In this document: piece by piece, positions 1 to 64,000 of the stretch
How positions within the stretch are numbered: the first letter of the stretch is position 1
Layout of the letters: every line of letters starts with the position of its first letter
DNA from: an uncultured Poribacteria bacterium
GTDB taxonomy: Bacteria; Poribacteria; WGA-4E; WGA-3G
Length of the DNA: 64,000 bases
Direction of reading: 5' to 3'
Assembly (NCBI GenBank): GCA_951828515.1
Contig: OX639992.1
Location: 5,744,217 to 5,808,216 of the forward strand
The notes under the pieces: model-generated
Seen by the model: only the letters and a program-made list of their open reading frames with translations
Databases searched by the model: none
Told to the model about the DNA's origin: nothing
Translations under genes and position numbers: made by a program

Positions 1-441
1 ACCGCTCTGTGGGTTTCCCTGAAATTCATAACGTTGTTCGATGTTGATATGCTGGAGTCCACCTCGGTTGGCAGAATTGCCTTCATAGCGGGTGGTTACG
101 GAATCGTCATCGTACGTCACTGTACGGACATCATCGCTGAGGAAAGTGTGCATCGCGCGCCATTCCGTTTCACCCGTAAGACGCGCTTTCAGCACAACGT
201 CGCCAGTCCAGCAGTGCATCGGAATGCGTTTCGCCTTTTCAGGGACGTGTTGTTGCTTCCACCAGATATTGAGACGCATGTTCTGTTCATTTCCGACGAA
301 GTTCGTGCCTTGTGCGTCCTCTGTCAGGTACAGACCTTTGATAACCCCGCTGCGTCTGTCCACATCGAGGATGTAATGTTCATTCGTCAAACGGAGGTAG
401 GCATCGTGTGGGGTATAGCGTGCGTATCTGACCTGTAGCAT
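1..441 (-). CDS. N-terminal part of an unrecognised protein (runs off window start)
   Basis: An open frame of 147 codons starts at ATG 441 and continues past base 1, so only the N-terminus is visible. It begins MLQVRYARYTPHDAYLRLTN and has no signal peptide. The early part (YILDVDRRSGVIKGLYL, then a GTNFVGN segment) is the kind of beta-strand sequence that opens beta-sandwich or galactose-mutarotase-like domains of carbohydrate-active enzymes. That similarity is only an impression. The frame is free of stops and its composition is normal for a protein, whereas the frames on the other strand read as shadows. The upstream ribosome binding site is weak. Function is not assigned. Confidence 0.7.
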   Translation of the reverse strand, partial: MLQVRYARYTPHDAYLRLTNEHYILDVDRRSGVIKGLYLTEDAQGTNFVGNEQNMRLNIWWKQQHVPEKAKRIPMHCWTGDVVLKARLTGETEWRAMHTFLSDDVRTVTYDDDSVTTRYEGNSANRGGLQHINIEQRYEFQGNPQSG

Positions 442-688
442 GGTATGTTACTCGCTTTCACGGGGTAGAGAGACGTCGGTTTTTCTTGAGAATACCCGTT
501 CTGGCAGAATCTGTCAAGCATAAACAGTTACAGGGGTGTGTAAATATTTTGTCAAAGATTAGGATTGAGATGCGTTACCTCAAAGATTTTCCTGTGTGAA
601 TCTCGGAGTACAGGGATTGCACGGATTTTAAAGAGATTTGCTGTGAAATCAATGCCTCATACGCGTAGGGAATTCGAGATAGATGGGA

Positions 689-1033
689 TTATAGTAAAGC
701 CCACAATCATCTATACATTGGCGAGGTTAGGAAACCTCGCCAGCGAAAAAGGGTCCCTCGTTTTCCAAATAGTAAAGCCCACAATCATCTATACATTGGC
801 GAGGTTAGGAAACCTCGCCAGCGAAAAAGGGTCCCTCGTTTTCCAAATAGTAAAGCCCACAATCATCTATACATTGGCGAGGTTAGGAAACCTCGCCAGC
901 GAAAAAGGGTCCCTCGTTTTCCAAATAGTAAAGCCCACAATCATCTATACATTGGCGAGGTTAGGAAACCTCGCCAGCGAAAAAGGGTCCCTCGTTTTCC
1001 AAAATGTCAATATATTTTCAGGCTTTACTATAA
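689..1033. repeat. MITE-like element with four 78-bp tandem repeats
   Basis: A perfect 13-bp terminal inverted repeat (TTATAGTAAAGCC at 689-701 and its complement at 1021-1033) bounds the element. Inside, a 78-bp unit occurs four times in tandem, with starts at about 691, 769, 847 and 925. Each unit carries the palindrome GCGAGGTTAGGAAACCTCGC. No gene is inside: the long open frame across it exists only because 78 is a multiple of three. Related single-unit elements occur at 16220, 18964, 38145 and 55766. Confidence 0.9.
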
Positions 1034-1074
1034 TGCGTAAAGGTTTGTCCACCACAGGTTTTTGGAAAAAGAAA

Positions 1075-1100
1075 AGCCGCGTCAATTGTTCGACGCGGCT
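1075..1100 (-). terminator. Rho-independent terminator (minus strand)
   Basis: Perfect 9-bp stem (AGCCGCGTC at 1075-1083 with GACGCGGCT at 1092-1100) and an 8-nt loop. Read on the minus strand it is followed by TTTTCTTTTTCC. It would end transcription coming from the gene at 2056-1457. Confidence 0.7.
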
Positions 1101-1135
1101 TATAGATAGTTATGTGATGTTCTTCATCAGGATTC

Positions 1136-1456
1136 CTACAACTGAGCCCCCTGAAGCAACCCGAGCAGCGCCTCGAATCGCTTCAGCTTTATGTATAACT
1201 CCACCCACGGCTGGCTGGCGCGAAACGGATCTGCCAAAAACTGGATATGGAATATCTGCTCTCTCAGAATCAGAACGTGAAGGTGTCGAAGTCCAATCCC
1301 TGAGCCAGTTTGATACAAAGACCATAGCGTACCTAGCACCAGGCCACTCCTGCTGGAACCGCCAAATTGCGTTGACTTGTGTTAAGTTGTGTCAAGTCAT
1401 CTGGTCTCCACCCGTTAGGACTAACAGCTTTGATGTCACAGTGCTTGAGTCCAGCC
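1136..1456 (-). pseudogene. Possible frameshifted gene remnant
   Basis: Two minus-strand frames look protein-like but do not join. The first starts just below the stop of the neighbouring gene (reads LKHCDIKAVSPNGWRPDDL). The second, in another frame, ends at 1136 (reads LADPFRASQPWVELYIKLKR). There is no good start codon or ribosome binding site. The parent family is not recognised. This could also be non-coding sequence that is open by chance. Confidence 0.25.
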
Positions 1457-2056
1457 CTACCGTTTTTTTAGCTCCGCCCAAGTTGTCGTTAAGCGATTCC
1501 TGGGATGCACAGCAAAACCCTCAATTTCATTCGGTAGTTTGGGGACAGCGTTGGGGTCTATTGCCATGTAAACGGCATCCAAACGGGTATCGCCTTCCCT
1601 AGACCAAAATGTAACGGTATGTTTCCCCGGTTTCAGATCAAAGGTCAACGGATTCTTTTCGCGCCATTTTACTTTTGCCCACGTCCACTCCTGATGCTGA
1701 CCTGTATCCCAGATCATGTTGGCATCACCCGGTTGTGGACTTTTCTTCTGATCGACTGTGACATGGAAAGAGTCCTTCGCCGTATCTTGGGCAATCACCC
1801 GCCCCCACATCGTGTACTGACCGGGTGTTCTAACGTTAATCACGAAATCGGCTTTACCGGGGTGGCGACCACCCCCGCCCTTTCCCGCCGATATATACAT
1901 ACCGCCTGAAGCTTTCTTATCTTCATAAATTTCCATGATTTCTACAATTTCATCTGCATCTTCGGCTTCAAAGCCAATCTCAGTCGCAATGCAATAACCG
2001 ACCCATCCCAATACAAGCAGTACAAATTGAATCAATAACAACCGCATATATTTCAT
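1457..2056 (-). CDS. Secreted carbohydrate-binding-like (CBM6/35-type) protein
   Basis: 199 aa. ATG 2056 is preceded by an excellent AAGGAGG ribosome binding site, which decides the start. Residues 1 to about 25 are a signal peptide (KYMRLLLIQFVLLVLGWVGY). The rest, FEAEDADEIVE followed by an alternating strand pattern, a DTAKDSFHVTVD strand and DLKPGKHTVTFWSREGDTRLDAVY, has the layout of CBM6/CBM35 beta-jelly-roll modules, in which a final strand with an Asp packs after a Gly-Lys-His-Thr turn. No catalytic domain is attached, so a binding or surface role is inferred. Its last 15 residues (RNRLTTTWAELKKR) resemble those of the LamG protein at 37251. It is followed by a terminator at 1075. Confidence 0.75.
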   Translation of the reverse strand: MKYMRLLLIQFVLLVLGWVGYCIATEIGFEAEDADEIVEIMEIYEDKKASGGMYISAGKGGGGRHPGKADFVINVRTPGQYTMWGRVIAQDTAKDSFHVTVDQKKSPQPGDANMIWDTGQHQEWTWAKVKWREKNPLTFDLKPGKHTVTFWSREGDTRLDAVYMAIDPNAVPKLPNEIEGFAVHPRNRLTTTWAELKKR

Positions 2057-2074
2057 GCGTATATCCTCCTTAGG

Positions 2075-2305
2075 TTTGTAATAGCACACTTCATTGCGCT
2101 TGTTTTTCTCCTCGCTTTACCAATACAAAACACTGACTTTAGCGTCTTAGATCTCAAAACGCACTACCGTGGACTGAAGTATTTACAAGAAACATTAAAA
2201 AGGCTTCCACAAAAACCTGAACCTATTGTTATTGACCAACTCACTGAACATCTGAATTCTATTGGCTCTATTCATCAAACACCTGCTCAACTCAGGCCTG
2301 GATAA
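2075..2305 (+). pseudogene. C-terminal gene fragment, family not recognised
   Basis: A stop-free plus-strand frame of 77 codons ends at TAA 2303-2305 and reads FVIAHFIALVFLLALPIQNT, then VLDLKTHYRGLKYLQETLKR, LPQKPEPIVIDQLTEHLNSI and GSIHQTPAQLRPG. The composition looks like a real protein tail (a hydrophobic stretch, then an amphipathic helix). There is no ATG, GTG or TTG start, and the 5' part would lie in the divergent gene. I read it as a truncated remnant, perhaps of a transposase, but I cannot name the family. Confidence 0.4.
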
Positions 2306-2385
2306 GTTGGCGAAGGTATTGTTGATACTAACAATATTAACAATTCCTGCATTATTTTTCAAGAAAAATTATGTAAATGTTCCTG

Positions 2386-2414
2386 TTGACAGTCTCCCTG
2401 ATTTGTGATAAACT
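2386..2414 (+). promoter_or_regulatory. Sigma-70-type promoter of the hydroxyacid dehydrogenase gene
   Basis: TTGACA (2386-2391), 17-bp spacer, TAAACT (2409-2414). The start codon is about 54 bp further on, with AAGGAG 7 bp before the ATG. Confidence 0.65.
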
Positions 2415-2467
2415 TCGGTTTATGTGAACCATCATCACAGAACATTCTATAACGAAGGAGATTATCA

Positions 2468-3415
2468 ATGGCGAAAATCAAAGTCTTGATTGCCAGTGGA
2501 ATAAGCCAAGAAGTTGCGGATATGCTGAAGGACGCACCCGCAGAGATGGAAATCAGCTTTCTATCGGAAGGTGAGCAACTTAAAGACCACCTTTCAGATG
2601 TTGAAATTCTCTACGGAGTGGTATCGGAAGATGCCCTCCCTCATGCGAAATCCTTACAGTGGGTGATGCAACCTTTCGTGGGGGTGGAAAGGTCAATGTA
2701 CCCCGCCTTCAAAGAAAGCCCCATCACACTGATAAACAGCAAACGGTTGTATGGACCCCAACTCGCCGAACACGCCTTCGCGTTGTTACTGTCCCTGACA
2801 CGGGGAATCAATGCACAACTCGATTTGATGCGTGATAAGGCGTGGAAGTGGACCCAGTGCGTTGAGGTATCGGGAATGACAATGGGCATTCTCGGACTTG
2901 GGGGTATCGGCAGAGCGGTCGCGCAACGTGCCAAAGCCTTCGAGTTCAACGTAATTGCTGTCGATCCCGAACCGATGGAGAAGCCGGACACCGTCGATGA
3001 ATTGGGACAACTCGACTGGCTGCCGGAGTTCCTATCCCGCTGCGACGTTTTGACGGTCTGCTGTCCAATCACGCCGCAAACCCATAAACTGCTGTCCTAT
3101 GCCGAATTCGATGCCTTGCCAACGGGTAGCTTCTTCGTCAACGTCAGTCGCGGTAAAGTGGTCGACGAGGATGCCCTCATCGCCGCGCTGAGAAGTGGGA
3201 AATTGGCGGGTGCCGGATTGGATGTAACCTATACGGAACCGTGTCCTGAAGACAATCCATTATGGACGCTCCCGAACGTAATTCTAACGTCCCATACCGC
3301 TGGTGCCTCGCAGAATATCGCCAAGCGCGCAATGGAACTCTTCATCGACAACATGCACAAATACGTGAATGGCGAACCACTTACCAACGTTGTGGATAAA
3401 GAAAAAGGGTATTAA
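2468..3415 (+). CDS. D-2-hydroxyacid dehydrogenase family protein
   Basis: 315 aa, a usual length for the family. It should carry out NAD(P)-dependent oxidation or reduction of a 2-hydroxy or 2-keto acid in the cytoplasm; the substrate cannot be read from sequence. The nucleotide-binding motif GLGGIG is at residues 143-148, followed by an acidic residue after the second beta strand (AVDPEP). The catalytic triad is present: Arg228 (NVSRGK), Glu257 (TYTEP) and His276 (LTSHTAG). It stands alone with its own promoter at 2386. A MITE-like element lies downstream. Confidence 0.9.
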   Translation: MAKIKVLIASGISQEVADMLKDAPAEMEISFLSEGEQLKDHLSDVEILYGVVSEDALPHAKSLQWVMQPFVGVERSMYPAFKESPITLINSKRLYGPQLAEHAFALLLSLTRGINAQLDLMRDKAWKWTQCVEVSGMTMGILGLGGIGRAVAQRAKAFEFNVIAVDPEPMEKPDTVDELGQLDWLPEFLSRCDVLTVCCPITPQTHKLLSYAEFDALPTGSFFVNVSRGKVVDEDALIAALRSGKLAGAGLDVTYTEPCPEDNPLWTLPNVILTSHTAGASQNIAKRAMELFIDNMHKYVNGEPLTNVVDKEKGY

Positions 3416-3498
3416 TAGTTGTCAGCAGTCGGTTCCATCAGTTGTCAGTAATAATGTGAATTCGACTTAAACATTACAGCGGAAGTCTGTTGTAACAC

Positions 3499-3629
3499 AA
3501 ACTGTATGAAGTTTAAATAAATATTTCGGTAATTTGATACATTCCCCAAACCCGGTAGGGTCTTTCACGCAACCGCACCGGGCATCATTCGGAAATTACC
3601 GATTTAAATTCTGAATCTTCATACAGTTT
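3499..3629. repeat. MITE-like element, family 2
   Basis: A 13-bp perfect inverted repeat (AAACTGTATGAAG at 3499-3511, complement at 3617-3629) encloses ATTTCGGTAATTT and TCGGAAATTACCG arms and a CGGTAGGGTCTTTCACGCAACCG core. Related copies or parts lie at 8293-8366, 9724-9801 and 40091-40204. There is no gene inside. The rest of 3416-3769 holds only a GTGGCGAGG...CCGCCAC imperfect hairpin near 3712. Confidence 0.75.
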
Positions 3630-3769
3630 GCGCTTTCAATCAGAAATGGTATAAGGGACCGTAGGAACGATTCACGCGGCTGTTCGTCAGTTGGGAATCA
3701 ATTGGTAAAGTGGCGAGGTGAGGGACCCCGCCACTGAGAAATCGCTATTAGAAGATCGCTCCTACAGCG

Positions 3770-5425
3770 TTACTGCAAGATGACCATCTTCCGCAGAAGG
3801 GAGATATGATTCGCCTGCAGTTGATAGAAATAGATGCCACTCGCCACGCGTTCACCCCTATTATTTCTGCCGTCCCAATACGCCGCACGGCTACGACTCG
3901 TGTAGTAACCCGCACGTTGATGACCGAGATCCAAGCGACGGACAACGGTGCCACGCATATCATAGATCGTAATCTTGACATCGCTCGTATTTGATAACTG
4001 ATAGGGGATCCACGTCTCGGGGTTGAATGGGTTGGGATAGTTCGCCGAGAGCACCGTTTCGCTGGGGACTGCGTCGGCAGGGATCCTTCTCGGTGCCCCA
4101 CCTCCCACCGCATCTATGACCGTCAGCGGTAAATCATCCGTGGATTTGACGTATTTATACCCTAAAAAACCAGGGGCCGCCCGCGGTAGCGTTTCGATAT
4201 CGACCGTGACGGCAGCCGTCGTGCCATCTGTGCGTTCCACAGTGAAGGTCTCGCTTTCGATCTTGCCAGCGAGTATCGGGATGCTATTGCTTCCACCAAC
4301 GATGCTCCCGTTGACAACGCTGACCGTCAAGGTCACAGAAGGCGGCGCACCGGTATCTACTGTTGCCTTGAACTCACCTGCACCTGCCTCCCGTTTTAGT
4401 GACACCGTCAGCGGTATCGGATCAACAGTATTGTCTCTCAGGTCGAACCTCTTCAGGGCGGTGAGACCATCAAAAATACCCGCTGGTAAACTACTCAATT
4501 CGTTATTGCCCAGGTAGAGAATCTCCAGGGCGGTGAGACCATCAAAAATATCCTCATCTAAACTACTCAAATCGTTATTGCCCAGGTAGAGTTCCTCCAG
4601 GGCGGTGAGACCATCAAAAATATTCTCATCTAAACTGCTCAATTTGTTATAGTTCAGCGTGAGACGCGTCAGGGCGGTGGGCTCCTCAAAAATATCCTCA
4701 TCTAAACTGCTCAAATCGTTCTTGCCCAGGTCGAGAATCTTCAGGGCGGTGAGACCATCAAAAATATTCTCATCTAAACTGTTCAATTTGTTATAGCTCA
4801 GCGGGAGCTTCTTCAGTTTGGCGAGACCATCAAAAATATCCTCATCTAAACTACTCAAATCGTTGTCGTACAGGTAGAGATGCGTCAGTTCGGTGAGACC
4901 ATCAAAAATATTCTCATCTAAACTGCTCAAATCGTTGTCCGGCAGGTAGAGCTCCTCCAGTTTGGTGAGATCATCAAAAATATCCGCTGGTAAACTACTC
5001 AAATCGTTCCCGCTCAGCGTGAGATATTTCAAGGCGGTGAGATCCTCAAAAATATCCTTATCTAAACTGCTCAAATCGTTACTGTACAGGTAGAGCTTCT
5101 CCAGTTCGGTGAGACCATCAAAAATATCCGCTGGTAAACTGCTCAAATCGTTATTGCCCAGCGAGAGTTTCGTCAGGTTGGTGAGTCCGTTGAAGTCGAC
5201 CGCTTTTAGGGCGGTGATGTTCTGGCTTTGAAGGTCAATCGATGTAATTTTCAAGAGGTCTTCCGCGGTTACATCGCCGCAAGCGTTTTTGCCTGGTACG
5301 GCGGCAACGATCGCATCGCGGACTTCCGTCGTGCGATCACAGACCGACACAAATTCCGAATATCCAACAGGACTGAATACGATCGCAGCACAGAAAATAG
5401 ATAAAAGTGTGGAAAAACGTTTCAT
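3770..5425 (-). CDS. Secreted leucine-rich-repeat protein with C-terminal sorting-type domain (copy 1)
   Basis: 551 aa from ATG 5425, which follows a GAAGGA ribosome binding site; an ATG 18 bp upstream overlaps that site and is less likely. Layout: signal peptide (1 to about 23), a CDRTTEVRDAIV cap, ten 24-residue LRRs of the pattern LTxLxxLxLxxNxLSSLxxxIFDG, a beta-sandwich spacer, then a C-terminal module with SANYPNPFNPETWIPYQL and GERVASGIYFYQL. That module resembles the FlgD-Ig/type-IX-sorting-like tails of secreted proteins. A surface protein-protein interaction role is inferred. The downstream neighbour in the same orientation (5680-7398) is a paralogue, and even the flanks are duplicated. 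Confidence 0.9.
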   Translation of the reverse strand: MKRFSTLLSIFCAAIVFSPVGYSEFVSVCDRTTEVRDAIVAAVPGKNACGDVTAEDLLKITSIDLQSQNITALKAVDFNGLTNLTKLSLGNNDLSSLPADIFDGLTELEKLYLYSNDLSSLDKDIFEDLTALKYLTLSGNDLSSLPADIFDDLTKLEELYLPDNDLSSLDENIFDGLTELTHLYLYDNDLSSLDEDIFDGLAKLKKLPLSYNKLNSLDENIFDGLTALKILDLGKNDLSSLDEDIFEEPTALTRLTLNYNKLSSLDENIFDGLTALEELYLGNNDLSSLDEDIFDGLTALEILYLGNNELSSLPAGIFDGLTALKRFDLRDNTVDPIPLTVSLKREAGAGEFKATVDTGAPPSVTLTVSVVNGSIVGGSNSIPILAGKIESETFTVERTDGTTAAVTVDIETLPRAAPGFLGYKYVKSTDDLPLTVIDAVGGGAPRRIPADAVPSETVLSANYPNPFNPETWIPYQLSNTSDVKITIYDMRGTVVRRLDLGHQRAGYYTSRSRAAYWDGRNNRGERVASGIYFYQLQANHISLLRKMVILQ

Positions 5426-5443
5426 AGTTTCAGTTCCTTCCAT

Positions 5444-5567
5444 TTTAGGGTAACGTTGGGCTTCGATTGTGGTTCAACCCAACCTATATTTGATTCCGTC
5501 AGCCTCATCTGAAAAGGCGGACAACAGTGGAAATGATGTTTCAACATAAGATGTCGGTTTGTGAACA
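5444..5567 (-). promoter_or_regulatory. Conserved leader upstream of LRR copy 1
   Basis: About 120 bp nearly identical to 7417-7540. On the minus strand it holds a GTTGGG...CCCAAC inverted repeat just before the gene. Its conservation with the other copy means the promoter or leader was duplicated with the gene, so the two are probably expressed under the same control. Confidence 0.5.
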
Positions 5568-5679
5568 AGGATACCTATGATACCGCGAAAGATGTTCTCC
5601 TTTGTATGAAAAAAGTAAAGTGGCGCGGTGCGAGACCCCGCCCCTGAGAAATCGCTATTAGAAGATCGCTCCTACAGTG

Positions 5680-7398
5680 TTACTGCAAGATGACCATTTT
5701 GCGCAGGAGGGAGATATGATCCGCCTGCAGTTGATAGAAATAGATGCCACTCGCCACGCGTTCACCGATATTATTTCTGCCGTCCCAATACGCCGCACGG
5801 CTACGACTCGTGTAGTAACCCGCACGTTGATGACCGAGATCCAAGCGACGGACAACGGTGCCACGCATATCATAGATCGTAATCTTGACATCGCTCGTAT
5901 TTGATAACTGATAGGGTATCCACGTCTCGGGGTTGAATGGGTTGGGATAGTTCGCCGAGAGTGCCGTTTCGCTGGGTACTGCGTCGGCAGGGATCCTTCT
6001 CGGTGCCCCATTTCCCAACGCATCTATGACCGTCAGCGGTAAATCCGTGGATTTGACGTATTCATAACTTTCAAAATTAAAGAACTGCGGTAGCGTTTCG
6101 ATATCGACCGAGACGGCATCCGTCGTGCCGGTCGTGCGTGTCACAGTGAAGGTCTCGCTTTCGATCTTGCCCCTGGGTATCGGGATGCTATTGCTTCCAC
6201 CATCGATGCTCCCGTTGACAACGCTGACCGTCAAGGTCATATTAGGCAGCGCACCGGTATGTACTGTTGCCTTGAACTGACCTGCCTCAATCCGTTTTAG
6301 TGACACCGTCAGCGATAGCGGGACAACAGTATTGTCGTACAGGTAGAAAAACCTCAGGGCGGTGAGACCCTCAAAAATACCCGCTGGTAAACTACTCAAT
6401 TTGTTCTCGCTCAGCGAGAGCTTCTCCAGGGCGGTGAGGTCATCAAAAATATCCGCTGGTAAACTGCTCAATTTGTTCTTCCTCAGCGAGAGATACGTCA
6501 GGGCGGTGAGGTCATCAAAAATACCCGCTGGTAAACTGCTCAAATCGTTATCGTACAGATCGAGCTTCTCCAGGGCGGTGAGGTCATCAAAGATACCCGA
6601 CGGCAAACTACTCAATTTGTTGTCGTGCAGCCGGAGATGCGTCAGGGCGGTGAGACCCTCAAAAATACCCGCTGGTAAACTGCTCAAGTCGTTGTCGTAC
6701 AGGTAGAGCGTCTTCAGGGCGGTGAGGTCATCAAAAATATCCGCTGGTAAACTGCTCAAATCGTTCTTGCTCAGCGAGAGTTCCTCCAGGGCGGTGTTTT
6801 TATCAAAGATACCCGCTGGTAAACTACTCAATTTGTTCGAGTACAGGTGGAGCGTCTTCAGGGCGGTGTTTTTATCAAAGATACCCGACGGCAAAGAACC
6901 CAGATCGTTGGTGCCCAAGCCAAGTATCTCCAAGGCGGTGAGGTCATCAAAAATATCCGACGGCAAAGAACCTAAATCGTTGTCGCCCAGGTAGAGTGTC
7001 GTCAAGGCGGTGTTTTTATCAAAAACACCCGATGACAAAGGACCTAAATCGTTGGGGGCCAGGTTGAGATATGTCAAGGCGGTAAGGTCATCAAAAATAC
7101 CCGCTGGTAAACTACTCAAAGCGTTCTGATTCAGGTAGAGTATCTTCAAGGCGGTGAGTCCGTTGAAGTCGCCCTCTTTTAGGGCGGTGATGTTCTCCCA
7201 TCGAAGGTCAATCGATGTAATTGTCGCGAGGTCTGCCGCGGTTACATCGGCGCAAGCGTCTATGTTTGGTAAGGCGTCAACGATCGCATCGCGGACTTCA
7301 ATCGTGCGATCACAGACCGTCGCAGGTTGCGAATATCCAACAGGACTGAATACGATCGCAGCAAAGAAAATAAATAAAAATGTGGAAAAACGTTTCAT
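5680..7398 (-). CDS. Secreted leucine-rich-repeat protein with C-terminal sorting-type domain (copy 2)
   Basis: 572 aa from ATG 7398, with the same GAAGGA site as copy 1. Signal peptide (MKRFSTFLFIFFAAIVFSPV), cap with CDRTIEVRDAIV, and eleven 24-residue LRRs ending SLPAGIFDD or SLPSGIFDK. A spacer and a C-terminal tail follow, the tail almost identical to that of copy 1 over the last 100 residues. The repeat regions differ far more: copy 1 has acidic SLDEDIF units and copy 2 has SLPAGIF units. The ends therefore look homogenised or recently duplicated while the ligand-facing repeats diverged. Repeat number could vary through recombination. Confidence 0.9.
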   Translation of the reverse strand: MKRFSTFLFIFFAAIVFSPVGYSQPATVCDRTIEVRDAIVDALPNIDACADVTAADLATITSIDLRWENITALKEGDFNGLTALKILYLNQNALSSLPAGIFDDLTALTYLNLAPNDLGPLSSGVFDKNTALTTLYLGDNDLGSLPSDIFDDLTALEILGLGTNDLGSLPSGIFDKNTALKTLHLYSNKLSSLPAGIFDKNTALEELSLSKNDLSSLPADIFDDLTALKTLYLYDNDLSSLPAGIFEGLTALTHLRLHDNKLSSLPSGIFDDLTALEKLDLYDNDLSSLPAGIFDDLTALTYLSLRKNKLSSLPADIFDDLTALEKLSLSENKLSSLPAGIFEGLTALRFFYLYDNTVVPLSLTVSLKRIEAGQFKATVHTGALPNMTLTVSVVNGSIDGGSNSIPIPRGKIESETFTVTRTTGTTDAVSVDIETLPQFFNFESYEYVKSTDLPLTVIDALGNGAPRRIPADAVPSETALSANYPNPFNPETWIPYQLSNTSDVKITIYDMRGTVVRRLDLGHQRAGYYTSRSRAAYWDGRNNIGERVASGIYFYQLQADHISLLRKMVILQ

Positions 7399-7416
7399 GG
7401 CTTCAGTTCCTTCCAT

Positions 7417-7560
7417 TTTAGGGTAACGTTGGGCTTCGATTGTGGTTCAACCCAACCTATATTTGATTCCGTGAGCCGCGTCTGAAAAGGCGGACAACAG
7501 TAGAAATGATGTTTCAACATAAGATGTCGGTTTGTGAACAGAGACACTCAAACGTGTCTC
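7417..7560 (-). promoter_or_regulatory. Conserved leader upstream of LRR copy 2
   Basis: Bases 7417-7540 are the partner of 5444-5567. Next to it lies a perfect 7-bp hairpin, GAGACAC...GTGTCTC, at 7541-7560. No start or clear -10/-35 pair is obvious. Confidence 0.45.
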
Positions 7561-7759
7561 TCACACAAATTTTCTTGTGAAATATAGCAGACGTGGCAAG
7601 GTTTCCGTCTCTGCGAAAATATGAGTGTCCTGTTAAGTCTATTTTTAAATTATTCACGATTCTATTTTTATTGACCTATCAAGATAGTAAAATTATACTT
7701 TAATCCGACATAGAAGTCAAATCAAATCTGTATAACTTGCCCGAAGAAAGCACAATTCC

Positions 7760-7939
7760 ATGAATTTCAGCGATTTTTTTCAAAAACAGACGGGTAAATT
7801 GGAAACGAGGTCCACTGCGACAGAAAAAAGTTTGAAAAAGCGTTATGCTGTTGGCTATAGAGGCTGGACACCGGTCAGGGACGTGACTATTGACGGCGTT
7901 TATCGCGTTGATAAGGAGAGAACTTACCGGATTTTGTAG
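7760..7939 (+). CDS. Possible small protein, 59 aa
   Basis: ATG 7760 to TAG 7939. It begins MNFSDFFQKQTGKLE and continues with a basic, strand-like stretch (GYRGWTPVRDVTIDGVYRVD). The ribosome binding site is weak (GAAGAAAG). No family is recognised. It lies in an 800-bp gap full of repeat-like DNA, so it may be chance. The opposite strand is open over the same stretch. Confidence 0.25.
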   Translation: MNFSDFFQKQTGKLETRSTATEKSLKKRYAVGYRGWTPVRDVTIDGVYRVDKERTYRIL

Positions 7940-8027
7940 GGTTGGAGGGATATGAAATCTATATCCTATCAATAGCGAAAGAATTTGGGGACGATTTCTA
8001 AAGTCGTATTATAGTAAAATCCACAAT

Positions 8028-8292
8028 ACCATAGGTGTCAATTTAGGGATGTTTTGCGGGTATTTGGTCGCTGCGTCTTTACAAATGCTGAAGAAAGGGA
8101 AATTTGAGGAAAGGGAAGTTTGAGGAAACACCCTATCAAAAACCCTACCGGATCTGGGGGAGCAGAAGGATCCGTGGTTTTTGGCTAAGGTCCAGTGCGG
8201 TTGCAAACCGCACCTACCGGGTTCGGGGTAGCGCAAAAACCCTGCCGGACCTGGGACCGAGCCTATCATTTTTTTAAATTGACACCTATGGT
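8028..8292. repeat. Inverted-repeat element, 18-bp perfect ends
   Basis: ACCATAGGTGTCAATTTA at 8028-8045 is repeated in inverse at 8275-8292. The 230 bp between hold GGTGCGGTT/AACCGCACC palindromes and a purine-rich GAGGAAAGGGAAGTTTGAGG stretch, which recurs at 16400. A TATAGTAAAATCC family-1 end lies just before it (8011). The segment 8293-8366 after it resembles one end of the family-2 element at 3499. A one-ended copy (TTAATTGACATCTATGGTGCG) lies near 15160. Confidence 0.75.
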
Positions 8293-8363
8293 GCGGTTGC
8301 GTGAAAGACCCTACCGGGTTTGGAGAACATAATTAAATTACCGAAATATTTAGTGAAACTTCA

Positions 8364-9506
8364 TTAACCGCCTATTGCGAAGGCTTCTAATGCTTCTGTA
8401 TCAATAACAATACCGAGTCCGGGCATATCATCAATGACGAAAGTTCCATTTTCAATCATCGGTTTTCGCGTGGTGATTTGCCCTTTCGATTCATACGCCT
8501 CCGGGGAATGCTCCATAATCAGGAAGTTGGGGATCGTCGCTGAGAATTGCACCGTCGCGGCAATCGAGAGGATGCCACCGCCACCGATGTGCGGTGTTAC
8601 CGGAATGTTATAGGTATCGGCGAGACTTGCGATACGTTTCCCTTCCGTGAGTCCAGTGCGAGCAATATCGGGCATGGTGATGTCGCAGGCGCGACGTTCA
8701 AATACCTCCCGTAACTCATAACGGGTGCGGGTCCATTCGCCAATAGCGACCGACATATCCAGTGCCTGCGCCAATGCCGCTTGTCCGGGGATGTCCTCCG
8801 GTGCCGTCGGCGATTCTAACCACATCACGTCCAATTCCTCAAGCCCGCGTCCGAGTCGCGTCGCTTCTGGGATACTATATTGGGTATGGACATCCACCAT
8901 CAACTTAATCTGCGGACCGACCTGTTCGCGCACTGCAGCGACGATCTCCAAAATCTCGGCGCGACCGTGCGTCGAGTGAATCTTCAACCCACCATACCCC
9001 TGCGAAACATGCTTCGCCGCTTGCGTCGCTGCCGCTTCCGGTGTGCTACCGCCAACGCCAGCATATAAAGGAATCCGATCCCGATAGCGTCCACCCAAGA
9101 CTTTGTGAACGGGTTTCCCTGTCGCTTGCCCGATAATATCCCAGAGCGCGATGTCACACCCGGCGAGTGCATCGATGAAAAAGCCGGTATAGTGTCCACG
9201 CTCGCGCATCGCTGTAAACATCCGTTGCCAAAGGTATTCCACGTCAAACGGGTCTTTCCCCATCAGTATCGGACGACACAGTTCCTCAACGATCGTCTTC
9301 GATGTGCGCGGTGAGACGGGGCTTTGTCCTTCGCCATACCCGACGATGCCATCTGACGTAGTGATCCGCACGACCATCGTCTCATGGTGACGTGCGTAGA
9401 TGCAACGCCATCCCTCGCTCGGCAAGTAATAATTGTCGGTTTGTTCTTCTGATGATTTCTCGGTTTGGTATCGGAGCGCGAATGCTTCAACCTGTGCAAT
9501 TTCCAT
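8364..9506 (-). CDS. Mandelate racemase/muconate lactonizing enzyme family protein (enolase superfamily)
   Basis: 380 aa. The enolase-superfamily chemistry is abstraction of a proton alpha to a carboxylate with Mg2+; the likely substrate is a sugar acid, but this is inference. The N-terminal capping domain reaches to about residue 130. The barrel motifs are in order: GLKIH (base region), MVDVH (metal Asp), WLESP (metal Glu), AIGEW (metal Glu) and TPHIGGGG (His). This His-containing last motif is typical of the mandelate racemase and sugar-acid dehydratase branches. The start at ATG 9506 gives the usual length. It is single, with a decayed repeat region upstream (9507-9818). Confidence 0.88.
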   Translation of the reverse strand: MEIAQVEAFALRYQTEKSSEEQTDNYYLPSEGWRCIYARHHETMVVRITTSDGIVGYGEGQSPVSPRTSKTIVEELCRPILMGKDPFDVEYLWQRMFTAMRERGHYTGFFIDALAGCDIALWDIIGQATGKPVHKVLGGRYRDRIPLYAGVGGSTPEAAATQAAKHVSQGYGGLKIHSTHGRAEILEIVAAVREQVGPQIKLMVDVHTQYSIPEATRLGRGLEELDVMWLESPTAPEDIPGQAALAQALDMSVAIGEWTRTRYELREVFERRACDITMPDIARTGLTEGKRIASLADTYNIPVTPHIGGGGILSIAATVQFSATIPNFLIMEHSPEAYESKGQITTRKPMIENGTFVIDDMPGLGIVIDTEALEAFAIGG

Positions 9507-9675
9507 AATTAAATAGCCTCTCTGACATTAACATGTTAGAACGGATTCTCTTGAATTTTTATCTGAATAAACGTAAAATGTCAAAAGACGGTTCACTTTT
9601 CTGCCACGACACACCACGACTTTTCACCGTGGGTTGTGTTAACCCTATCTGCATAAACGATGCCAAATCGCCTAT

Positions 9676-9801
9676 TTATAGTAAAGCCCACAATTAATTG
9701 GACATTACGGATGGGCGAGGTTAATGAAGATTCAGAATCTAATTCGGTAATTTCCTAATGAGATCCGGTGCGGTTGCAAACCGCACCTACCAAGGGAGTG
9801 A
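9676..9801. repeat. Composite of two MITE-like element halves
   Basis: A family-1 left end (TTATAGTAAAGCC, 9676-9688) runs about 45 bp. It is then interrupted at about 9724 by a family-2 end (ATGAAGATTCAGAATCTAAT) and its GGTGCGGTTGCAAACCGCACC core. Neither has its second end, so this is a broken nested pair. The remainder of 9507-9675 shows nothing else. Confidence 0.6.
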
Positions 9802-9818
9802 GTCGTTAAACTCTCATT

Positions 9819-11759
9819 ATGTCTCCTTTAAGTCCACCGACCCGTATGCCTATACCGGAAAAAATCACCCTGCGTACCATCCTCATATCCCTGCTACTCC
9901 TGCCGTTCATCTACAAATGGCATATTGCGTGTGAAGCCCTCCGATACACTTTCCCAACATTGATGGCACCGTTCTACAGCGTAGTGTTCACACTCCTAAT
10001 CATTGCAGTGCTCAACATTGTTGTAAAGAAATATGCCGCAAAACACGCACTGACGAGTGGCGAACTGATTAGCCTCTATGTCCTGATGTCCATAACGCTG
10101 CTGTTCATGTCTTACGACATGTTCCTGCCACTCGTCTCAATTATCGTTCACGCCTTCTATTTTGGGACCCCCGAAAACGAATGGCGCGAGTTGTTTTGGC
10201 GTTATCTGCCGGAGTGGTTAACAATCAATGATCCGCGTGTGCTCCGTGCCTTCTATCTCGGCGATGCCGCGTTTTTTGAAACCCACTCCGTGAAGAAATG
10301 GGTGACCCCGACGTTCTGGTGGTGCGCTTTCACTTTTGTGCTTATTTTCGTGATGCAGTGTATCAATGTCATCATCCGAAAACAGTGGACGGAGCAGGAA
10401 CGTCTTGTGTACCCGATTGTTGAACTTCCGTATCAACTCGCTTATAATACAAACCAATTCCTTCGGAGTCGAGCAATGTGGTGGGGGTTCGGTATCGCTT
10501 CGATTATCAGTCTTGTCAACGGGCTTCACATCTTTTTCCCCTCAATTCCGGCTTTCCCAAATAAGCACATCCCCCTGAACGCCTTATTCACTGAAAAGCC
10601 GTGGACAGCCTTCCTCCGTGGCGGTGACGCAATTATTGTATATCCGTTTGCAGTTGGGCTTGGTTTCCTGATGCCGCTTGATTTGCTTATATCGTGCCTG
10701 CTCTTTTTCTTTCTTTATAAAGTGCAATATTTCATCGCTATTCTCACTGGATTGGAAAACGTCCCTGGCTTTCCCTATCCGTATGAACAGAACATCGGTG
10801 CGTATATCGGTATTTGTGTCGTTGCGCTCTGGAGCACACGCCGGCAGATTTGGCGGGTATTTCGTACAGCCTTTGGACGCGACCAAACAGCGGATGAAGG
10901 GGAACCGATGCGCTATCGAACGGCACTCTTAGGGATTGTTTTCGGTGGAATATTCATCATCGGATTCGCGATGCGAGGCGGAATGGCACTGTGGATCGCG
11001 GCGCTATTTTTCGCCGCACATTTTGTAACGATCGCGATTCCGCTGACACGCATTCGAGCACAAATAGGGTTTCCGATTCATTCAACAACTTTTATCGGTC
11101 CGCACCATAGCCTTGTCAGTATACTCGGCACGCGACGCATTGGCGCACGAAATCTGACATGGTTTGCCCTGTTTTTCTGGTTCAATCGAGACAATCGGAG
11201 CCATCCAATGCCGCACCAACTTGAAGCGTTTAAGCTTGCCGAACGCGGCAACCTCGACGTAAAAGGTCTGTCTCGTCTGATGATTCTCCTGACAGTTATC
11301 GCTATGCCGCTGTGCATCTTCATGCTGGTAGATACATTCTTTGAACTTGGGGTTGATACCGGCAAAGTCGGTGGACAAATTAACAGTTTCGGTGGACGCG
11401 CGTATCGCTTCCTTGAGGGTTGGCTCACTTCACCACAGGATGCAAACAGCGGTCACATCGCTGCGATAATATTCGGTTTCACTCTCACAACCTTGCTTTC
11501 AGCGGTGCGGAGTCACCTGTTCTGGTGGCCCATCCATCCGCTCGGTTACGGCGTATCGTTCCATCTGCACCTTTTCTGGGCGGCGTTTATCATCAGCGCG
11601 CTCGCGAAATGGAGTGTCTTAAAATATGGCGGACTCGGTCTCTATCGGAAAGCAGTGCCGCTCTTTCTCGGATTGGCACTGGGAGATTTTGTCATGGGGA
11701 GTTTCTGGAATATTTTAAGCATTCTCCTTGATAGACCGACGTATGCGTTTTACTATTAA
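9819..11759 (+). CDS. Polytopic membrane protein, DUF6785/DUF6784 type
   Basis: 646 aa with roughly 13-15 hydrophobic segments spread over the whole length, so an inner-membrane protein. The motif WTEQERLVYPIVELPYQLA at about residues 188-206 and the paired N- and C-terminal halves fit the DUF6785/DUF6784 proteins of Planctomycetes-like and poribacterial genomes, which resemble oligopeptide-transporter-like permeases. The substrate is unknown. The start ATG 9819 lacks a strong ribosome binding site; a second ATG ten codons on (MPIPEKITLR) is equally possible. The next gene follows 23 bp later. Confidence 0.75.
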   Translation: MSPLSPPTRMPIPEKITLRTILISLLLLPFIYKWHIACEALRYTFPTLMAPFYSVVFTLLIIAVLNIVVKKYAAKHALTSGELISLYVLMSITLLFMSYDMFLPLVSIIVHAFYFGTPENEWRELFWRYLPEWLTINDPRVLRAFYLGDAAFFETHSVKKWVTPTFWWCAFTFVLIFVMQCINVIIRKQWTEQERLVYPIVELPYQLAYNTNQFLRSRAMWWGFGIASIISLVNGLHIFFPSIPAFPNKHIPLNALFTEKPWTAFLRGGDAIIVYPFAVGLGFLMPLDLLISCLLFFFLYKVQYFIAILTGLENVPGFPYPYEQNIGAYIGICVVALWSTRRQIWRVFRTAFGRDQTADEGEPMRYRTALLGIVFGGIFIIGFAMRGGMALWIAALFFAAHFVTIAIPLTRIRAQIGFPIHSTTFIGPHHSLVSILGTRRIGARNLTWFALFFWFNRDNRSHPMPHQLEAFKLAERGNLDVKGLSRLMILLTVIAMPLCIFMLVDTFFELGVDTGKVGGQINSFGGRAYRFLEGWLTSPQDANSGHIAAIIFGFTLTTLLSAVRSHLFWWPIHPLGYGVSFHLHLFWAAFIISALAKWSVLKYGGLGLYRKAVPLFLGLALGDFVMGSFWNILSILLDRPTYAFYY

Positions 11760-11782
11760 AACGGAAACGTAAAATCCTCTCC

Positions 11783-12502
11783 TTGTGGGCAGGGAAACAG
11801 TTTGAATTACTAAAATACTCCGTTAAATTAATGCAAGAAAGGCATCGCGAGCATAGCTCGCTCCTACAGAAGAATAGCGATCAGCCGTTAGCAATCAGCG
11901 ATCAGTTGGCAGAGGTAGATCACAAGTGGAAAAAGTATCTACCACAGCGGGTGTCCGCTCGCCTTCTTAAACCACACTTCAATCCACAGTGGTGGAGCTG
12001 GCCCCTTTGGAATCTTAGACTTACAGACCTGTTTCGTTTTTTCAAACCGATTGATGTTCAACAGGTTAACGTGGACAATTCCCCTTACTACCTTTTCACC
12101 GGACACAGAACCAGAGCCGCCACCAGCGTTCTTGAAGTCTGGTTGGATCCACAAAAAGACTATCTCCCTACTCGCGTGCTACTGCACGACAGAAATATAT
12201 TAGGCGTCGCACCGGCGGAAACCCCGGACGCACAATCCAGACCTATACCGCTCGAAACAGAATACACCCTTACCCGCTATACATACCAAATCGAGAAGTT
12301 TGAACCAGATATCTGGTTCCCGAAAACCGTTACCAGAGAAGTATCATTTAGTACGACCGATGAGAATCAACAGCCGCTACCGATACTTAGAAAAGCAGTC
12401 ATGCAAGTACATCGCGCAGAATTTAATATACCCCTTGCTGAAGAAGATATGGGCAGGGTTTCGGATACGGCACCAAAATATTTACACACCCTCGAAAACT
12501 AA
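11783..12502 (+). pseudogene. N-terminally replaced lipoprotein-sorting-like (LolA/MucB-type) protein, probably truncated
   Basis: From about codon 85 the protein reads as the C-terminal half of a LolA-like periplasmic domain. It has a strand series with LEVWLDPQKDYLPTRVLLHD, then YTYQIEKFEPDIWFPKTVTR and RAEFNIPLAEEDMG. There is no signal peptide. The first 45 codons are translated from intergenic repeat DNA (CGAGCATAGCTCGCTCC and CAGCGATCAG motifs). The likely story is a gene that lost its 5' end and was joined to repeat sequence. Some internal start (for example near 11930) could still express a short protein. Frame and stop are intact. Confidence 0.5.
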
Positions 12503-12577
12503 TTGACTGCATCAAAGGTATATGCTAATCTATTCTCTGGAAATCAATATCCTATATCTCCCGGAAAGGTTAAGTTA

Positions 12578-13615
12578 ATGGAACAATGGATCACAGAACT
12601 TGCTAACGGATTACCCAGCCTGGCTCTTTTTGCGATAATAGCGGTAACACTTTACACACTCGGCAAAGGTGCAGATTGGCTCGTCGATGAAGCCGTCATC
12701 CTTTCAACCCGATGGGGTCTGGGAAAAGCGGTCATCGGTGCGACGATCGTGAGCATCGGCACCACAACTCCAGAGGCGGCAGTCTCCGTCCTATCGGCAA
12801 TACAAGGAAAACCGGGGCTTGCCCTCGGTAACGCAGTCGGTTCAATTATTTGCGACACGGGACTCATTCTCGGCTTGGCATCCCTCATCGCGCCACTACC
12901 GCTCAATCGTCAATTGACTTCACGATTGTCAAACGTACAGGTAGGTGCGGGTATCCTGCTCGTGCTCGGCTGTTTCCCGTGGACCTCCCCAGCGAAAGTC
13001 TTCACGCAAGGTGGCATTTTACCACAACTCGTAGGGGTCGTCTTCGTCGTCCTATTGGCGTTATACATCTATCAATCCATCCGGTGGGCAAGTGCGGCAG
13101 GCGCGAATCCTGAGAATGGAGAAACAGCAGAAGTAGAAGAAGCAAGTGGGTTTGGAACGCTTCTTAAGCTCATCGGGTCAATTGCGATCATCGTCGTCTC
13201 GGCGCAGGTTCTGATTCCGACCGTGAGTATCATGGCGGAAAGGATAGGCGTCCCGAAACACATTATTTCCGCGACACTCGTTGCGTTCGGCACATCGCTT
13301 CCAGAACTGGTGACGGCAATAACGGCAGTCAGACGCGGACACGGGGAATTGGCAGTCGGTAACATTATCGGTGCGGATATTCTCAATGTGCTCTTTGTCG
13401 CGGGTGTCTCCGCTTCGGCAACGCAAGGCGGTTTGCAGGCAGATGGTCAGTTTTTTCAGTTCCTGTTCCCAGCGATGCTGTTTATCCTGATTGTTTTCCG
13501 GTGTGGAATCTTCGTATCGGGCGATCAGTTGAAACGTCCGTTCGGGATTGTCCTGGTTTGCACATGGCTCTTGGTGACAATCCTGAGTTATGTCCTTTCA
13601 ATCGCGATGCATTAA
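12578..13615 (+). CDS. Ca2+/cation antiporter (CaCA family, sodium/calcium exchanger type)
   Basis: 345 aa from ATG 12578, preceded by GGAAAGG; an upstream TTG at 12503 would add 25 non-hydrophobic residues. Ten or so membrane segments come in two halves. Each half carries the alpha repeat of the family: GATIVSIGTTTPEAAVSVLS then LGNAVGSIICD, and SATLVAFGTSLPELVTAI then VGNIIGADI. The acidic residue in each G(T/S)xxPE motif binds the cation. The role is Ca2+ (or another cation) exchange across the inner membrane, driven by Na+ or H+. Its start follows the preceding gene by 75 bp. Confidence 0.9.
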   Translation: MEQWITELANGLPSLALFAIIAVTLYTLGKGADWLVDEAVILSTRWGLGKAVIGATIVSIGTTTPEAAVSVLSAIQGKPGLALGNAVGSIICDTGLILGLASLIAPLPLNRQLTSRLSNVQVGAGILLVLGCFPWTSPAKVFTQGGILPQLVGVVFVVLLALYIYQSIRWASAAGANPENGETAEVEEASGFGTLLKLIGSIAIIVVSAQVLIPTVSIMAERIGVPKHIISATLVAFGTSLPELVTAITAVRRGHGELAVGNIIGADILNVLFVAGVSASATQGGLQADGQFFQFLFPAMLFILIVFRCGIFVSGDQLKRPFGIVLVCTWLLVTILSYVLSIAMH

Positions 13616-13775
13616 AGGCTATCAGCAGTCAGCAGTCGGCAATCAGCCCAGAAAGAGGTCGGATTTGGAAACCTTCAACAGGAAACATCGTAATTCTTGA
13701 CAAATTTGCGAGAGAATGTCACAATACAATGCCAAGTTTCGACCACTTTTTCATAAGGTTTAAAGGAGGCAGATA

Positions 13776-14948
13776 ATGAGTAACGATCAATCCGCTGCGA
13801 AAGAAGTTTACCGCGCCCCGGCTTTTGCGGATTTCAAACCTGAACTTTCGGCTCCAGGTGCTACACCGGAAAGACTGGCGCATTTAAGGGAACACGGTTT
13901 CGTGATCATTAACGACTTTGTTGATAACCCGTGGATTCCGATCCTCCGAGAGGCAGGCAGACGGGTTACACAAGCGTGCGCGCCAGAGAATGGCTACGAC
14001 ATCATCGACTGCTCAAAGGGATACGTTCACCGGGCAGGCGAAAATGAACCTTGGGCAATCCGAGGCATCATCCATCCAGCATTTCAAGAACCCACTTTCA
14101 CTGAATTTTACGGATCACCAGATTTCACAGGCTTCGTCAAGGCGTGGTGTGGGACGGAGCCTGAAGACCTCGTCATGACGAATATACTCCTCTGGTGTAA
14201 TCCTCGTAAAAAAGAGAATAGACTCGGTTGGCACAGAGACACGACATGGTGGGGCACTGGAGAGAGTTACTTCTCACAAGATGATCGCCAAGAAGGTCCC
14301 GAAGCCTATTCCGAGGAGGTGGAGCGCATTCGCTGGAAAGAGATTCAGGAAGAAAATGAGAATCGAATTACCGACCGGAAAGGTGTGAGTATGTTCTTGG
14401 CACTCGCGGACGATGAATGCCATGAACTCGTTCAAGGAAGCCACAGTCACTGGCGCACGCCACTTGAACACGACGTGCTACTCCCACAATCCATGAAGGA
14501 TCAGGGAGTTCCCTATACACCGAGTTGGAACGGGACAGACCCGCTCCCCGGGCAGGTCGCGATTCGGCTCAAGGCAGGCGAAGCACTCATCCGTAACGGC
14601 GTGACCATCCATACCGGACAGACCGTACCTGAGCGTGAACGCAATACGCTGTCCATCGGTTGGTCGAAATGGAGCGGTCCCTCCGACGAGGCACCAAAGG
14701 TCGCTGACGCGCGATTCGCGTGGCAACTCGATCCCGTCGTCCGTGAGGCACTCCCACACGAATGGATGAAAACAGCCTGGGATCGCTGGGCGGCAAACCT
14801 CAAACTCGGTGATAGACTTGAAGACCGCTATGCGGGTTTTGACATCCAACGCATCAAAGCAGGTGAGGTCGTCGGATGGCGAACTGAGTTGGAACGTCAA
14901 GCCGCTGCCGCAGGTGAAGCGTGGGAACGCTACCAAACCGTATCCTAA
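13776..14948 (+). CDS. Phytanoyl-CoA dioxygenase (PhyH) family protein
   Basis: 390 aa. Fe(II)/2-oxoglutarate-dependent oxygenase fold. The metal triad is visible: His153 and Asp155 (GWHRDTTWW) and a distal His279 (GVTIHTGQ). Arg287/289 downstream should bind 2-oxoglutarate. The ribosome binding site is strong (AAAGGAGG). It ends at a clear terminator at 14963. Proteins of this family hydroxylate many small molecules, so the substrate is unknown. A second, shorter member lies at 20236. Confidence 0.9.
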   Translation: MSNDQSAAKEVYRAPAFADFKPELSAPGATPERLAHLREHGFVIINDFVDNPWIPILREAGRRVTQACAPENGYDIIDCSKGYVHRAGENEPWAIRGIIHPAFQEPTFTEFYGSPDFTGFVKAWCGTEPEDLVMTNILLWCNPRKKENRLGWHRDTTWWGTGESYFSQDDRQEGPEAYSEEVERIRWKEIQEENENRITDRKGVSMFLALADDECHELVQGSHSHWRTPLEHDVLLPQSMKDQGVPYTPSWNGTDPLPGQVAIRLKAGEALIRNGVTIHTGQTVPERERNTLSIGWSKWSGPSDEAPKVADARFAWQLDPVVREALPHEWMKTAWDRWAANLKLGDRLEDRYAGFDIQRIKAGEVVGWRTELERQAAAAGEAWERYQTVS

Positions 14949-14962
14949 CGAGAAAAAATAGA

Positions 14963-14995
14963 GAGGCGGATCTTCGGATCTGCCTCTTTTGTTTG
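14963..14995 (+). terminator. Rho-independent terminator after the PhyH gene
   Basis: Stem GAGGCGGATC / GATCTGCCTC (10 bp, one G-U) with a TTCG tetraloop at 14963-14986, followed by TTTTGTTTG. Textbook shape. Confidence 0.9.
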
Positions 14996-15212
14996 TTCTA
15001 TATGAATGTGTAGGTTGGGTTGAGCGGTGAATGCAGTCATAGTCTCTACAGAGATGTTGAAGAAACACCCAAGCAAAAATCCCCTACGGGGCTGAGAAGT
15101 ATATATTCACGGCACATTTTATAGACGACTCGAAAGGCGTGTCCCCCTGAGAAAGTACTTTAATTGACATCTATGGTGCGGTTAGGAAACCGCACCCACC
15201 TTGGTTGGAAGA

Positions 15213-16199
15213 CTAAGCAGGTGGTACGATGAGACGCACAAACGACTGAGACACCTCGTCCAACTCCTCACGAACCGCCGGATCGAGTTCCCAACCGACA
15301 CCGCCAAGCGTATCGTCGAGTTGCTCAATTGTGTCACTACCACTAATAGCGACGGTGACCTCTGGATGCGATAGTACCCACGCTACAGCGAGCTGCGCAG
15401 GCGTTTTGCCCAACTCCGCGGCGAGTCGCTTGAGGGTTACGACCACTCGCCCGGTCTCACCACTCATCCGTTGCTCAAACTCACCACGTAAGCGTGTCCC
15501 CCACAACGTGCCAGCTGGCGGTGGTTCATCTGGAGAGTAAACACCGCTCAACAAACCCACCGCTAATGGGCTATAACACATAACGCCTAACCCTTCCTCA
15601 CGTACCAAACCGAACAACTCGGTTTCCATATCCCGATTCAGCAGGTTATACATATTCTGAAGACCCATATAGGGCGTTGCGTTAATCCGATCGGCGATCC
15701 AGAGTGCCTTGCACGCCTGCCACGCCTGATGATTACAACAGCCGATATAGCGGACTTTGCCTGAACGCACGAGATCGTCCATTGCCCGGATTGTCTCCTC
15801 CTGCGGGGTCGTTTCATCAGGGGCGTGGATGAGGTAGACATCAATATGGTCAGTGTTGAGCCGTTTCAAGGATCGCTCGACTTCACGCATGATATGATAC
15901 CGCGACAACCCAGCATCGTTGGGACCGGGACCGATCTGACTGAAAACCTTCGACGTAATCACCACGTCGTCACGTTTTCCCTGAATCGCTTTGCCGAGTA
16001 CCTCCTCAGAACGACCGATATTGGCGCGATCGTCCATAAGTCCATAAATGTTGGCACAATCAATGAAGTTGATACCGGAATCAATGGCGTGTTCAACGAG
16101 TCTTTGGGCATCATTCGCGTCGCTTTGCCCTCTAAGCCCTAAACCCAATGCGAGTGGACTCACTTTAACCCCTGCTTTTCCAAAATTGACATATTCCAT
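15213..16199 (-). CDS. Aldo/keto reductase
   Basis: 328 aa from ATG 16199, with an AAAAGGAAA site; a TTG two codons upstream is possible. NADPH-dependent (beta/alpha)8 reductase. The catalytic tetrad is complete: Asp47 and Tyr52 (NFIDCANIYG), Lys84 (VITSKV) and His125 (YLIHAPD). LAVAWVLSHPEVTVAISGSD near the C-terminus is the cofactor-phosphate site region. The substrate is unknown. A MITE-like element (16220-16337) sits directly upstream in the promoter position. Confidence 0.92.
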   Translation of the reverse strand: MEYVNFGKAGVKVSPLALGLGLRGQSDANDAQRLVEHAIDSGINFIDCANIYGLMDDRANIGRSEEVLGKAIQGKRDDVVITSKVFSQIGPGPNDAGLSRYHIMREVERSLKRLNTDHIDVYLIHAPDETTPQEETIRAMDDLVRSGKVRYIGCCNHQAWQACKALWIADRINATPYMGLQNMYNLLNRDMETELFGLVREEGLGVMCYSPLAVGLLSGVYSPDEPPPAGTLWGTRLRGEFEQRMSGETGRVVVTLKRLAAELGKTPAQLAVAWVLSHPEVTVAISGSDTIEQLDDTLGGVGWELDPAVREELDEVSQSFVRLIVPPA

Positions 16200-16219
16200 A
16201 GACAAATTTCCTTTTTTTT

Positions 16220-16337
16220 TTATAGTAGAACCCGTAATTACTTATACACCGACAGAGAGGCGAGGTTAGAAACCTCGCCAGCGAAACGGTGGGACCTGTT
16301 TATCAAAATGTAAACTTATTTTCAGAAACTACTATAA
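16220..16337. repeat. MITE-like element, family 1
   Basis: Ends TTATAGTAG (16220-16228) and CTACTATAA (16329-16337), inverted. It contains GCGAGGTTAGAAACCTCGC and a TTATTTTCAG arm near the right end. Downstream, 16390-16460 repeats the GAGGAAAGGGAAGTTTGAGG and CCTATCAAAAACCC segment also found at 8105-8155. Confidence 0.8.
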
Positions 16338-16484
16338 TTATACCTTTCGGAGAAACAACGTGAGTTTGAAGCCTTTATAGGTGTCCCGTATATCTGAAGA
16401 AATTGAGGAAAGGGAAGTTTGAGGAAATTGGGGAAACGCCCTATCAAAAACCCCTCCATTTCATTAGGGACTTACAGTTGCGTG

Positions 16485-17477
16485 TTAGAAAATGGACAAC
16501 CTGTCAACGGTTGCCGACTGCTGCAAGGCATCTACAATCCGTTGCATATCTTTCGGCATTTCTGCTGAAAAAGTCGTACGTTCCGTTGTTGCCGGATGTT
16601 CAAAGCCGAGCAAGCGTGCATGCAACGCTTGACGCTTCAGTTGCGAGAGCACCTGTTTCAACTCCGGTGTGTCAGCATCGTTCAAAGCCCGTTGCTCGCC
16701 CCCATAAACCGCATCACCAGCCACTGGATGCCCAATATGTTGCAGATGTACGCGAATCTGATGCAGCCGTCCGGTTTCCAATGTCAGTTGAACAAGTGCG
16801 AATTGCGAATACCTCTCTAAAACCTCATAGTGCGTAACAGCGTGTCGCCCGCCAGTCTCAACCGTTGTCATCCGTCGTCGATCTCGTCGGCTCCGTGCGA
16901 TTCGGGCATCAATTGTCGCTGTGGTTTCTGTAGGCGCGCCACACACCACAGCGACATATTGGCGCGTGATGCTATGCCGTTCAAATTGAACAGAGAGTTC
17001 CCGATGCACCACATCCGTCTTCGCGACAACGAGTACCCCTGACGTCCCTTTATCCAATCTGTGGACAATCCCCGGTCGCTCCACACCTCCGATACCCGAA
17101 AGATCTGTGCAATGCGCCAGTAGAGCATTCACAAGCGTACCAACATTCACCCCACTCGCAGGATGAACGAGCATCCCTGCGGGTTTATTCAGAACGATTA
17201 AATGGCTATCCTCGTGAAGGATGTCGAGCGAAATTCGCTCAGGTTGCGCAGTGTCTAAAGGGCGTGGCGGTGGGAGAGTCAAGCACACTCGGTCGCCGTT
17301 TCGCAGCGCATAACTCGGTTGTTTAGCAACCTTGCCATTGACGGTGACACTCCCCTCGCGAATCAACCGTTGGAGATAGGTTCGAGATACCTCTTGCGTT
17401 GCGTTGATAAGAAAGCGGTCGAGACGTGCCCCGCGCTGATCTTCTTGGATATCATAGACCTGGGTTTCGTTTTTCAT
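16485..17477 (-). CDS. rluD: RluA-family pseudouridine synthase (RluD-like)
   Basis: 330 aa. The S4 RNA-binding domain is at about 15-75 (RLDRFLINATQEVSRTYLQR). The catalytic domain follows with the family signature PGIVHRLDKGTSGVLVVAK, whose Asp is the nucleophile, and the later GRLHQIRVHLQHIGHPVAGD motif. It isomerises uridines in 23S rRNA (RluD: positions 1911, 1915 and 1917) in the cytoplasm. The S4-plus-catalytic layout and length favour RluD over RluA or RluC, but that choice rests on family knowledge. Upstream is a 600-bp gap. Confidence 0.85.
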   Translation of the reverse strand: MKNETQVYDIQEDQRGARLDRFLINATQEVSRTYLQRLIREGSVTVNGKVAKQPSYALRNGDRVCLTLPPPRPLDTAQPERISLDILHEDSHLIVLNKPAGMLVHPASGVNVGTLVNALLAHCTDLSGIGGVERPGIVHRLDKGTSGVLVVAKTDVVHRELSVQFERHSITRQYVAVVCGAPTETTATIDARIARSRRDRRRMTTVETGGRHAVTHYEVLERYSQFALVQLTLETGRLHQIRVHLQHIGHPVAGDAVYGGEQRALNDADTPELKQVLSQLKRQALHARLLGFEHPATTERTTFSAEMPKDMQRIVDALQQSATVDRLSIF

Positions 17478-17692
17478 CTCGGAATGCCACGCCTATCAAA
17501 GCAACTATGGTGAATTAGAAAAATACTTTTACACTTCATGAATACGACGTGCGATGAATCGCACTACTACAAACGTTCCCTCGTTAAGGAGTCGGTGTAA
17601 ACATAATTGTAAGTTTCACCATCATATCTGTAAATCGTTCGCACACAAGAATTTCCCACACTTTTCACACCGGTTCAGTTTGAATTTCAAGC

Positions 17693-17863
17693 TATTATAA
17701 CCCAAGCCAGTTGTTTATCTACATAGCACTCCGCTGGAGTGCGGGAGCAGAAAACTCCTTTTCCATAGACATACCACCCCTACGGGGTGTGAAGAAACAC
17801 TTTTCCTTAAAAATCTGTGTTTAAACACCCAAAACCGATTAGGTAGCAACTTGGGTTATTATA
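17693..17863. repeat. MITE-like element, family 3
   Basis: TATTATAACCCAAG at 17693-17706 matches the complement of 17850-17863 at 13 of 14 positions. Inside are CGCTGGAGTGCGGGAGC and ACCCCTACGGGGT palindromes. The second copy is at 27662. The rest of 17478-18082 holds a GTGCGATGAATCGCAC palindrome near 17550 and short CAGTCAGC-type repeats near 17955, and no gene. Confidence 0.65.
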
Positions 17864-18012
17864 CATCCGTGTGTCGTATTTGTCAATTGCTTTGACTTAG
17901 GTTCACAGAAGCATTCAGTTCTCGGTTTCTATCGGTTGTACCGGAGCGTCGGTCAGCGGTTAGCAGTCAGCTTAGCAAGAGGCGGGAATCGAATATCTCT
18001 CGCATAATTGAT

Positions 18013-18042
18013 TTGACACGTAATACGGGAATGTGATACCCT
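18013..18042 (+). promoter_or_regulatory. Probable promoter of truA
   Basis: TTGACA (18013-18018), 18-bp spacer, TACCCT (18037-18042). The -10 is poor, so this is tentative. Confidence 0.35.
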
Positions 18043-18082
18043 TTATTTATTAGACATCCATACCCTACAATAGGGTGCCATA

Positions 18083-18880
18083 ATGCGAAACATTAAACTC
18101 GTGCTTGAATACGATGGCACGAATTATCACGGCTGGCAGACGCAACCAGACTTGCCAACAATCCAAGGTACAATCGAGGAGAACTTGGCAAAGCTCACCA
18201 AAACCCCGATACAAATCATTGGGGCGGGGAGGACCGATACGGGTGTCCACGCAGAGGGTCAGGTCGCCAACTTCCATACGGATTCACAGATACCTATCGT
18301 CGCATTTCAGAAAGGACTCAACGCGATTCTGTCTCGGGATATCGTCGTCTGTTCTGCAATAGAGGTGTCCACCGAGTTTCACGCCCGTTTCAGTGCAACA
18401 AGCAGGCGATACCGATATACAATTTTGAATCGGGACTATCCGAGCGCACTTCTGCGACAGACAAGTTACTGCATCCAAACAGAAATTGATGTTTCACTAA
18501 CAAATGAACTTTGTCGAATCCTTGTTGGCAAACACGATTTCTCTTCCTTCCAAAAGGTAGGGAGTGACCGGATCAACCCTGTCTGCGAGATTTATGAGGC
18601 ACACTGGTGGAAAGAAGAACCGTACGTCTATTTTGAAATCGAAGCGGATTCGTTCCTGCGCGGTATGGTTCGCGCAATCACCGGCACCTTTTTGGCTTTT
18701 AACAACCAGTTTTGGAAACCCACAAACTGTGCCCAAAATACGAAACGCCAAGATGCTGAGACGGAACTTCGCCGTATTTTAGAAGCCAAAGACCGAGCCG
18801 CCGCGGGAATGTCAGTTCCAGCACATGGATTATCACTCATCCAAGTACAATACAACAACATCTCACAACTTTTAGGGTAA
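18083..18880 (+). CDS. truA: tRNA pseudouridine(38-40) synthase TruA
   Basis: 265 aa, the usual length. It begins MRNIKLVLEYDGTNYHGWQT. The catalytic motif GAGRTDTGVHAEGQ has the nucleophilic Asp52. FSSFQKVGS in the middle and DSFLRGMVRAITGT near the C-terminus are further TruA hallmarks. It converts uridines 38-40 of the tRNA anticodon arm. No strong ribosome binding site precedes the ATG (ATAGGGTGCC), which may mean weak translation. It is a single gene. Confidence 0.95.
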   Translation: MRNIKLVLEYDGTNYHGWQTQPDLPTIQGTIEENLAKLTKTPIQIIGAGRTDTGVHAEGQVANFHTDSQIPIVAFQKGLNAILSRDIVVCSAIEVSTEFHARFSATSRRYRYTILNRDYPSALLRQTSYCIQTEIDVSLTNELCRILVGKHDFSSFQKVGSDRINPVCEIYEAHWWKEEPYVYFEIEADSFLRGMVRAITGTFLAFNNQFWKPTNCAQNTKRQDAETELRRILEAKDRAAAGMSVPAHGLSLIQVQYNNISQLLG

Positions 18881-18963
18881 AGATTTATCGTCTATCGGCA
18901 AAGCAGTATTGGTTCCCAAAAACCCTCTTAACTGATAACCAATAACTGAAGACTGACAACCAC

Positions 18964-19059
18964 TTATAGTGGATTCTGTAATTACTTTTACACCAAAATC
19001 GGTGCGGTTAGAAACCGCACCTACCGGGGAAGTGCAGATATTTTCGGGCTTTACTATAA
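18964..19059. repeat. MITE-like element, family 1, abutting the next gene's ribosome binding site
   Basis: Ends TTATAGTGG (18964) and TTTACTATAA (to 19059), inverted with mismatches. The core is GGTGCGGTTAGAAACCGCACC. The right end overlaps the AAAAGGAG site of the gene at 19072, so the element supplies the whole upstream region of that gene. Confidence 0.75.
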
Positions 19060-19071
19060 AAGGAGTTTTGT

Positions 19072-20085
19072 ATGAACTACAGCCAAGTCTTGAATGAATT
19101 GGAAACCTTAGTTAACGATACCTTCGCACTCTGGGAACACAACCGCGTAGGTTTCCAGTGGCGACACTATACATGGAACCACACCATGCGTGTGCGTGCG
19201 CTGAGCATGGAACTCGGTGAGCGTGAAGGTGGGGATGTGAAGTTGCTTGAAGTCGCTGGCACCCTGCACGACATCACCAAACGATACGACGGCGTTATCT
19301 TGACGGATGACAACGGACAACGCATCCTCGATCATAATGGGTTCTGGTTAAACGAAACGCTCACCCCTGCCGGTCAGAACGTCGTTACCGAACTTTACAA
19401 TAAGCACAACCTGCAAGGCAAGGTACATCACGAATCGGGTGCAGTCATTACCGAGAACATCCTGGGGATGTACGACTTTGAACCTGACTTCGTCCAAGCT
19501 GCGACAGCCGTTGTCCTCGCACACCTAAAACCGATGAATCTCACAGCAGAGGACTTTAAACTCCTCTACAACAGGGTTGAAAACCAGGTCCTCTACGATG
19601 CTGATACCATGGATCCGAATGTCGGTTACACTGCTTTCTTCCGCAACATCCATATCCACTCCTATTTCGCGCTACAACGCGGAAACTTCGATCTTGAGGA
19701 TTACGTCAGGAACCTGCCGCGCTGGATTAATTCCAAGCAGGAATTCGTTGACAAACTATTGACCGAATCTTCCCGTGAAGTTGCGCAAGCGCGACAAGAC
19801 AGAAATCAGCATCTTTTCTTGCAAATGGTAGATGAATTAGACGATATGGAGATAAATCGTAAATACGGTTTGCTGGGTGTGATTGAGTACTTTGTCAGTG
19901 TAACTGAAGACCCGCATTTTCTGAATCAAATTGACTACCTGCAAAACGGGTGGCTTCCACAACGGCGGCAGTGGTTGGCTGAGGAAGAGAATGACGCATC
20001 GGCACGCGACCGCGCCCAAGCCGCAATCGATCGGGTTGACGATTTTCTGACCCTCATGACTCGCGAAAGTAACGGCGAAATTTAA
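19072..20085 (+). CDS. HD-domain metal-dependent phosphohydrolase
   Basis: 337 aa. The HD superfamily metal ligands can be followed: His37 (WNHTMRV), His66-Asp67 (TLHDI), a His pair at 119-120 (KVHHESG), His151 (LAHLKP) and Asp176 (YDADTMD). This is the six-ligand pattern of dinuclear-metal HD hydrolases. About 120 helical residues follow that I do not recognise. The substrate, a phosphoester or nucleotide, is unknown. Translation starts after AAAGGAG. Whatever promoter it has must lie in or above the MITE-like element at 18964-19059. Confidence 0.8.
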   Translation: MNYSQVLNELETLVNDTFALWEHNRVGFQWRHYTWNHTMRVRALSMELGEREGGDVKLLEVAGTLHDITKRYDGVILTDDNGQRILDHNGFWLNETLTPAGQNVVTELYNKHNLQGKVHHESGAVITENILGMYDFEPDFVQAATAVVLAHLKPMNLTAEDFKLLYNRVENQVLYDADTMDPNVGYTAFFRNIHIHSYFALQRGNFDLEDYVRNLPRWINSKQEFVDKLLTESSREVAQARQDRNQHLFLQMVDELDDMEINRKYGLLGVIEYFVSVTEDPHFLNQIDYLQNGWLPQRRQWLAEEENDASARDRAQAAIDRVDDFLTLMTRESNGEI

Positions 20086-20235
20086 GACGCGATGGCTTTC
20101 AACAGAATAGCAATCAGCGACCAGCAGTCAGGAAGTTCGCAAGTGTGCTAAAGTTAGGACTTTCCAACTTCGCAACTTTTGATGGGATCTGAAAGCTGAG
20201 AACCGACAACTGACAGCCATAAAAGGAGTTTATGT

Positions 20236-21099
20236 ATGAACACCCCAACAACAAGCGAACAGACGGACATCGCCCAAATCCTCTATCCACCGGACCTTTA
20301 TCGTTTCGATACCGCTGCCGAAGGGATTTCTGGTGGGTTTTCAGCCGTAACCGAGGCAGACATCGAATACTTTCATCGGCACGGCTATCTCGTCATCAAC
20401 GACGCCTTCAGTCCTACCGAAGTCGAGGACGCATTGGCAGGCATGCTCCATCTCATGGACGGGAAGTGTCCTGATTTCCGAGCGATTCAATTTGAACCGA
20501 AACTCGTCAAGCAGAAGGATGAATTGAAAGGCCAAGAACGTCGGGACGCCATCAGGAAAGTCTTCAATTTCGTAGAATATGAACCGCGCCTGAACGCGAT
20601 AGCAGCCCATTCAGGACTCTTCGATGTGCTTGAACAAATTATGGGGGATACGCCTGAACTGTTCCAAGACATGGCACTCGTCAAACCGCCGCGTCACGGA
20701 TCAGAAAAGCCGTGGCATCAGGATTGCGCCTACTTTAACCTACCGGAGGGAACAACGGTTGTTGGTGTATGGGTTGCCTTAGACGAAGCCACGCCTGAGA
20801 ACGGATGCTTGCACGTTATCCCCGGCTCAAACAACGAAGGACCGATGATCCATTTCAAACGTCGGGATTGGCAGATATGTGATACAGATGTACCCGTAGG
20901 TCGAGATACGATGGTTCCGCTCAAGCCGGGTGGCTGTCTCTTCTGGCACGGGTTGACCCATCACGGAAGCCCTGTGAATCAATCGGAACAACGACGGCGT
21001 GCGCTACAACTCCATTACAAACCGGCGAGTGCTGAGGAGATTACAACACAGGAACGGATGGATGTTTACGGGAGTGAAGGCAAAGAGGTAGATTGTTGA
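20236..21099 (+). CDS. Phytanoyl-CoA dioxygenase (PhyH) family protein
   Basis: 287 aa. Iron ligands are His161 and Asp163 (PWHQDCAYF) and His243 (GLTHHGSP). Arg254/255 (EQRRRALQLHY) fits the 2-oxoglutarate-binding position. The layout, with LPEGTTVVGVWVALDEATPENG preceding CLHVIPGSN, is typical of PhyH hydroxylases. It is shorter than, and only distantly similar to, the member at 13776. The ribosome binding site is AAAGGAG. The next gene is convergent. The substrate is unknown. Confidence 0.92.
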   Translation: MNTPTTSEQTDIAQILYPPDLYRFDTAAEGISGGFSAVTEADIEYFHRHGYLVINDAFSPTEVEDALAGMLHLMDGKCPDFRAIQFEPKLVKQKDELKGQERRDAIRKVFNFVEYEPRLNAIAAHSGLFDVLEQIMGDTPELFQDMALVKPPRHGSEKPWHQDCAYFNLPEGTTVVGVWVALDEATPENGCLHVIPGSNNEGPMIHFKRRDWQICDTDVPVGRDTMVPLKPGGCLFWHGLTHHGSPVNQSEQRRRALQLHYKPASAEEITTQERMDVYGSEGKEVDC

Positions 21100-21264
21100 T
21101 TGGCTATCGGCAGTCAGCCATCGGCTTTCGGTAAAGAGGTTTCTGGTAACACACTCCGCCTGCGATATTCCAAAGCGAGGTTATTTTTACCGAAAACCCT
21201 TTTCGCTGATTGCTGACAGCTGACTGCCTCTTTGCCATCTTACTGACAGCTGACTGCCACTATG

Positions 21265-22317
21265 TTACTTTTCTTGTTCTGGGAACGGTGCGCGGATATC
21301 GTAACGCCCCTCAACAAATACGGGTAACTTTCCACCTTCAACCAGAAGGTCAAGCGGGTTGGGACGTGTTTTTAGTGGGAACGTAACAACGTCCTGGAGA
21401 CGCAATGATTCATAAATCGCCATCAGGATTTCTATCGTGCAAAGTCCATGTCTGCCAGCATTGCGGTGTTCATCGACACTTCCTTCAATCCAGGCTAACA
21501 TTTCATCAAATTGATTCGGTTCACTTTGGCGAGGTTCAATCACTTGCCATCCTGCGGCTTTACTATTGAGCACTTCAATCGCCCCGTTTTCACCACGACG
21601 GAGCTGCCCATCGTCTCCGTAGACGGCATCGCCTCGGAGGACAGGTTCCGGTAAATCGCTTTCGTAGAGGCCACGGATACCGCCTTCGAAGCAGATTTCT
21701 GCCATACACAGGTCTTCAGTTCTTACACGGCGTTCCCAGCGATCGGTCTTGCGTGCGACTTGACCAATGAGCCACAAGGGATCCGGATCACCGAGGATGT
21801 AGCGCATTTCGTCAATTTCATGGGTACCACGGTTCAACAATCCGTGCCCATCGCGACGGAGCATCGCCTGTGGTTGACCGATTGCGCCTTCTTGGATGAG
21901 GCGGCGCGCCTCACAATTTTGGGGGCTGAAACGCCGTTGGTGTCCAACGACCAACTTCACATTGTGCTTCTCACAGGCATCCATCATATCCTGTGCATCG
22001 CCAACAGAAGCCGCCATCGGTTTCTCGGTAATAACGCCGAGTACCCCGCTCTCTGCGGCGGCGATCGTCGGTTCGGCGCGGACACTCTGCCACGTCGTAA
22101 TACTGACGATGTCCAAATCTTCTTTCTCGCACATTTCACCGAAATCGGTATAGCGCGTTTGCAGTCCAAACTCTTCTGCAAATTGCTCGGCGGATTCTTC
22201 GCTGATATCTGAAGCCGTGACAACCTCGGCACGACCTGTACTCATCCAATTATTCGCATGGGAACGCCCCATGCCACCGCATCCAATAATTCCAATACGA
22301 TATGTCTTGTCTGCCAT
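21265..22317 (-). CDS. Gfo/Idh/MocA family oxidoreductase
   Basis: 350 aa from ATG 22317 with an AAAAGG site. A frame open further upstream to 22416 is translated short-repeat DNA (CGGCTGTCGGAAACC type) and is not believed. NAD(P)-binding motif GIIGCGGMGRSHA at residues 8-20, then ITEKPMAAS with the usual EKP Lys, and GHQRRFSPQN in the second domain. These enzymes oxidise or reduce sugars and cyclitols, or take part in multi-step redox. In this genome type such genes sit with PhyH and enolase-superfamily genes, so a role in sugar catabolism is inferred. Confidence 0.9.
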   Translation of the reverse strand: MADKTYRIGIIGCGGMGRSHANNWMSTGRAEVVTASDISEESAEQFAEEFGLQTRYTDFGEMCEKEDLDIVSITTWQSVRAEPTIAAAESGVLGVITEKPMAASVGDAQDMMDACEKHNVKLVVGHQRRFSPQNCEARRLIQEGAIGQPQAMLRRDGHGLLNRGTHEIDEMRYILGDPDPLWLIGQVARKTDRWERRVRTEDLCMAEICFEGGIRGLYESDLPEPVLRGDAVYGDDGQLRRGENGAIEVLNSKAAGWQVIEPRQSEPNQFDEMLAWIEGSVDEHRNAGRHGLCTIEILMAIYESLRLQDVVTFPLKTRPNPLDLLVEGGKLPVFVEGRYDIRAPFPEQEK

Positions 22318-22513
22318 CTGTTTTACCTTTTTATCGGCTGTCGGAAACCATCGGTTGTCGGCTATCAGTAAAGAGCAATTTGCGGCAGTAAGATAATTTG
22401 CAACTGCCACAACCATTTACTGATTGCGACGCAAGCCGCGTGTGGGAAACTTGCGGGACAATGTTGACTGCTGACAACCCTTAAATTAAATTGACGTAAA
22501 TCTTACGAGAATT

Positions 22514-22790
22514 ACATGTTATCAAAAATCACCTATCAATACAAGCGAATTCTATGAAAATAGATAACATGTGTCCTTTTTAACACATCTCTGAAAGCCA
22601 AAAAACCATATAAAGCCATGCCGTGCCTATATGTCTAACAATTAATTGACCGGTACTGATGACGCGATAAGGTTAATGAAACCCTGACATCCCTTGAACA
22701 CAAAAAGCCATATAAAGCCATCCATTGTCTATAATTTGTAACAAATAACCGATTGGCATCGTTTATGCAAGCAGGGTTAATACAACCCAT
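22514..22790. repeat. AT-rich region with inverted and direct repeats upstream of murA
   Basis: ACATGTTATC (22514-22523) is inverted at 22563-22572. CCATATAAAGCCAT occurs at 22606-22619 and again at 22708-22721, 102 bp apart, in two degenerate copies of a roughly 90-bp block that each end GGTTAAT...ACCC. No gene is seen. It could hold operators or promoters of murA, or be a degenerate element. Confidence 0.5.
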
Positions 22791-22826
22791 TACATTCGGC
22801 GACGAAAAATTTGTAAGGAGAAGGAA

Positions 22827-24107
22827 ATGGAAAGATTAATCGTCAAAGGCGGCACCCGACTTCAAGGAACGATCCCAGTCAGCGGTTGCAAAAACGCAGT
22901 TCTACCTATCGCAGTCGCCGCTGCGATCCTCGGTGACGGGGTCAGCGTACTTCACAACGTACCAAATTTAACAGACGTAAAAACCCTCAGTGCTGTGTTG
23001 GAAGGACTCGGCGCGACAACAAAAATAAAAAAATCCTCACTCTATATTGAACCCATAAACCACTTAGAGTACGAAGCCCCTTACGAACTCGTGCGAAAAA
23101 TGCGCGCATCTATTTACGTTCTCGGTCCGCTGGTGGCGAAATTAGGGAAGGCAAAGGTCTCATTCCCGGGTGGATGTGCCATTGGTCCCCGACCGATCGA
23201 CTTGCATATCCGGGGCTTGGAGCATTTAGGTGCAGAAGTCACAGTGGAAAGCGGATACATCTATGCGCAAGCGAAACGTCTCGTTGGCACAGAAATGTAT
23301 CTCATGGGACCGCACGGACCCAGCGTCGGCGCGACTGCGAATATTATGATGGCGGCTACTCTGGCTGAAGGCACCACGGTTATCCGTGGGGCGGCATGTG
23401 AACCGCATATCTCTGATCTCGCTCGTTTTCTCAATGCGATGGGAGCAGATATAGAAGGCATCGGTACTTCTGTTCTGACGATTCACGGTGTCAAGCAACT
23501 GCGTGGGACCGAACACACCGTTATATCCGACGATATTGAAGCTGGCACCTTCATTGTCGCAAGTGCTATCACGAGAGGCGATGTTTATGTCAAAGGGATC
23601 ACACCGCAACAAATTCCGGCTATCTCAGAAAAACTCACTGAAGCGGGTGTCGAATTAGATTGGGATGACAATGGCGTTCGGGTTACAACACCACGCGAGA
23701 TTAGAGGCATTGACGTCACCACAGAACCTTTCCCCGGCTTTCCGACAGACATGCAGGCACAAATTATGGGATTGCTCTGCCTGGCATCCGGGACCAGCAT
23801 TATCATGGAAAATGTACACACAGATCGCTACATCCATGCCGCGGAACTGAACCGGATGGGAGCCGACATCATGCTTGATGGTAGCAAGGCAGTGATTAAC
23901 GGCGTCGGCAGACTCAGCGGAGCACCGGTGATGGCTTCCGATCTGCGTGCGGGTGCCGTCCTTGTGGCAGTTGGAATGGCGGCAATCGGTGAAACCATTG
24001 TGTCACGGGTCTATCACATCGATCGTGGATATGAATCCATTGAGGAAAAACTGAACAATGTCGGAGCGAACATAAAAAGAGTCACAGATAACGGCGAAGA
24101 AACTTAG
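22827..24107 (+). CDS. murA: UDP-N-acetylglucosamine 1-carboxyvinyltransferase
   Basis: 426 aa, full length. It transfers enolpyruvate from PEP to UDP-GlcNAc, the first committed step of peptidoglycan synthesis. Active-site Lys22-Asn23 (SGCKNAVLPI) and Cys117 (FPGGCAIGPRPID) are present. The Cys form is normally fosfomycin-sensitive. TDMQAQIM in the second half is the other family hallmark. The ribosome binding site is AAGGAGAAGG. hisD follows after 76 bp on the same strand. Confidence 0.97.
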   Translation: MERLIVKGGTRLQGTIPVSGCKNAVLPIAVAAAILGDGVSVLHNVPNLTDVKTLSAVLEGLGATTKIKKSSLYIEPINHLEYEAPYELVRKMRASIYVLGPLVAKLGKAKVSFPGGCAIGPRPIDLHIRGLEHLGAEVTVESGYIYAQAKRLVGTEMYLMGPHGPSVGATANIMMAATLAEGTTVIRGAACEPHISDLARFLNAMGADIEGIGTSVLTIHGVKQLRGTEHTVISDDIEAGTFIVASAITRGDVYVKGITPQQIPAISEKLTEAGVELDWDDNGVRVTTPREIRGIDVTTEPFPGFPTDMQAQIMGLLCLASGTSIIMENVHTDRYIHAAELNRMGADIMLDGSKAVINGVGRLSGAPVMASDLRAGAVLVAVGMAAIGETIVSRVYHIDRGYESIEEKLNNVGANIKRVTDNGEET

Positions 24108-24183
24108 CCTCTTTTGGCACCGCTTGTAAGTTCCTAAGACCTATTTATATACGTCAGAAATAAAGAGGAAGGGTTATTGAAGG

Positions 24184-25482
24184 ATGTTACAAATTGTTGA
24201 GATAGGGACCCAAGAAGCTGAGGATTTTCTCTCAAAGTTGATGGCGCGGGGTAAGCTCACAGATGAAGGTATCTTAAAGACAGTTCGGCGCACTTTGAGT
24301 GATGTGCAATCGGAAGGGGATAAAGCGGTTGTCCGATATACGCGCAAACTCGATGCTCCCCGTATCTCAGCAAAGGAGTTAAAGGTATCCCGAGAAGAAT
24401 TTGGGGAAGCGTATTTAGAGGTTCCGTCCGAATTTATAGACGCAATCACACACGCGAGAACAAACATCGAAAAATTCCACGAGAAACAGTTACGGACTTC
24501 ATGGATGTCAGCAGAACCCAATGGTGTACTGCTTGGACATCTGATTCGTCCCCTAAAGCGTGTTGGTGTTTGCGTTCCAGCCATCAGCCAACTCCTCGTC
24601 TCTTCATTGCTAATGAACGTCATCCCCGCTACCGTTGCGGGTGTCGAAGAAATCGCCGTCTGTATCCCTCCAATGCGAAACCGGGACATCAACCCCTATA
24701 TGCTGGTCGCCGCTGCGGAATGTGGGATCCAAGAAATCTACAAATGTGGCGGTGCGCAAGCCGTTGCTGCGATGGCGTATGGCACCAAGACCATTCCATC
24801 TGTCGATAAAATTGTCGGACCGGGAAACCTGTATGTCCAATTTGCCAAGAAAGAGGTTTACGGACATGTTGATATAGATAAATTAGCGGGACCCAGCGAA
24901 ATCCTTGTCATCGCCGACAACACAGCCGACCCAGATTACGTCGCTGCGGATCTCATCTCGCAGGCGGAGCACGGACCCGAATGCGCGGCGATCCTTATTA
25001 CACCGTCTCTCGGTTTCGCCGAACAGGTCAAATCAGCGATCGAGGTTCAGGGAGAATCCTTACCTCGCCGCGATGAGCTTACACAAGCATTTGCGAACTT
25101 CGGTGCGGCGTTTATCACCTCAAATCTATCCGAGGCGTTCACCCTCGCCAACGAAATCGCACCGGAACACCTGGAACTTCACATTGAAAACCCATTTGAT
25201 TGGCTCGGAGACGTGCATAATGCCGGGGCTGTCCTCATAGGTCCCTATTCGCCAGAAGCCGTTGGAGATTACATTGCGGGACCAAACCATGTCTTGCCTA
25301 CAGGAACAGCCGCACGTTACGCCTCGCCACTCAGTGTTGACGATTTCCTAAAGAAGTCAAGCCTCATCTCATACACCAAAGCGGCTTTAGAGGAGGTCAC
25401 ACCCTCAGTCGTTAAACTCGCTGAGGTTGAAGGACTCGAAGGGCACGCCGCCGCTATGAAAATCCGATTTGAAGAAGATTAA
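24184..25482 (+). CDS. hisD: Histidinol dehydrogenase
   Basis: 432 aa, the usual length. It carries out the last two steps of histidine synthesis (L-histidinol to L-histidine, NAD+, Zn2+). Recognisable stretches are KIVGPGNLYVQFAK, AGPSEILVIAD, SQAEHGPECA (catalytic and zinc residues) and GPNHVLPTGTAARYASPLSV with the C-terminal His-rich EGLEGHAAAM. It is probably cotranscribed with murA. hisC lies 21 kb away on the other strand, so the pathway is scattered. Confidence 0.97.
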   Translation: MLQIVEIGTQEAEDFLSKLMARGKLTDEGILKTVRRTLSDVQSEGDKAVVRYTRKLDAPRISAKELKVSREEFGEAYLEVPSEFIDAITHARTNIEKFHEKQLRTSWMSAEPNGVLLGHLIRPLKRVGVCVPAISQLLVSSLLMNVIPATVAGVEEIAVCIPPMRNRDINPYMLVAAAECGIQEIYKCGGAQAVAAMAYGTKTIPSVDKIVGPGNLYVQFAKKEVYGHVDIDKLAGPSEILVIADNTADPDYVAADLISQAEHGPECAAILITPSLGFAEQVKSAIEVQGESLPRRDELTQAFANFGAAFITSNLSEAFTLANEIAPEHLELHIENPFDWLGDVHNAGAVLIGPYSPEAVGDYIAGPNHVLPTGTAARYASPLSVDDFLKKSSLISYTKAALEEVTPSVVKLAEVEGLEGHAAAMKIRFEED

Positions 25483-25622
25483 GTTGTATTGTTGGGTTTC
25501 GCTATGGCTATTCACATGGATAGGTCATTGAAAAGCAGGATTTTCTTGGTAGACTGAAGGGCACTTGGTCATTCACCGCTCTACCCAACCTACGGGAACT
25601 GTTACAATAGGAGACCCACCAA

Positions 25623-26333
25623 ATGCTTCTCATTCCGCTTAGCCTGCTGTTCCACCTTTCCGATCCTGACATACCCCATGAAAGACCTGTTCCGCTGCCC
25701 GTTGCGACGTTTTCAATTGTAGGATATGACGCAGAAACCGGTGCGCTTGGTATCGCTGTGCAATCCAAATTTTTCGCTGTTGGCTCGGTTGTACCGTGGG
25801 CTGAGGCGGGTGTTGGTGCGATTGCAACTCAATCTTGGGCAAATACGACTTTCGGTCCGAACGGCTTAAAATTCCTTAAAAGTGGACTCTCCGCTGAACA
25901 GTCTTTGGAACGTCTCGTCGCGGAGGATTCGGGACGTGCGACGCGTCAGGTAGGTATCGTGGATGCGAAAGGCAATATCGCCAACTACACAGGAAATGAA
26001 TGTAACGAATGGGCAGGTGCCGTCTCAGGTAAACACTACACGGCTCAAGGGAACATCCTCGCTGGTGAAAAAGTCGTCAAGGCGATGGGCAAAGCGTTCG
26101 AGGAAACAGACGGCGAACTGGCAGATAAGCTAATGGCGGCACTCTTCGCAGGGCAAGAAGCAGGGGGTGATGTTCGTGGACAACAGTCAGCCGCTCTGCT
26201 CGTCGTTCAAGAAGGTAGCGGCTACGGAGGGTTCAATGATCGGTACATCGATCTACGGGTGGACGACGCCAAGAAGCCGATCGAAGAACTCCAACGGTTA
26301 TTGGAGATTCATAAGCAATTGGTCCCCCGGTAG
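25623..26333 (+). CDS. DUF1028 family protein (Ntn-hydrolase-like fold)
   Basis: 236 aa. After about 25 residues it reads ATFSIVGYDAETGALGIAVQ, the conserved opening of DUF1028 proteins, and continues with GVGAIATQSWANTTFGPNGL and SGKHYTAQGNILAG. The family has an Ntn-hydrolase-like sandwich and no settled activity. The extra N-terminus (MLLIPLSLLFHLSDPDI) is hydrophobic and may be a weak signal. A start further in (near ATF) is less likely because the only ribosome binding site (ATAGGAG) precedes 25623. It is convergent with the next gene, 14 bp apart. Confidence 0.85.
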   Translation: MLLIPLSLLFHLSDPDIPHERPVPLPVATFSIVGYDAETGALGIAVQSKFFAVGSVVPWAEAGVGAIATQSWANTTFGPNGLKFLKSGLSAEQSLERLVAEDSGRATRQVGIVDAKGNIANYTGNECNEWAGAVSGKHYTAQGNILAGEKVVKAMGKAFEETDGELADKLMAALFAGQEAGGDVRGQQSAALLVVQEGSGYGGFNDRYIDLRVDDAKKPIEELQRLLEIHKQLVPR

Positions 26334-26347
26334 CACGATCGTCATCA

Positions 26348-26830
26348 TCAACATTGCGATGACGGTTCTGAACCAGATACTTCCATCGATTCATCCAACA
26401 TAAGTATCGGACGTTTAAAACGCGAACGAATCCCGTTTGCAGTGGCTAAGATGGCAGGCGAACGTATAATCCGACGTTCTAACCCGCGCTTTCCGGGAAT
26501 ATCGCTGATGATAATCCCTATCAGTATCGTCAAAAGCCCTTGTCCGGGTAAGGGTATCTGGATAATACCTACAATAACAAGGAGCGCCGCGAATAGATTC
26601 TTTAAGAACTTGAGACTGATCCGCAAAACGGGTTGTCTGATACGACTTGATCGCTTATTCGGCGTAAAATAGTCAGAAGGTAAGTAAGCAATAACCAGCG
26701 TGCAAAAGAGGATACTAACGACAAAACTCGCCACAGAAACGGAGACTAACACCGTCCCATGCGCTTTTAACCATTCAAAGAGGAAGAAGCTGTAAGCTTT
26801 TAACGGATCAATAAACGACAACGAAATCAT
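26348..26830 (-). CDS. Small inner-membrane protein, PGPGW-like
   Basis: 160 aa with two or three membrane segments (about 25-50 and 75-110). The core IPLPGQGLLTILIGIIISD followed by PGKRGLERRIIRSPAIL resembles the PGPGW family of putative transmembrane proteins, whose role is unknown. The name is from recall of the motif. The SDR gene 26844 on the same strand lies 13 bp upstream of its start, so the two probably form one transcript, SDR first. Confidence 0.65.
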   Translation of the reverse strand: MISLSFIDPLKAYSFFLFEWLKAHGTVLVSVSVASFVVSILFCTLVIAYLPSDYFTPNKRSSRIRQPVLRISLKFLKNLFAALLVIVGIIQIPLPGQGLLTILIGIIISDIPGKRGLERRIIRSPAILATANGIRSRFKRPILMLDESMEVSGSEPSSQC

Positions 26831-26843
26831 CTCCTATCGCAAT

Positions 26844-27617
26844 TCATCGGCGCGAAACGGCACCACCATCAACAGTTATAATATCGCCACTAATATAAGC
26901 GGCTTCATCAGAAGCAAGAAACAACACTGCGCCGATATAGTCCCACACCGTCGCCCCTCGTTCAAGTGGAGGTGCGTCTGGTGCAGCAGGCGGTAAATCG
27001 GGTAGCGTGTCATCTTCGGGAAGATTACGAGAAGCATTCATACCTGTGGGAGCCCCACCGCCTGGTGCGATGGCATTCACGGTTATACCGTGTGGACGAA
27101 GCTCCAATGCGAGACTCCGCGTAAGCCTATTCAAGGCGGCTTTACTCACGCAATAACTCAGGACACCGACGTGAGATTCCTCGGCAAAAATAGAGGAGTT
27201 GTTAATGATACGTCCTCGTATCCCTTGAGCAATCATCACTTGAGCTACCGCCTGCGCACATAGCAGACATCCCTTCACATTCACTGCCATTACCGTGTCA
27301 AACTGTTCCGGCGTCACTTCAAACAACGGCTGTCGCCCAAGAATCCCGGCATTATTGAAGAGAACATCAATCCGTTTAAATGTCCCGACTGCAATCTCTA
27401 CAGCTTCCTGAACTTCCTCAGGCACGGTGACATCTAATGGCACTGCGATAGCTTCTCCACCGGCGGCGCGGACTTCAGCGGCAACGGCATCGGCACTTCT
27501 ACCCCCCGCAACGACGACAGAGGCGCCTTCACGTGCGAATGCCAAACACGCCGCTCTCCCAATGCCTAAAGGTCCACCTCCACCTGTTACAAATGCGACC
27601 TTATTCTCAAAACGCAT
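26844..27617 (-). CDS. Short-chain dehydrogenase/reductase
   Basis: 257 aa from ATG 27617, preceded by AAAGGGGAG; an ATG 36 bp upstream has no site. Cofactor motif TGGGGPLGIGRA (residues 11-22), NNAGIL, then the catalytic Ser (NNSSIF), Tyr and Lys (YCVSKAAL), and the AIAPGG turn. The TGGGGPLGIG form has an extra residue relative to the classical TGxxxGIG. The substrate is not readable. It is upstream of the membrane gene at 26348. Confidence 0.92.
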   Translation of the reverse strand: MRFENKVAFVTGGGGPLGIGRAACLAFAREGASVVVAGGRSADAVAAEVRAAGGEAIAVPLDVTVPEEVQEAVEIAVGTFKRIDVLFNNAGILGRQPLFEVTPEQFDTVMAVNVKGCLLCAQAVAQVMIAQGIRGRIINNSSIFAEESHVGVLSYCVSKAALNRLTRSLALELRPHGITVNAIAPGGGAPTGMNASRNLPEDDTLPDLPPAAPDAPPLERGATVWDYIGAVLFLASDEAAYISGDIITVDGGAVSRR

Positions 27618-27661
27618 CCGATTCTCCCCTTTCACACAATTCCTGTTTTTCATTTCTCATG

Positions 27662-27781
27662 TATTATAACCTGAGTTGCCACCTATAGAAAATTCCATCA
27701 GTTTTTTGAGAAAGTTGCGGCATTCACATCTTCGCTCCAGCGGAGCAGTATAATGTTTTAAGTCCAACTCATGTTATAATA
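27662..27781. repeat. MITE-like element, family 3
   Basis: TATTATAACCTGAGTT (27662-27677) matches the complement of 27766-27781 at 15 of 16 positions. CGCTCCAGCGGAGC is an internal palindrome. It shares ends with 17693-17863. Confidence 0.7.
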
Positions 27782-27869
27782 TTTTATCATAACGTCCGTT
27801 TCTTATGCAAAGTTTCACGTTATTTTTTGCCGGAAGAATATGTTCATCGGAGTGCCAACAAATTTACCC

Positions 27870-27899
27870 TTGACAAATAATAATGAAAAACACTATTAT
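27870..27899 (+). promoter_or_regulatory. Promoter of the PQQ-propeller gene
   Basis: TTGACA (27870-27875), 18-bp spacer, TATTAT (27894-27899). It lies 70 bp before the GTG start. Confidence 0.6.
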
Positions 27900-27969
27900 A
27901 GTTAGTGAAAGCGCGTAAAGCGTTGAAATTTGGCATAATTTTACGCTTCATGAAAAAGGAACTGCTATA

Positions 27970-29499
27970 GTGGAACACACCCCAAAATCGATTCGTTGGT
28001 GGCCTCTTTGGGTTGTCATCACCTTAGCCATTTTAGGTGCGCTGGTGACATGGATTTCGGACGCGGGCCATCGCCAAGACAAAATCCTCTTAACCACCAT
28101 GATTGTCATTGGTACAATCATTTTGGGTATATTATGGTTATTATTCTTCTCAGAGATGAGATGGTGGATTCGGTTACTGACCCTTGCGGTGATCGTGTCG
28201 AGTCTTCTTCTCAGCACGAACCTATTTGAATTCAAAGGCTTCAGCGGTGACCTCGTTCCAATATTTGAATGGCGTTGGCAAGAGGGGCAAACTACCCACC
28301 AACTCAATTCTACGAACCTGTCAGCCCCCCAAATGTCCATAACGGACTATCCACAATTCCTCGGACAGAATCGAAATGGTGTCATATCCACTACGAAGTT
28401 AAACCTTGATTGGGAATCTTCGCCACCGCAGTTAATATGGCGACGCCCTGTCGGTGCGGGCTGGTCAGGATTCGCAATTGTCGGTAACTCAGCCATTACG
28501 CAAGAACAAGAAGACACCTGGGAAAAGGTGGTCTGTTATGAGTTACATACCGGCGATGTAAAGTGGAGTCACCAAGATCGCGCACGATACAACACGCCGC
28601 TTGCTGGGCTCGGGCCGCGAGCCACCCCCACGATTTCAGGCAACAGAGTTTATACCGTCGGTTCAACAGGGATTCTCAATTGTCTCGACTTTGAAACCGG
28701 AGAACAACTCTGGACCACCAATATCTTTAAAGAGCACAAGGCAGACGTCCCTCCTTGGGGTGTAAGTATTTCGCCACTCGTTTACGATGAACTCGTTGTC
28801 GTCAGTGCTGGCGGCGCGGTCGCGTATCACAGAGAGACTGGCGAAGTTGCGTGGGTAGGATATAGGGCGAAGAGCGGTTACAGTTCACCATTCCTCACAA
28901 CCTTGGCAGGTGTAGAGCAAATCGTGATTTTCAATCAAGGACTTGTCACTGCGCATGAACCGTTAAGCGGTGAAATGTTATGGATGCAACCGTGGCCCAC
29001 CTCAGTGGAATGTATATCACAACCGGTACCGCTACCGAATGACCAACTTCTCGTCTCAAGCGGGTACGGTGTCGGCGCAAAACTCTTCCAAATTTCTCGT
29101 AACCCGATGGATGAGTTCAACGTCTCTACTATATGGGAAACTATATATCTAAAAGCCAAATTCACTAACGTCATTTACTACAACGATTATCTGTATGGGC
29201 TGGACGATGGGATATTTGCCTGTGTGAACCCAGCCGACGGCACACGTCAATGGAAACGAGGTAGATATGGACATGGACAGACGCTCTTGGTTTCTGATGT
29301 CCTCCTTGTCCTAACCGAATCCGGCGAAGTTGTGCTCGTAGATCCAAACCCGGAAACCCATACAGAGCATGCAAGTTTCGCAGCAGTAAAAGGGAAATCT
29401 TGGAACACACCGGCACTGGCTGGTGATTATCTGCTTGTTCGGAGTGATCGCGAGGCGGCGTGCTATCAGTTGCCAACACTTAATTCCGATACCGAATGA
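27970..29499 (+). CDS. Membrane-anchored PQQ-type beta-propeller protein
   Basis: 509 aa from GTG 27970, with AAGGAAC upstream. Three hydrophobic segments occupy about 12-30, 40-60 and 67-83. The rest is a propeller of PQQ/BamB-like blades, seen as repeated W-motifs (VVCYELHTGDVKWSHQD, LNCLDFETGEQLWTTN, AVAYHRETGEVAWVG, TAHEPLSGEMLWMQP, ACVNPADGTRQWKRG). No cofactor-binding dehydrogenase residues are evident, so a scaffold or periplasmic binding role is more likely than an enzyme. It ends with TGA. The next gene follows 89 bp later. Confidence 0.85.
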   Translation: MEHTPKSIRWWPLWVVITLAILGALVTWISDAGHRQDKILLTTMIVIGTIILGILWLLFFSEMRWWIRLLTLAVIVSSLLLSTNLFEFKGFSGDLVPIFEWRWQEGQTTHQLNSTNLSAPQMSITDYPQFLGQNRNGVISTTKLNLDWESSPPQLIWRRPVGAGWSGFAIVGNSAITQEQEDTWEKVVCYELHTGDVKWSHQDRARYNTPLAGLGPRATPTISGNRVYTVGSTGILNCLDFETGEQLWTTNIFKEHKADVPPWGVSISPLVYDELVVVSAGGAVAYHRETGEVAWVGYRAKSGYSSPFLTTLAGVEQIVIFNQGLVTAHEPLSGEMLWMQPWPTSVECISQPVPLPNDQLLVSSGYGVGAKLFQISRNPMDEFNVSTIWETIYLKAKFTNVIYYNDYLYGLDDGIFACVNPADGTRQWKRGRYGHGQTLLVSDVLLVLTESGEVVLVDPNPETHTEHASFAAVKGKSWNTPALAGDYLLVRSDREAACYQLPTLNSDTE

Positions 29500-29588
29500 T
29501 CCGCAACCCAGACGTATGTTTGCACTCATAAATAACACTCACTTCATCTGTTAGAGAAATCAGAATCAGAAAGGAAATAGACGACAGC

Positions 29589-30524
29589 ATGCTTAGATAT
29601 ATACGAACGTTATCTCCCATCCTCATCTGTTGTACCATGGCGTTATTATTTCCGATAGATAGCGCGCCAGCGGGAAAATATTGGAGCATTCCAAGTAAGT
29701 TCCGAGGAACGATTGATTCGCCTTTGGAAGCAAGTTTCGAGCTCTATATCAAAAACCGGCGGAATCGCCGGGTCCTGTCAACAACCGATCGGACGAGTTT
29801 CGTCGTCTATGATATTTCAAAAAATAAAAAAGTGGTGTCGATCAACGAGGATCGGCAGATGATGGCAGCCTCACTGATTAAGAACTTCGTTATGCTCGCC
29901 TATTTTCATGAAGTTAGACACGGAAGACAGACGCACACGAATATAAATAGAGGGCATTTGAGAGCAATGATCCAGCGGAGTTCAAATCCATCAACCAACT
30001 ATTTTATTCGATTACTTGGGGGACCAACACGGGTCACTCGGATACTGAAAGTTAATTATCCGTATTTTAAGGAGACCCAAATTGTTGAATATATCCCACG
30101 CGGAGGACGGACTTACAGGAATATGACTTCTGCGCGCGATCTTGGCACGTTCTTTCTACGTTTGTGGCAAGGAAAGCTCCCCCATTCTGAAAAAATGAAG
30201 TGGTACTTTAAACTCAAAAATGGAGACTATATCTTTAAGAGAACCTATATCCCATCATCAGTAATGGTTTACAACAAAACAGGTACTGTTTACGGGTTAG
30301 TAGGAGATGGCGGTATATTAGTTTTCCGAGACCCGCGAGGCAAACTGAGACCTTATGTTTTTATCGGATTGATGGAAGACAGGACCAAGACGAACCGAAA
30401 AAACCGCTGGCAGTCCTTTGCTAATTGGAGAAATCAGCGCACCTATATTTTGCGGCGGCTCTCAGAACGCGCCTACAAGTATATCTACGAAAATCACTAC
30501 GGCGGCAGACTCGCCCGCCGGTAA
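29589..30524 (+). CDS. Class A beta-lactamase-like serine hydrolase (periplasmic)
   Basis: 311 aa. N-terminal signal (about 1-26). The active-site motifs of the penicillin-recognising fold are in the right order and spacing: Ser95-x-x-Lys98 (AASLIK), SSN at 131-133 in the place of SDN, Glu167 in the omega-loop region, and Lys230-Thr-Gly (NKTG). SSN in place of SDN and the very basic composition set it apart from clinical enzymes. It could act on peptidoglycan or beta-lactams, or be a non-antibiotic hydrolase. The ribosome binding site is AAAGGAAA. The next gene starts 23 bp after. Confidence 0.82.
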   Translation: MLRYIRTLSPILICCTMALLFPIDSAPAGKYWSIPSKFRGTIDSPLEASFELYIKNRRNRRVLSTTDRTSFVVYDISKNKKVVSINEDRQMMAASLIKNFVMLAYFHEVRHGRQTHTNINRGHLRAMIQRSSNPSTNYFIRLLGGPTRVTRILKVNYPYFKETQIVEYIPRGGRTYRNMTSARDLGTFFLRLWQGKLPHSEKMKWYFKLKNGDYIFKRTYIPSSVMVYNKTGTVYGLVGDGGILVFRDPRGKLRPYVFIGLMEDRTKTNRKNRWQSFANWRNQRTYILRRLSERAYKYIYENHYGGRLARR

Positions 30525-30547
30525 TTGCTTGCTGTAAGGGAATCCCC

Positions 30548-31204
30548 ATGCGCCGTATTATTGACATCGGTAGACGCATTGAACTCATACCGATCGATCC
30601 GCACTTCCACGATATTACCATTGGCCTCTATCGCCAGCAAATCGCCGATGCAACGACTGAAAAGGATTTCCCTGCTTTCCTTGTTCACACCTATAGCCAG
30701 ATAGCAGATGCTACCGAGAGAATTGAGGAAATCGGAGAAACAATGCAAATACTCGGTGGTATGCTAAAAACCCTTGAGGGTCTGCTCTACTTTCCTTGCC
30801 AAAACACCCACGAAGCCGCATGTCGTCGTGTCTTCTTAGAAGCATGCAAACTCGCATCAAACACCCATACCGAACCACGTCCTTTAAACATACTGGATAA
30901 GAAATCTCAACTCACCATCACCGTCGATTCAGCAGGGAACGGGATCTATCGGGTGAGTGCTAATGGTGAAGGTAGAGGCGCGGCACGACGGATATCAGCG
31001 ATTGCTGGCGGTTTGATGAAATTGGGCGAGATGGAGAGCGTCGAAACCGATACCAATGATACAGTCGGTTTTGCCTGTGGGCACTCGCATGACGCGCTTA
31101 TTGGACTTCTGCTGACCCGTGCTCCGAACGTCAGAGTCGTCCTGCGAGAAGATGAGATGGGTGTCTCACGTGGAGTCCTTTCTGCCCCAAGTCAGCAAAC
31201 ATAG
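30548..31204 (+). CDS. Protein of unknown function, between beta-lactamase-like and MtaA-like genes
   Basis: 218 aa from ATG 30548 (AAGGGAA site); a longer frame back to 30425 overlaps the previous gene and is not preferred. It begins MRRIIDIGRRIELIPIDPHF and has a central helical part, then strands LTITVDSAGNGIYRVSANGE and GFACGHSHDALIGLLLTRAP. No signal peptide. I do not recognise a family. The 12-bp spacing to the methyltransferase-like gene implies cotranscription, so the two may work together. Confidence 0.75.
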   Translation: MRRIIDIGRRIELIPIDPHFHDITIGLYRQQIADATTEKDFPAFLVHTYSQIADATERIEEIGETMQILGGMLKTLEGLLYFPCQNTHEAACRRVFLEACKLASNTHTEPRPLNILDKKSQLTITVDSAGNGIYRVSANGEGRGAARRISAIAGGLMKLGEMESVETDTNDTVGFACGHSHDALIGLLLTRAPNVRVVLREDEMGVSRGVLSAPSQQT

Positions 31205-31216
31205 AGGAAACTGAAG

Positions 31217-32245
31217 ATGCAAACACCAATGACGGGACGTGAACGGGTGCTCGCCGCGCTCCGCAATGAACCGACCGATCGTACCCCTGTCTGCAACCCG
31301 ACTTCCGTCGCTACGGTCGAACTGATGGATTTCGTTGATGCCCCTTTTCCACAAGCGAATCGGGAACCGGAACTCATGGCGCGACTCGCTGCTACCGGAT
31401 ACACCGAACTCGGTTTCGATACCATCATGCCCGTTTTCACGATTATCCAAGAATCGAGTGCCCTCGGCTGTAAAATTCAGTGGGAGCAGAAGGACAACTG
31501 GCCTACGGTTAGAATGCGCGAACCGATCTGGGAAGATGTTGACGATATCGTGATACCCGATGACTTTTTGACACATCCAGATACCCAGTGCGTTCTGGAA
31601 GCGATCAAAATCCTGAAGAAAGAATACGGCGACGAAATCGCTGTCATCGGGAAAACGATGGGACCCTGGTCGCTCGGCTACCACTGTTTCGGGGTTGAAC
31701 CTTTCCTGTTGCTCTCACTTGACGATCCGGGTAAAACGAAACTCGCCCTCGATCGGATGAAGGAAGCCACAGTGCAATTTGGTATCGCACAAATCGAGGC
31801 GGGTGCCGATGCGCTTACGCTCCCGGACCACGCTACAGGCGATCTCGTCAGTGGTGAATACTATCAACGTTACCTTCGGGACCTCCACATCGAATTCGTT
31901 GAACGTATCCCTATCCCCTTAATCCTGCATATCTGTGGGCGTACTGTTGATAGAATGGAGTACATCGCACAAACCGGCATGTCTGCCTTCCATTACGACT
32001 CCAAAAACGAACCGCAGGAATCCATGGACATTGTTCAGGAGCGCATTGCCCTCGTCGGTAATATCAATAATCCTGAGACCCTGTTTTCTAAAGAACCGGA
32101 AGACGTCAAAGCAGAGGTCATAAAAAACCTTGAGGCGGGAGTGCCCCTCATCGGACCGGAGTGCGCGATCCCACTTCAAACGACAATTGAGAATCTGCAA
32201 GCGATTCCCGAAGCCGTCCAAGAATGGCACAGCGCACAAGGATAA
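31217..32245 (+). CDS. Uroporphyrinogen-decarboxylase-fold methyltransferase, MtaA/CmuA type
   Basis: 342 aa. It starts MTGRERVLAALRNEPTDRTP after four residues, the classic opening of the URO-D superfamily. Zinc ligands of the MtaA/MtbA/CmuA methylcobamide:thiol methyltransferases appear as His238-x-Cys240 (LILHICG) and Cys316 (GPECAIP). The spacing agrees with the H-x-C-(n)-C motif of that group, and heme-type HemE lacks it. A role in corrinoid-dependent methyl transfer is therefore inferred. No corrinoid protein is next to it. Weak ribosome binding site (AGAGGAAACTG). It is followed by the selenoprotein candidates. Confidence 0.82.
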   Translation: MQTPMTGRERVLAALRNEPTDRTPVCNPTSVATVELMDFVDAPFPQANREPELMARLAATGYTELGFDTIMPVFTIIQESSALGCKIQWEQKDNWPTVRMREPIWEDVDDIVIPDDFLTHPDTQCVLEAIKILKKEYGDEIAVIGKTMGPWSLGYHCFGVEPFLLLSLDDPGKTKLALDRMKEATVQFGIAQIEAGADALTLPDHATGDLVSGEYYQRYLRDLHIEFVERIPIPLILHICGRTVDRMEYIAQTGMSAFHYDSKNEPQESMDIVQERIALVGNINNPETLFSKEPEDVKAEVIKNLEAGVPLIGPECAIPLQTTIENLQAIPEAVQEWHSAQG

Positions 32246-32264
32246 GCCTCTACAAAAACAATAG

Positions 32265-32873
32265 ATGAAAGAAATCACCCTTTTACTGCTAACAATCTGT
32301 TTTATCATAACCAATTTAACGATAGGCTACACACAAGAGACGGACCTTGAACACCTCCAGGCGTCCGATGTCAATGCCGATGGAACAGTAAACATTCTTG
32401 ATCTAACACTCGTAGCGGTAAACTTCGGCACGACACCCACTGCTGATCAGACCTTTAACATAGATGTCAACGGGGATGGCACCGTCAATATCCTCGATTT
32501 GACACTCGTCGCGAGTCATTTCGGTAGCAGGTCCGGCATCCCGTTTGAAGTCACCGATGCAACATTTGACGCTATTGTCTTGGGTTCTGAACTGCCTATT
32601 GTGGTAGAATTTAAAGACGATACCTGACCCTTCTGCATACTGATGAGACCGGTGGTCGCAGAAGTCGCATTAGAATATCGAGATGTCTTCAGTTTCGTCA
32701 AGTTGGATGTAAATACGCAACCGGAGAAAACAGCTAAATACCACATTCGCGGAACACCCACTTATATCGTATTCAGAGACGGAGAGATTGTTCAAGGTTT
32801 CGTCGGGGCAATGCCCAAGGCTGAATTGGTACAACGAATCTTTGGAACCTTAGGGATTGATGAAACCGAATAA
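32265..32873 (+). CDS. Secreted dockerin-thioredoxin fusion with in-frame UGA (candidate selenoprotein 1)
   Basis: 202 aa if TGA 32625-32627 is read through (residue 121). Layout: signal peptide (1-24), a dockerin-like pair of Ca-binding repeats (DVNADGTVNILDLTL and DVNGDGTVNILDLTL, about 36-85), then a thioredoxin fold. Around the TGA it reads VVEFKDDT-[TGA]-PFC-ILMRPVVAEVALEY. The TGA stands exactly at the first Cys of the thioredoxin CxxC. Downstream, the frame stays open for 81 codons with thioredoxin features including the cis-Pro (RGTPTYIVF). A hairpin follows the TGA. If TGA is a true stop, only a dockerin stub of 120 aa is made. The paralogue at 32997 has the same arrangement. Confidence 0.8.
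32630..32664 (+). promoter_or_regulatory. Candidate bacterial SECIS hairpin, gene 1
   Basis: Lower stem CTTCTGC (32630-32636) with GCAGAAG (32658-32664), a 10-nt bulge on the 5' side only, and upper stem GACC/GGTC (32647-32650, 32654-32657) with triloop GGT. The apical loop begins 23 nt after the TGA and has a leading G, as bacterial SECIS elements require. Folding was done by eye. Confidence 0.55.
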
Positions 32874-32996
32874 AGTTATATAATTTCCTGTTTGCAGTTT
32901 CGGTGGTAAAACCACAACCGAAAATCTGCGAACAATTTCAGAAGCAGTTCAAGCAAGAACAGCAGACACGCATAAACTATCTACGGAGAAAAACAG

Positions 32997-34601
32997 ATGA
33001 AGAAAATCACCTTTTTATTTTTAATGACCTGTTTGATTCTCACTAACTTAACCGTAGGCTATACGCAAGATGCGGATCTCGACGCTTTGAGCGCATCCGA
33101 TGTCAATGCCGACGGAGTGGTAAACATCCTCGATCTGACACTCGTCGCCTCGCACTTTGGCACGACCCCCACCGCAGATCAGACCCTTAACATAGATGTC
33201 AACGGGGATGGCATTGTCAATATCCTCGATTTAACATTCGTCGCAAGTCAGTTGGGCAAAACAGTCCACTCCCCTGTAATGTTCGTTCGCGCGAACCCAG
33301 CAGTCCAATCGGAAATTGCTGTTGACGATACCATCAGACTCACTTTTGATAACATGCCAGCCGACGTTACTGTGAGCACAGGCACTGCGAGAACTACTGA
33401 CAAGACTGTGACAATCATGGGTCCCTTCGACCCAGGCGCACTCGCCTTGACCGTCACTTGGACAGATGGAAGCCAAACACTCAATTATACCATCAGACCC
33501 CCTGTGGCGTTTGTTAGTGCGAATCCAGCAGTCCAATCGCGACTCACTGTTGACGATACCATCACACTCACCTTTGACAACCTACCAGAGGCAGTTACTG
33601 TAAGCACAGGTACTGCTACGATCGCTGACAAGACTGTAACAATCACAGGTCCCTTCGACCCAGGGGCACTTGCACTGACCGTCACTTGGACAGATGGGAG
33701 CCAGACGCTCAATTATACTATCAGACCCCCTGCCGCCTTCGTTCGCGCGAATCCAGCAGTCCGATCGAAAATTGCTGTTGACGATACTATCACATTCACT
33801 TTTGACAACCCACCAGAGGATGTTACAGTGAGTACAGGAACAGCGAGAACCATTGGCGAACGGGTGCGAATCACGGGTCCCTTCGACCCAGGCACACTCG
33901 CCTTGACCGTCACTTGGGCGGATGGGAGCCAGACGCTCACTTACACCGTCCTCGCACCAGATACCGAGGCACCCGCAATTACCAGCGGAAGCGTCAATGA
34001 CGGTGACAAGGACGTTGACCCGGAAGCATTTAACCTCAGTGGGAGGATCGAAGTTGAATTCAGCGAAGAGGTAACCGGTAACATCACACTACAAACCGTA
34101 GCGGGTGTTGACGCGGGGTGGCTCGGTAAAGTTGAAGGCAAGAAAGGGACACTTGAACTCGTCAGAGGCAAAGAACTCGACAACGAAATAACATACATTA
34201 TTACGGGGAAAGTCAGTGATGCTGCGGGCAATTCAGCCGACATCAACGTTCGGTTCGCCACTGCCAGTAAAACCTTTGATACTCTTTTTGAAGTCACCGA
34301 TGCGACGTTTAATAGTCTTGTGCTCGGATCAGAAATTCCCATTGTGGTTGAGTTTTATACGGATTGGTGACCGTCGTGTAAAAAGATGGCGCCAGTTGTC
34401 GCCGAAGTTGCTTTAGAGTACCAGAATACATTCGCTGTCGCAAGGTTGAACAATGATGAGAATCGACAAACAATCCAAAAATATCGGATTATAGGACAAC
34501 CTATTTATATCGTGTTCAAAGATGGAAAGATAGTTGGACGTTTCGCAAGAGCGATGCCGAAAGCCCAGTTCATCCGTAATGTTCTCAATGCGATAAATTA
34601 A
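32997..34601 (+). CDS. Secreted dockerin/Ig-like/thioredoxin fusion with in-frame UGA (candidate selenoprotein 2)
   Basis: 534 aa if TGA 34368-34370 is decoded (residue 458). Layout: signal peptide (1-24), dockerin-like pair (about 36-83), three 76-residue repeats (each with VDDTI, VTVSTGTA and TVTWTDGSQTL or TVTWADGSQTL), a Big_5-like domain from about 321 (SGRIEVEFSEEVTGNI), then thioredoxin. The active site reads VEFYTDW-[TGA]-PSC-KKMAPVVAEV, so the TGA replaces the first Cys of WCxxC. The cis-Pro is at IIGQPIYIVF. The frame after the TGA runs 76 codons to TAA. It is 123 bp downstream of its paralogue and followed by a terminator. Confidence 0.8.
34388..34403 (+). promoter_or_regulatory. 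Candidate bacterial SECIS hairpin, gene 2
   Basis: GGCG (34388-34391) pairs with CGCC (34400-34403). After a C/U mismatch a C-G pair closes an AGTT loop, which begins 23 nt after the TGA, the same distance as in gene 1. The G is the second loop base. It is smaller than the gene 1 structure and folded by eye. Confidence 0.45.
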
Positions 34602-34655
34602 TTGAGGCACATTAAGGGAAACGGTAAGCATTCAATTGAATCTCACCAAATCTAA

Positions 34656-34687
34656 GGGCGGATCTCTGTATCCGTCCTTTTTCATTT
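34656..34687 (+). terminator. Rho-independent terminator after the selenoprotein candidates
   Basis: Stem GGGCGGAT (34656-34663) with ATCCGTCC (34670-34677), 8 bp with one G-U, followed by TTTTTCATTTT. Confidence 0.8.
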
Positions 34688-34777
34688 TCTAGGGATCGTA
34701 TAAAAAACGCAGACGGTCTGTGGCACAACCTAACAGGTTATGCTACAAAACAGCCGCATGCGTAAGTCCTATTTCTA

Positions 34778-36694
34778 TCACAGGCTACTCCGATGGTAGA
34801 ACCACCACTCCAACAAGAGGAGCAGGAACGCCGAAAGTGCAAACCAACGCCATATCTCCTGCACCATCGGTTGCAATCCGCCTTCCATCTCCAGCGGAAC
34901 TTCGGGAACTGACGCTGTTGAGGAATGCGACAGTGCTGATGCCGTAGCGTTCAGCAAATTGACCGTGAACCGCTCAAGCGACACACCATCCGCAAAAAGG
35001 GTGTAGACCCCAACCTGATCCGTTTGGGTGTATATCGAGTTCTCCAATCCAACCGTCGTTTCATCAGGTTTCTGCACGTGAAGCGTGCGTCCCTGGCGTG
35101 TCATTGCAACTCTCACCTGTTCTCCAGTTCGGAAGGCATGCCGGGTTCCGCCTTCTTGAGACTGGAGCGGCTGCAATGGGGCAGTTCCCGCTTCAAACCA
35201 TGCTAAACACTGATATATAAATTGCGGTCCATCGGGGACAGTCAGCGCAAAGGTAGAGATTTCAGGATTAAACGCATCAAACTCGAAAACAAGGAGTCTG
35301 ATATCCGCTCTGCTACCGATCCATATCAATGACCCGTTCTCCGTCTCAACAAGCGAGTGTCCCCAGAGAGGCAACACTCGGTGCGTAGACTCGCTTACCT
35401 GTAACCCCTGCAGCGATACACTCTCCATGAGCGGGTGATTCCCGTCCTCCTTGATAACGCGCACAGATGCCGTCTCCGTTTCGATAATCGGAGCATCCTC
35501 TTGAATGAAGGGCAGGTTGTTACCCGGTGCGATGAAGACCAGATGAGATCCAGAGGTCGCCTCAGACCTTCCATATAATGTAGGGGGTCCGAAAGCCTCG
35601 CGTCCGGCGAGTGTGCCACCATCGAAAATTGCGACATCCGCATCGCCAATGCCGTGATAATCCACTGGGTCCACCACATCCAGTTTCACATGATCTCCAT
35701 AAGATTCCAAAAGATCGGGTAGCAACGATTTCTGATTGTCCCTCACAAGCAGGATTCGCAGTGGGGGAATTGCAGATAGGAGTGCCCAAGCACTGTTATC
35801 AAGCTGAAAGTCGTCATCTATATCAAGGTGTGCACTGAGCACTTTTCCCTCTAAACCGCTCGGATCACCGGAAAACAGCACCGATTTGGTTTCACTCGGA
35901 GAAATAGACACCGTTCTATCATCGAGAGGCACACCCTCCACCGCCAATTGAACGTCCAGTTCCCTCGGTGTATCCGTAAAATTTTGAATGCCGATGAGGA
36001 CCTCATAATGCTCCTCTAACATCTCAACGCTGAACCGAACGATACCGATATTCTCTGCACTCCCACCGACGCCGACTTCCTGCACCGGCAGCGATATATC
36101 GGGTAGGTTTTCAAACGTTCCACTGATAAAGACAATCTTGTTCTGCGGCGAATCCGCATAGCGTGTTGCGGTATCGAAGACAGGACGTAAATTACGTGGG
36201 GCATGGGTCTGAGTGATGTTCTCTATTGCGTGATGGAGTTTCGAGGTATCCGTTGTAAAAACTTGTTGGATGTAGGTTTCAGGGGAGTTCGTCACCATGA
36301 GCATCATCCCACCGCTCGCGGAAACCCTTTCAATGTATTGCTGTGCTTCCTGTTTCGCGAGTGTGAGGCGTGTTTGTCCCATCTCTTTTGACGACATACT
36401 TGCGGAATTATCAACGATGAGAATTGCTTTGCCGGGCATAAATCCGGGTCTACGCAGCGCGGGGCGCGCGATGCTGCACACAAGGAGTAACAAAAACAGC
36501 ACCTGTAGCAGTGGGAGAAGTAGGTTGCGGATTCGTTGGAAAGGGACATCTGCTCTCCGGTCTTCGTCAGTGGAGAGCCAAAACATAATGCTGGAAACAA
36601 GGCGGGTGTGGCGACGTAATTTCAGAAAGTGAAGTGCCACCACTATTGGAATAACACCGAGCAGATAAAACGCGGCAGGGTTCAGGAATTGCAT
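34778..36694 (-). CDS. BatA-like membrane protein with von Willebrand factor A domain
   Basis: 638 aa. The N-terminal segment FLNPAAFYLLGVIPIVVALHFLKLRRH with a second membrane helix at about 57-77 is the BatA/aerotolerance N-terminal module. The VWA domain starts at about 90 with the metal site Asp95-x-Ser97-x-Ser99 (VDNSASMSS). It ends with a helix (FALSAFLLLLLEWWFYHR). Such proteins often stand with MoxR ATPases and DUF58 proteins, but those are not in this window. Role: envelope-associated, function uncertain. The gene has no same-strand neighbour close downstream. Confidence 0.88.
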   Translation of the reverse strand: MQFLNPAAFYLLGVIPIVVALHFLKLRRHTRLVSSIMFWLSTDEDRRADVPFQRIRNLLLPLLQVLFLLLLVCSIARPALRRPGFMPGKAILIVDNSASMSSKEMGQTRLTLAKQEAQQYIERVSASGGMMLMVTNSPETYIQQVFTTDTSKLHHAIENITQTHAPRNLRPVFDTATRYADSPQNKIVFISGTFENLPDISLPVQEVGVGGSAENIGIVRFSVEMLEEHYEVLIGIQNFTDTPRELDVQLAVEGVPLDDRTVSISPSETKSVLFSGDPSGLEGKVLSAHLDIDDDFQLDNSAWALLSAIPPLRILLVRDNQKSLLPDLLESYGDHVKLDVVDPVDYHGIGDADVAIFDGGTLAGREAFGPPTLYGRSEATSGSHLVFIAPGNNLPFIQEDAPIIETETASVRVIKEDGNHPLMESVSLQGLQVSESTHRVLPLWGHSLVETENGSLIWIGSRADIRLLVFEFDAFNPEISTFALTVPDGPQFIYQCLAWFEAGTAPLQPLQSQEGGTRHAFRTGEQVRVAMTRQGRTLHVQKPDETTVGLENSIYTQTDQVGVYTLFADGVSLERFTVNLLNATASALSHSSTASVPEVPLEMEGGLQPMVQEIWRWFALSAFLLLLLEWWFYHRSSL

Positions 36695-36801
36695 GCCTCT
36701 TTAATTTTCCTTGCGGTTCGATGAGGTAGCTTGTGCGAAAACGTGCCTCGGCGTATATCCGTCCCGGCGCGTTGCTTGGGACTACAATACTGCAAAGAAC
36801 A

Positions 36802-37194
36802 TTAAGAATCCTCTTTCTCCTTGAGGCTCTGCAGTACCTCATCGGCATCCAGTCTACCGGCCTCGCCATAGCCTTGGAGGCGTTCACACTCCTCTCGAAC
36901 TTTATCGTGTTCGTCAAGTTCCAAATAGAGGCGTGCCAAATTCGTGCGCATTTCCCGAAACACACCGGGCCAATTCCGATCACCTTCTTTATCAATGATA
37001 CGGGTAGCATTTGTAAGAGCCGTGTTGACAACATCGTCTAATGCCTCTTTGTCCTCAGTTGAGATCCGAAAATCCGCCTCTTTACATTTTTCGTTGTAGG
37101 CTTTTAGTTCGCCGAGTGCCTGATCGCATTGGTTATATGTTTTTTCAATACTCAGCGCACCTTCAAAAATTTTTGATAAGAATCCTAATTTCAT
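36802..37194 (-). CDS. Small soluble helical protein of unknown function
   Basis: 130 aa, no signal. Begins MKLGFLSKIFEGALSIEKTY and is almost wholly charged helix (NLARLYLELDEHDKVREECER, TPR-like in character). It lies between the BatA-like gene and the LamG gene on the same strand, about 55 bp from the latter. No clear ribosome binding site beyond GGAGACGCT. Function unknown. Confidence 0.65.
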   Translation of the reverse strand: MKLGFLSKIFEGALSIEKTYNQCDQALGELKAYNEKCKEADFRISTEDKEALDDVVNTALTNATRIIDKEGDRNWPGVFREMRTNLARLYLELDEHDKVREECERLQGYGEAGRLDADEVLQSLKEKEDS

Positions 37195-37250
37195 AGCGTC
37201 TCCGAATGGGTGTAGGGCTGAGGTGGAAGTGCCTCACCCTACAAATTATT

Positions 37251-38027
37251 TTAGAAATCGGTTTTCAGTTCTCCCCATGTCACCGCCAACTTATCGCGGG
37301 CTTCAACAGCGAGCACCACCGGTATGCTCAGTTCCATATTTTCCTTCACCTCTTCTTCAGTCAACGCCGCCGCGTATATGACGACCTCATCGATGATTGC
37401 ATCTTCGACTTTATGGAGGTTCGGATTTTCGCCAGCACCGATGTAGATCGCTGCCTCTTTGAACTTGGGCCACTTAAAATTCTCTGGCTGTTCACCGATA
37501 AATTTACCGTTAACATAGATTTTGCCATCTTTCCCATCGGCAACCAAAACGTAGTGGTACCACTCTTTTAATTCAAATTTGAAGTTGCCGAGACTTTTGT
37601 CGGCGTGATGTCCAGCATCCCAAAACGGGTTGAAACCGGGATTCACCATCGTCCGAAATTCACAACAGCCGCCGGCAGCGGCTTCAATCGAGATGATCCC
37701 ATCATACGAGGCGTGTTGATTCAGGTAAAACCACGCTTCCATTGTAATCTCTGTTTTCTCACCGATTGGAACGATAAAGTCGTTCTGTTCCATTACAACG
37801 ACACCACCGTTGAGCTGGATGGCTTTATTGAATGCCCCATCAACAAGCGAGCCCTTTCCGACCAATTCAGCGTCATTTCCGTTGCCAGAATCATCGCTGA
37901 CCTTATTACCGCTCAGCTTGTCAAAAGAGTAATAGACGAGGATATCCTCTTCCTCGAAAGCGTCCGAGAGACTCACTGCAAATACACAGATTGCTGTCAG
38001 CCCCAACAGGAATAAATTTCTACGCAT
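37251..38027 (-). CDS. Secreted LamG/concanavalin-like lectin domain protein
   Basis: 258 aa. Signal peptide 1-23, then a LamG domain: LVYYSFDKLSGNKVSDDSGN, AFNKAIQLNG, TEITMEAWFYLNQ, WYHYVLVADGKDGKIYVNGK and IDEVVIYAAALTEEEVKENM, all in the usual order. It probably binds glycans outside the cytoplasm. The final residues VEARDKLAVTWGELK resemble the end of the protein at 1457. Good AAGGAGGC site before ATG 38027. Confidence 0.9.
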   Translation of the reverse strand: MRRNLFLLGLTAICVFAVSLSDAFEEEDILVYYSFDKLSGNKVSDDSGNGNDAELVGKGSLVDGAFNKAIQLNGGVVVMEQNDFIVPIGEKTEITMEAWFYLNQHASYDGIISIEAAAGGCCEFRTMVNPGFNPFWDAGHHADKSLGNFKFELKEWYHYVLVADGKDGKIYVNGKFIGEQPENFKWPKFKEAAIYIGAGENPNLHKVEDAIIDEVVIYAAALTEEEVKENMELSIPVVLAVEARDKLAVTWGELKTDF

Positions 38028-38144
38028 CCTTGTGCCTCCTTAAGCATTTTTAACATTTTAACATAAATCTGGAACACCGTCAATCCATTATACAACAGCC
38101 CCAGAATTATATCAATGCACAATGGCACTTGGTCCAGGGTCATT

Positions 38145-38248
38145 TATGGTAAACTTTAGAATTAACTGTACACTCTGCACCGACGAGGTTAGAAACCTCG
38201 CCTACCCGGGGAGGGGAGAATGTCTGCTTATTTTTCTGGTTTACCATA
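38145..38248. repeat. MITE-like element, family 1, with a second partial copy at 38344
   Basis: Perfect 10-bp inverted ends TATGGTAAAC (38145-38154) and GTTTACCATA (38239-38248). Internal palindrome GCGAGGTT...AACCTCG. A one-ended copy (TATGGTAGATTTTAGAATTAC, GGCGAGGTTAGGAAACCTCGCC) starts at 38344. CCATAGTTTT and AAAACTATGG face each other across 38245-38348, as if one element had inserted beside another. The rest of 38420-38549 holds short CAGCTGACTGCTGA repeats. Confidence 0.8.
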
Positions 38249-38549
38249 GTTTTAAGCAATTATGGGATTCTGGGTGGATCCGGTGCGATTGGGACACCGC
38301 GCCTACCTGGCCGAGGAATCAAAAACGCGTAAAAAACGGAAAACTATGGTAGATTTTAGAATTACTTATACACTATAACGGCGAGGTTAGGAAACCTCGC
38401 CAGCGGTGTAGGGTTTTTCGCTGGGCAACAAATGGTTTCCCTACTGACAGCTGACTGCTGATGGCTGAACGCTAATATTCTGACCGCTGACCCTGCTCTG
38501 TTTTCAATTTCACCTTGAAAGTCAAGGTCTTTAGTGCTACAATAACGGC

Positions 38550-39389
38550 ATGACATTTCTTGAAGCAATCCTTCTTGGGATTTTACAAGGTTTAACCGAA
38601 TTCCTACCCGTCAGTAGTTCAGGACACCTTGTCCTCGCGCAACAATTCCTCGGATTAAAGGAACCCCTCGTCTTTTTCGATGTGATGCTTCACGTCGGAA
38701 CATTAGCCGCAGTGCTCGTCGTATATCGTGCCGCAATAGGGAGATTAGTAATCGGTGGACTTTCTGCACTCGGAGACACCCAATTGTGGCGGAAACCAGG
38801 GGCAACGCTTAACACGTCGGCAGAACTGAAGTTTATATGGCTGATACTTCTCGGTTCCATTCCAACAGGAATCATCGCAGTGGTCTTCAAGACCCAATTA
38901 GAGTCTTTTTTCGATGAGGTACGCCTCGTGAGCATCATGTTAATCCTCACGGGTGTTATCCTCCAATTACCGCGACTCCGCAGAAAGGAAACGGATACTC
39001 CTGACGACCGAGCCGAAAAGTTGAAAACGTGGCACGCACCGCTCATCGGAATCGCACAAGGATGCGCAATCACGCCGGGTATATCTCGTTCCGGGACGAC
39101 AATCTCGTTGGCACTATTTTTAGGGATTCCTGCAAAAACTGCCGCGGAATACTCCTTCCTCCTCTCAATTCCTGCGATACTCGGTGCGGTTGCGCTCAAA
39201 ATCCGGGACATCGGAGACACCGAGATCCCGTTTCACATCGTGGGAACTGGAATGCTCGCCTCGTTTATTGTTGGTTATATTGCCTTGCGGTTCCTGTTGG
39301 TCGTACTCAACCGAGGCAAATTCTCAGTTTTCTCCTACTATTGCGTCGCTTTGGGGTTAACTTCACTCTTAATCGCTTTGATCCAGTAA
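38550..39389 (+). CDS. uppP: Undecaprenyl-diphosphatase
   Basis: 279 aa polytopic inner-membrane protein. It recycles the lipid carrier by removing one phosphate from undecaprenyl pyrophosphate. Family motifs: GLTEFLPVSSSGHL (residues 14-27) and PGISRSGTTISLAL. The start ATG 38550 gives the family's normal N-terminus (MTFLEAILLGILQG). Its last 52 bp overlap the convergent methyltransferase gene. Confidence 0.97.
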   Translation: MTFLEAILLGILQGLTEFLPVSSSGHLVLAQQFLGLKEPLVFFDVMLHVGTLAAVLVVYRAAIGRLVIGGLSALGDTQLWRKPGATLNTSAELKFIWLILLGSIPTGIIAVVFKTQLESFFDEVRLVSIMLILTGVILQLPRLRRKETDTPDDRAEKLKTWHAPLIGIAQGCAITPGISRSGTTISLALFLGIPAKTAAEYSFLLSIPAILGAVALKIRDIGDTEIPFHIVGTGMLASFIVGYIALRFLLVVLNRGKFSVFSYYCVALGLTSLLIALIQ

Positions 39390-40021
39390 GTTGCGACGCG
39401 TCCAAGCACCTTTCTGTTGTAGTGTCGCATCTCTGGCACCACACCGATACTCTCTAAGGTGTCGCAGACTTTCCTATCGTTTTGCAGTGTGTTCCGAATC
39501 CACTTTTTCCCAGTGCATCCATAAATCAGACTGGTGAGATACATTTGTAACGGTTTCAGCTTGAAACGTTTGAGATACCGAAGCGGGAACCCGAATCCGT
39601 GTCCAGAGATCGCGAGTGTGCCTCCGGGTTTCAAAACCCGTGCAAGCTCAGTTAAGGCAATCCTATCATCAGGGACATGCGGCATGACGAGGAAACAGGT
39701 GACGAGATCAAAAGATTCATCTGCAAAAGGTAGGTTTGGAAGTGCCGCATGTAGCAAGGCAGGCTCTGTAGAAGACGGCTCCATGAACTTCCCAATTTGA
39801 GAACGCCCGGTCACCAAGAAAATCGCATCCACATCGACACCGACAAGGAGTTCTGGAGCGTCGGTGGAGAGGGCAACAAGCAGATTCCCCGGTCCACATC
39901 CGACATCCAACACCCTCTTACCGGCAGCATTGATCTTCAAAGTATCGAGTTGCCTCCGCGTTGTGCCATTTTCTAATTCGCGGTAAGCGTTCTGGATGTA
40001 GGCACGGTGCCATTCTGTCAC
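39338..40021 (-). CDS. Class I SAM-dependent methyltransferase
   Basis: 227 aa. SAM-binding motif I VLDVGCGPGNLLVALS (about 35-50), acidic motif II (VGVDVDAI), and motif with ALPNLPFADESFDLVTCFLV then ELARVLKPGGTLAISG. This is the UbiE/Methyltransf_11 layout. The acceptor is unknown. Convergent overlap of 52 bp with uppP. Confidence 0.88.
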   Translation of the reverse strand: MTEWHRAYIQNAYRELENGTTRRQLDTLKINAAGKRVLDVGCGPGNLLVALSTDAPELLVGVDVDAIFLVTGRSQIGKFMEPSSTEPALLHAALPNLPFADESFDLVTCFLVMPHVPDDRIALTELARVLKPGGTLAISGHGFGFPLRYLKRFKLKPLQMYLTSLIYGCTGKKWIRNTLQNDRKVCDTLESIGVVPEMRHYNRKVLGRVATYWIKAIKSEVNPKATQ

Positions 40022-40090
40022 GCGACATCTCCGTATAATAGCAATTAGCCATCAGGTACTTGGCGGTCAGCCGTCGGGTCGGGTTTTCTA

Positions 40091-40204
40091 ATGAAGATTA
40101 AGAATTTAATCGGGTAATTTTTACCGATGCCCGGTGCGGTTGGGAAACCGCACCTACCGGGCCTGAAGGAACATAGAATTCCCAAATATTTTATTAAACT
40201 TCAT
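40091..40204. repeat. MITE-like element, family 2
   Basis: Ends ATGAAGATTAA (40091) and TTAAACTTCAT (to 40204), 10 of 11 inverted. Core GGTGCGGTTGGGAAACCGCACC. Relative of 3499-3629. Confidence 0.75.
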
Positions 40205-40279
40205 ACGAAAACCCTTTCAGCAGTCAGGTAAGAGGTTTTCGTTTAAGAAGACTCTCTTACTGATTGCTGACTGCCATAT

Positions 40280-41735
40280 AGTGATAGACCCCCAGCTAAA
40301 GCATGGGGGCTTCTGCAAAAGTTATGCAGAAGCATTTGTGGATTTGAGAAGCAGACTGGTCGCTTCAACGGAGATGCCAACAATCCTGTTGAACAGGACA
40401 ATCGGTCTGACGACTCCTAAGCCAAAGGAAGCTACCCCTTCCTTGAGAATGTTCATCGCAGCGTTTTGGTCGCGGTCGAGGTCTGTATGACACTCTGGAC
40501 ACGTCCAGTTCCTATCCGCGAGCGTGAGGTTATCATTTTTATGTCCACACACAGAGCAGCACTTACTTGTCGGAGACCAGCGATCAATCTTCAACACCGA
40601 ACGGATACGTTTTTTGCTTTGGTGTTTCAGTTTCCGCAGGAACTCACCAAAACCAAGGTCAGAGACTTGTTTTCCCCAAAGGGCTTTCATACCCCGAAGG
40701 TTCAGGTCTTCAAAGAACAGAATATCAAACTTTTGGCACAGCTCTATCGCAAGTTTCCAATGGTGGTCTGTTCTCTGGTTGGCAGTTTTCTTATGGATAC
40801 GAGCAACGTTCTTGCGTTCGCGTTCCTGATTCTGAGACCCTTTAACCTTCCGAGAATACGCCTGCTGTGCTTTTGCCAACTTCTTGGCGTTGTGTTTGTA
40901 GAACATTGGAGAGGTATATGGATGTCCGTCACTGCCAGTCAGGAAGTCTTTGATACCAAAGTCAAACCCTTCAGCTTTACCTGTCTTGGGTTCGTATGTG
41001 ACTTCCGAGTAATCTTCAGTGAGCGTGATATACACGTCTCCGAGGGCGTCCCGTGTAACGTGAACTTGTGTGATTTTGCCTTCTATCGGACGGTGTAGGG
41101 CGAAACGATACCAGCGCCCGTTTAATCGGATTTTATACGTCGGATGGTTTCTTTCGTGTTTCTGTTTATCCAACACTTTTTCGAGGGGGGCTTGTCTGCC
41201 GTCAAACGTCATCCCTTTGTGTTTCTTGCAAGACTTGAATTGAGGGTGTCCTCTGCCGAGTGTTTTCATTTCACGGAAACTTTGTGATAGACGTTTCAGC
41301 ACATTCTGTAATGCCCAAGAGTAAGGGATATTCCAATGTTGGTACTTCTCAAGTTTCTTGAGATTTGTCAAATGAGCAGACATTTTGGAATACGATAACT
41401 CCTTACCGTATCTGCGGTAATACCGCATAGAGAGTGCCAAAAAGTGATTCCGCACAACGCCAATGATATTCAACTCGTCGTGCAAGTGGCGCAACGTCTT
41501 ATCTTTGAAAAGTTTATGTTTTGTGTTTCGCATGGTATATCAAGTCTCAAGTCTTTAACCCCTATTCAGTGGGTAGGCAGACACGTAACCTTGCGGCTAC
41601 GCTGAATATGTCTGCCAACTTGATACTCTAATTTTACCACATTTTCGGACTAAATGTCAAGGAAAAAATGAACGTTTTGGTCCTTTTCAAGAGGGCGGTG
41701 TCTATATCCCCCAGTTAAAGCAAGGGGGTTTTGAC
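40280..41735 (-). mobile_element. IS200/IS605-type element carrying only tnpB
   Basis: A near-identical 21-bp hairpin block lies beyond each end of tnpB: 40289-40309 and 41708-41728 (19 of 21 bases the same, same orientation), with stem CCCCC(A)/(T)GGGGG. A second hairpin, TTCTGCA/TGCAGAA (40311-40331), overlaps the tnpB stop and probably belongs to the omega-RNA. There is no tnpA, so the element needs a transposase in trans. Exact ends cannot be fixed because this class makes no target duplication. Bounds are approximate. Confidence 0.75.
40322..41533 (-). CDS. tnpB: RNA-guided endonuclease TnpB
   Basis: 403 aa, normal for TnpB. N-terminal helix-turn part with the core LKKLEKYQHWNIPYSWALQN, then the RuvC fold. 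The three catalytic acids are intact: Asp191 (GFDFGIK), Glu275 (FFEDLNLRGM) and Asp355 (DRDQNAAMNIL). The zinc finger is also intact: C326-x2-C329 and C345-x2-C348. It should be an active omega-RNA-guided nuclease. In family terms it is the ancestor type of Cas12. Guide RNA is expected from the 3' end of the gene and the right end of the element. Confidence 0.93.
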   Translation of the reverse strand: MRNTKHKLFKDKTLRHLHDELNIIGVVRNHFLALSMRYYRRYGKELSYSKMSAHLTNLKKLEKYQHWNIPYSWALQNVLKRLSQSFREMKTLGRGHPQFKSCKKHKGMTFDGRQAPLEKVLDKQKHERNHPTYKIRLNGRWYRFALHRPIEGKITQVHVTRDALGDVYITLTEDYSEVTYEPKTGKAEGFDFGIKDFLTGSDGHPYTSPMFYKHNAKKLAKAQQAYSRKVKGSQNQERERKNVARIHKKTANQRTDHHWKLAIELCQKFDILFFEDLNLRGMKALWGKQVSDLGFGEFLRKLKHQSKKRIRSVLKIDRWSPTSKCCSVCGHKNDNLTLADRNWTCPECHTDLDRDQNAAMNILKEGVASFGLGVVRPIVLFNRIVGISVEATSLLLKSTNASA

Positions 41736-42620
41736 ACCGAAGTTTGATAAAGAATTCACCCATCTGCTGAGCCGTTGCGGAATCGTTGTGAGTTCTGAAC
41801 GGAAGAGAATCAGTCCAGCGTCATCGGTGATTGGAACCGCCTTCAGTTGATACGGTGGGGTTTCCAACGTGTTCCATCCGATATCCGTCGTGCGTGCTGA
41901 ACGGAATCCACCGGCTTTTACCATCTCAATCTCGCGTTCTGTGTAATCGCCGTTCGGATAACTGAAATGAGAACACGCAACCCCCAAAAGCGTTTCTAAG
42001 TCCGTTTTGCTTCCAAGTATTTCTTTCTCACATTCGACTTCTGTACAGCGCGGTAGGATCGGATGGAATCGAGTATGCGGTTGAAAATCGGCACTCTCTG
42101 CCATCTCTTTCATTTCCGAGATAGTGAGTGCTTGCTTGTCTGGATACACCTGTTCAGGTTCAAAGTTAGATGTCCGCTTGAGGTGCATCAACCGTTCTGC
42201 ATTTGGGAGTCTTTTCAGTCTTTCCTTCTCTGCTTTAGATTGTCCGTCTATCTTAAACCAGAAATGTCGGTGCGTGTCAATAATCTGCGTGCAGACGTAG
42301 AGCGTTGGACAAATACCGTGCTGCTTGAAAATCGGCAGGAGTGCGATATTGCCAGCGTGTCCGTCGTCAATTGTAATCACAACGCTTTTCGAGGGGATCT
42401 CTGAGAAATCCTGTCGGTGAACAGCGGCGACGAGGGTATCCAGTGAGATAATCGTGTAGTGGCGTGAGAGGTAGGATATATGTTTCAGGAAAATCGCTGG
42501 TTTCGGATCGTGATACAGGAGGATCGCCACCCGATGCCGACAGACCCACTCTCGAATGAGAATCGGCATCCCCGACAAATTAACAAAAATTGCGATTATA
42601 TTTTTAAGAAAATTACGCAT
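41715..42620 (-). CDS. Polysaccharide deacetylase (NodB homology) family protein
   Basis: 301 aa. NodB motif 1 VVITIDDGHAGN (Asp-Asp), a later His/Arg stretch (HTRFHPILPRC) in place of the usual H(S/T)xxH, and FSYPNGDY. It removes acetyl groups from surface glycans, or is related to such enzymes. An N-terminal hydrophobic segment may anchor it. The last six codons and the stop (VKTPLL-TAA) lie inside the end of the TnpB element, so insertion set the present C-terminus. Upstream are two glycosyltransferase genes on the same strand. Confidence 0.85.
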   Translation of the reverse strand: MRNFLKNIIAIFVNLSGMPILIREWVCRHRVAILLYHDPKPAIFLKHISYLSRHYTIISLDTLVAAVHRQDFSEIPSKSVVITIDDGHAGNIALLPIFKQHGICPTLYVCTQIIDTHRHFWFKIDGQSKAEKERLKRLPNAERLMHLKRTSNFEPEQVYPDKQALTISEMKEMAESADFQPHTRFHPILPRCTEVECEKEILGSKTDLETLLGVACSHFSYPNGDYTEREIEMVKAGGFRSARTTDIGWNTLETPPYQLKAVPITDDAGLILFRSELTTIPQRLSRWVNSLSNFGVKTPLL

Positions 42621-42657
42621 CTATTTTATGGTTTTCAGTCTTCAGCGTTAAGAGTCA

Positions 42658-43722
42658 TCAGCGGTTATGGTAAACTTCTTCCAATTTCCGGATAGACACA
42701 GCACTATCAAATTCCTGTTGAATCGTCGCACGGGCATTTTTACCCAACTCACTCGCGAAGTCAAGTTCCGTCAACACCCGATGCAGTGCAGCTGCTAACG
42801 CCGTCGGATCCTGTGGCGGTACCCGGATACCGTCCTTCTCATCTTCTATCAGATCCACGATGCCGCCGACATCCGAGGCGATGCACGGCATTCCGATCCC
42901 CATCGCTTCAATCAATGCGTTTGGTGAACTCTCGTGTAGCGACGGAAGCACAAAGACATCTGCCGTCAAAAGCAGAGAAAAAACATCCTCACAAAACCCC
43001 GGAAACGTCACCCGTTCCGAGAGTCCGTATTCTGCCACAAGCGCACGGAGTTCCGCTTCTAACTCTCCCTCACCGAGAAACGTACACCGCCATGCGACAT
43101 CTCCTCGGTCCAACAAATTTAACGCCTCAATCAGATACCGATGCCCCTTTTCCGGCGCGAACCGTCCGACGCTTATTATTAACTTCTCTTTGGTGTGGTC
43201 TCGGCGTTGCTGAGACCATTCCTCGGCGGGTAATTCCAATAGATTCGGGATGCTCACAATGTTTTTGTCTGGATACCGCTGGTGGAGATGCCGTTGGATC
43301 TGCGCTGAATTCGTCAGAAGGACATCAGCGGTATTGTAGATGAGTTTTTCGGTAAGATAGAGCCGAAACGTGCCGTACCTCGCGTGGTAGTCGCCGCGTT
43401 GTGAAGCGATGAACGGTATCTGTCGCCACAACCCGAATTTACGGGAGAGTCCGCAGAGGAAATTGGAATACCATAACCAACTATGTACAATGTCGGGTTC
43501 AAAAGCGTTGACGATCCCACCGAGTGCAAACGCCTTTTCGAGCATCTTCATGCGTCTGCTGTCACTTGTGAGTGTTGCGACCTCCCGCACACACGGTAGT
43601 GCGGCGAGTTCTCTGACGCGTTCTCCTTCGGCACGACTCAACACAATAGACGCTTCATACTGCTCCGGTGGCAACTGATCCAACGTCTTGAGCAGTTGCG
43701 ATTCGGCACCGTCCTTTGTCAT
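42658..43722 (-). CDS. Glycosyltransferase family 4 (GT-B fold)
   Basis: 354 aa from ATG 43722. C-terminal signature: ISVGRFAPEKGHRYLIEAL, then FVLPSLHESSPNALIEAMGIGMPCIASDVGGI (the ExE region). In-frame sequence upstream of this ATG codes KILYVIDS, the usual first strand of such enzymes, back to a stop at 43755. The true start is therefore probably a non-standard ATT at 43749 (AAGG upstream) with sequence IKILYVIDSMTKDGAESQ. It makes surface polysaccharide. Its neighbours are the deacetylase and the GT-C protein. Confidence 0.88.
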   Translation of the reverse strand: MTKDGAESQLLKTLDQLPPEQYEASIVLSRAEGERVRELAALPCVREVATLTSDSRRMKMLEKAFALGGIVNAFEPDIVHSWLWYSNFLCGLSRKFGLWRQIPFIASQRGDYHARYGTFRLYLTEKLIYNTADVLLTNSAQIQRHLHQRYPDKNIVSIPNLLELPAEEWSQQRRDHTKEKLIISVGRFAPEKGHRYLIEALNLLDRGDVAWRCTFLGEGELEAELRALVAEYGLSERVTFPGFCEDVFSLLLTADVFVLPSLHESSPNALIEAMGIGMPCIASDVGGIVDLIEDEKDGIRVPPQDPTALAAALHRVLTELDFASELGKNARATIQQEFDSAVSIRKLEEVYHNR

Positions 43723-43898
43723 GGAATCAATAACATAAAGAATTTTAATTTTTTAATTTTACCTTGCGGGGGAACAGCGTGCGTTTCAACTATCAAGGGC
43801 GTTCCTTAAATCCGCCTACGCCGTTGTTGCAGGCTACGGGTTTGGGACTAACGAATACCTCTTTACCGATAACTATTCTGACTGACAACTGCTAACTA

Positions 43899-45401
43899 TC
43901 ACCAATACGTGTAGAGCAGGGCTTCCCCCAAGATCAGTTGCCCAACGAGTATACCTGCGACCCAATAAAGATCGGATATCGGGCGCGACGTGAGATGTTT
44001 AGCGACCGGAATAACGAAAAACGGTACCATGAAAATCCATATCCGCTCGACCTCCATCGTAAACAGCGTCGAGAACGCAAAGTAGAGAAGCGTGATTAGG
44101 AAACCAACGATGAAACTGTCCAACGCGTCATGGCGAAATATCCAAGGCAGGCGAATTCCATTACTCTCCGGTTCAGATGCGCGTGTATTCTGCCGCCACG
44201 CCTTCACCGATACTACGACTTCCCGAAGCCAGACCATTGTTATCGGCAGTCCGACACCGATGAGGAACGCAAACAGGTTCGCGAAACTCAGGTGGAAATA
44301 ACGCGTAATGCTTTCATAACCCGTCCCCATCCCTTTTTCATCTTTTTTGATAGCTGCCCAGAGTGCCTCAATTGGCTGGAATTCAGCCAAGAGAAAAAGC
44401 AACACATAAAACCCGATGAATCCAACAGCAGCGAACAGCAAGACCTTTAGATACTGTCGGAACTGCTCCCGCTCCAGTAAAGCGACAACACATAAAAAGA
44501 TACCGACAACGACCGTTGCATACGTCATGAACATCCCAAGCGCAAGCGAAATCCCAGTTAATAAGCTATAAGGGCGGAATCCATACCACACTTGATCCGG
44601 TAGGGTTTCCTGTTCTCGTGCTTTATAAAACAGGTAAACACTCAGGATTGGGAAGACACTGAAGGGACCGTCCATTGACGTACCAGTGAACATCACAAAG
44701 TTGGGGGTGATGAGAAAAAGGAGAAGCGCGTATCGACCGACCTTTTCACCGTAAAGATGTGTGCCGAGACGATAGACCGGTATTACTGTGATCGCAGTAA
44801 AGAGAATCGAGATCAAAGATGCCGATATGAGATTGTAACCGAAGATTTTGCTGACAAACCACAAAAAAACCACGCCTCCCGGTGGATGGGTGCGTGCGTG
44901 CCCTGAAAGGGTATTAAACAATTCGGGTTTGCTATAATCCCGTAGAAACCTGTGGAGTCCGAGTTCGTCAATCCTCGGCACATCGCCATAATACTCCAGT
45001 GAAGTCCGAGTATACGGCTCTAAAAGCGTTAAAACCCGTTCCGTTTCGCCATCCTGTTCCAACTCTCGGTAGCCATCAATTTGGGCAACGCTGATATGAA
45101 TCGCGAGGAAACAGATAATCGCTACACCGATTAATCGACGACCGTCTGCACCCGAAAGCAGGTATTTGTAACAAAGGTACAGAAAACCGATACATATCAC
45201 GAGGGCAGGCAATATCCACCAACTCACGTCGAAACTCGGTTCGGCATAAAGCGGCAAAATGTGCTTTTCAAACCGCACCGCCCCCAGATTGATAGACATC
45301 TCGCGCATGCAGTAATACAGGAATAGATGGTAAACGAAGAAAAATAGAGCGAGCCCCCCAATCTGCACAGGAATTTTTTTAATTATTAAGTTTTTGCGCA
45401 T
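43899..45401 (-). CDS. Multi-pass glycosyltransferase (GT-C, ArnT/PMT-like)
   Basis: 500 aa from ATG 45401 (GGAGTTGG site); an ATG 24 bp upstream is possible. At least ten membrane helices. The first large loop carries acidic residues (QIDGYRELEQDGE) and the helix HARTHPPGGVVFLWFV, where THPPG is a hallmark of lipid-linked-sugar glycosyltransferases. It likely adds a sugar from a polyprenyl donor on the periplasmic side, and works with the neighbouring GT4 and deacetylase. Confidence 0.8.
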   Translation of the reverse strand: MRKNLIIKKIPVQIGGLALFFFVYHLFLYYCMREMSINLGAVRFEKHILPLYAEPSFDVSWWILPALVICIGFLYLCYKYLLSGADGRRLIGVAIICFLAIHISVAQIDGYRELEQDGETERVLTLLEPYTRTSLEYYGDVPRIDELGLHRFLRDYSKPELFNTLSGHARTHPPGGVVFLWFVSKIFGYNLISASLISILFTAITVIPVYRLGTHLYGEKVGRYALLLFLITPNFVMFTGTSMDGPFSVFPILSVYLFYKAREQETLPDQVWYGFRPYSLLTGISLALGMFMTYATVVVGIFLCVVALLEREQFRQYLKVLLFAAVGFIGFYVLLFLLAEFQPIEALWAAIKKDEKGMGTGYESITRYFHLSFANLFAFLIGVGLPITMVWLREVVVSVKAWRQNTRASEPESNGIRLPWIFRHDALDSFIVGFLITLLYFAFSTLFTMEVERIWIFMVPFFVIPVAKHLTSRPISDLYWVAGILVGQLILGEALLYTYW

Positions 45402-45458
45402 TGTTCCAACTCCGCCCACCGTCAAGGTCCAAGTAATTGTGAGATTCGTATAAAATGA

Positions 45459-46574
45459 CTATTTTTCAGTACTCGCTTCTAACTGTTGTGCTGCTTCCAA
45501 CAACGCATTTGCCAAAAACTCCGGGTTGACCTCGTCTTTCCCTCGGAAGGTGCGTACCCGTTCACCACGAACCTTTAGAACCGCAAGCTCCTTGCCCCCC
45601 AAATGGATGCCGACTTCAGCATTGCGCGTCTCACCGGGTCCGTTCACTTCACACCCCATCACAGCGACAGGGATTTTGATGCCGTGTTTCTCTAAAAGTT
45701 CCTCAGCGACAGCCACAATATTCTCATAATCCGCTGTGGGGTCGCCGCGCCCACAGAACGGACAGGAAACAACGTCTAACATGTCATCCGCCATTCCTAA
45801 TGCCCGCAGGAGTTCTTTAGCAGTCAAAACCTCCTCCACTGGGTCACCGGTAATTGAGATACGGATGGTGTCCCCAATCCCTTCCATCAAAAGCGTTCCA
45901 ATGCCGAGTGTCGATTTGACATGTGAACGTCGAGGCGTACCGGCTTCCGTCACACCGAGATGTAACGGATACGGGACTTTCGCGGCAAACTGACGGTTCG
46001 CTTCTATCATCCGAAGCGGATCACTCGACTTCACGGAGATGGCGATGTCTCTGAAATCGTGTTCCTCACAAATCTTGACGTGCCGCATTGCGCTCTCTAC
46101 CAACGCTCCGGCTGTCGGTGATGGATATTTCTCTAAAAGATCCCGTTCAAGCGATCCCTCGTTGACCCCGATACGGATAGGGATATTCGCCGCTTTCGCC
46201 GCAGACAGGACTTCAGCGATCCGTTTCTCGTTACCGATGTTACCCGGATTAATGCGAACCTTTGCGACCCCTGCGTCTACTGCTGCGAGTGCGTATCCGT
46301 AGTTGAAATGGATATCCGAAACGATAGGCACAGAGGCACGTTTTACAAGTGTACCGAGTGCCTTGGCGTCCGGTTCTTCCGGAACAGCGACGCGGACAAT
46401 CTGTGCACCCGCTTCCACACACCGCTCCACTTGTGCCAATGTGGCATCGACATCGCGCGTCAGCGTTGTCGTCATTGTCTGGATGGAGATGGGATTCCCA
46501 CCGCCGATCGGGACGTTCCCTACCATAATTTTTCGCGTCGGACGCTTGTTGTTGATTTGTAGCAGTTCTTTCAT
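45459..46574 (-). CDS. ispG: 4-hydroxy-3-methylbut-2-enyl-diphosphate synthase (flavodoxin/ferredoxin)
   Basis: 371 aa. MEP isoprenoid pathway, [4Fe-4S] enzyme. N-terminal barrel (NPISIQTMTTTLTRDVDATL, VRVAVPE, SDIHFNYGYALAAVDAG, KVRINPGNIG) and the C-terminal cluster domain with VSCPFCGRG and VMGCEVNGPGE, which supply the three Cys ligands and the catalytic Glu. The short (non-insert) bacterial form. hisC lies 73 bp upstream on the same strand. Confidence 0.97.
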   Translation of the reverse strand: MKELLQINNKRPTRKIMVGNVPIGGGNPISIQTMTTTLTRDVDATLAQVERCVEAGAQIVRVAVPEEPDAKALGTLVKRASVPIVSDIHFNYGYALAAVDAGVAKVRINPGNIGNEKRIAEVLSAAKAANIPIRIGVNEGSLERDLLEKYPSPTAGALVESAMRHVKICEEHDFRDIAISVKSSDPLRMIEANRQFAAKVPYPLHLGVTEAGTPRRSHVKSTLGIGTLLMEGIGDTIRISITGDPVEEVLTAKELLRALGMADDMLDVVSCPFCGRGDPTADYENIVAVAEELLEKHGIKIPVAVMGCEVNGPGETRNAEVGIHLGGKELAVLKVRGERVRTFRGKDEVNPEFLANALLEAAQQLEASTEK

Positions 46575-46647
46575 ATTTTTTTTAATGGTTGTCAGTTGTC
46601 GGTTGTTAGCAATGCGTGGGCAGGTACAAGACCTGCCCCTACTTGGA

Positions 46648-47739
46648 TTATTTTAAATCTTTACATTTTGTCAATGCGTCAATAAATTTTTCGTTTTCCT
46701 GTTGTGTGCCAATCGTTACACGCACCGCATTTGGGTAACCGTAGCCCCCGATTGGACGCACAATGACCCCTTCTTTTAGAAGCTTGTCGGCGATGTCTGC
46801 CCCCGATTGTTCGAGGTGCAACATGATGAAATTGCCTTCGGTTTCCACATAACGGAGTCCCATGTCGTCAAAAGCACCGTAAAGAAAGGCTTTACCGATG
46901 GTGTTCTGTTCTCGGCTCCTTGTAACGTGGGCAGTATCCTTGAGTGCCGCTCGCGCCGCCGCTTGTCCGACTAAACTACAATTGAAGGGTTGGCGTATCC
47001 GATTTAACGTCTCAACCAACGGTGGTGGCGCGATACCGTATCCGATGCGAAGCCCAGCCAGCCCATAAATTTTGGAAAATGTTCGTGTGATGACGAAGTT
47101 TCGTCCCTCCAGCACATAAGGGAGCGTCTGTGGATAGTCTGAACGGTCAACGTATTCGTAATAGGCTTCGTCAAAAACGACGAGCACATCGTCCGGCACC
47201 TGTTCCATAAACGCCGCTGTCTCGTCTACTGTGACCATCGTGCCAGTAGGGTTGTTCGGATTCGCAACGAAGATGACCTTCGTCTTATCGGTAATTGCTG
47301 CCGCCATAGCGGACAGGTTATGTGTATGCTTCACCATCGGCACGACGACTGCTGTCGCACTGCACAACTTCGTCACAAGACTATAGACGACGAATGCTCC
47401 AGCTGCATAGATGACCTCATCACCCGGTGCGACATACGCTTCAGCAACGAGTTGTAGTACATCATTCGAGCCGTTCCCGAAAATCAGATGTTCAGCAGAG
47501 ATTCCGATATATTCTGCGAGATCCTCTTTAAGATAATAGGCGTTCCCGTCAGGGTAGAGATGCACCTGTGTGGCACTCTCTGAGATCGCCTGCATCGCCA
47601 ACGGAGAGGGACCTAACGGATTCTCGTTAGATGCCAGTTTAATAATATCGGTAATGCCGAGTTCGCGTCGGACTTCTTCAATCGGTTTACCACCCTGATA
47701 GGGTTGAATCGTGTCAATGCTGGGTTTCGGTTTTAGCAT
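46648..47739 (-). CDS. hisC: Histidinol-phosphate aminotransferase
   Basis: 363 aa, PLP-dependent fold type I. Opening LKPKPSIDTIQPYQGGKPIEEV and SNENPLGPSP are typical of HisC. FVANPNNPTGTMV and VFDEAYYEY bind the cofactor. The PLP Lys is in TRTFSKIYGLAGLRIGYG. It makes histidinol phosphate from imidazole acetol-phosphate. It is just upstream of ispG. Between them is a GGGCAGGTACAAGACCTGCCC hairpin. Confidence 0.95.
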   Translation of the reverse strand: MLKPKPSIDTIQPYQGGKPIEEVRRELGITDIIKLASNENPLGPSPLAMQAISESATQVHLYPDGNAYYLKEDLAEYIGISAEHLIFGNGSNDVLQLVAEAYVAPGDEVIYAAGAFVVYSLVTKLCSATAVVVPMVKHTHNLSAMAAAITDKTKVIFVANPNNPTGTMVTVDETAAFMEQVPDDVLVVFDEAYYEYVDRSDYPQTLPYVLEGRNFVITRTFSKIYGLAGLRIGYGIAPPPLVETLNRIRQPFNCSLVGQAAARAALKDTAHVTRSREQNTIGKAFLYGAFDDMGLRYVETEGNFIMLHLEQSGADIADKLLKEGVIVRPIGGYGYPNAVRVTIGTQQENEKFIDALTKCKDLK

Positions 47740-48052
47740 AACGCTTCGCTTCTCAATTTCCTTTTCTCTATGACTACAGCGCGTCCACCGAACACGCCCA
47801 AATACAATTCTATTATATCACACGCTTCCTTTTTTGAAAAGTTTTTTGTCCGTTTCCCGCTAACCGCGAACGACTGCTGACCGCTGATTGCTAATTGAAC
47901 GTAAGTTTGATAAAAGGGTCAAGTTGGGTTTCGCTACCGGTATTGACACAGAAGGCGGCTTGAAAAACGGCAGATATTTCTACACTCTGCGATTTTTTCG
48001 GTGTATTTACCGCTCTACCCAACCTACAGATTTATTTTCAAACTGGCGTTAA

Positions 48053-48081
48053 TTGACTTTCACACGGAAACTTGATATAAT
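48053..48081 (+). promoter_or_regulatory. Strong sigma-70-type promoter
   Basis: TTGACT (48053-48058), 17-bp spacer, TATAAT (48076-48081). Transcript starts about 20 bp before the AGGAG site of the gene at 48112. The gap 47740-48052 otherwise shows short repeats and no gene. Confidence 0.75.
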
Positions 48082-48111
48082 GTTTTGCACCTAAGACCAC
48101 AGGAGAAAAAC

Positions 48112-49707
48112 ATGAGACGATTTGGAACCCAAGGTCCCGTTAATTCCAAAGATAATTACGTCGTCGCTCGGCGTGAGGAACTTTCCGATTTCATCGCCCG
48201 CGTTAAGCAGGGACGATACATCGTCTTGTTCGCACCACGACAGACCGGTAAAACCACATTTTTCCAAGACGCACTCAAGGCACTCGCAGTCGAAGGAACG
48301 GACTATTTTCCAATACAACTCAACTTCGAGGAATACGAAGACATAACACCGGCAGATTTTTACGATTCATTGTGTAAAGAAGTTTGCAAAGAGATCCGAA
48401 AGGTATTTCGAGAACGCGGTGAGCGAGTTTTTCAAGAACTGGACACCCTTCTGACGAATGCACAGATAACCAACCACATTTCGATGCGTGAATTTTTTGA
48501 AGAGTTCACCGCCTTAGCGGCAAACCAACGGATCGTCCTTATCATCGACGAATTCGACGGTATCCCACAGGACGCTATCAACGGATTTCTCCGTTCGCTC
48601 CGCCGGATATATCTCACTGGACGCGAAGCCCGTTCTCCGTATAGCGTCGGCATTGTCGGGGTTAAAAACATCACACAACTCAATTACGATCGCTCCATCT
48701 CGCCGTTCAACATACAGGATGAGTTCACACTCCCAAACTTCACTTTAGAACAGGTCGGTGAACTCCTTACCCAGTACACCGACGAGGTCGGACAACAATT
48801 CGCCCCCAAAGTCATTGAAACGATCCATAAACAGACAGCAGGGCAACCTTTCCTCGTAAATAGGTTCGCTCAGATCCTCACTGAGGAACTCAGCATCCCC
48901 AAAACCGAGACAATTCATGCATCGCACTTTTCACAGGCACACACACGACTCATCGAGGAGAGAAACACTAACATTGAACACCTCATTACAAATGTACGTA
49001 GAGACCCACGCTTTGAAAGAATGCTCATGCGTATTGCTTTCTATGGAAGCAGATATGATTTCACGCTTCACAACGAAACCATTAGTGAACTGGCAACTTA
49101 CGGCGTTATTACAAGAGGACAAGACCAAACATGTGAGATACTTAACCCTATCTATCTCCATTGCATCATTCAAGCACTTAAGCCTTTGATAAACGGACTT
49201 GAGGACGAATACTTCCCTGAAGACAGTCCTATCGACTTTACAGAATATATCGCCTCGACCGGGCAGCTTCAAATGCCAAGGCTCCTCGAAAATTTTAAGA
49301 ACTTCATCGCCCGCGCAGGATTCAGAATACTCCAAGTTCCGGATACACCCCAAGAATTCGTAGGGCAATATCTCCTCTTCGCTTATCTCAACGAGTTTGT
49401 GAAAATCGTTGGTGCCGCCATGTACCTGGAAGTCCCAACTGGCAGGGGCAGAGCCGATCTTGTCATTTCGTACAGTAGACAGACCTACATTGTCGAAACG
49501 AAGGTATGGCGCAGCGAACGAAATTACCAGGCAGGCAAACAGCAACTCGCAACATATCTCAAGTCCGAAAATGCAACAGAAGGCTACTATGTGGTGTTTG
49601 ATTACCGCGAAAATCCGGATCCCCGAACGGAAACGGATATAGTAGACGGTCGGACGATTCACAGTTACGTTATTCCTGTCCTTCAAGCCCTTCCATCACG
49701 ACCATGA
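48112..49707 (+). CDS. AAA-like ATPase fused to a PD-(D/E)XK nuclease domain
   Basis: 531 aa from ATG 48112 (AGGAG). Walker A APRQTGKTT (41-49), Walker B IVLIIDEFDG (141-150), and a winged-helix-like part to about 330. The C-terminal nuclease-type core carries Asp449 (GRADLVI) and Glu462-x-Lys464 (YIVETKVW). The QTGKTT loop and the DEFD box match the AAA-ATPase/DUF1703-like proteins, where the two domains are often fused. The role is unknown; defence or a mobile-element origin has been suggested for such fusions. It has its own strong promoter and is followed by a repeat-rich gap. Confidence 0.85.
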   Translation: MRRFGTQGPVNSKDNYVVARREELSDFIARVKQGRYIVLFAPRQTGKTTFFQDALKALAVEGTDYFPIQLNFEEYEDITPADFYDSLCKEVCKEIRKVFRERGERVFQELDTLLTNAQITNHISMREFFEEFTALAANQRIVLIIDEFDGIPQDAINGFLRSLRRIYLTGREARSPYSVGIVGVKNITQLNYDRSISPFNIQDEFTLPNFTLEQVGELLTQYTDEVGQQFAPKVIETIHKQTAGQPFLVNRFAQILTEELSIPKTETIHASHFSQAHTRLIEERNTNIEHLITNVRRDPRFERMLMRIAFYGSRYDFTLHNETISELATYGVITRGQDQTCEILNPIYLHCIIQALKPLINGLEDEYFPEDSPIDFTEYIASTGQLQMPRLLENFKNFIARAGFRILQVPDTPQEFVGQYLLFAYLNEFVKIVGAAMYLEVPTGRGRADLVISYSRQTYIVETKVWRSERNYQAGKQQLATYLKSENATEGYYVVFDYRENPDPRTETDIVDGRTIHSYVIPVLQALPSRP

Positions 49708-49721
49708 GCCAACCGTGTTAG

Positions 49722-49910
49722 TGGCCAGCGATCAGCGATCAGCAGTCAGCGATCAGCGATCAGCGATCAGCGGTCAAGAGTCAGTTGGCAGGAAGAACGT
49801 GCGATGAATGCACATCGCATTTGGGCGAGTACGCCGCAAATCGCACTACTACAAACAAAGAATAGCGGTCAGTTGGCAGCCGTCAGCGGTCAGCGATCAG
49901 CGAGAGACGG
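49722..49910. repeat. Degenerate short tandem repeats (CAGCGAT/CAGCAGT) and palindromes
   Basis: Seven- and eight-base units CAGCGAT, CAGCAGT and CAGCGGT repeat in tandem at 49725-49790 and again at 49876-49905. A GTGCGATGAATGCACATCGCA-like palindrome lies at 49800. Similar stretches occur at 11878, 13618, 17950, 20108, 21105, 22330, 38445, 50725 and 52004. The rest of 49710-50000 has no gene. Confidence 0.8.
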
Positions 49911-50001
49911 GATTCGGAGTGTTTTTGCTTAAGAAACGCCCAAGCAAAAACGGTGTTTCCTCCTCCTACAGGAATAGCCCTGATTCCAAATACCTATTTT
50001 C

Positions 50002-50029
50002 TTGACAAAAAAGCGAATTTCGTTAAAAT
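50002..50029 (+). promoter_or_regulatory. Promoter of the DUF1080 gene
   Basis: TTGACA (50002-50007), 16-bp spacer, TAAAAT (50024-50029), about 60 bp before ATG 50089. Confidence 0.6.
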
Positions 50030-50088
50030 AAAAAAATGTTTTTTCACTACATCAATTTACCCATGCACAGCATGCGAAAGGAAACCTC

Positions 50089-50715
50089 ATGACACAAACT
50101 CCTCCAGAATCCGCTGTCATCCTCTTTGACGGCACAGACCTCAGCAACTGGACCAGCTTAGATAGCAGCGAACCGGGTTGGCAAGTCGAAGGCGACGCAA
50201 TGCTCGTCGTCCCGCGCGCCGGTGATGTAATCAGCAAGGAAACCTTCACGGATCATTTCGTTCATGTCGAATTCAGATGCCCCGATATGCCCGAAGCAAC
50301 CGGACAGGCAAAAGGCAACAGCGGTGTCTTCCTTCAAGGCAGATATGAAGTCCAAGTCCTGGATTCTTACGGCATTGAAGTGCCCGGGATGGGCGACTGC
50401 GGCGCGATTTACAACCAATTTGCACCGCTCGTCAACGCTTGCAAACCACCACTTGAGTGGCAGACCTACGACATCACCTTCCGGGCACCGCGTTTCAACG
50501 ATGCAGGCGAAATGACTGAAGGTCCTCGGATAACTGTCATTCAGAACGGCTTGGTAATCATCAACAACGCGCAACTCGCGGGTTCAACAGGTGGGAGTAT
50601 CGATTCAGAAGCCGCCACGCCCGGTCCACTCCGCCTGCAAGACCACGGCAATGACGTTCGGTACCGGAACATCTGGGCAGTCTCACTCCCACTTGAGGGT
50701 TCAGACCAGTATTAG
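50089..50715 (+). CDS. DUF1080 (3-keto-disaccharide hydrolase-like) domain protein
   Basis: 208 aa, no signal peptide. Jelly-roll domain opening VILFDGTDLSNWTS then EPGWQVEGDAMLVVPRAGD, SKETFTDHFVHVEFRCP, GNSGVFLQGRYEVQVLDS and RYRNIWAVSL. These are the conserved steps of DUF1080/3-keto-disaccharide hydrolase proteins. It likely acts on modified sugars with oxidoreductases such as those nearby. The ribosome binding site is AAAGGAAA. Confidence 0.9.
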   Translation: MTQTPPESAVILFDGTDLSNWTSLDSSEPGWQVEGDAMLVVPRAGDVISKETFTDHFVHVEFRCPDMPEATGQAKGNSGVFLQGRYEVQVLDSYGIEVPGMGDCGAIYNQFAPLVNACKPPLEWQTYDITFRAPRFNDAGEMTEGPRITVIQNGLVIINNAQLAGSTGGSIDSEAATPGPLRLQDHGNDVRYRNIWAVSLPLEGSDQY

Positions 50716-51046
50716 CGGCATGGCTGTCGGCAATCGGCGATCGGCGATCAGTTAAGAGGTATTCGTTTAACGATATCCTCCTACCGACTACCGACTGTCT
50801 CTTTGCTATTTAGGAGAGGGAAATCCACAGAAATACCCAAGCAAATACCCTCAGCAAAACACTCCGATTTCCGACAACATTGGTTATCGGAAACCATTGG
50901 AACCTGTCAGCCATCAGCAAGGAGATATTCTGTAACCATTGACCTTTTCTTGGAATATTCCGAGAGTGGGTCAGGTGTTACAAAACACCCCTCTTACCGA
51001 CTGCTGACTGCTGACCGCTGACACCCAATTGACAGAAAGGAATTTT

Positions 51047-51997
51047 ATGGAAACCAATCAAGATCTTCCTACAATCCCGAGGCGACGACTCGGAAGAACG
51101 GAACTCAGCATCCCTGTTATTCCGTTCGGCACACAAGGGTTTGGAAACAACTTCGGTTTCGTCTCAGATGAAGAGGCTGTCGCACTTGTTAAACACGCCG
51201 TGTCCATCGGTGTGAACCACTTCGATTGCGCACGCTGTTATGGGGATTCAATGCGGAAACTCGGTTTGGCGATGAAGGAGATCCCACGCGAGGATGTCAT
51301 CATCACCGCAAGGCTCTGTTGCCATTCCGCCGCGGATTGGGGTGGCTATGGAGATGGCAGGCCCAACTATTCCGCTGAACGCGCAATCGCCGACCTCGAA
51401 GACCAACTCGAACTCCTCGGCATAGACTATCTCGACGGGATGCTCATCCACGACCCAAGCGAGATTGATCCCACGCTTGAAAAAGGCGGGACGCTTGACG
51501 GCTTGCTTCAGTGTAAAGCGCGTGGACTTGTCCGCCACCTCGGATACGGGATGCGTCCGCACGATTTCCATCTCAAGGCGATGGCAACAGGTGACGTAGA
51601 CCTCATCCTCTGCTTCAACGACTACAACCTCGTCCGGCAGAATGCTGCTGACGACATCCTTCCCGCCGCCGCTGAAGCAGATATCGGTGTTATGAACGGT
51701 TGGTCGATCCTACGGGGTATCCTCACAGGTGTGGATATCGATGCTGAGATTGAAAGAGGACGCTGGAAAAAAGAAGGCGATGTTGCAGCAGCATACCCAA
51801 TTTGGGAATGGTGCGTTGAAGAAGGAATAAGTTTGCTTCAACTTGCACTCCAGTTCTGTCTGAAAGAAGAACGGATTCAGGGTAACAACATCGGGAGCCT
51901 CAACGTCGAGCAGCTTGAGGCGAACCTCCGAGCCGCCAGTACACCGCTCCCCGATGAAGTCTGGGAGAAATACGAAGCACGTTTCGGCTCAAATTAG
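51047..51997 (+). CDS. Aldo/keto reductase family protein with altered active site
   Basis: 316 aa from ATG 51047 (AAAGGAA). Barrel positions of the tetrad: Asp60 and Tyr65 (NHFDCARCYG), His135 (LIHDPSE), but the Lys position reads ITARLCC, so Arg89 replaces Lys. The rest (QRIQGNNIGSL-like C-terminal cofactor region) is conserved enough that the fold is sure. It may be a non-canonical reductase or have another role. Preceded by short-repeat DNA. Confidence 0.8.
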   Translation: METNQDLPTIPRRRLGRTELSIPVIPFGTQGFGNNFGFVSDEEAVALVKHAVSIGVNHFDCARCYGDSMRKLGLAMKEIPREDVIITARLCCHSAADWGGYGDGRPNYSAERAIADLEDQLELLGIDYLDGMLIHDPSEIDPTLEKGGTLDGLLQCKARGLVRHLGYGMRPHDFHLKAMATGDVDLILCFNDYNLVRQNAADDILPAAAEADIGVMNGWSILRGILTGVDIDAEIERGRWKKEGDVAAAYPIWEWCVEEGISLLQLALQFCLKEERIQGNNIGSLNVEQLEANLRAASTPLPDEVWEKYEARFGSN

Positions 51998-52077
51998 CAA
52001 TTAGCAATTAGCAGTCAGCAGTCGGCTATCAGTCGTCAGTAAGAGGATTCTGATGGCTGAAAACCGATTGCTGATGG

Positions 52078-53163
52078 CTATTTCCCAATCAACTTCTCCA
52101 AAAATTTATGCGTCACACGTGGGAGCGGATAATCCCGCAGTGCCGTAACCTCGACCCACTTTGCATCCCGCGGACCCTTCAGCACCACCTCACCCGCCTG
52201 ATAATCACACCGAAATACGTCGACAACAACCTTGAAATGGGTGTAGGCGTGCCTGACCCGCGTGAGATACCGTACGTTGGTGACAGAGAGGTTGACGACA
52301 TCATCAATATGTCGGATGCAAGCCGCCTCAGCAGTCTCACCCTCGGTAAGTTGTCCACCCGGAAACTCCCAGAGTCCACCGAGCAAACCGTCCAATTGCC
52401 GCTGCGTAAGTAAAACCTCGTTATCCTTATAGATAACCCCGACAGCGAGATGGTGTTCCGGGATAGGTTTCGTCTCGCGCCGATACGGAAATTCGTCTTG
52501 TCGTGCCGTGTGGAACGCCCCACAAAACGAATTCACAGGACAGACGAGGCAGGTCGGCGATTGCGGACGACACACCGTTGCTCCCAACTCCATCATCGCC
52601 TGATTGAAAAATCCGGGTGCATTCGGATCCAAGAGTTCATCCGCTTCCCGCTGAAAGAGTTTCGCCGACTTCGCGTCGTTAATGGGTGCCTCCATCAGAA
52701 ACAGGCGTGCGAGCACGCGTTTGATGTTTCCGTCTACAGCCGCATACGGTGCATTAAAAGCGATACTCTGCACCGCCGCCGCACTATAATCCCCGACACC
52801 CGGCAGCTTCCGAAAGGTCGCATAATCCACGGGTATTTTCCCATCCAGTTCATCCACAATGAACTGCGCCGCTTTGTGGAGATTCCGTGCCCTCGCGTAA
52901 TACCCCAAGCCTTCCCACACTTTCAGGACATCCTGTAGCGGTGCGGCGGCTAAGTGCTGTACATCTGGAAACCGCTCAATGAATCGCTCATAGTATCCGA
53001 CAACCTTCTTGACCTGCGTCTGTTGGAGCATCACCTCAGAGACCCAAATTCGGTAAGGGTCATCTGTGCGTCGCCACGGCATATCGCGCTGATAATCCTT
53101 GAACCATGCCAACAGCGCATCCCGAAAATCTTGGTAGTGTTTGTGTAAAGGTTTTTTGTGCAT
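52078..53163 (-). CDS. mutY: A/G-specific adenine DNA glycosylase
   Basis: 361 aa from ATG 53163. A frame open upstream to 53244 is translated repeat DNA and no ribosome binding site is clear, so the start is not certain. Base-excision repair: removes A opposite 8-oxoG. Glu43 (SEVMLQQTQV), helix-hairpin-helix LPGVGDYSAAAV followed by the catalytic Asp (AAVDGNIKRVLARL), [4Fe-4S] Cys set CRPQSPTCLVCPVNSFC, and a C-terminal NUDIX-like domain (WEFPGGQLTEGETAEAA) that reads the 8-oxoG strand. Confidence 0.93.
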   Translation of the reverse strand: MHKKPLHKHYQDFRDALLAWFKDYQRDMPWRRTDDPYRIWVSEVMLQQTQVKKVVGYYERFIERFPDVQHLAAAPLQDVLKVWEGLGYYARARNLHKAAQFIVDELDGKIPVDYATFRKLPGVGDYSAAAVQSIAFNAPYAAVDGNIKRVLARLFLMEAPINDAKSAKLFQREADELLDPNAPGFFNQAMMELGATVCRPQSPTCLVCPVNSFCGAFHTARQDEFPYRRETKPIPEHHLAVGVIYKDNEVLLTQRQLDGLLGGLWEFPGGQLTEGETAEAACIRHIDDVVNLSVTNVRYLTRVRHAYTHFKVVVDVFRCDYQAGEVVLKGPRDAKWVEVTALRDYPLPRVTHKFLEKLIGK

Positions 53164-53170
53164 ATTTATC

Positions 53171-53418
53171 TGAATCGCGGATTTGGCGGATTTTACAGAT
53201 TTCGCGGAGTACTTATTGTCTGAATCAGGATTTACGGGATTCAAGGATTTTCAGGATTATAGACACTTCTTGATTGACTGCTGACCCTGATAGCTGTTAT
53301 TCGTCTGAATCGCGGATTACCACGGATTTTACAGATTTCGCGGAGTACTTATTGTCTGAATCAGGATTTACGGGATTCAAGGATTCTCAGGATTATAGAC
53401 ACTTCTTGATTGAATCAG
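53171..53418. repeat. Direct repeat of about 105 bp (two copies)
   Basis: Copies at about 53171-53278 and 53309-53418 share CGCGGATT...TTTTACAGATTTCGCGG, GAGTACTTATTGTCTGAATC, AGGATTTACGGGATTCAAGG and TATAGACACTTCTTGATTGA in order, with few changes. The first copy forms the false N-terminal extension of mutY. Confidence 0.75.
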
Positions 53419-53536
53419 GACTTACGCAAAATTGGTTTTCATGCCAAAATTGAGGGGATATTCCCGAAGAAAGCGCAATGAATTGCGCTACTACGAACCA
53501 AAGACCGCACGAAAACGGGTCAACTGCGTAAGTCCT
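53417..53536. repeat. MITE-like element, family 5
   Basis: 12-bp perfect inverted ends AGGACTTACGCA (53417-53428) and TGCGTAAGTCCT (53525-53536). Internal palindrome AGCGCAATGAATTGCGCT. 120 bp. A related GTGCGATTCATCGCAC palindrome follows near 53620. Confidence 0.75.
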
Positions 53537-53659
53537 ATGAATATGTTCCTTTATAGGATTATCCATTATTTTCTTATACGTCATAATAGCACCACTATAA
53601 GCAGCCACGTTCGTAGCCGTGCGATTCATCGCACGTTGTAAGTGCAAAATTTTCCAAAT

Positions 53660-54379
53660 TTAAAGGTCAGTGGCAATCCGAAAACTGACGCTATGAATCG
53701 CTTGGATCGGTTCATACGCCGCACGGCTGGCACACCGCGAGGCGAACTCCCCACGCGCAATCCACGAACCGCCGCGAATCACTTTACGGCGACCTTCACT
53801 CGCCCCCAACGGATTCTCCGTAGGCGAGTATTTATACGTCTCCATGTGAAACCAGTCGCTACACCAATCGTAGGCGTTCCCCGCCATATCGTAGCATCCG
53901 TAAGGACTCACACCTTCAGGATAACTCCCAACCGGCACCAGCCGCTTATTCCCCGATTCCGATGTGTTCGCTCGACTCGCGTCCCATATATCGCCCCACG
54001 GATACTCCCGAGCCTCCGTGCCGCGTGCCGCTTTCTCCCATTCCGCCTCGGACGGCAAGCGATACTCCATGTTTTCAAGTCCATTGAGCCATTCCAAAAA
54101 ATTCGTCGCATCCTGCCAACTCACCCCGACGACAGGAAAATCGGGAGCGTTGAGATGCTCTTCCGTCCAGAACAGCGGTTGTGGGTTTCCCGTTGCCTCC
54201 ACAAACCGCGCGTATTGCGCATTCGTGACCTGATACGTGCCGATGGCGTAAGCATCGAGCAGAACGCTTCGTTGCGGTTCCTCTGGATCCGTCTTCCGCA
54301 TTCCGGTGGGAATCGTCCCCATCGTGAATTCGCCAGCGGGGATATGGATTAAGGGGTAATCGAGTGTATTGATGTGCAT
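53660..54379 (-). CDS. SUMF1/formylglycine-generating-enzyme-like domain protein
   Basis: 239 aa. The SUMF1 pattern is complete: HIPAGEFTMGT, YQVTNAQYARFVEATG, PVVGVSWQDATNFLEWLNG, YRLPSEAEWEKAARG, EYPWGD, NAYDWCSDWF and VIRGGSW. The two active-site Cys of real formylglycine-generating enzymes (a CxxxxC after RGGSW) are absent: here the stretch reads RGGSWIARGEFASRCASR. It is therefore a fold relative, possibly with a binding role, rather than a sulfatase activator. No sulfatase gene is nearby. No signal peptide. Confidence 0.85.
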   Translation of the reverse strand: MHINTLDYPLIHIPAGEFTMGTIPTGMRKTDPEEPQRSVLLDAYAIGTYQVTNAQYARFVEATGNPQPLFWTEEHLNAPDFPVVGVSWQDATNFLEWLNGLENMEYRLPSEAEWEKAARGTEAREYPWGDIWDASRANTSESGNKRLVPVGSYPEGVSPYGCYDMAGNAYDWCSDWFHMETYKYSPTENPLGASEGRRKVIRGGSWIARGEFASRCASRAAYEPIQAIHSVSFRIATDL

Positions 54380-54515
54380 AGTAGGTGTGTAAACCTTCTA
54401 AAATAATCCAGGTTGCTACAGACAAGATTTCGGAGGTCCGAACTCCATTTTTCAGTGAAAAGCGTTGATGGACCGCGAAGGTCCCGTAGCGTAAACTTTT
54501 AGTTTTCGCATCCAC

Positions 54516-54619
54516 AGACACAAACTGGAAAGTTTGTGCTACAAGTGGCAACAGAATCGCTATGGCGGTCCCGCCGTGGAAAACTAAAGACACAAACTGG
54601 AAAGTTTGTGCTACAAGTG
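54516..54619. repeat. 32-bp direct repeat, each copy a hairpin
   Basis: The 32 bases at 54516-54547 recur at 54588-54619. Each contains CACAAACTGGAAAGTTTGTG, a small stem-loop. The 250-bp gap 54380-54635 has no other feature. Confidence 0.7.
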
Positions 54620-54635
54620 CAATTGGGGCGGCTCC

Positions 54636-55352
54636 CTACCATTCTTGGGGCGTATATGTCGCCTGTAGGTTTGCGACATCTGCGAGTCTTACTTCGAGTG
54701 TTTTGAGGGAGAAAAATAATCTCATCAATTGCTGTTCTTCCTTCATCCGCACGTTATACCACTTGAGGAGCGACTGATCTGTGGCGTGGAGCCTTTGGAA
54801 AGCGGCATCCCGTTGCTCTGGCATTCTGGCATCTGCGTGTTCCGTCTGGTAATGACTATAGAGTTCGTGTAAATGTTCAATCTTTGCGTCAATCTTTTCT
54901 AACCGCTCCGTCTGCGCCTCAACACGTTTGAGGAGTGTCTCTTTCAACCGGCTGTCTATCCGGTGATAAGTATTTCCGAGTGTCTTACGGACGTGTTCTT
55001 GGTGGAGATCGTAAAGTGTCTTGTATCGAGATTGCGCAAAGACGGCACTGGTGGGGTCACAGGTTCGCAGTCGATCTGATAAGCGTTTGCGAAAATGAGG
55101 CTCCATATTGGCTTGCTCTTGGCGTTCTGGAAAAGTCTCTATGATACAGGTAACCACATCGCCACGAGCGAACCCTCTGGCAAACATACCGATGGCAAAC
55201 TCGATCTCGTCGGATGAGAAATGGATCGGTGGCAAGGCGGCGGTCTCTCGGATTTCTTCAAGGTGCCCCTCGTCATAAACAACGGGCTTCTCTTCAACGA
55301 AGCGTGGCAACTCTGGTAACTGGTTTTTTTTGTTTTTGTGTTCTGTGTTCAT
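54636..55352 (-). CDS. Coiled-coil protein of unknown function (possibly phage-related)
   Basis: 238 aa. Opens MNTEHKNKKNQLPELPRFVE. The segment FAIGMFARGFARGDVVTCII followed by CDPTSAVFAQSRYKTLYDLH recalls small phage-packaging proteins with a helix-turn-helix and a Tyr/Cys-Asp-Pro turn (DUF2280-like). This is only a resemblance. Residues 110-215 are a long, charged coiled coil. It is 39 bp downstream of a 53-aa gene on the same strand. GAAAGGAAAACC serves as ribosome binding site. Confidence 0.75.
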   Translation of the reverse strand: MNTEHKNKKNQLPELPRFVEEKPVVYDEGHLEEIRETAALPPIHFSSDEIEFAIGMFARGFARGDVVTCIIETFPERQEQANMEPHFRKRLSDRLRTCDPTSAVFAQSRYKTLYDLHQEHVRKTLGNTYHRIDSRLKETLLKRVEAQTERLEKIDAKIEHLHELYSHYQTEHADARMPEQRDAAFQRLHATDQSLLKWYNVRMKEEQQLMRLFFSLKTLEVRLADVANLQATYTPQEW

Positions 55353-55391
55353 GGTTTTCCTTTCTTGCGAAATGCTGCGAATTATAGCGAA

Positions 55392-55553
55392 TTACAGCGA
55401 AATATGTCGTCTTCTCGGTTTTTGTAGGTTTCCGTTAGCAGTTCGGATTTGCGTTACGGATTCGTCAAGTAAGCCTCCCTTTAAAGGGCGTTTCTGTTTC
55501 GGAAAATCGCTTTCGGTTCCAAGGGTGAGATAGGTTTGTGCTGCTTTCGCCAT
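55392..55553 (-). CDS. Small protein, 53 aa, first gene of a two-gene operon
   Basis: ATG 55553 (GTGAGGAAACCGAT upstream) to TAA 55392. It reads MAKAAQTYLTLGTESDFPKQ, then KRPLKGGLLDESVTQIRTAN and a very basic tail (KPRRRHIS). No family known to me. Good start signals, codon use like its neighbours and the close gap to the coiled-coil gene make it likely real. With a promoter at 55645-55673 it heads that transcript. Confidence 0.6.
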   Translation of the reverse strand: MAKAAQTYLTLGTESDFPKQKRPLKGGLLDESVTQIRTANGNLQKPRRRHISL

Positions 55554-55644
55554 ATCGGTTTCCTCACGAAACTGAGACAGTAGGCACAGGATATATGGGG
55601 TTTCACAATGGATACCTACTTAATTACTGTAAACTTAATTAATT

Positions 55645-55673
55645 ATGATACTTGATAGTGTAGAAAAAATCAA
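55645..55673 (-). promoter_or_regulatory. Promoter for the 53-aa/238-aa operon
   Basis: On the minus strand: TTGATT (55673-55668), 17-bp spacer, TATCAT (55650-55645). AT-rich surroundings. Confidence 0.4.
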
Positions 55674-55765
55674 GCCTTTTCTGAATGTGTAAAGTTTTTG
55701 GCATTAAGCGTTCCCTTTGTATCCTCGGCCCCAGTAGGTTCGGAATATAATACAAGGAATGGATT

Positions 55766-55869
55766 TATGGTAAACCTTAGAATTAATTAGCCCCTCTAAA
55801 GAGGCGAGGATACAATCCTCGCCTACCAGGTCGGGGGAAAATGTGTGTTTATTTTTCTGGTTTACCATA
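55766..55869. repeat. MITE-like element, family 1
   Basis: Perfect 10-bp ends TATGGTAAAC (55766-55775) and GTTTACCATA (55860-55869). Internal GCGAGGATACAATCCTCGC palindrome. It lies in the divergent gap between the operon at 55553 and the island at 56246. The rest of 55870-56200 is AT-rich with no gene. Confidence 0.8.
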
Positions 55870-56245
55870 GTCTATTCCCAGACGAAATCCCCTAACCGCA
55901 ATGGAATCCCTAATACCCAAACGGAGAAGTAACGAAAAAGGTCTATAAACCCTTACAGTTATTGGGTTTTATGGCGATAACCGTTACCTACCAAATGTTA
56001 CATTGGTGTAACATTTCAACGCTATTATTTATCAATATGTTATTTTTATTTCAACAAAATAATCTTTTCAAACGCTGACTGTAAAATTTTTATATCTCTG
56101 TAGTCTCTAATAGCCAACCGAAAACTCTCAACATTATTACATGGCTTCCCCAATGCCCATAATTTGACAACGCATCAAGAATATATTATACTTAAGACAT
56201 GCAAATCATCGAGAGAGGTCCGAAACTATATCACACCAAACGGAC

Positions 56246-56536
56246 ATGAACACGGAAACTTTACTTCAACAAACGACCCGTTTTAGAGATGACCTTCTGA
56301 AAGACCTCGCAGATATAGAGTTCGCGATGTACTATTTGGAAGCAGCCCTATCAGACTATAAAGAGGATGGTAATACAGAAGCACTCTGGATAGCACTATA
56401 TGATGTTGTAGCAGCACAAGGCGGAATTGGAAAAGTGCCAGCGGTGAGAGAAGAAGAAGCACAAGCAGATATTGAACAGTCAATTGCTGAGGGACGCGCA
56501 GAGATAGCCCATAAAAGGAGTAAGTTGGCTCCCTGA
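56246..56536 (+). CDS. Antitoxin-like small protein (HigA/addiction-module antidote-like N-terminus)
   Basis: 96 aa. FRDDLLKDLADIEFAMYYLEAALSDYKEDGNTEALWIALYDVVAAQGG (positions about 12-61) resembles the opening of addiction-module antidote proteins. The helix-turn-helix that should follow is replaced by an acidic tail (REEEAQADIEQSIAEGRAEI). No toxin gene is next to it. Its ATG overlaps the stop of a 16-codon frame from ATG 56200 (MQIIERGPKLYHTKRT), perhaps a leader peptide or toxin remnant. The region is AT-rich. Function unproven. Confidence 0.55.
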   Translation: MNTETLLQQTTRFRDDLLKDLADIEFAMYYLEAALSDYKEDGNTEALWIALYDVVAAQGGIGKVPAVREEEAQADIEQSIAEGRAEIAHKRSKLAP

Positions 56537-56636
56537 TGCGCGTTGTACTGGATACAAACCAGCATACCGACATCAAATAACCATCAATGTAATAGGAACG
56601 CCCGAATCATTTCCTGAAAATTCAGGGAACCTGAAA

Positions 56637-57530
56637 ATGACAAGAGAAGAGATTATTGAGAAATTCCAGAATTTAAATGTATGGAAAAGAGGCGATCAAA
56701 GGGCAGCGCACAAGCCTTTACTGGTACTGTATACAATCGGAAAATTGCTGAGTGGTGAAGATAAACACATTTCATTTGAGGCTATAGAGGGCGATCTTCG
56801 CAATTTGCTAAGAGAATTTGGACCGTGGCGCAAAAGTTATCATCCTCAACACCCCTTTTGGCGGCTGCAAAACGATAAAATCTGGGAGATACGGAATGCC
56901 AACCGAATTCGGCAAACTTCCAGTGGAGATGCATACGTAACTGATCTGCGACATCATGGAGTCGGTGGTTTCCCAAAAGCAATTGCAACTCAACTTCAAA
57001 ACGATTCAAGACTCGCTTTTGAAATAATCTACGATTTGCTGGATGATCACTTCCCTCTCACACGCCACAGCGAAATTTTACAAGCTGTCAACATTCAACC
57101 GCCATTCCAAGTTTTTGAGACGAAAAGACGCTCTCTCAATTTCCGAGAAAACATCCTAAGAGCTTACGAGCGTAAATGTGCAGTATGCGGCTTCGATGTA
57201 AAATTAGGAAATACGCCTATCGCGTTAGAAGCCGCTCACATCAAATGGAAATCGCATGGCGGCCCTAGTGAAGCAGTAAACGGCCTGGCTTTATGTGTGT
57301 TACATCACGAATTATTTGATCGCGGAGCTTTTACGCTGTCCAAGCAACGACAAATCCTTATATCAGATGACGCACATGGAACAAAGGGTTTTAAGGAATG
57401 GTTGCAAAAGTATCACGGCAAAACGATTCTTCTCCCGCAAAGACAATCGTATTATCCAGAGACACAGTTCATCGGTTGGCATGTTAGAGAAGTGTTTCAA
57501 GGAAACTACCGAGAACTTTCAATTTACTAA
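56637..57530 (+). CDS. HNH restriction endonuclease with sulfur-binding-type N-terminal domain
   Basis: 297 aa. The N-terminal 150 residues (VWKRGDQRAAHKPLLVLYTI, then LLREFGPWRKSYHPQHPFWR and LQNDKIWEI) resemble the sulfur-binding domain of ScoMcrA-type enzymes, which bind phosphorothioate-modified DNA. The C-terminal HNH core is intact: C181-x2-C184 (CAVCG), His201 (AAHIKW), Asn215, and CVLHHELFDRG with Cys220 and His223/224. It should be a type IV-like nuclease that cuts modified DNA. Identification of the N-domain is from motif memory. It lies 529 bp before the DUF4007 operon on the same strand. Confidence 0.8.
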   Translation: MTREEIIEKFQNLNVWKRGDQRAAHKPLLVLYTIGKLLSGEDKHISFEAIEGDLRNLLREFGPWRKSYHPQHPFWRLQNDKIWEIRNANRIRQTSSGDAYVTDLRHHGVGGFPKAIATQLQNDSRLAFEIIYDLLDDHFPLTRHSEILQAVNIQPPFQVFETKRRSLNFRENILRAYERKCAVCGFDVKLGNTPIALEAAHIKWKSHGGPSEAVNGLALCVLHHELFDRGAFTLSKQRQILISDDAHGTKGFKEWLQKYHGKTILLPQRQSYYPETQFIGWHVREVFQGNYRELSIY

Positions 57531-57628
57531 ACCCTCCAATTTTTCCTGCGATATTCCTTAAACTTTTAGAATATCCGATCCATATAAAATTCTAAAAACT
57601 AATGATAGATGCAGTAAAGCAAAAAAAT

Positions 57629-57658
57629 TTGACATTTAATACGAATCCGTGCTAAAAT
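57629..57658 (+). promoter_or_regulatory. Probable promoter of the DUF4007 operon
   Basis: TTGACA (57629-57634), 18-bp spacer, TAAAAT (57653-57658). It leaves about 400 nt of leader before the TTG start at 58060. Confidence 0.5.
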
Positions 57659-57728
57659 TTTAGGTAAACTTGACATCAGCACAGAAATCTACATATTTCC
57701 GTCATTTTGTGTTTAATCAGTAAAGCGA

Positions 57729-57884
57729 ATGAAAAATCGAGATATGAACACTATAGTCAGAACAGCGCGTATGCTTGATAAGAATCCTTGCCTCAAGAGG
57801 TTATTCCTACCCCCGGAAGCCGTCTGGGCACCTGATTTAACAAGCCAATCTACCCCCCCCACTTTACAAACGATAAGTATTTAG
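57729..57884 (+). CDS. Possible 51-aa protein in the leader of the defence operon
   Basis: ATG 57729 to TAG 57884. Reads MKNRDMNTIVRTARMLDKNP then CLKRLFLPPEAVWAPDLTSQ. GTAAAGCGA is a poor ribosome binding site. No family recognised. It could be a small regulatory protein, or chance. The stretch 57890-58059 is open but not convincing as coding. Confidence 0.25.
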   Translation: MKNRDMNTIVRTARMLDKNPCLKRLFLPPEAVWAPDLTSQSTPPTLQTISI

Positions 57885-58059
57885 TCTCACAAAATATTCA
57901 CAGATTCTGCCAATATTCCGTTCCTGCGCCCGCGCGCCATTTCGTCCGATGGTATCCAACGCGGGTTGTTTTTGTTGTCTTACTTTCTGTTGTTCCTCTC
58001 ATTCTTTTACCCCTACTGTGGTTTGCACCACAGGTCTCTATATTTTGGGGAGAAGACAT

Positions 58060-59004
58060 TTGAGTAACGCTTCCAGAATCGCACCGCAGGCAATCAATCC
58101 ATCTTTTTCGGGACATCAGACATTTCCGTTTCGGTATACATGGCTGAAAAAAGGCATTGATGCCGTGATAGAAAACCCGACCATTTTTTCATCCGAGGAT
58201 GCTTCCGTTACTTTAGGAGTCGGAAAAAACATGGTGGACTCTATTCGGCATTGGTGTCGGACAACTCGATTGATTGAAGATGATGCCACCGCGCACCGAC
58301 GCAGGCAATTTGCCCCGACTGAACTCGGTGAAGCCATTTTTGCCGAAGAAGGATTTGATCCATACCTTGAAGATCCCGCGACGCTATGGCTAATTCATTA
58401 TCTTATCGCAACAAACACGAACCAAGCAACGGCATGGTATTGGGCATTCAATATTTTAAGGGGTAAACATTTCATGCCACACGTATTCACAAAAGAAGTA
58501 TACAAATGGGCACAGCAACAGAAACAGCCCCTGCGCCCCGTCTCTGACAATACACTCCGGCGAGATGTCAATTGTTTTATCCGAACTTACTGCCAATCGC
58601 GTGATAGCGAAGCCGTCCATGAGGAAACCTTTGATTGTCCACTTACTGAACTCAACTTAATTGCTGAATTACCAGAGAGTGAGGGATACGAATTTCAGCG
58701 TGGCGATAAAGAAACGCTCCCTAATGAAATTGTCACGTGGGCATTAGATACATTTTGGAAGGATCCGTTTAGGGAAAACCTCTTTTCTGGCAGAGAATCA
58801 CTCTCGTTCTCAGACTTGATGTATGCGCCATCAAGCCCCGGACGGGTATTCAGATTAGACGAAGACACAATGACGATATATCTTGAGAACCTGGTACACC
58901 TCACGGACGGTGCGTTCCAATATGATGAAACAGCAGGGTTAAAGCAGGTCTATCGGCATAGAGATTTAAACCAGATGGAACTTTTAAGGGAGTATTATGG
59001 GTAA
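58060..59004 (+). CDS. DUF4007 family protein
   Basis: 314 aa from TTG 58060, which has GGGGAGA six bases upstream; a frame open back to 57949 gives Cys-rich, implausible sequence. The DUF4007 signature is clear: FSGHQTFPFRYTWLKKGIDA, then VTLGVGKNMVDSIRHWCRTT with a winged-helix look, and QFAPTELGEAIFAEEGFDPY. The family travels with PAPS-reductase-like and ATPase genes in DNA-modification and defence loci; its own activity is not settled. It overlaps the next gene by 8 bp, so translation is probably coupled. Confidence 0.9.
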   Translation: MSNASRIAPQAINPSFSGHQTFPFRYTWLKKGIDAVIENPTIFSSEDASVTLGVGKNMVDSIRHWCRTTRLIEDDATAHRRRQFAPTELGEAIFAEEGFDPYLEDPATLWLIHYLIATNTNQATAWYWAFNILRGKHFMPHVFTKEVYKWAQQQKQPLRPVSDNTLRRDVNCFIRTYCQSRDSEAVHEETFDCPLTELNLIAELPESEGYEFQRGDKETLPNEIVTWALDTFWKDPFRENLFSGRESLSFSDLMYAPSSPGRVFRLDEDTMTIYLENLVHLTDGAFQYDETAGLKQVYRHRDLNQMELLREYYG

Positions 59005-62000
59005 CGTCCGCTTGTCAGATATTTTTCACATCACAGAACGTTTTCAGCGTTCTGTCCATCTGGAGCGTGATTTCTATACCGAAAACGCTTTAGATGGCTA
59101 CGTCGTGACTGTCAAAGCGCGTGAAACCCTAACTCGCCTCATCACAGCCCAAGAAAACGGTGCAACATCGAGAGCATGGTCTCTCACCGGTCCGTATGGT
59201 TCAGGGAAATCCGCGTTCGCGCTGTTCACTGCGAAGTTGCTTGGAAATCCTGAAGCACCGACAACCCAACAGGCTCTGAATTTGCTGAAACGTGGAGATA
59301 CCTCATTACACGAGCGATTTATGAGTATAAACGGTAACGGGAAAGGCATCTCATCAGGATTCTGCTCAGTGCTTATCTCCGGTGAACGCGCACCGATTAC
59401 GCTTGCGCTCCTACGCGGTTTAGAACACGGACTCAAGACTTTCGGGGTTTCACCCTCCAGTGCTCTTCAGCGGAAAATCAGAAATCTATTGAAAACTACC
59501 GCAAGCGGCACACCGCCACAGGCTTATGAAATTACTGCTCTTTTCGAGTCGGCGGCGCGATCTATTGAGAAAAATGGCGGCATCGGACTACTTTTAGTCA
59601 TTGATGAACTCGGAAAGTTCCTTGAATACGCCGCACAATCTCCAGCACACGGCGATGTGTTTGTCCTACAAACCCTTGCTGAACTCGCCGCACGCAGTGA
59701 ACAGACCCCACTATTTCTGCTCACTATTTTGCACCAAGCCTTTGAACAATACGCAAACAAGTTAGCGAAGTCACAACAGGAGGAATGGGGAAAAATACAA
59801 GGACGGTTTGAAGATATCGCCTTCGTGGAACCCACTGAACAGATACTTCGCTTGATCGCGTCTGCCATCCAAAGCAAACCAACAGATGAGAAAAAAAATC
59901 TATCTTTACTCATCGAATTTGAACTCAAACCGAACCAACTAACTGAGGATGAATTCAGCCAACTCCTGCGAAACTGTCTGCCGCTTCACCCGGCTGTAGC
60001 ACTTATTATCGGTCCGATCTTCAGACGATTTGCCCAGAATGAGCGCTCCCTTTTCGCTTTCCTCAACGCAAACGAACCTTATGGACTCCAAGACTTCCTT
60101 TCAAACCAGCACTACGATGGTAGCGTGCTACCGATGTTCTCAATCGCTGACCTCTATGATTATCTCAACACCGCCATAGGGAATAGATTAGCCGACTCAA
60201 GTGTCGGTAATAGGTGGGTGGAGATTGAGATGGCTATTAACGGAATCACAGACCCATCACCGACAACTGTTAAACTCATTAAGACGATAGGGCTACTCGG
60301 TATTATCGGAGAAGTAAGCACTAATCTGAAAGCCTCAAAGCACGTCCTCCATTATGCGTTAGATAACCACACTGAAGGATTCACAGAGAAATTTGAAACC
60401 GCACTGGAGACGCTAACAAGACGCAAGGTCGTTATCTATCACCCCCGCAACCACACCTATGCACTCTGGGAAGGCAGCAACATCGATATTGAGGCCAAAT
60501 ACCATGAGGCGGAACAACATCTTGATCCAAACGAAAGTCTCACGAACTACCTTTCAGCACTCGCGCCACCCCGGTCTCTCATCGCACGCCGACACCTGTT
60601 CGAGAAAGGCACACTCCGCTATTTCGACCTTCGTTACATCGATGCTGAAAACTTCGACGCGTCGCTTAGCGAATCACTCGGCGATGCAGACGGTCTCGTT
60701 CTCTATGCTCTCCCCGCAAACGAACAAGAACGAAAGCATCTTATTGAAAAAGCGAAGGAACAAGTCGTTATAGACCGTAAAGAGGTACTGATCGCAATCC
60801 CGACCACGACCCGTTTTCTGCGCGACGCTGTTACCGAACTCGCCTGTTTACAGTGGATTTCGGAAAATACACCAGAACTCGGAGGCGATGCAGTCGCAAG
60901 GCGGGTTCTTTCACGGCGACGGTTAGAGGCAGAACGAAATGTAGTCGAACAATTCGCAGCCATTTTCGGAGCGTCTATCGAAAACACTTGCAAATGGTTT
61001 CACACCGGACAACAGGTGAAAAACATCAACTCCCAACGTTCAAGGAACGAACATCTGTCAAAAATGTGTGATGCGGTCTATCAGAAAACCCCCATTATTC
61101 GGAATGAGCTCATCAACCGGCGGAAAATTTCTGGAACCGTAACAACCGCACGAAAAAAATTAATTCAAGCGATGCTTGAAAATGGAGATAAGAGAAATCT
61201 CGACATCACGGGTTACCCTCCTGAAATGAGTATCTATCGCTCGCTCCTATTGGAAACAGGCATACATCGCCAAGTCTCTGATGTTTGGGGATTCCATCCA
61301 CCGAAACTAAATGATGATATCAAAATAATAGACACATGGAATGCGATCGAGGCCTTTCTTGAAAGGTGTGAAGGGAAACGACAACCCGTTGTGAAACTCT
61401 ATGACCTCCTGATGGCATCCCCTTATGGGGTACGGAGCGGTCCCCTTCCCATCCTTTTATGTGCTGCGATGTTCCGCTATAAAACAGAAATTGCGCTCTA
61501 TCAAGAAGGATCCTTTATACCTAACTGGTCAATGCCGGTTTTTGAACGCTTCCTTAAAGTGCCAGAAAAATTCCAGATCAAACGTTTTCAGATAACAGAA
61601 GCGCGGTCAGACCTACTGCGCCAATATTCAAATGCCCTTAACCAACCAACAGAAACTGAACCCCTGAATCTATTGCCTCTCATCAAAATACTTGTGACCT
61701 TTATGGCCGGACTCCCGAAATACACCTTAAACACCGAAACCTTGAGTGGCACTGCGAAAAATCTTCGGACAGTCGTTCTGAGTGCCCGTGAACCTGACGA
61801 ACTCATCTTTAAGGAATTACCCGAAGCCCTCGGATTTTCCACCTTTGGTGTGGAAAGCACAGATTCAAACACATCCACAAAGTTTTCCAACACCTTACAG
61901 GATACGTTGTCCGAACTCGGGCGCACCTATGAAAATTTACTGAATTCCCTTGAAAAGCAGATCAAGGCTGCCTTTGTTTTAGCAGGCGATCGGAATAACT

Positions 62001-62479
62001 TCCGAAATGCGTTGGTTCACAGAGCAGCCCCGCTACATAAACTCACAAGTGAACCGCAACTTAACCAATTTCTGATTCGGATATGTGACGAACAACTCGA
62101 CTTCCCCAGTTGGCTTGAAGCCATTGGTGCTACACTTGCGGGTAAGCCGCCAAAATCTTGGTTCGACAGAGATACAGATACCTTCATGTCAAATTTTTCC
62201 GAAGTCGTTCGGAAATTCCGGCACATTGAGGCACTATCTTACGAAAAGCGGGAACACACAGGATCAGGTGAACCTATTCGAATCGGTATCACCCGACCAA
62301 ACCAAGATGAACAGGAACGCGTCGTTACTTTGACCGCAATCGCCGACGAGCAAACTTCCGAAATAGAATATGAAATCCAGCAAGTTTTTAAAAAATTCGA
62401 CGTAAATGACAATCCTGAACTTCGTATCGCAATTTTGGCGCGCATTTCACAAAAATGGATACAACAACTCGATGAATAG
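58997..62479 (+). CDS. Large P-loop ATPase, BrxC/PglY-like in size and context
   Basis: 1160 aa. Walker A GPYGSGKS (65-72), Walker B LLLVIDELGKFLE (198-210, Asp203-Glu204). A sensor-like stretch is at FLLTILHQAFEQYA. The rest is mostly helical and not recognised. Size, Walker motifs and neighbours (DUF4007 before, PAPS reductase after) resemble the ATPase of BREX/Pgl and DNA-sulfur loci. I cannot prove it is BrxC. It starts inside the end of the DUF4007 gene, with AAGGGAG upstream, and is followed after 11 bp by the PAPS-reductase gene. Confidence 0.85.
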   Translation: MGNVRLSDIFHITERFQRSVHLERDFYTENALDGYVVTVKARETLTRLITAQENGATSRAWSLTGPYGSGKSAFALFTAKLLGNPEAPTTQQALNLLKRGDTSLHERFMSINGNGKGISSGFCSVLISGERAPITLALLRGLEHGLKTFGVSPSSALQRKIRNLLKTTASGTPPQAYEITALFESAARSIEKNGGIGLLLVIDELGKFLEYAAQSPAHGDVFVLQTLAELAARSEQTPLFLLTILHQAFEQYANKLAKSQQEEWGKIQGRFEDIAFVEPTEQILRLIASAIQSKPTDEKKNLSLLIEFELKPNQLTEDEFSQLLRNCLPLHPAVALIIGPIFRRFAQNERSLFAFLNANEPYGLQDFLSNQHYDGSVLPMFSIADLYDYLNTAIGNRLADSSVGNRWVEIEMAINGITDPSPTTVKLIKTIGLLGIIGEVSTNLKASKHVLHYALDNHTEGFTEKFETALETLTRRKVVIYHPRNHTYALWEGSNIDIEAKYHEAEQHLDPNESLTNYLSALAPPRSLIARRHLFEKGTLRYFDLRYIDAENFDASLSESLGDADGLVLYALPANEQERKHLIEKAKEQVVIDRKEVLIAIPTTTRFLRDAVTELACLQWISENTPELGGDAVARRVLSRRRLEAERNVVEQFAAIFGASIENTCKWFHTGQQVKNINSQRSRNEHLSKMCDAVYQKTPIIRNELINRRKISGTVTTARKKLIQAMLENGDKRNLDITGYPPEMSIYRSLLLETGIHRQVSDVWGFHPPKLNDDIKIIDTWNAIEAFLERCEGKRQPVVKLYDLLMASPYGVRSGPLPILLCAAMFRYKTEIALYQEGSFIPNWSMPVFERFLKVPEKFQIKRFQITEARSDLLRQYSNALNQPTETEPLNLLPLIKILVTFMAGLPKYTLNTETLSGTAKNLRTVVLSAREPDELIFKELPEALGFSTFGVESTDSNTSTKFSNTLQDTLSELGRTYENLLNSLEKQIKAAFVLAGDRNNFRNALVHRAAPLHKLTSEPQLNQFLIRICDEQLDFPSWLEAIGATLAGKPPKSWFDRDTDTFMSNFSEVVRKFRHIEALSYEKREHTGSGEPIRIGITRPNQDEQERVVTLTAIADEQTSEIEYEIQQVFKKFDVNDNPELRIAILARISQKWIQQLDE

Positions 62480-62490
62480 AGGGAGGAAAA

Positions 62491-63336
62491 ATGGAACAAA
62501 AAATCCGCCATTTGCTCGGTCTTTCGGGTGGTAAAGACAGTTCTGCACTTGCAGTCTATATGCGAGACAGAGTGCCAGAGATGGAATACTTCTTCTCTGA
62601 TACCGGCAAAGAATTACCCGAAACCTACGAATATCTGGATAAATTAGAAGCGTTCCTTGGCAAACCGATAGTTCGTCTGAATATGGACTCCGATCACCAT
62701 AAGAATCGGGATTTTGATCACTGGTTGGACGTTTATAAAGGCTTACTGCCGTCCTCACAGGTCAGGTGGTGCACGGTTAACCTCAAAATTAGGCCCTTTG
62801 AGGAGTACGTAGGCGAAGACAGAGCGTATCACTACATCGCTATCCGGGCAGACGAAGCCCGCGTCGGTTACAAGTCCCCGAAAATCTCCTCCCTTTCAAA
62901 CATTGAACCGAAATATCCATTTAAGGAGGACGGCATTACGAAAGCGGATGTCTACCGAATTCTCGAGGAGAACGGGATAGGTCTCCCAGAGTACTACGAA
63001 TGGCGAACGCGTTCCGGGTGCTACTTCTGTTTTTTCCAACGCAAATCCGAGTGGGTCGGACTGTTAGAGAAACACCCAGACCTCTTTGAACTCGCCAAAG
63101 CGTATGAAGAGACTCCGAACAAAGAAGCAAAGACAGGTGAACAGTTCACATGGTGTCAAGGCGAAAGTTTAGCGGAGTTGTCAGACCCCGAACGGGTAGC
63201 GGAGATTAAGGCAAACACGGAAAAGGCACTCACAACGAAAAAGGAAGATAAACCGAATCTCCGTCTGGTAGAAATCTTCACAGATGTCCTTGACGATGAA
63301 GACGACGAGGAACCGTGTCTGATTTGTCATAAATAG
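62491..63336 (+). CDS. PAPS-reductase-like (DndC/BrxP-like) ATP-pyrophosphatase
   Basis: 281 aa. PP-loop SGGKDSS (12-18). Cys94 (RWCTVNLK), Cys177 and Cys180 (GCYFCFF), and a C-terminal Cys276/Cys279 (CLICHK). The WCT, GCYFC and Lys positions are typical of DndC-like sulfur-transfer enzymes and of the family members in BREX type 4. It probably activates a substrate as an adenylate for DNA sulfuration, or has a regulatory role. AGGGAGG precedes the ATG. The gene is third in the operon. Confidence 0.88.
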   Translation: MEQKIRHLLGLSGGKDSSALAVYMRDRVPEMEYFFSDTGKELPETYEYLDKLEAFLGKPIVRLNMDSDHHKNRDFDHWLDVYKGLLPSSQVRWCTVNLKIRPFEEYVGEDRAYHYIAIRADEARVGYKSPKISSLSNIEPKYPFKEDGITKADVYRILEENGIGLPEYYEWRTRSGCYFCFFQRKSEWVGLLEKHPDLFELAKAYEETPNKEAKTGEQFTWCQGESLAELSDPERVAEIKANTEKALTTKKEDKPNLRLVEIFTDVLDDEDDEEPCLICHK

Positions 63337-63380
63337 TATGGACCAAATTCTATTGTATCCAAGAGGAAACAGATAATGGG

Positions 63381-64000
63381 ATGACCCTTCGGGCACTCCC
63401 CGATATCCGACCACTTTACATATTGCCAAAGGACCCCGCGACAGAAGATGTCCTAATTCCGTGCTTTCAGTCTGCTACGCATGTTGATTGCATGATGGGT
63501 TTCTTTTCGAGTGAAATTCTGGTGTCACTTGCACCAGGGTTAGCAACGTTCATAAACTGCGCAGACGAAAGTTTGCGTCTGATTATCAGTCCGCTGCTCC
63601 GCCCTGAAGACAAAGCGGCAATAGCAGAAGGCGTAGCCTCCGTAGAGGACATCGTCAACGCAGCTTTAGAAGATTTTGTTGTTACCGAAAACGCTATTGC
63701 GCAGCATACGCTGAAATGCCTTTCGTGGATGCTGCGTCACAGACGCGTGGAAATCAAGGTTGCCTTGATGAAAGATGCGCTTTTCCACCCCAAGGTCTGG
63801 CTCTTTCATGAGGGTGACGATGTCATCGCAGCACACGGCTCCAGCAATATGACGTATGCCGGTATTCAGAGAAATATTGAGCAAATGTCTATTTCTAAAT
63901 CGTGGGAAGATGGTAACCAATACTATATTACAGAAAAATTGTGCGACCAGTTCAAGCAATTTTGGACAAATTACGATGAGACGTGCACTGTCATTCCGAT
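63381..64000 (+). CDS. PLD-like domain protein, N-terminal part (probably a helicase-nuclease; runs off window)
   Basis: At least 206 aa from ATG 63381 to the window end. It reads MTLRALPDIRPLYILPKDPA, then a phospholipase-D-like domain with HVDCMMGFFSSEIL and the core FHPKVWLFHEGDD followed by AAHGSSNMTYAGIQRNIEQM. The HxK...GSSN pattern is that of the PLD domains that precede DEAD/DEAH or SNF2 helicase domains in defence systems. The helicase part is not visible and is inferred. AGAGGAAAC is upstream. Confidence 0.75.
   Translation, partial: MTLRALPDIRPLYILPKDPATEDVLIPCFQSATHVDCMMGFFSSEILVSLAPGLATFINCADESLRLIISPLLRPEDKAAIAEGVASVEDIVNAALEDFVVTENAIAQHTLKCLSWMLRHRRVEIKVALMKDALFHPKVWLFHEGDDVIAAHGSSNMTYAGIQRNIEQMSISKSWEDGNQYYITEKLCDQFKQFWTNYDETCTVIP

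Follow-up and report, generated by a model that had tools for sequence, protein, structure and literature searches.

Predicted selenocysteine-containing thioredoxins with dockerins, encoded by a tandem gene pair of an uncultured Poribacteria bacterium

Two adjacent genes of an uncultured Poribacteria bacterium, here called A and B, very probably encode thioredoxins in which selenocysteine (Sec), specified by an in-frame TGA, takes the place of the first active-site cysteine (UxxC). Judging from sequence comparisons, we put the probability of this reading at 0.94 to 0.95 for the two genes. They lie in a stretch of 64,000 nucleotides of contig OX639992.1 (positions 5,744,217 to 5,808,216, forward strand), which is called the window and whose numbering is used below; the host genome comprises 5.85 Mb in one contig. 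In the proposed mechanism, SelB and tRNA-Sec would insert selenocysteine at the UGA of both tandem genes. Decoding would be directed by a SECIS hairpin within the coding sequence, with its apical loop starting 23 nt after the UGA, and the product would be a thioredoxin with Sec at the first active-site cysteine. An earlier note on this DNA had proposed TGA as the Sec codon of both genes, and the selenocysteine machinery of the genome and the constraint on the RNA just after the TGA lend that proposal further support.

Architecture of the two genes and location of their products

With the TGA read as a residue, the 534-residue frame of gene B is unbroken and terminates at TAA. The features of both genes are collected in Table 1. 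The matches of A and B to PF00085 reach 69.4 and 76.3 bits against a curated cut-off of 23.5, and those to PF00404 reach 47.8 and 45.9 bits against a curated cut-off of 22.9; the thioredoxin equivalog TIGR01068 (NCBIfam) gives 65.8 and 73.7 bits, below its cut-off of 96.8. The N-terminus of gene A is, by eye, also hydrophobic and basic, and residues 2-21 of B form a helix in the AlphaFold2 model. This model represents the Ig-like domains well and the thioredoxin part poorly (block pLDDT 33-69 from residue 431), and therefore it was not used for the active site of B. Foldseek TM-scores to the B query did not exceed 0.26 among the best 50 rows.

Table 1. Positions of genes A and B and their features in the window
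Feature	Position	Strand	Remarks
Gene A: dockerin and predicted UxxC thioredoxin	32265..32873	+	202 residues, single in-frame TGA
Type I dockerin, A (residues 34-84)	32364..32516	+	PF00404, E 1.7e-12
Thioredoxin domain, A (residues 95-192)	32547..32840	+	PF00085, E 2.9e-19
TGA, codon 121 of A (predicted Sec)	32625..32627	+	first-Cys column of thioredoxin WCxxC
SECIS hairpin (proposed), A	32644..32660	+	loop GGU starts 23 nt after TGA; one A-G stem mismatch
Gene B: dockerin, Ig-like repeats and predicted UxxC thioredoxin	32997..34601	+	534 residues, single in-frame TGA
Hydrophobic, basic N-terminus of B, signal-peptide-like	32997..33068	+	by eye in translation and orthologues
Type I dockerin, B (residues 34-86)	33096..33254	+	PF00404, E 6.5e-12
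Three Ig-like repeats, B (about residues 96-318)	33282..33950	+	pLDDT about 82-95; best Foldseek matches are multi-Ig proteins
Thioredoxin domain, B (residues 431-528)	34287..34580	+	PF00085, E 2e-21
TGA, codon 458 of B (predicted Sec)	34368..34370	+	aligns with the first cysteine in 15 Cys homologues
SECIS hairpin (proposed), B	34388..34403	+	loop AGUU starts 23 nt after TGA

The hydrophobic N-terminus would export the products of A and B, and we regard their export as probable. The dockerin could then dock both proteins to cohesin-bearing proteins of the same cell, a step that we propose tentatively. Alternatively, the Sec thioredoxins may be undocked, either periplasmic or free outside the cell, with the dockerin acting as a folding, calcium-binding or self-association module; to this arrangement we give an even chance. 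It fits the many dockerin-like stretches of poribacterial genomes, which hold up to at least 54 matches to gene A per genome, thioredoxins included. Against it stand the retention of the dockerin in both genes and 14 cohesin matches over the Pfam cut-off in the same genome, which suggest that Poribacteria may have a cohesin-dockerin system at the cell surface. Most of these 14 places lie in frames of more than 1300 codons.

If A and B are docked, the Ig-like repeats of B may hold its redox domain further out, and outside the cytoplasm both proteins might reduce or exchange disulfides or handle oxidants. The fullest form of this idea is a surface-docked selenium redox module, in which exported selenothioredoxins on a sponge symbiont, A near the scaffold and B out on its Ig-like repeats, would constitute an extracellular disulfide or oxidant apparatus; we consider it rather unlikely. 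Should it be true, low selenium would lead to termination at the UGA and leave bare docking modules.

The TGA codon and the means of decoding it

The earlier note had read DW-TGA-PSC of gene B as the W-C-x-x-C site of thioredoxin and had placed the TGA of both paralogues at the same active-site codon. The alignment bears this out: in B (EFYTDW-U-PSCKKM) the TGA replaces the first cysteine of WCxxC, and in A (EFKDDT-U-PFCILM) it stands in the same column. The two thioredoxins, said to differ at about half their residues, share 34 of 76 residues after the TGA, and both genes have the undamaged frame claimed for them, each being one frame with a single TGA.

The fetched loci gave 178 domain matches, of which 112 were distinct and 111 remained after removal of one that has no residue in the Sec column. 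By the author's motif patterns, these 111 thioredoxin stretches were assigned to groups of 40 A, 40 B, 16 C and 15 Cys homologues. Group C is a third TGA-bearing thioredoxin set, found in relatives (16 distinct sequences) and not seen in the genome of A and B. Shortened rows were left out of some counts, so that B comprises 37 sequences in the dN/dS analysis and the tree, 35 in the recoding test and 38 in the synonymous count. The first-Cys column holds TGA in 96 stretches, at least two of which (the second matches of L024 and L031) repeat other rows in shortened form, and Cys in 15; a cysteine follows three residues past the TGA in 96/96 (UxxC). With these counts the shared TGA column is beyond chance. 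The residue preceding the TGA is variable (T, F, S, R or Y in A; G, W or N in B). Short group C thioredoxins (UGFC or UGAC) share a stretch with a longer Cys homologue (CPFC) in L177, L181, L182, L187, L188 and L189.

Among the matches listed, a manual count found an A-type gene with one in-frame TGA in 34 of the 36 genomes of the genus, including that of the window (two of these matches, in G014 and G030, are partial). The exceptions are G006, which has A only in fragments, and G027, with none among the matches listed. A second TGA-bearing copy, of B type or near it, was counted manually among the matches listed in 35/36; G033 has no B-type copy among those matches or in the 4 kb surrounding its A gene (L174). 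Beyond the genus, matches to gene A were weaker, and the rows listed were without a stop or had an internal TAA. The good matches to the thioredoxin part among the 80 named gene A loci all come from Candidatus Poribacteria bins (L051-L067). A plasmid search with query P0002 returned 623 records, all below 60% identity, the best five being four annotated thioredoxins and one unannotated record.

The genome of A and B was searched for SelA, SelB, SelD and tRNA-Sec, and all four are present: SelA at 594.3 bits, SelB at 347.5 bits, SelD at 359.4 bits and tRNA-Sec at 78.1 bits, with anticodon TCA and 182 nt after selB. In the same genome, selD has an in-frame TGA of its own (KCAG-U-ASK, L134:1531-1533), at codon 17 if the start is as read by the author. 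The tRNA-Sec model RF01852 rings in genomes of all kinds, with sub-cut-off matches throughout and matches in 14/14 controls, five of them over the cut-off, and therefore only matches over the Rfam cut-off were used. By this measure, tRNA-Sec is present in 54 of 60 genomes, including that of the window, and by manual count in 32 of the 36 genomes of the genus. G024, G030, G033 and G034 had no tRNA-Sec over the cut-off, also in a repeat search. selB is over the cut-off in three of these four and absent at that level from G034. In G024 and G033, selB heads to a contig end (92 nt and 464 nt away, with only the first part of selB matched in G033), so that the tRNA-Sec gene would fall off the contig. 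In G030, the tRNA-Sec that follows selB (from L197:3459-3532 on) is preserved from its 5' end as far as the T-loop, beyond which its 3' part has given way to unrelated sequence. ARAGORN found no tRNA at this post-selB locus, yet A and B of G030 keep their TGA; the damage is either a misassembly or a real loss.

The strongest constraint on the RNA was observed in gene B, in which synonymous identity at codons +7 to +11 is 1.000 in 38 sequences, compared to 0.636 from codon +17 on and a codon-usage expectation of 0.271. The corresponding values near the TGA and downstream are 0.694 and 0.559 in A, and 0.665 and 0.638 in C. Pairing was counted over all 37 distinct B and all 34 distinct A stretches. 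The B hairpin, GGNG-N-C-AGUU-G-U-CNCC, is paired in 184/185 cells. Its pair 23-34, the one variable pair on which the compensation rests and one in which related sequences share events, is C-G in 22 sequences, U-G in eight, U-A in four and A-U in two and is unpaired once; 36/37 paired was reached by 0/10000 shuffles. These changes fall at codon positions 1 and 2 and alter amino acids, and thus protein constraint does not explain them. The constraint on the B hairpin and its compensating changes are as expected of a bacterial SECIS, and together they clearly document, from natural sequences, selection on such an element within a coding sequence. In A, the GGU-loop hairpin is found in 23 of the 34 sequences (144/161 cells paired, two pairs changed on both sides), and the other 11 have a shifted hairpin, CUGU-GGUC-ACAG (43/44 cells paired).

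Published limits for bacterial SECIS elements are a loop of 3-9 nt with G in loop positions 1-2, a spacing of 16-37 nt, a stem of 4-16 bp and a folding energy of -7.5 kcal/mol or lower. Both window copies lie within them, B with its AGUU loop, 23-nt spacing and a fold of -7.8, and A with its GGU loop, the same spacing and a best hairpin fold of -12.9. The unconstrained optimum in A is another fold at -13.2, better by 0.3 kcal/mol. The general rule was passed by 36/38 A, 34/38 B and 15/15 C sequences, and also by 7/15 Cys homologues and by 27/40 (A) and 17/38 (B) stretches taken 120 nt downstream; as a lone test it is too lax. Compared to synonymous recodings, nucleotides 19-39 fold more stably in A (mean Z -1.44) and B (-1.45) but not in the Cys homologues (0.03), with 0.05 reached singly by only 14/34 A and 7/35 B sequences and the sign in B weak in 30-nt windows. 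Group C has no energy excess at nucleotides 19-39 (mean Z +0.70, 0/15) and a weaker stability sign at nucleotides 4-33 (Z -1.26). In L063, an A-type gene with Cys, the fold at nucleotides 19-39 is lost (0.0 versus -5.0 and -6.0 kcal/mol in the window copies). The Rfam model SECIS_1 matched neither A and B nor any of 14 controls and is uninformative here; an Rfam scan of the window left every family below its cut-off.

A near-cognate or suppressor tRNA might instead read the TGA and insert Trp, Cys or another residue with no selenium involved. This is very improbable in a genome that has tRNA-Sec, selA, selB and selD, and for codons that are followed directly by constrained RNA. Furthermore, eight of the 38 other window frames of at least 250 codons (mechanical frames, with gene B's own excluded) end in TGA; the triplet has thus not simply become sense, and on this mechanical, uncurated count a reading of TGA as sense throughout was dismissed.

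Selection after the TGA and history of the pair

The earlier note had claimed constraint at the protein level after the TGA, and dN/dS is indeed well under 1 in both genes and their homologues. On a codon alignment from which the first 13 codons after the TGA were excluded, and for pairs with 0.1<dS<1.5, the median dN/dS is 0.151 in A (406/780 pairs), 0.356 in B (534/666) and 0.219 in C (81/120), and no such pair in A, B or C reaches 1. Pooled over disjoint sister pairs, which were chosen by hand from the tree, pN/pS is 0.202 in A (16 pairs, p 1.1e-48) and 0.367 in B (13 pairs, p 2.9e-16). The part of B after the TGA is constrained, but less so than that of A. A dN/dS run without codon alignment (B median 0.407, maximum 1.277) was set aside because its length variants were unaligned.

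These values bear on the possibility that the TGA is a true stop, in which case the products would be a dockerin (A) and a dockerin-Ig protein (B) and the thioredoxin part would be a relic, or else that it reflects a sequencing or assembly error. Gene callers do end both frames at the TGA, and the weaker constraint on B would be in keeping with a relic. However, the TGA is kept in tens of independently assembled genomes (for A, the 34/36 counted manually), and in the A, B and C rows that are 200 nt or longer the frame stays open for at least 76 codons past it. With dN/dS well below 1 over that part, a true stop or an error is scarcely credible. A relic thioredoxin part was rejected on this purifying selection, and the judgment of the earlier note that a sequencing error or a fresh nonsense mutation was unlikely holds on the comparative data.

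A single recent gene conversion between A and B might also have given rise to both TGAs, as the earlier note had considered. Neither the tree nor identities within and between genomes give any sign of this in the thioredoxin parts. In a thioredoxin tree of 108 rows and 106 columns, obtained by a short search and unresolved at many forks, a branch with SH-aLRT 89 separates the 40 A rows from all others, and two changes are required for B; L151 and L172 (assigned to B) and L065 lie outside the main B clade. At 25 tandem loci, the A-B identity of the thioredoxin part is 0.463 within genomes versus 0.461 between them, and the B of the same genome is the nearest B to A at only one of the 25. The dockerins are somewhat closer within genomes than between (0.667 versus 0.603 at the 25 loci), and thus some N-terminal exchange is possible. 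The lineages of A and B parted long ago, the hairpins of the two differ in register and loop, and a recent conversion of the thioredoxin part is therefore rejected.

The pair occupies a conserved slot, with a URO-D-family gene near it in 10 of 17 loci and a convergent gene (window 34778-36694) in 14 of 17, although some of these loci reach only one side. A precedes B in the window and follows it in L056. Two loci have a single gene in the slot and both neighbors, L063 (A-like, Cys) and L065 (B-like, TGA), and duplication within the slot is the simplest reading of the origin of the pair. The lone A-like gene of L063 (3353-4060) has TGC in place of TGA. The URO-D-family neighbor (window 31217-32245) is 93-98% identical in 10 loci, where A and B diverge far more.

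Relation to known systems

Standard ORF calling stops A and B at the TGA and loses their catalytic half. If the proposed reading is true, a dockerin-tagged and apparently exported form joins the UxxC thioredoxins, and extracytoplasmic selenium chemistry is indicated for a sponge symbiont that has not been cultivated. In the open-licence literature, nothing was found that joins Poribacteria with selenoproteins and thioredoxins, that deals with dockerins of Poribacteria, or that joins bacterial selenoproteins with sponge symbionts. Poribacteria and selenocysteine do occur together in PMC5649159 and PMC9999580, and selenoproteins together with dockerins in one paper.

In cohesin-dockerin systems of the cellulosome type, the cargo of the dockerin is a carbohydrate-active enzyme. 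A and B resemble these systems in having a type I dockerin, with cohesins in the same genome, and differ from them in that the predicted cargo is a selenothioredoxin.

As to selenium, an excerpt of PMC5649159 states that SelA and SelB co-occurred in most sponge-symbiont bins. Sec thioredoxins with UxxC (Trx, PF00085) and Trx-like UxxC selenoproteins are established in marine metagenomes (PMC13188914, Table 1; PMC2398784, Table 2). A and B share with the marine proteins of these tables the thioredoxin domain and the replacement of the first cysteine by Sec, which is predicted here. They differ in their type I dockerin, their signal-peptide-like N-terminus, the Ig-like repeats of B and their occurrence as old tandem paralogues. 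Marine selenoprotein fusions, like A and B, join a Trx-fold selenoprotein domain to an extra domain (PMC2398784), but those in the available portion of that source are Prx, Prx-like and UGSC proteins, and that portion makes no mention of dockerins. Since UxxC Sec thioredoxins are already known, the apparent novelty lies in the architecture, which combines a hydrophobic N-terminus, a type I dockerin and a predicted UxxC thioredoxin, with Ig-like spacers between the latter two in B, in a genome that also has cohesins.

Follow-up and report, generated by a model that had tools for sequence, protein, structure and literature searches.

An SspBCD-PbeABCD operon in a sponge-associated Poribacteria genome, a probable phosphorothioate-based restriction-modification system

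Results

An operon in the genome of a sponge-associated member of the Poribacteria encodes, with a probability that we put at about 0.75, a phosphorothioate (PT)-based restriction-modification system, in which the modification module SspBCD is joined to a PbeABCD subtype dedicated to Ssp and the nuclease SBD-HNH is an optional neighbour. The operon begins in a 64,000-nucleotide stretch of DNA, here called the window (G000:C1:5744217-5808216), of a genome consisting of one contig of 5.85 Mb. The five ORFs of the initial annotation are all present on the + strand. Its DUF4007, ATPase, PAPS-reductase-like and PLD genes do form the closely packed one-strand operon that it described, with an 8-bp overlap followed by gaps of 11 bp and 44 bp, and gaps within the operon are 0-45 bp as far as PbeD. 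The PLD ORF is indeed open at position 64000, but the contig goes on past the window, so the operon is uncut in the genome itself. The genes beyond 64000 are defence genes with no housekeeping genes among them, in keeping with the defence island first proposed. The predicted features are listed below in window numbering, which is continued past 64000.

56637-57530, + strand: SBD-HNH, PT-DNA-dependent HNH restriction endonuclease (NF045808), accessory gene 5' of the operon
57629-57658, + strand: promoter-like TTGACA-18-TAAAAT (11/12 consensus matches)
58060-59004, + strand: sspB (DUF4007), TTG start, 314 aa (PADLOC, PF13182, solved SspB, alignment and Shine-Dalgarno site)
58997-62479, + strand: sspC, large P-loop ATPase, 1160 aa (PADLOC, Walker A/B)
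62491-63336, + strand: sspD, ATP pyrophosphatase/PAPS-reductase-like sulfurtransferase, 281 aa (PADLOC, PF01507, SGGKDS)
63381-65507, + strand, running past 64000: pbeA, N-terminal HKD (PLD) nuclease and SF2 helicase, 708 aa (PADLOC PbeA)
65519-65767, past the window end: pbeB, 82 aa (position and conservation in relatives)
65764-67878, past the window end: pbeC, CxC ABC-ATPase, 704 aa (PADLOC PbeC)
67882-68409, past the window end: pbeD, 175 aa (profile-profile match to other PbeD)
68419-68781, past the window end: P120, 120 aa, last operon gene (no match)
69126-70118 (L003:15343-16335): broken type ISP enzyme, 3' of the operon

The segment from pbeA through P120 corresponds to L003:9598-14998. 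A common promoter had been suggested at 57629; the site upstream of sspB is present, and is plausible rather than proven because matches of at least 9/12 turn up at chance frequency in the region. Searching the 20-kb region against Rfam gave no match.

By profile matches and motifs, the DUF4007, large-ATPase and PAPS-reductase-like genes are identified as sspB, sspC and sspD, which together in one operon constitute the SspBCD module of a PT defence operon and no BREX variant. SspB was recognised by PADLOC (E 1.3e-98) and PF13182 (5.5e-90), and a sequence search of structures matched it to the solved SspB 6juf/6lb9 at E 1.3e-34. SspC (PADLOC SspC, E 0, 1083 bits) carries a Walker A motif, GPYGSGKS, at residue 65 and a Walker B motif, LLVIDE, at 199. 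SspD was matched over its full length (PADLOC, E 1.3e-114) and by PF01507, with an SGGKDS motif at residue 12; a PDB sequence search found no relative of it at E 0.01. The ORF 57949-59004 exists as initially annotated, but sspB most likely starts at TTG 58060 rather than at ATG 57949, where the reading frame opens, because ten homologues align from there and a ribosome site, GGGGAGAAG, precedes it. No cysteine desulfurase gene (sspA) lies within the operon. Two IscS/NifS-type enzymes are encoded elsewhere in the genome, and either is a candidate sulfur donor; the IscS-SspBCD system of Vibrio anguillarum, with its cysteine desulfurase in trans, is comparable.

The PLD domain of the next protein had been noticed correctly, but the portion in the window is the N-terminal 206 of the 708 residues of PbeA, an identity that had been missed, and the remainder is an SF2 helicase. 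PbeA (PADLOC, 2.3e-197) retains an intact HKD motif, HPKVWLF..GSSN, with H136 and K138 as the HKD residues, scores 381 bits against TIGR04095, below the cut-off of 600, and has its closest named relatives in Candidatus Poribacteria MAGs. The ORF of 82 aa starting 11 bp after pbeA matches no model of the profile libraries; we assign it to PbeB because it is conserved at the same place in Ssp-linked loci. PbeC (PADLOC, 7.5e-59) bears the CxC hook CICGE at residue 344, which is missing from the two DndD proteins compared. PbeD had no match in the profile libraries and only antibody noise in a PDB sequence search, but hhalign matched its alignment (91.7% probability, E 7.9e-7) to that of Dnd-linked, methylase-linked and unlinked PbeD; direct comparison with DndE proper, for which only two sequences were used, detected no similarity. 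P120 matches no family. AlphaFold models of P120 and PbeD (mean pLDDT 50 and 44) were too poor for use.

A search of the whole genome found no DndC, and a Dnd reading of the operon was rejected on that ground. The sole near-full-length DndD-like protein of the genome is the PbeC of this operon, and a search for SspE returned no full-length copy, only two partial matches of ~90-100 residues elsewhere. SspBCD is thus the only PT partner found for Pbe, and judging by gene content, any PT dependence of Pbe in this genome can only be on SspBCD.

By analogy with characterised systems, self DNA is most likely tagged by SspBCD and untagged DNA blocked by PbeABCD. Sulfur would be delivered to SspD by a chromosomal cysteine desulfurase; SspB would recognise and nick DNA and SspC would drive the process as a ring ATPase, as their characterised relatives suggest; and SspD would add PT to a single strand of self DNA, which in the known module happens at CpsCA. 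PbeC-PbeD, the CxC-hook ABC ATPase and its small partner, may scan DNA for missing PT and, where PT is missing, recruit or license PbeA, whose helicase and HKD nuclease would translocate along invading DNA and nick or cleave it, and so stop its replication. PbeB could be a small regulator, and SBD-HNH would attack DNA bearing PT in other sequence contexts. Cleavage is the weakest of these steps, because in Xiong 2019 (PMC6459918) PbeABCD blocked virus replication in a PT-dependent way with no visible cleavage of viral DNA. In PMC10853773 the HKD domain is argued to imply cutting; with the motif intact in this PbeA, a replication block and cutting would both fit.

PMC10853773 also proposes a suicide model for CxC systems, by which infection would disturb PbeB or PT and PbeA would then cut host DNA. 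Such abortive infection would suit a PbeB that is small and conserved in Ssp-linked loci and a PbeA with an intact HKD motif, but we consider it unlikely: PbeB is well conserved here, with no rapid evolution, and in Xiong 2019 (PMC6459918) virus DNA stayed intact at a low level and protection was PT-dependent.

To return to PbeABCD as an effector that would read PT, the Ssp-linked proteins stand apart from other Pbe proteins. Identity to the window PbeA is 48-84% among Ssp-linked PbeA and ~24-36% among Dnd-linked, methylase-linked or unlinked ones. In a maximum-likelihood tree, 12 PbeA of the Ssp kind (11 beside Ssp genes, one at a contig edge) form one clade on a long branch with 100/100 support. 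In all 11 PbeC compared, LNGASRRAL (FGASKRAL in one) replaces the ordinary ABC signature of other PbeC, and the C-terminus is a CxC-x6-CxxC tail that is absent from four PbeC outside the clade. Distances of SspB/C/D and of PbeA/C are correlated in Mantel tests (n=8, r 0.59-0.92; SspD vs PbeA r 0.92), a result from few loci that partly reflects phylum structure, most loci being from one phylum. The Ssp-linked PbeABCD is apparently a dedicated and undescribed subtype.

The SspBCD-PbeABCD pairing recurs in Poribacteria, where four further loci have it (L083, L087, L093 and L052), and in Acidimicrobiia, Nitrospinota and Alphaproteobacteria. A cysteine-desulfurase gene stands in front of the paired modules in an acidimicrobiial locus (L108, read from sequence) and, as an annotated gene, on a Sphingomonadaceae plasmid (CP099618). 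Oleispirillum (L109) has both modules in reversed order. In Nitrospinota (L111), SspE lies between the Ssp and Pbe modules; SspC and SspD are seen there, and the stretch ends before SspB. On a Rhizobium plasmid, SspABCD stands convergent to Pbe genes of a different lineage, whose PbeA falls outside the clade, so Ssp-Pbe pairing probably arose at least twice. Counting against a joined system, two loci (L056 and L059) have PbeABCD on one contig with SspD but neither SspB nor SspC beside it.

In the genus of the window, the island occupies a defence hotspot, with MutY-SUMF genes on one side and successive PhyH dioxygenase genes on the other. Of the 85 genomes of the phylum surveyed, 53 have SspD and 48 SspC. 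The SspBCD core of Poribacteria is frequently located in this hotspot, and in the 55 loci examined interchangeable modules follow it: PbeABCD, true SspE (in other Poribacteria, in the place of PbeABCD after SspD), DndB-family proteins, GHKL ATPase, GmrSD-HNH, type ISP and SBD-HNH. The broken type ISP gene 3' of the operon is a relic of another effector: over 287 N-terminal residues, its product shows 84-90% identity to full-length copies, which lie directly 3' of SspD in two sister genomes (L078:6410-9502, - strand; L097:10558-13647, + strand).

Given that the site receives many modules, SspBCD and PbeABCD might be independent cassettes which share an operon and a hotspot by chance and do not cooperate. 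The GHKL ATPase gene between SspD and PbeA in L059 and the truncated type ISP relic would both accord with this, but it seems improbable: order and strand are kept, with genes overlapping or nearly touching, in several phyla and on chromosomes as well as a plasmid, and among the loci examined the Pbe clade occurs only beside Ssp genes.

Several other arrangements were observed. Two kinds of protein recur in the effector slot of SspBCD just after SspD (L061, L069, L081, L086, L094, L096 and others), GHKL (HATPase_c) proteins (565-837 aa) and DndB-family proteins (420-780 aa), often with a small partner (c16, c17), and several have no PADLOC match. On a Mesorhizobium plasmid (L122:7816-12163), PLD, ATP-binding and DEAD-helicase functions are encoded by separate genes convergent with SspABCD; these three genes resemble a split PbeA module. 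On a Chlorohelix plasmid (L123), an SspC-like gene, one for a sensor histidine kinase and a hypothetical one precede SspD in that order, and an FtsK-type gene comes after it; in this Ssp locus a GHKL gene is enclosed by the modification operon. On a Thermomicrobium plasmid (L126:2684-14777), SspBCD is followed by a further DUF4007 gene, which is short, and by a gene of the PglZ family, a blend of Ssp and BREX-like parts.

The HNH enzyme seen next to the operon at 56637-57530 in the initial annotation, where its PT dependence went unnamed, is identified by sequence as a PT-dependent SBD-HNH restriction enzyme with a sulfur-binding domain (SBD) and an HNH domain. It scores 322 bits (cut-off 180) against NF045808, 'phosphorothioated DNA-binding restriction endonuclease'; its N-terminus matches the SBD structures 5zmm/5zmo (ScoMcrA) and, weakly, 7cc9/7ccj; and at least 95% of 23 homologues share H25-K26-P27, P73-F74-W75 and the HNH residues H201, N215 and H224. 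The two domains, the HKP and PFW residues and the NF045808 match are shared with EcoWI and SprMcrA (PMC7461809). Enzymes of that kind are usually unlinked to PT modification genes (<3.6% near dnd), whereas 23 of 30 full-length homologues in this phylum adjoin SspD. Of the other seven, six come from genomes in which SspD has no full match, and one of these six (L128) is beside a 48-aa SspD remnant.

With so many copies adjoining SspD, and many directly 3' of it in the effector slot, SBD-HNH could be the true restriction partner and PbeABCD secondary. There is little to recommend this reading, however: characterised SBD-HNH enzymes cut PT-bearing DNA (PMC7461809) and could attack the tagged host, SBD-HNH is absent from Ssp-Pbe loci beyond the window's genus, and it persists in the hotspot of genomes that lack an intact SspD (L127, L128). 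Its retention there suggests that part of its linkage to SspBCD may be positional, through a shared hotspot. In seven loci (L050, L054, L057, L058, L065, L072 and L074), SBD-HNH comes directly after SspD while SspB and SspC are both absent from the vicinity, and two single-contig genomes with such a pair (G047, G084) have no SspC match anywhere. Such pairs may be what is left of decayed systems, or else SspD may serve with a PT-reading nuclease in a way not recognised so far.

For the system with PbeABCD as its effector, a wider and still tentative proposal is that the Ssp-type PbeABCD stops PT-lacking DNA while SBD-HNH destroys DNA whose PT lies in a wrong context of sequence or strand, giving a two-sided check of self and non-self, and that SspBCD in Poribacteria is a common tag for interchangeable effectors in one chromosomal slot.

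The similarity of SspC to BrxC and of SspD to BrxP in PADLOC might point to a BREX type 4-like variant, but this is highly improbable and was rejected on profile scores and missing genes: the SspB, SspC and SspD models of PADLOC fit far better, the NCBIfam BrxC/PglY models give SspC scores well short of their cut-offs, and PglZ and BrxL are missing from the operon. The BREX-type ATPase and the kinship with BREX or Dnd proposed initially are therefore not upheld, the operon being SspB-SspC-SspD itself and not BREX or Dnd with replaced parts. Other expectations of that annotation held good. It described a less-studied variant, which is here SspBCD joined to PbeABCD, and the operon has neither PglZ nor a methylase. 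Of the genes to be sought past 64000, a helicase was found, within PbeA, and the suggested PADLOC run named SspB, SspC, SspD, PbeA and PbeC.

Discussion

Published pairings are PbeABCD with DndCDEA, and SspBCD with SspE or SspFGH. The present operon shares full-length SspB, SspC and SspD with SspABCD-SspE and SspABCD-SspFGH (PMC8092258, PMC9646914). It differs from the former in having PbeABCD as the effector, in a genome with no full-length SspE, and from the latter in having PbeABCD downstream and no FtsK-like (SspH) gene in the operon. With DndCDEA-PbeABCD (Xiong 2019, PMC6459918) it shares the gene order PbeA-PbeB-PbeC-PbeD, the CxC hook and an HKD-SF2 PbeA, but the modification module is SspBCD and not DndCDEA, the PbeA is only ~30% identical to Dnd-linked PbeA, and PbeC differs by a signature of its own and a zinc-finger-like tail. 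Because PbeABCD without Dnd is already known (320 of 553 PbeAC in PMC6459918), we limit the assignment to the PbeABCD module and do not extend it to the DndCDEA-PbeABCD system.

PbeABCD corresponds to the CxC ABC-ATPase-DndE systems of PMC10853773. The part of that paper considered here describes mix-and-match with PT modules for Dnd, sets Ssp apart as a system of its own and mentions no joining of it to CxC systems. In PMC7464106, pbeA-D is counted among dnd- or ssp-bearing strains, which may include strains of the present kind, and an SspBCD-PbeABCD pairing is not named. The open full texts searched yielded no published description of SspBCD with PbeABCD.

Wang et al. 2021 (PMC8092258) found 2,211 of 2,678 sspBCD loci to be without SspE or SspFGH and asked about further restriction counterparts. 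SspBCD-PbeABCD, present also in three other phyla, would supply one missing partner of such effector-less systems, and the pairing may explain part of both gaps, SspBCD without an effector and PbeAC without Dnd. It would also give Pbe a single-strand PT partner, and the PbeC signature and tail provide sequence marks for recognising Ssp-type systems. In the Poribacteria hotspot, at least six kinds of module share the slot beside a single tagging core, and DndB-like proteins, GHKL ATPases and type ISP enzymes among them are candidates for further Ssp effectors.
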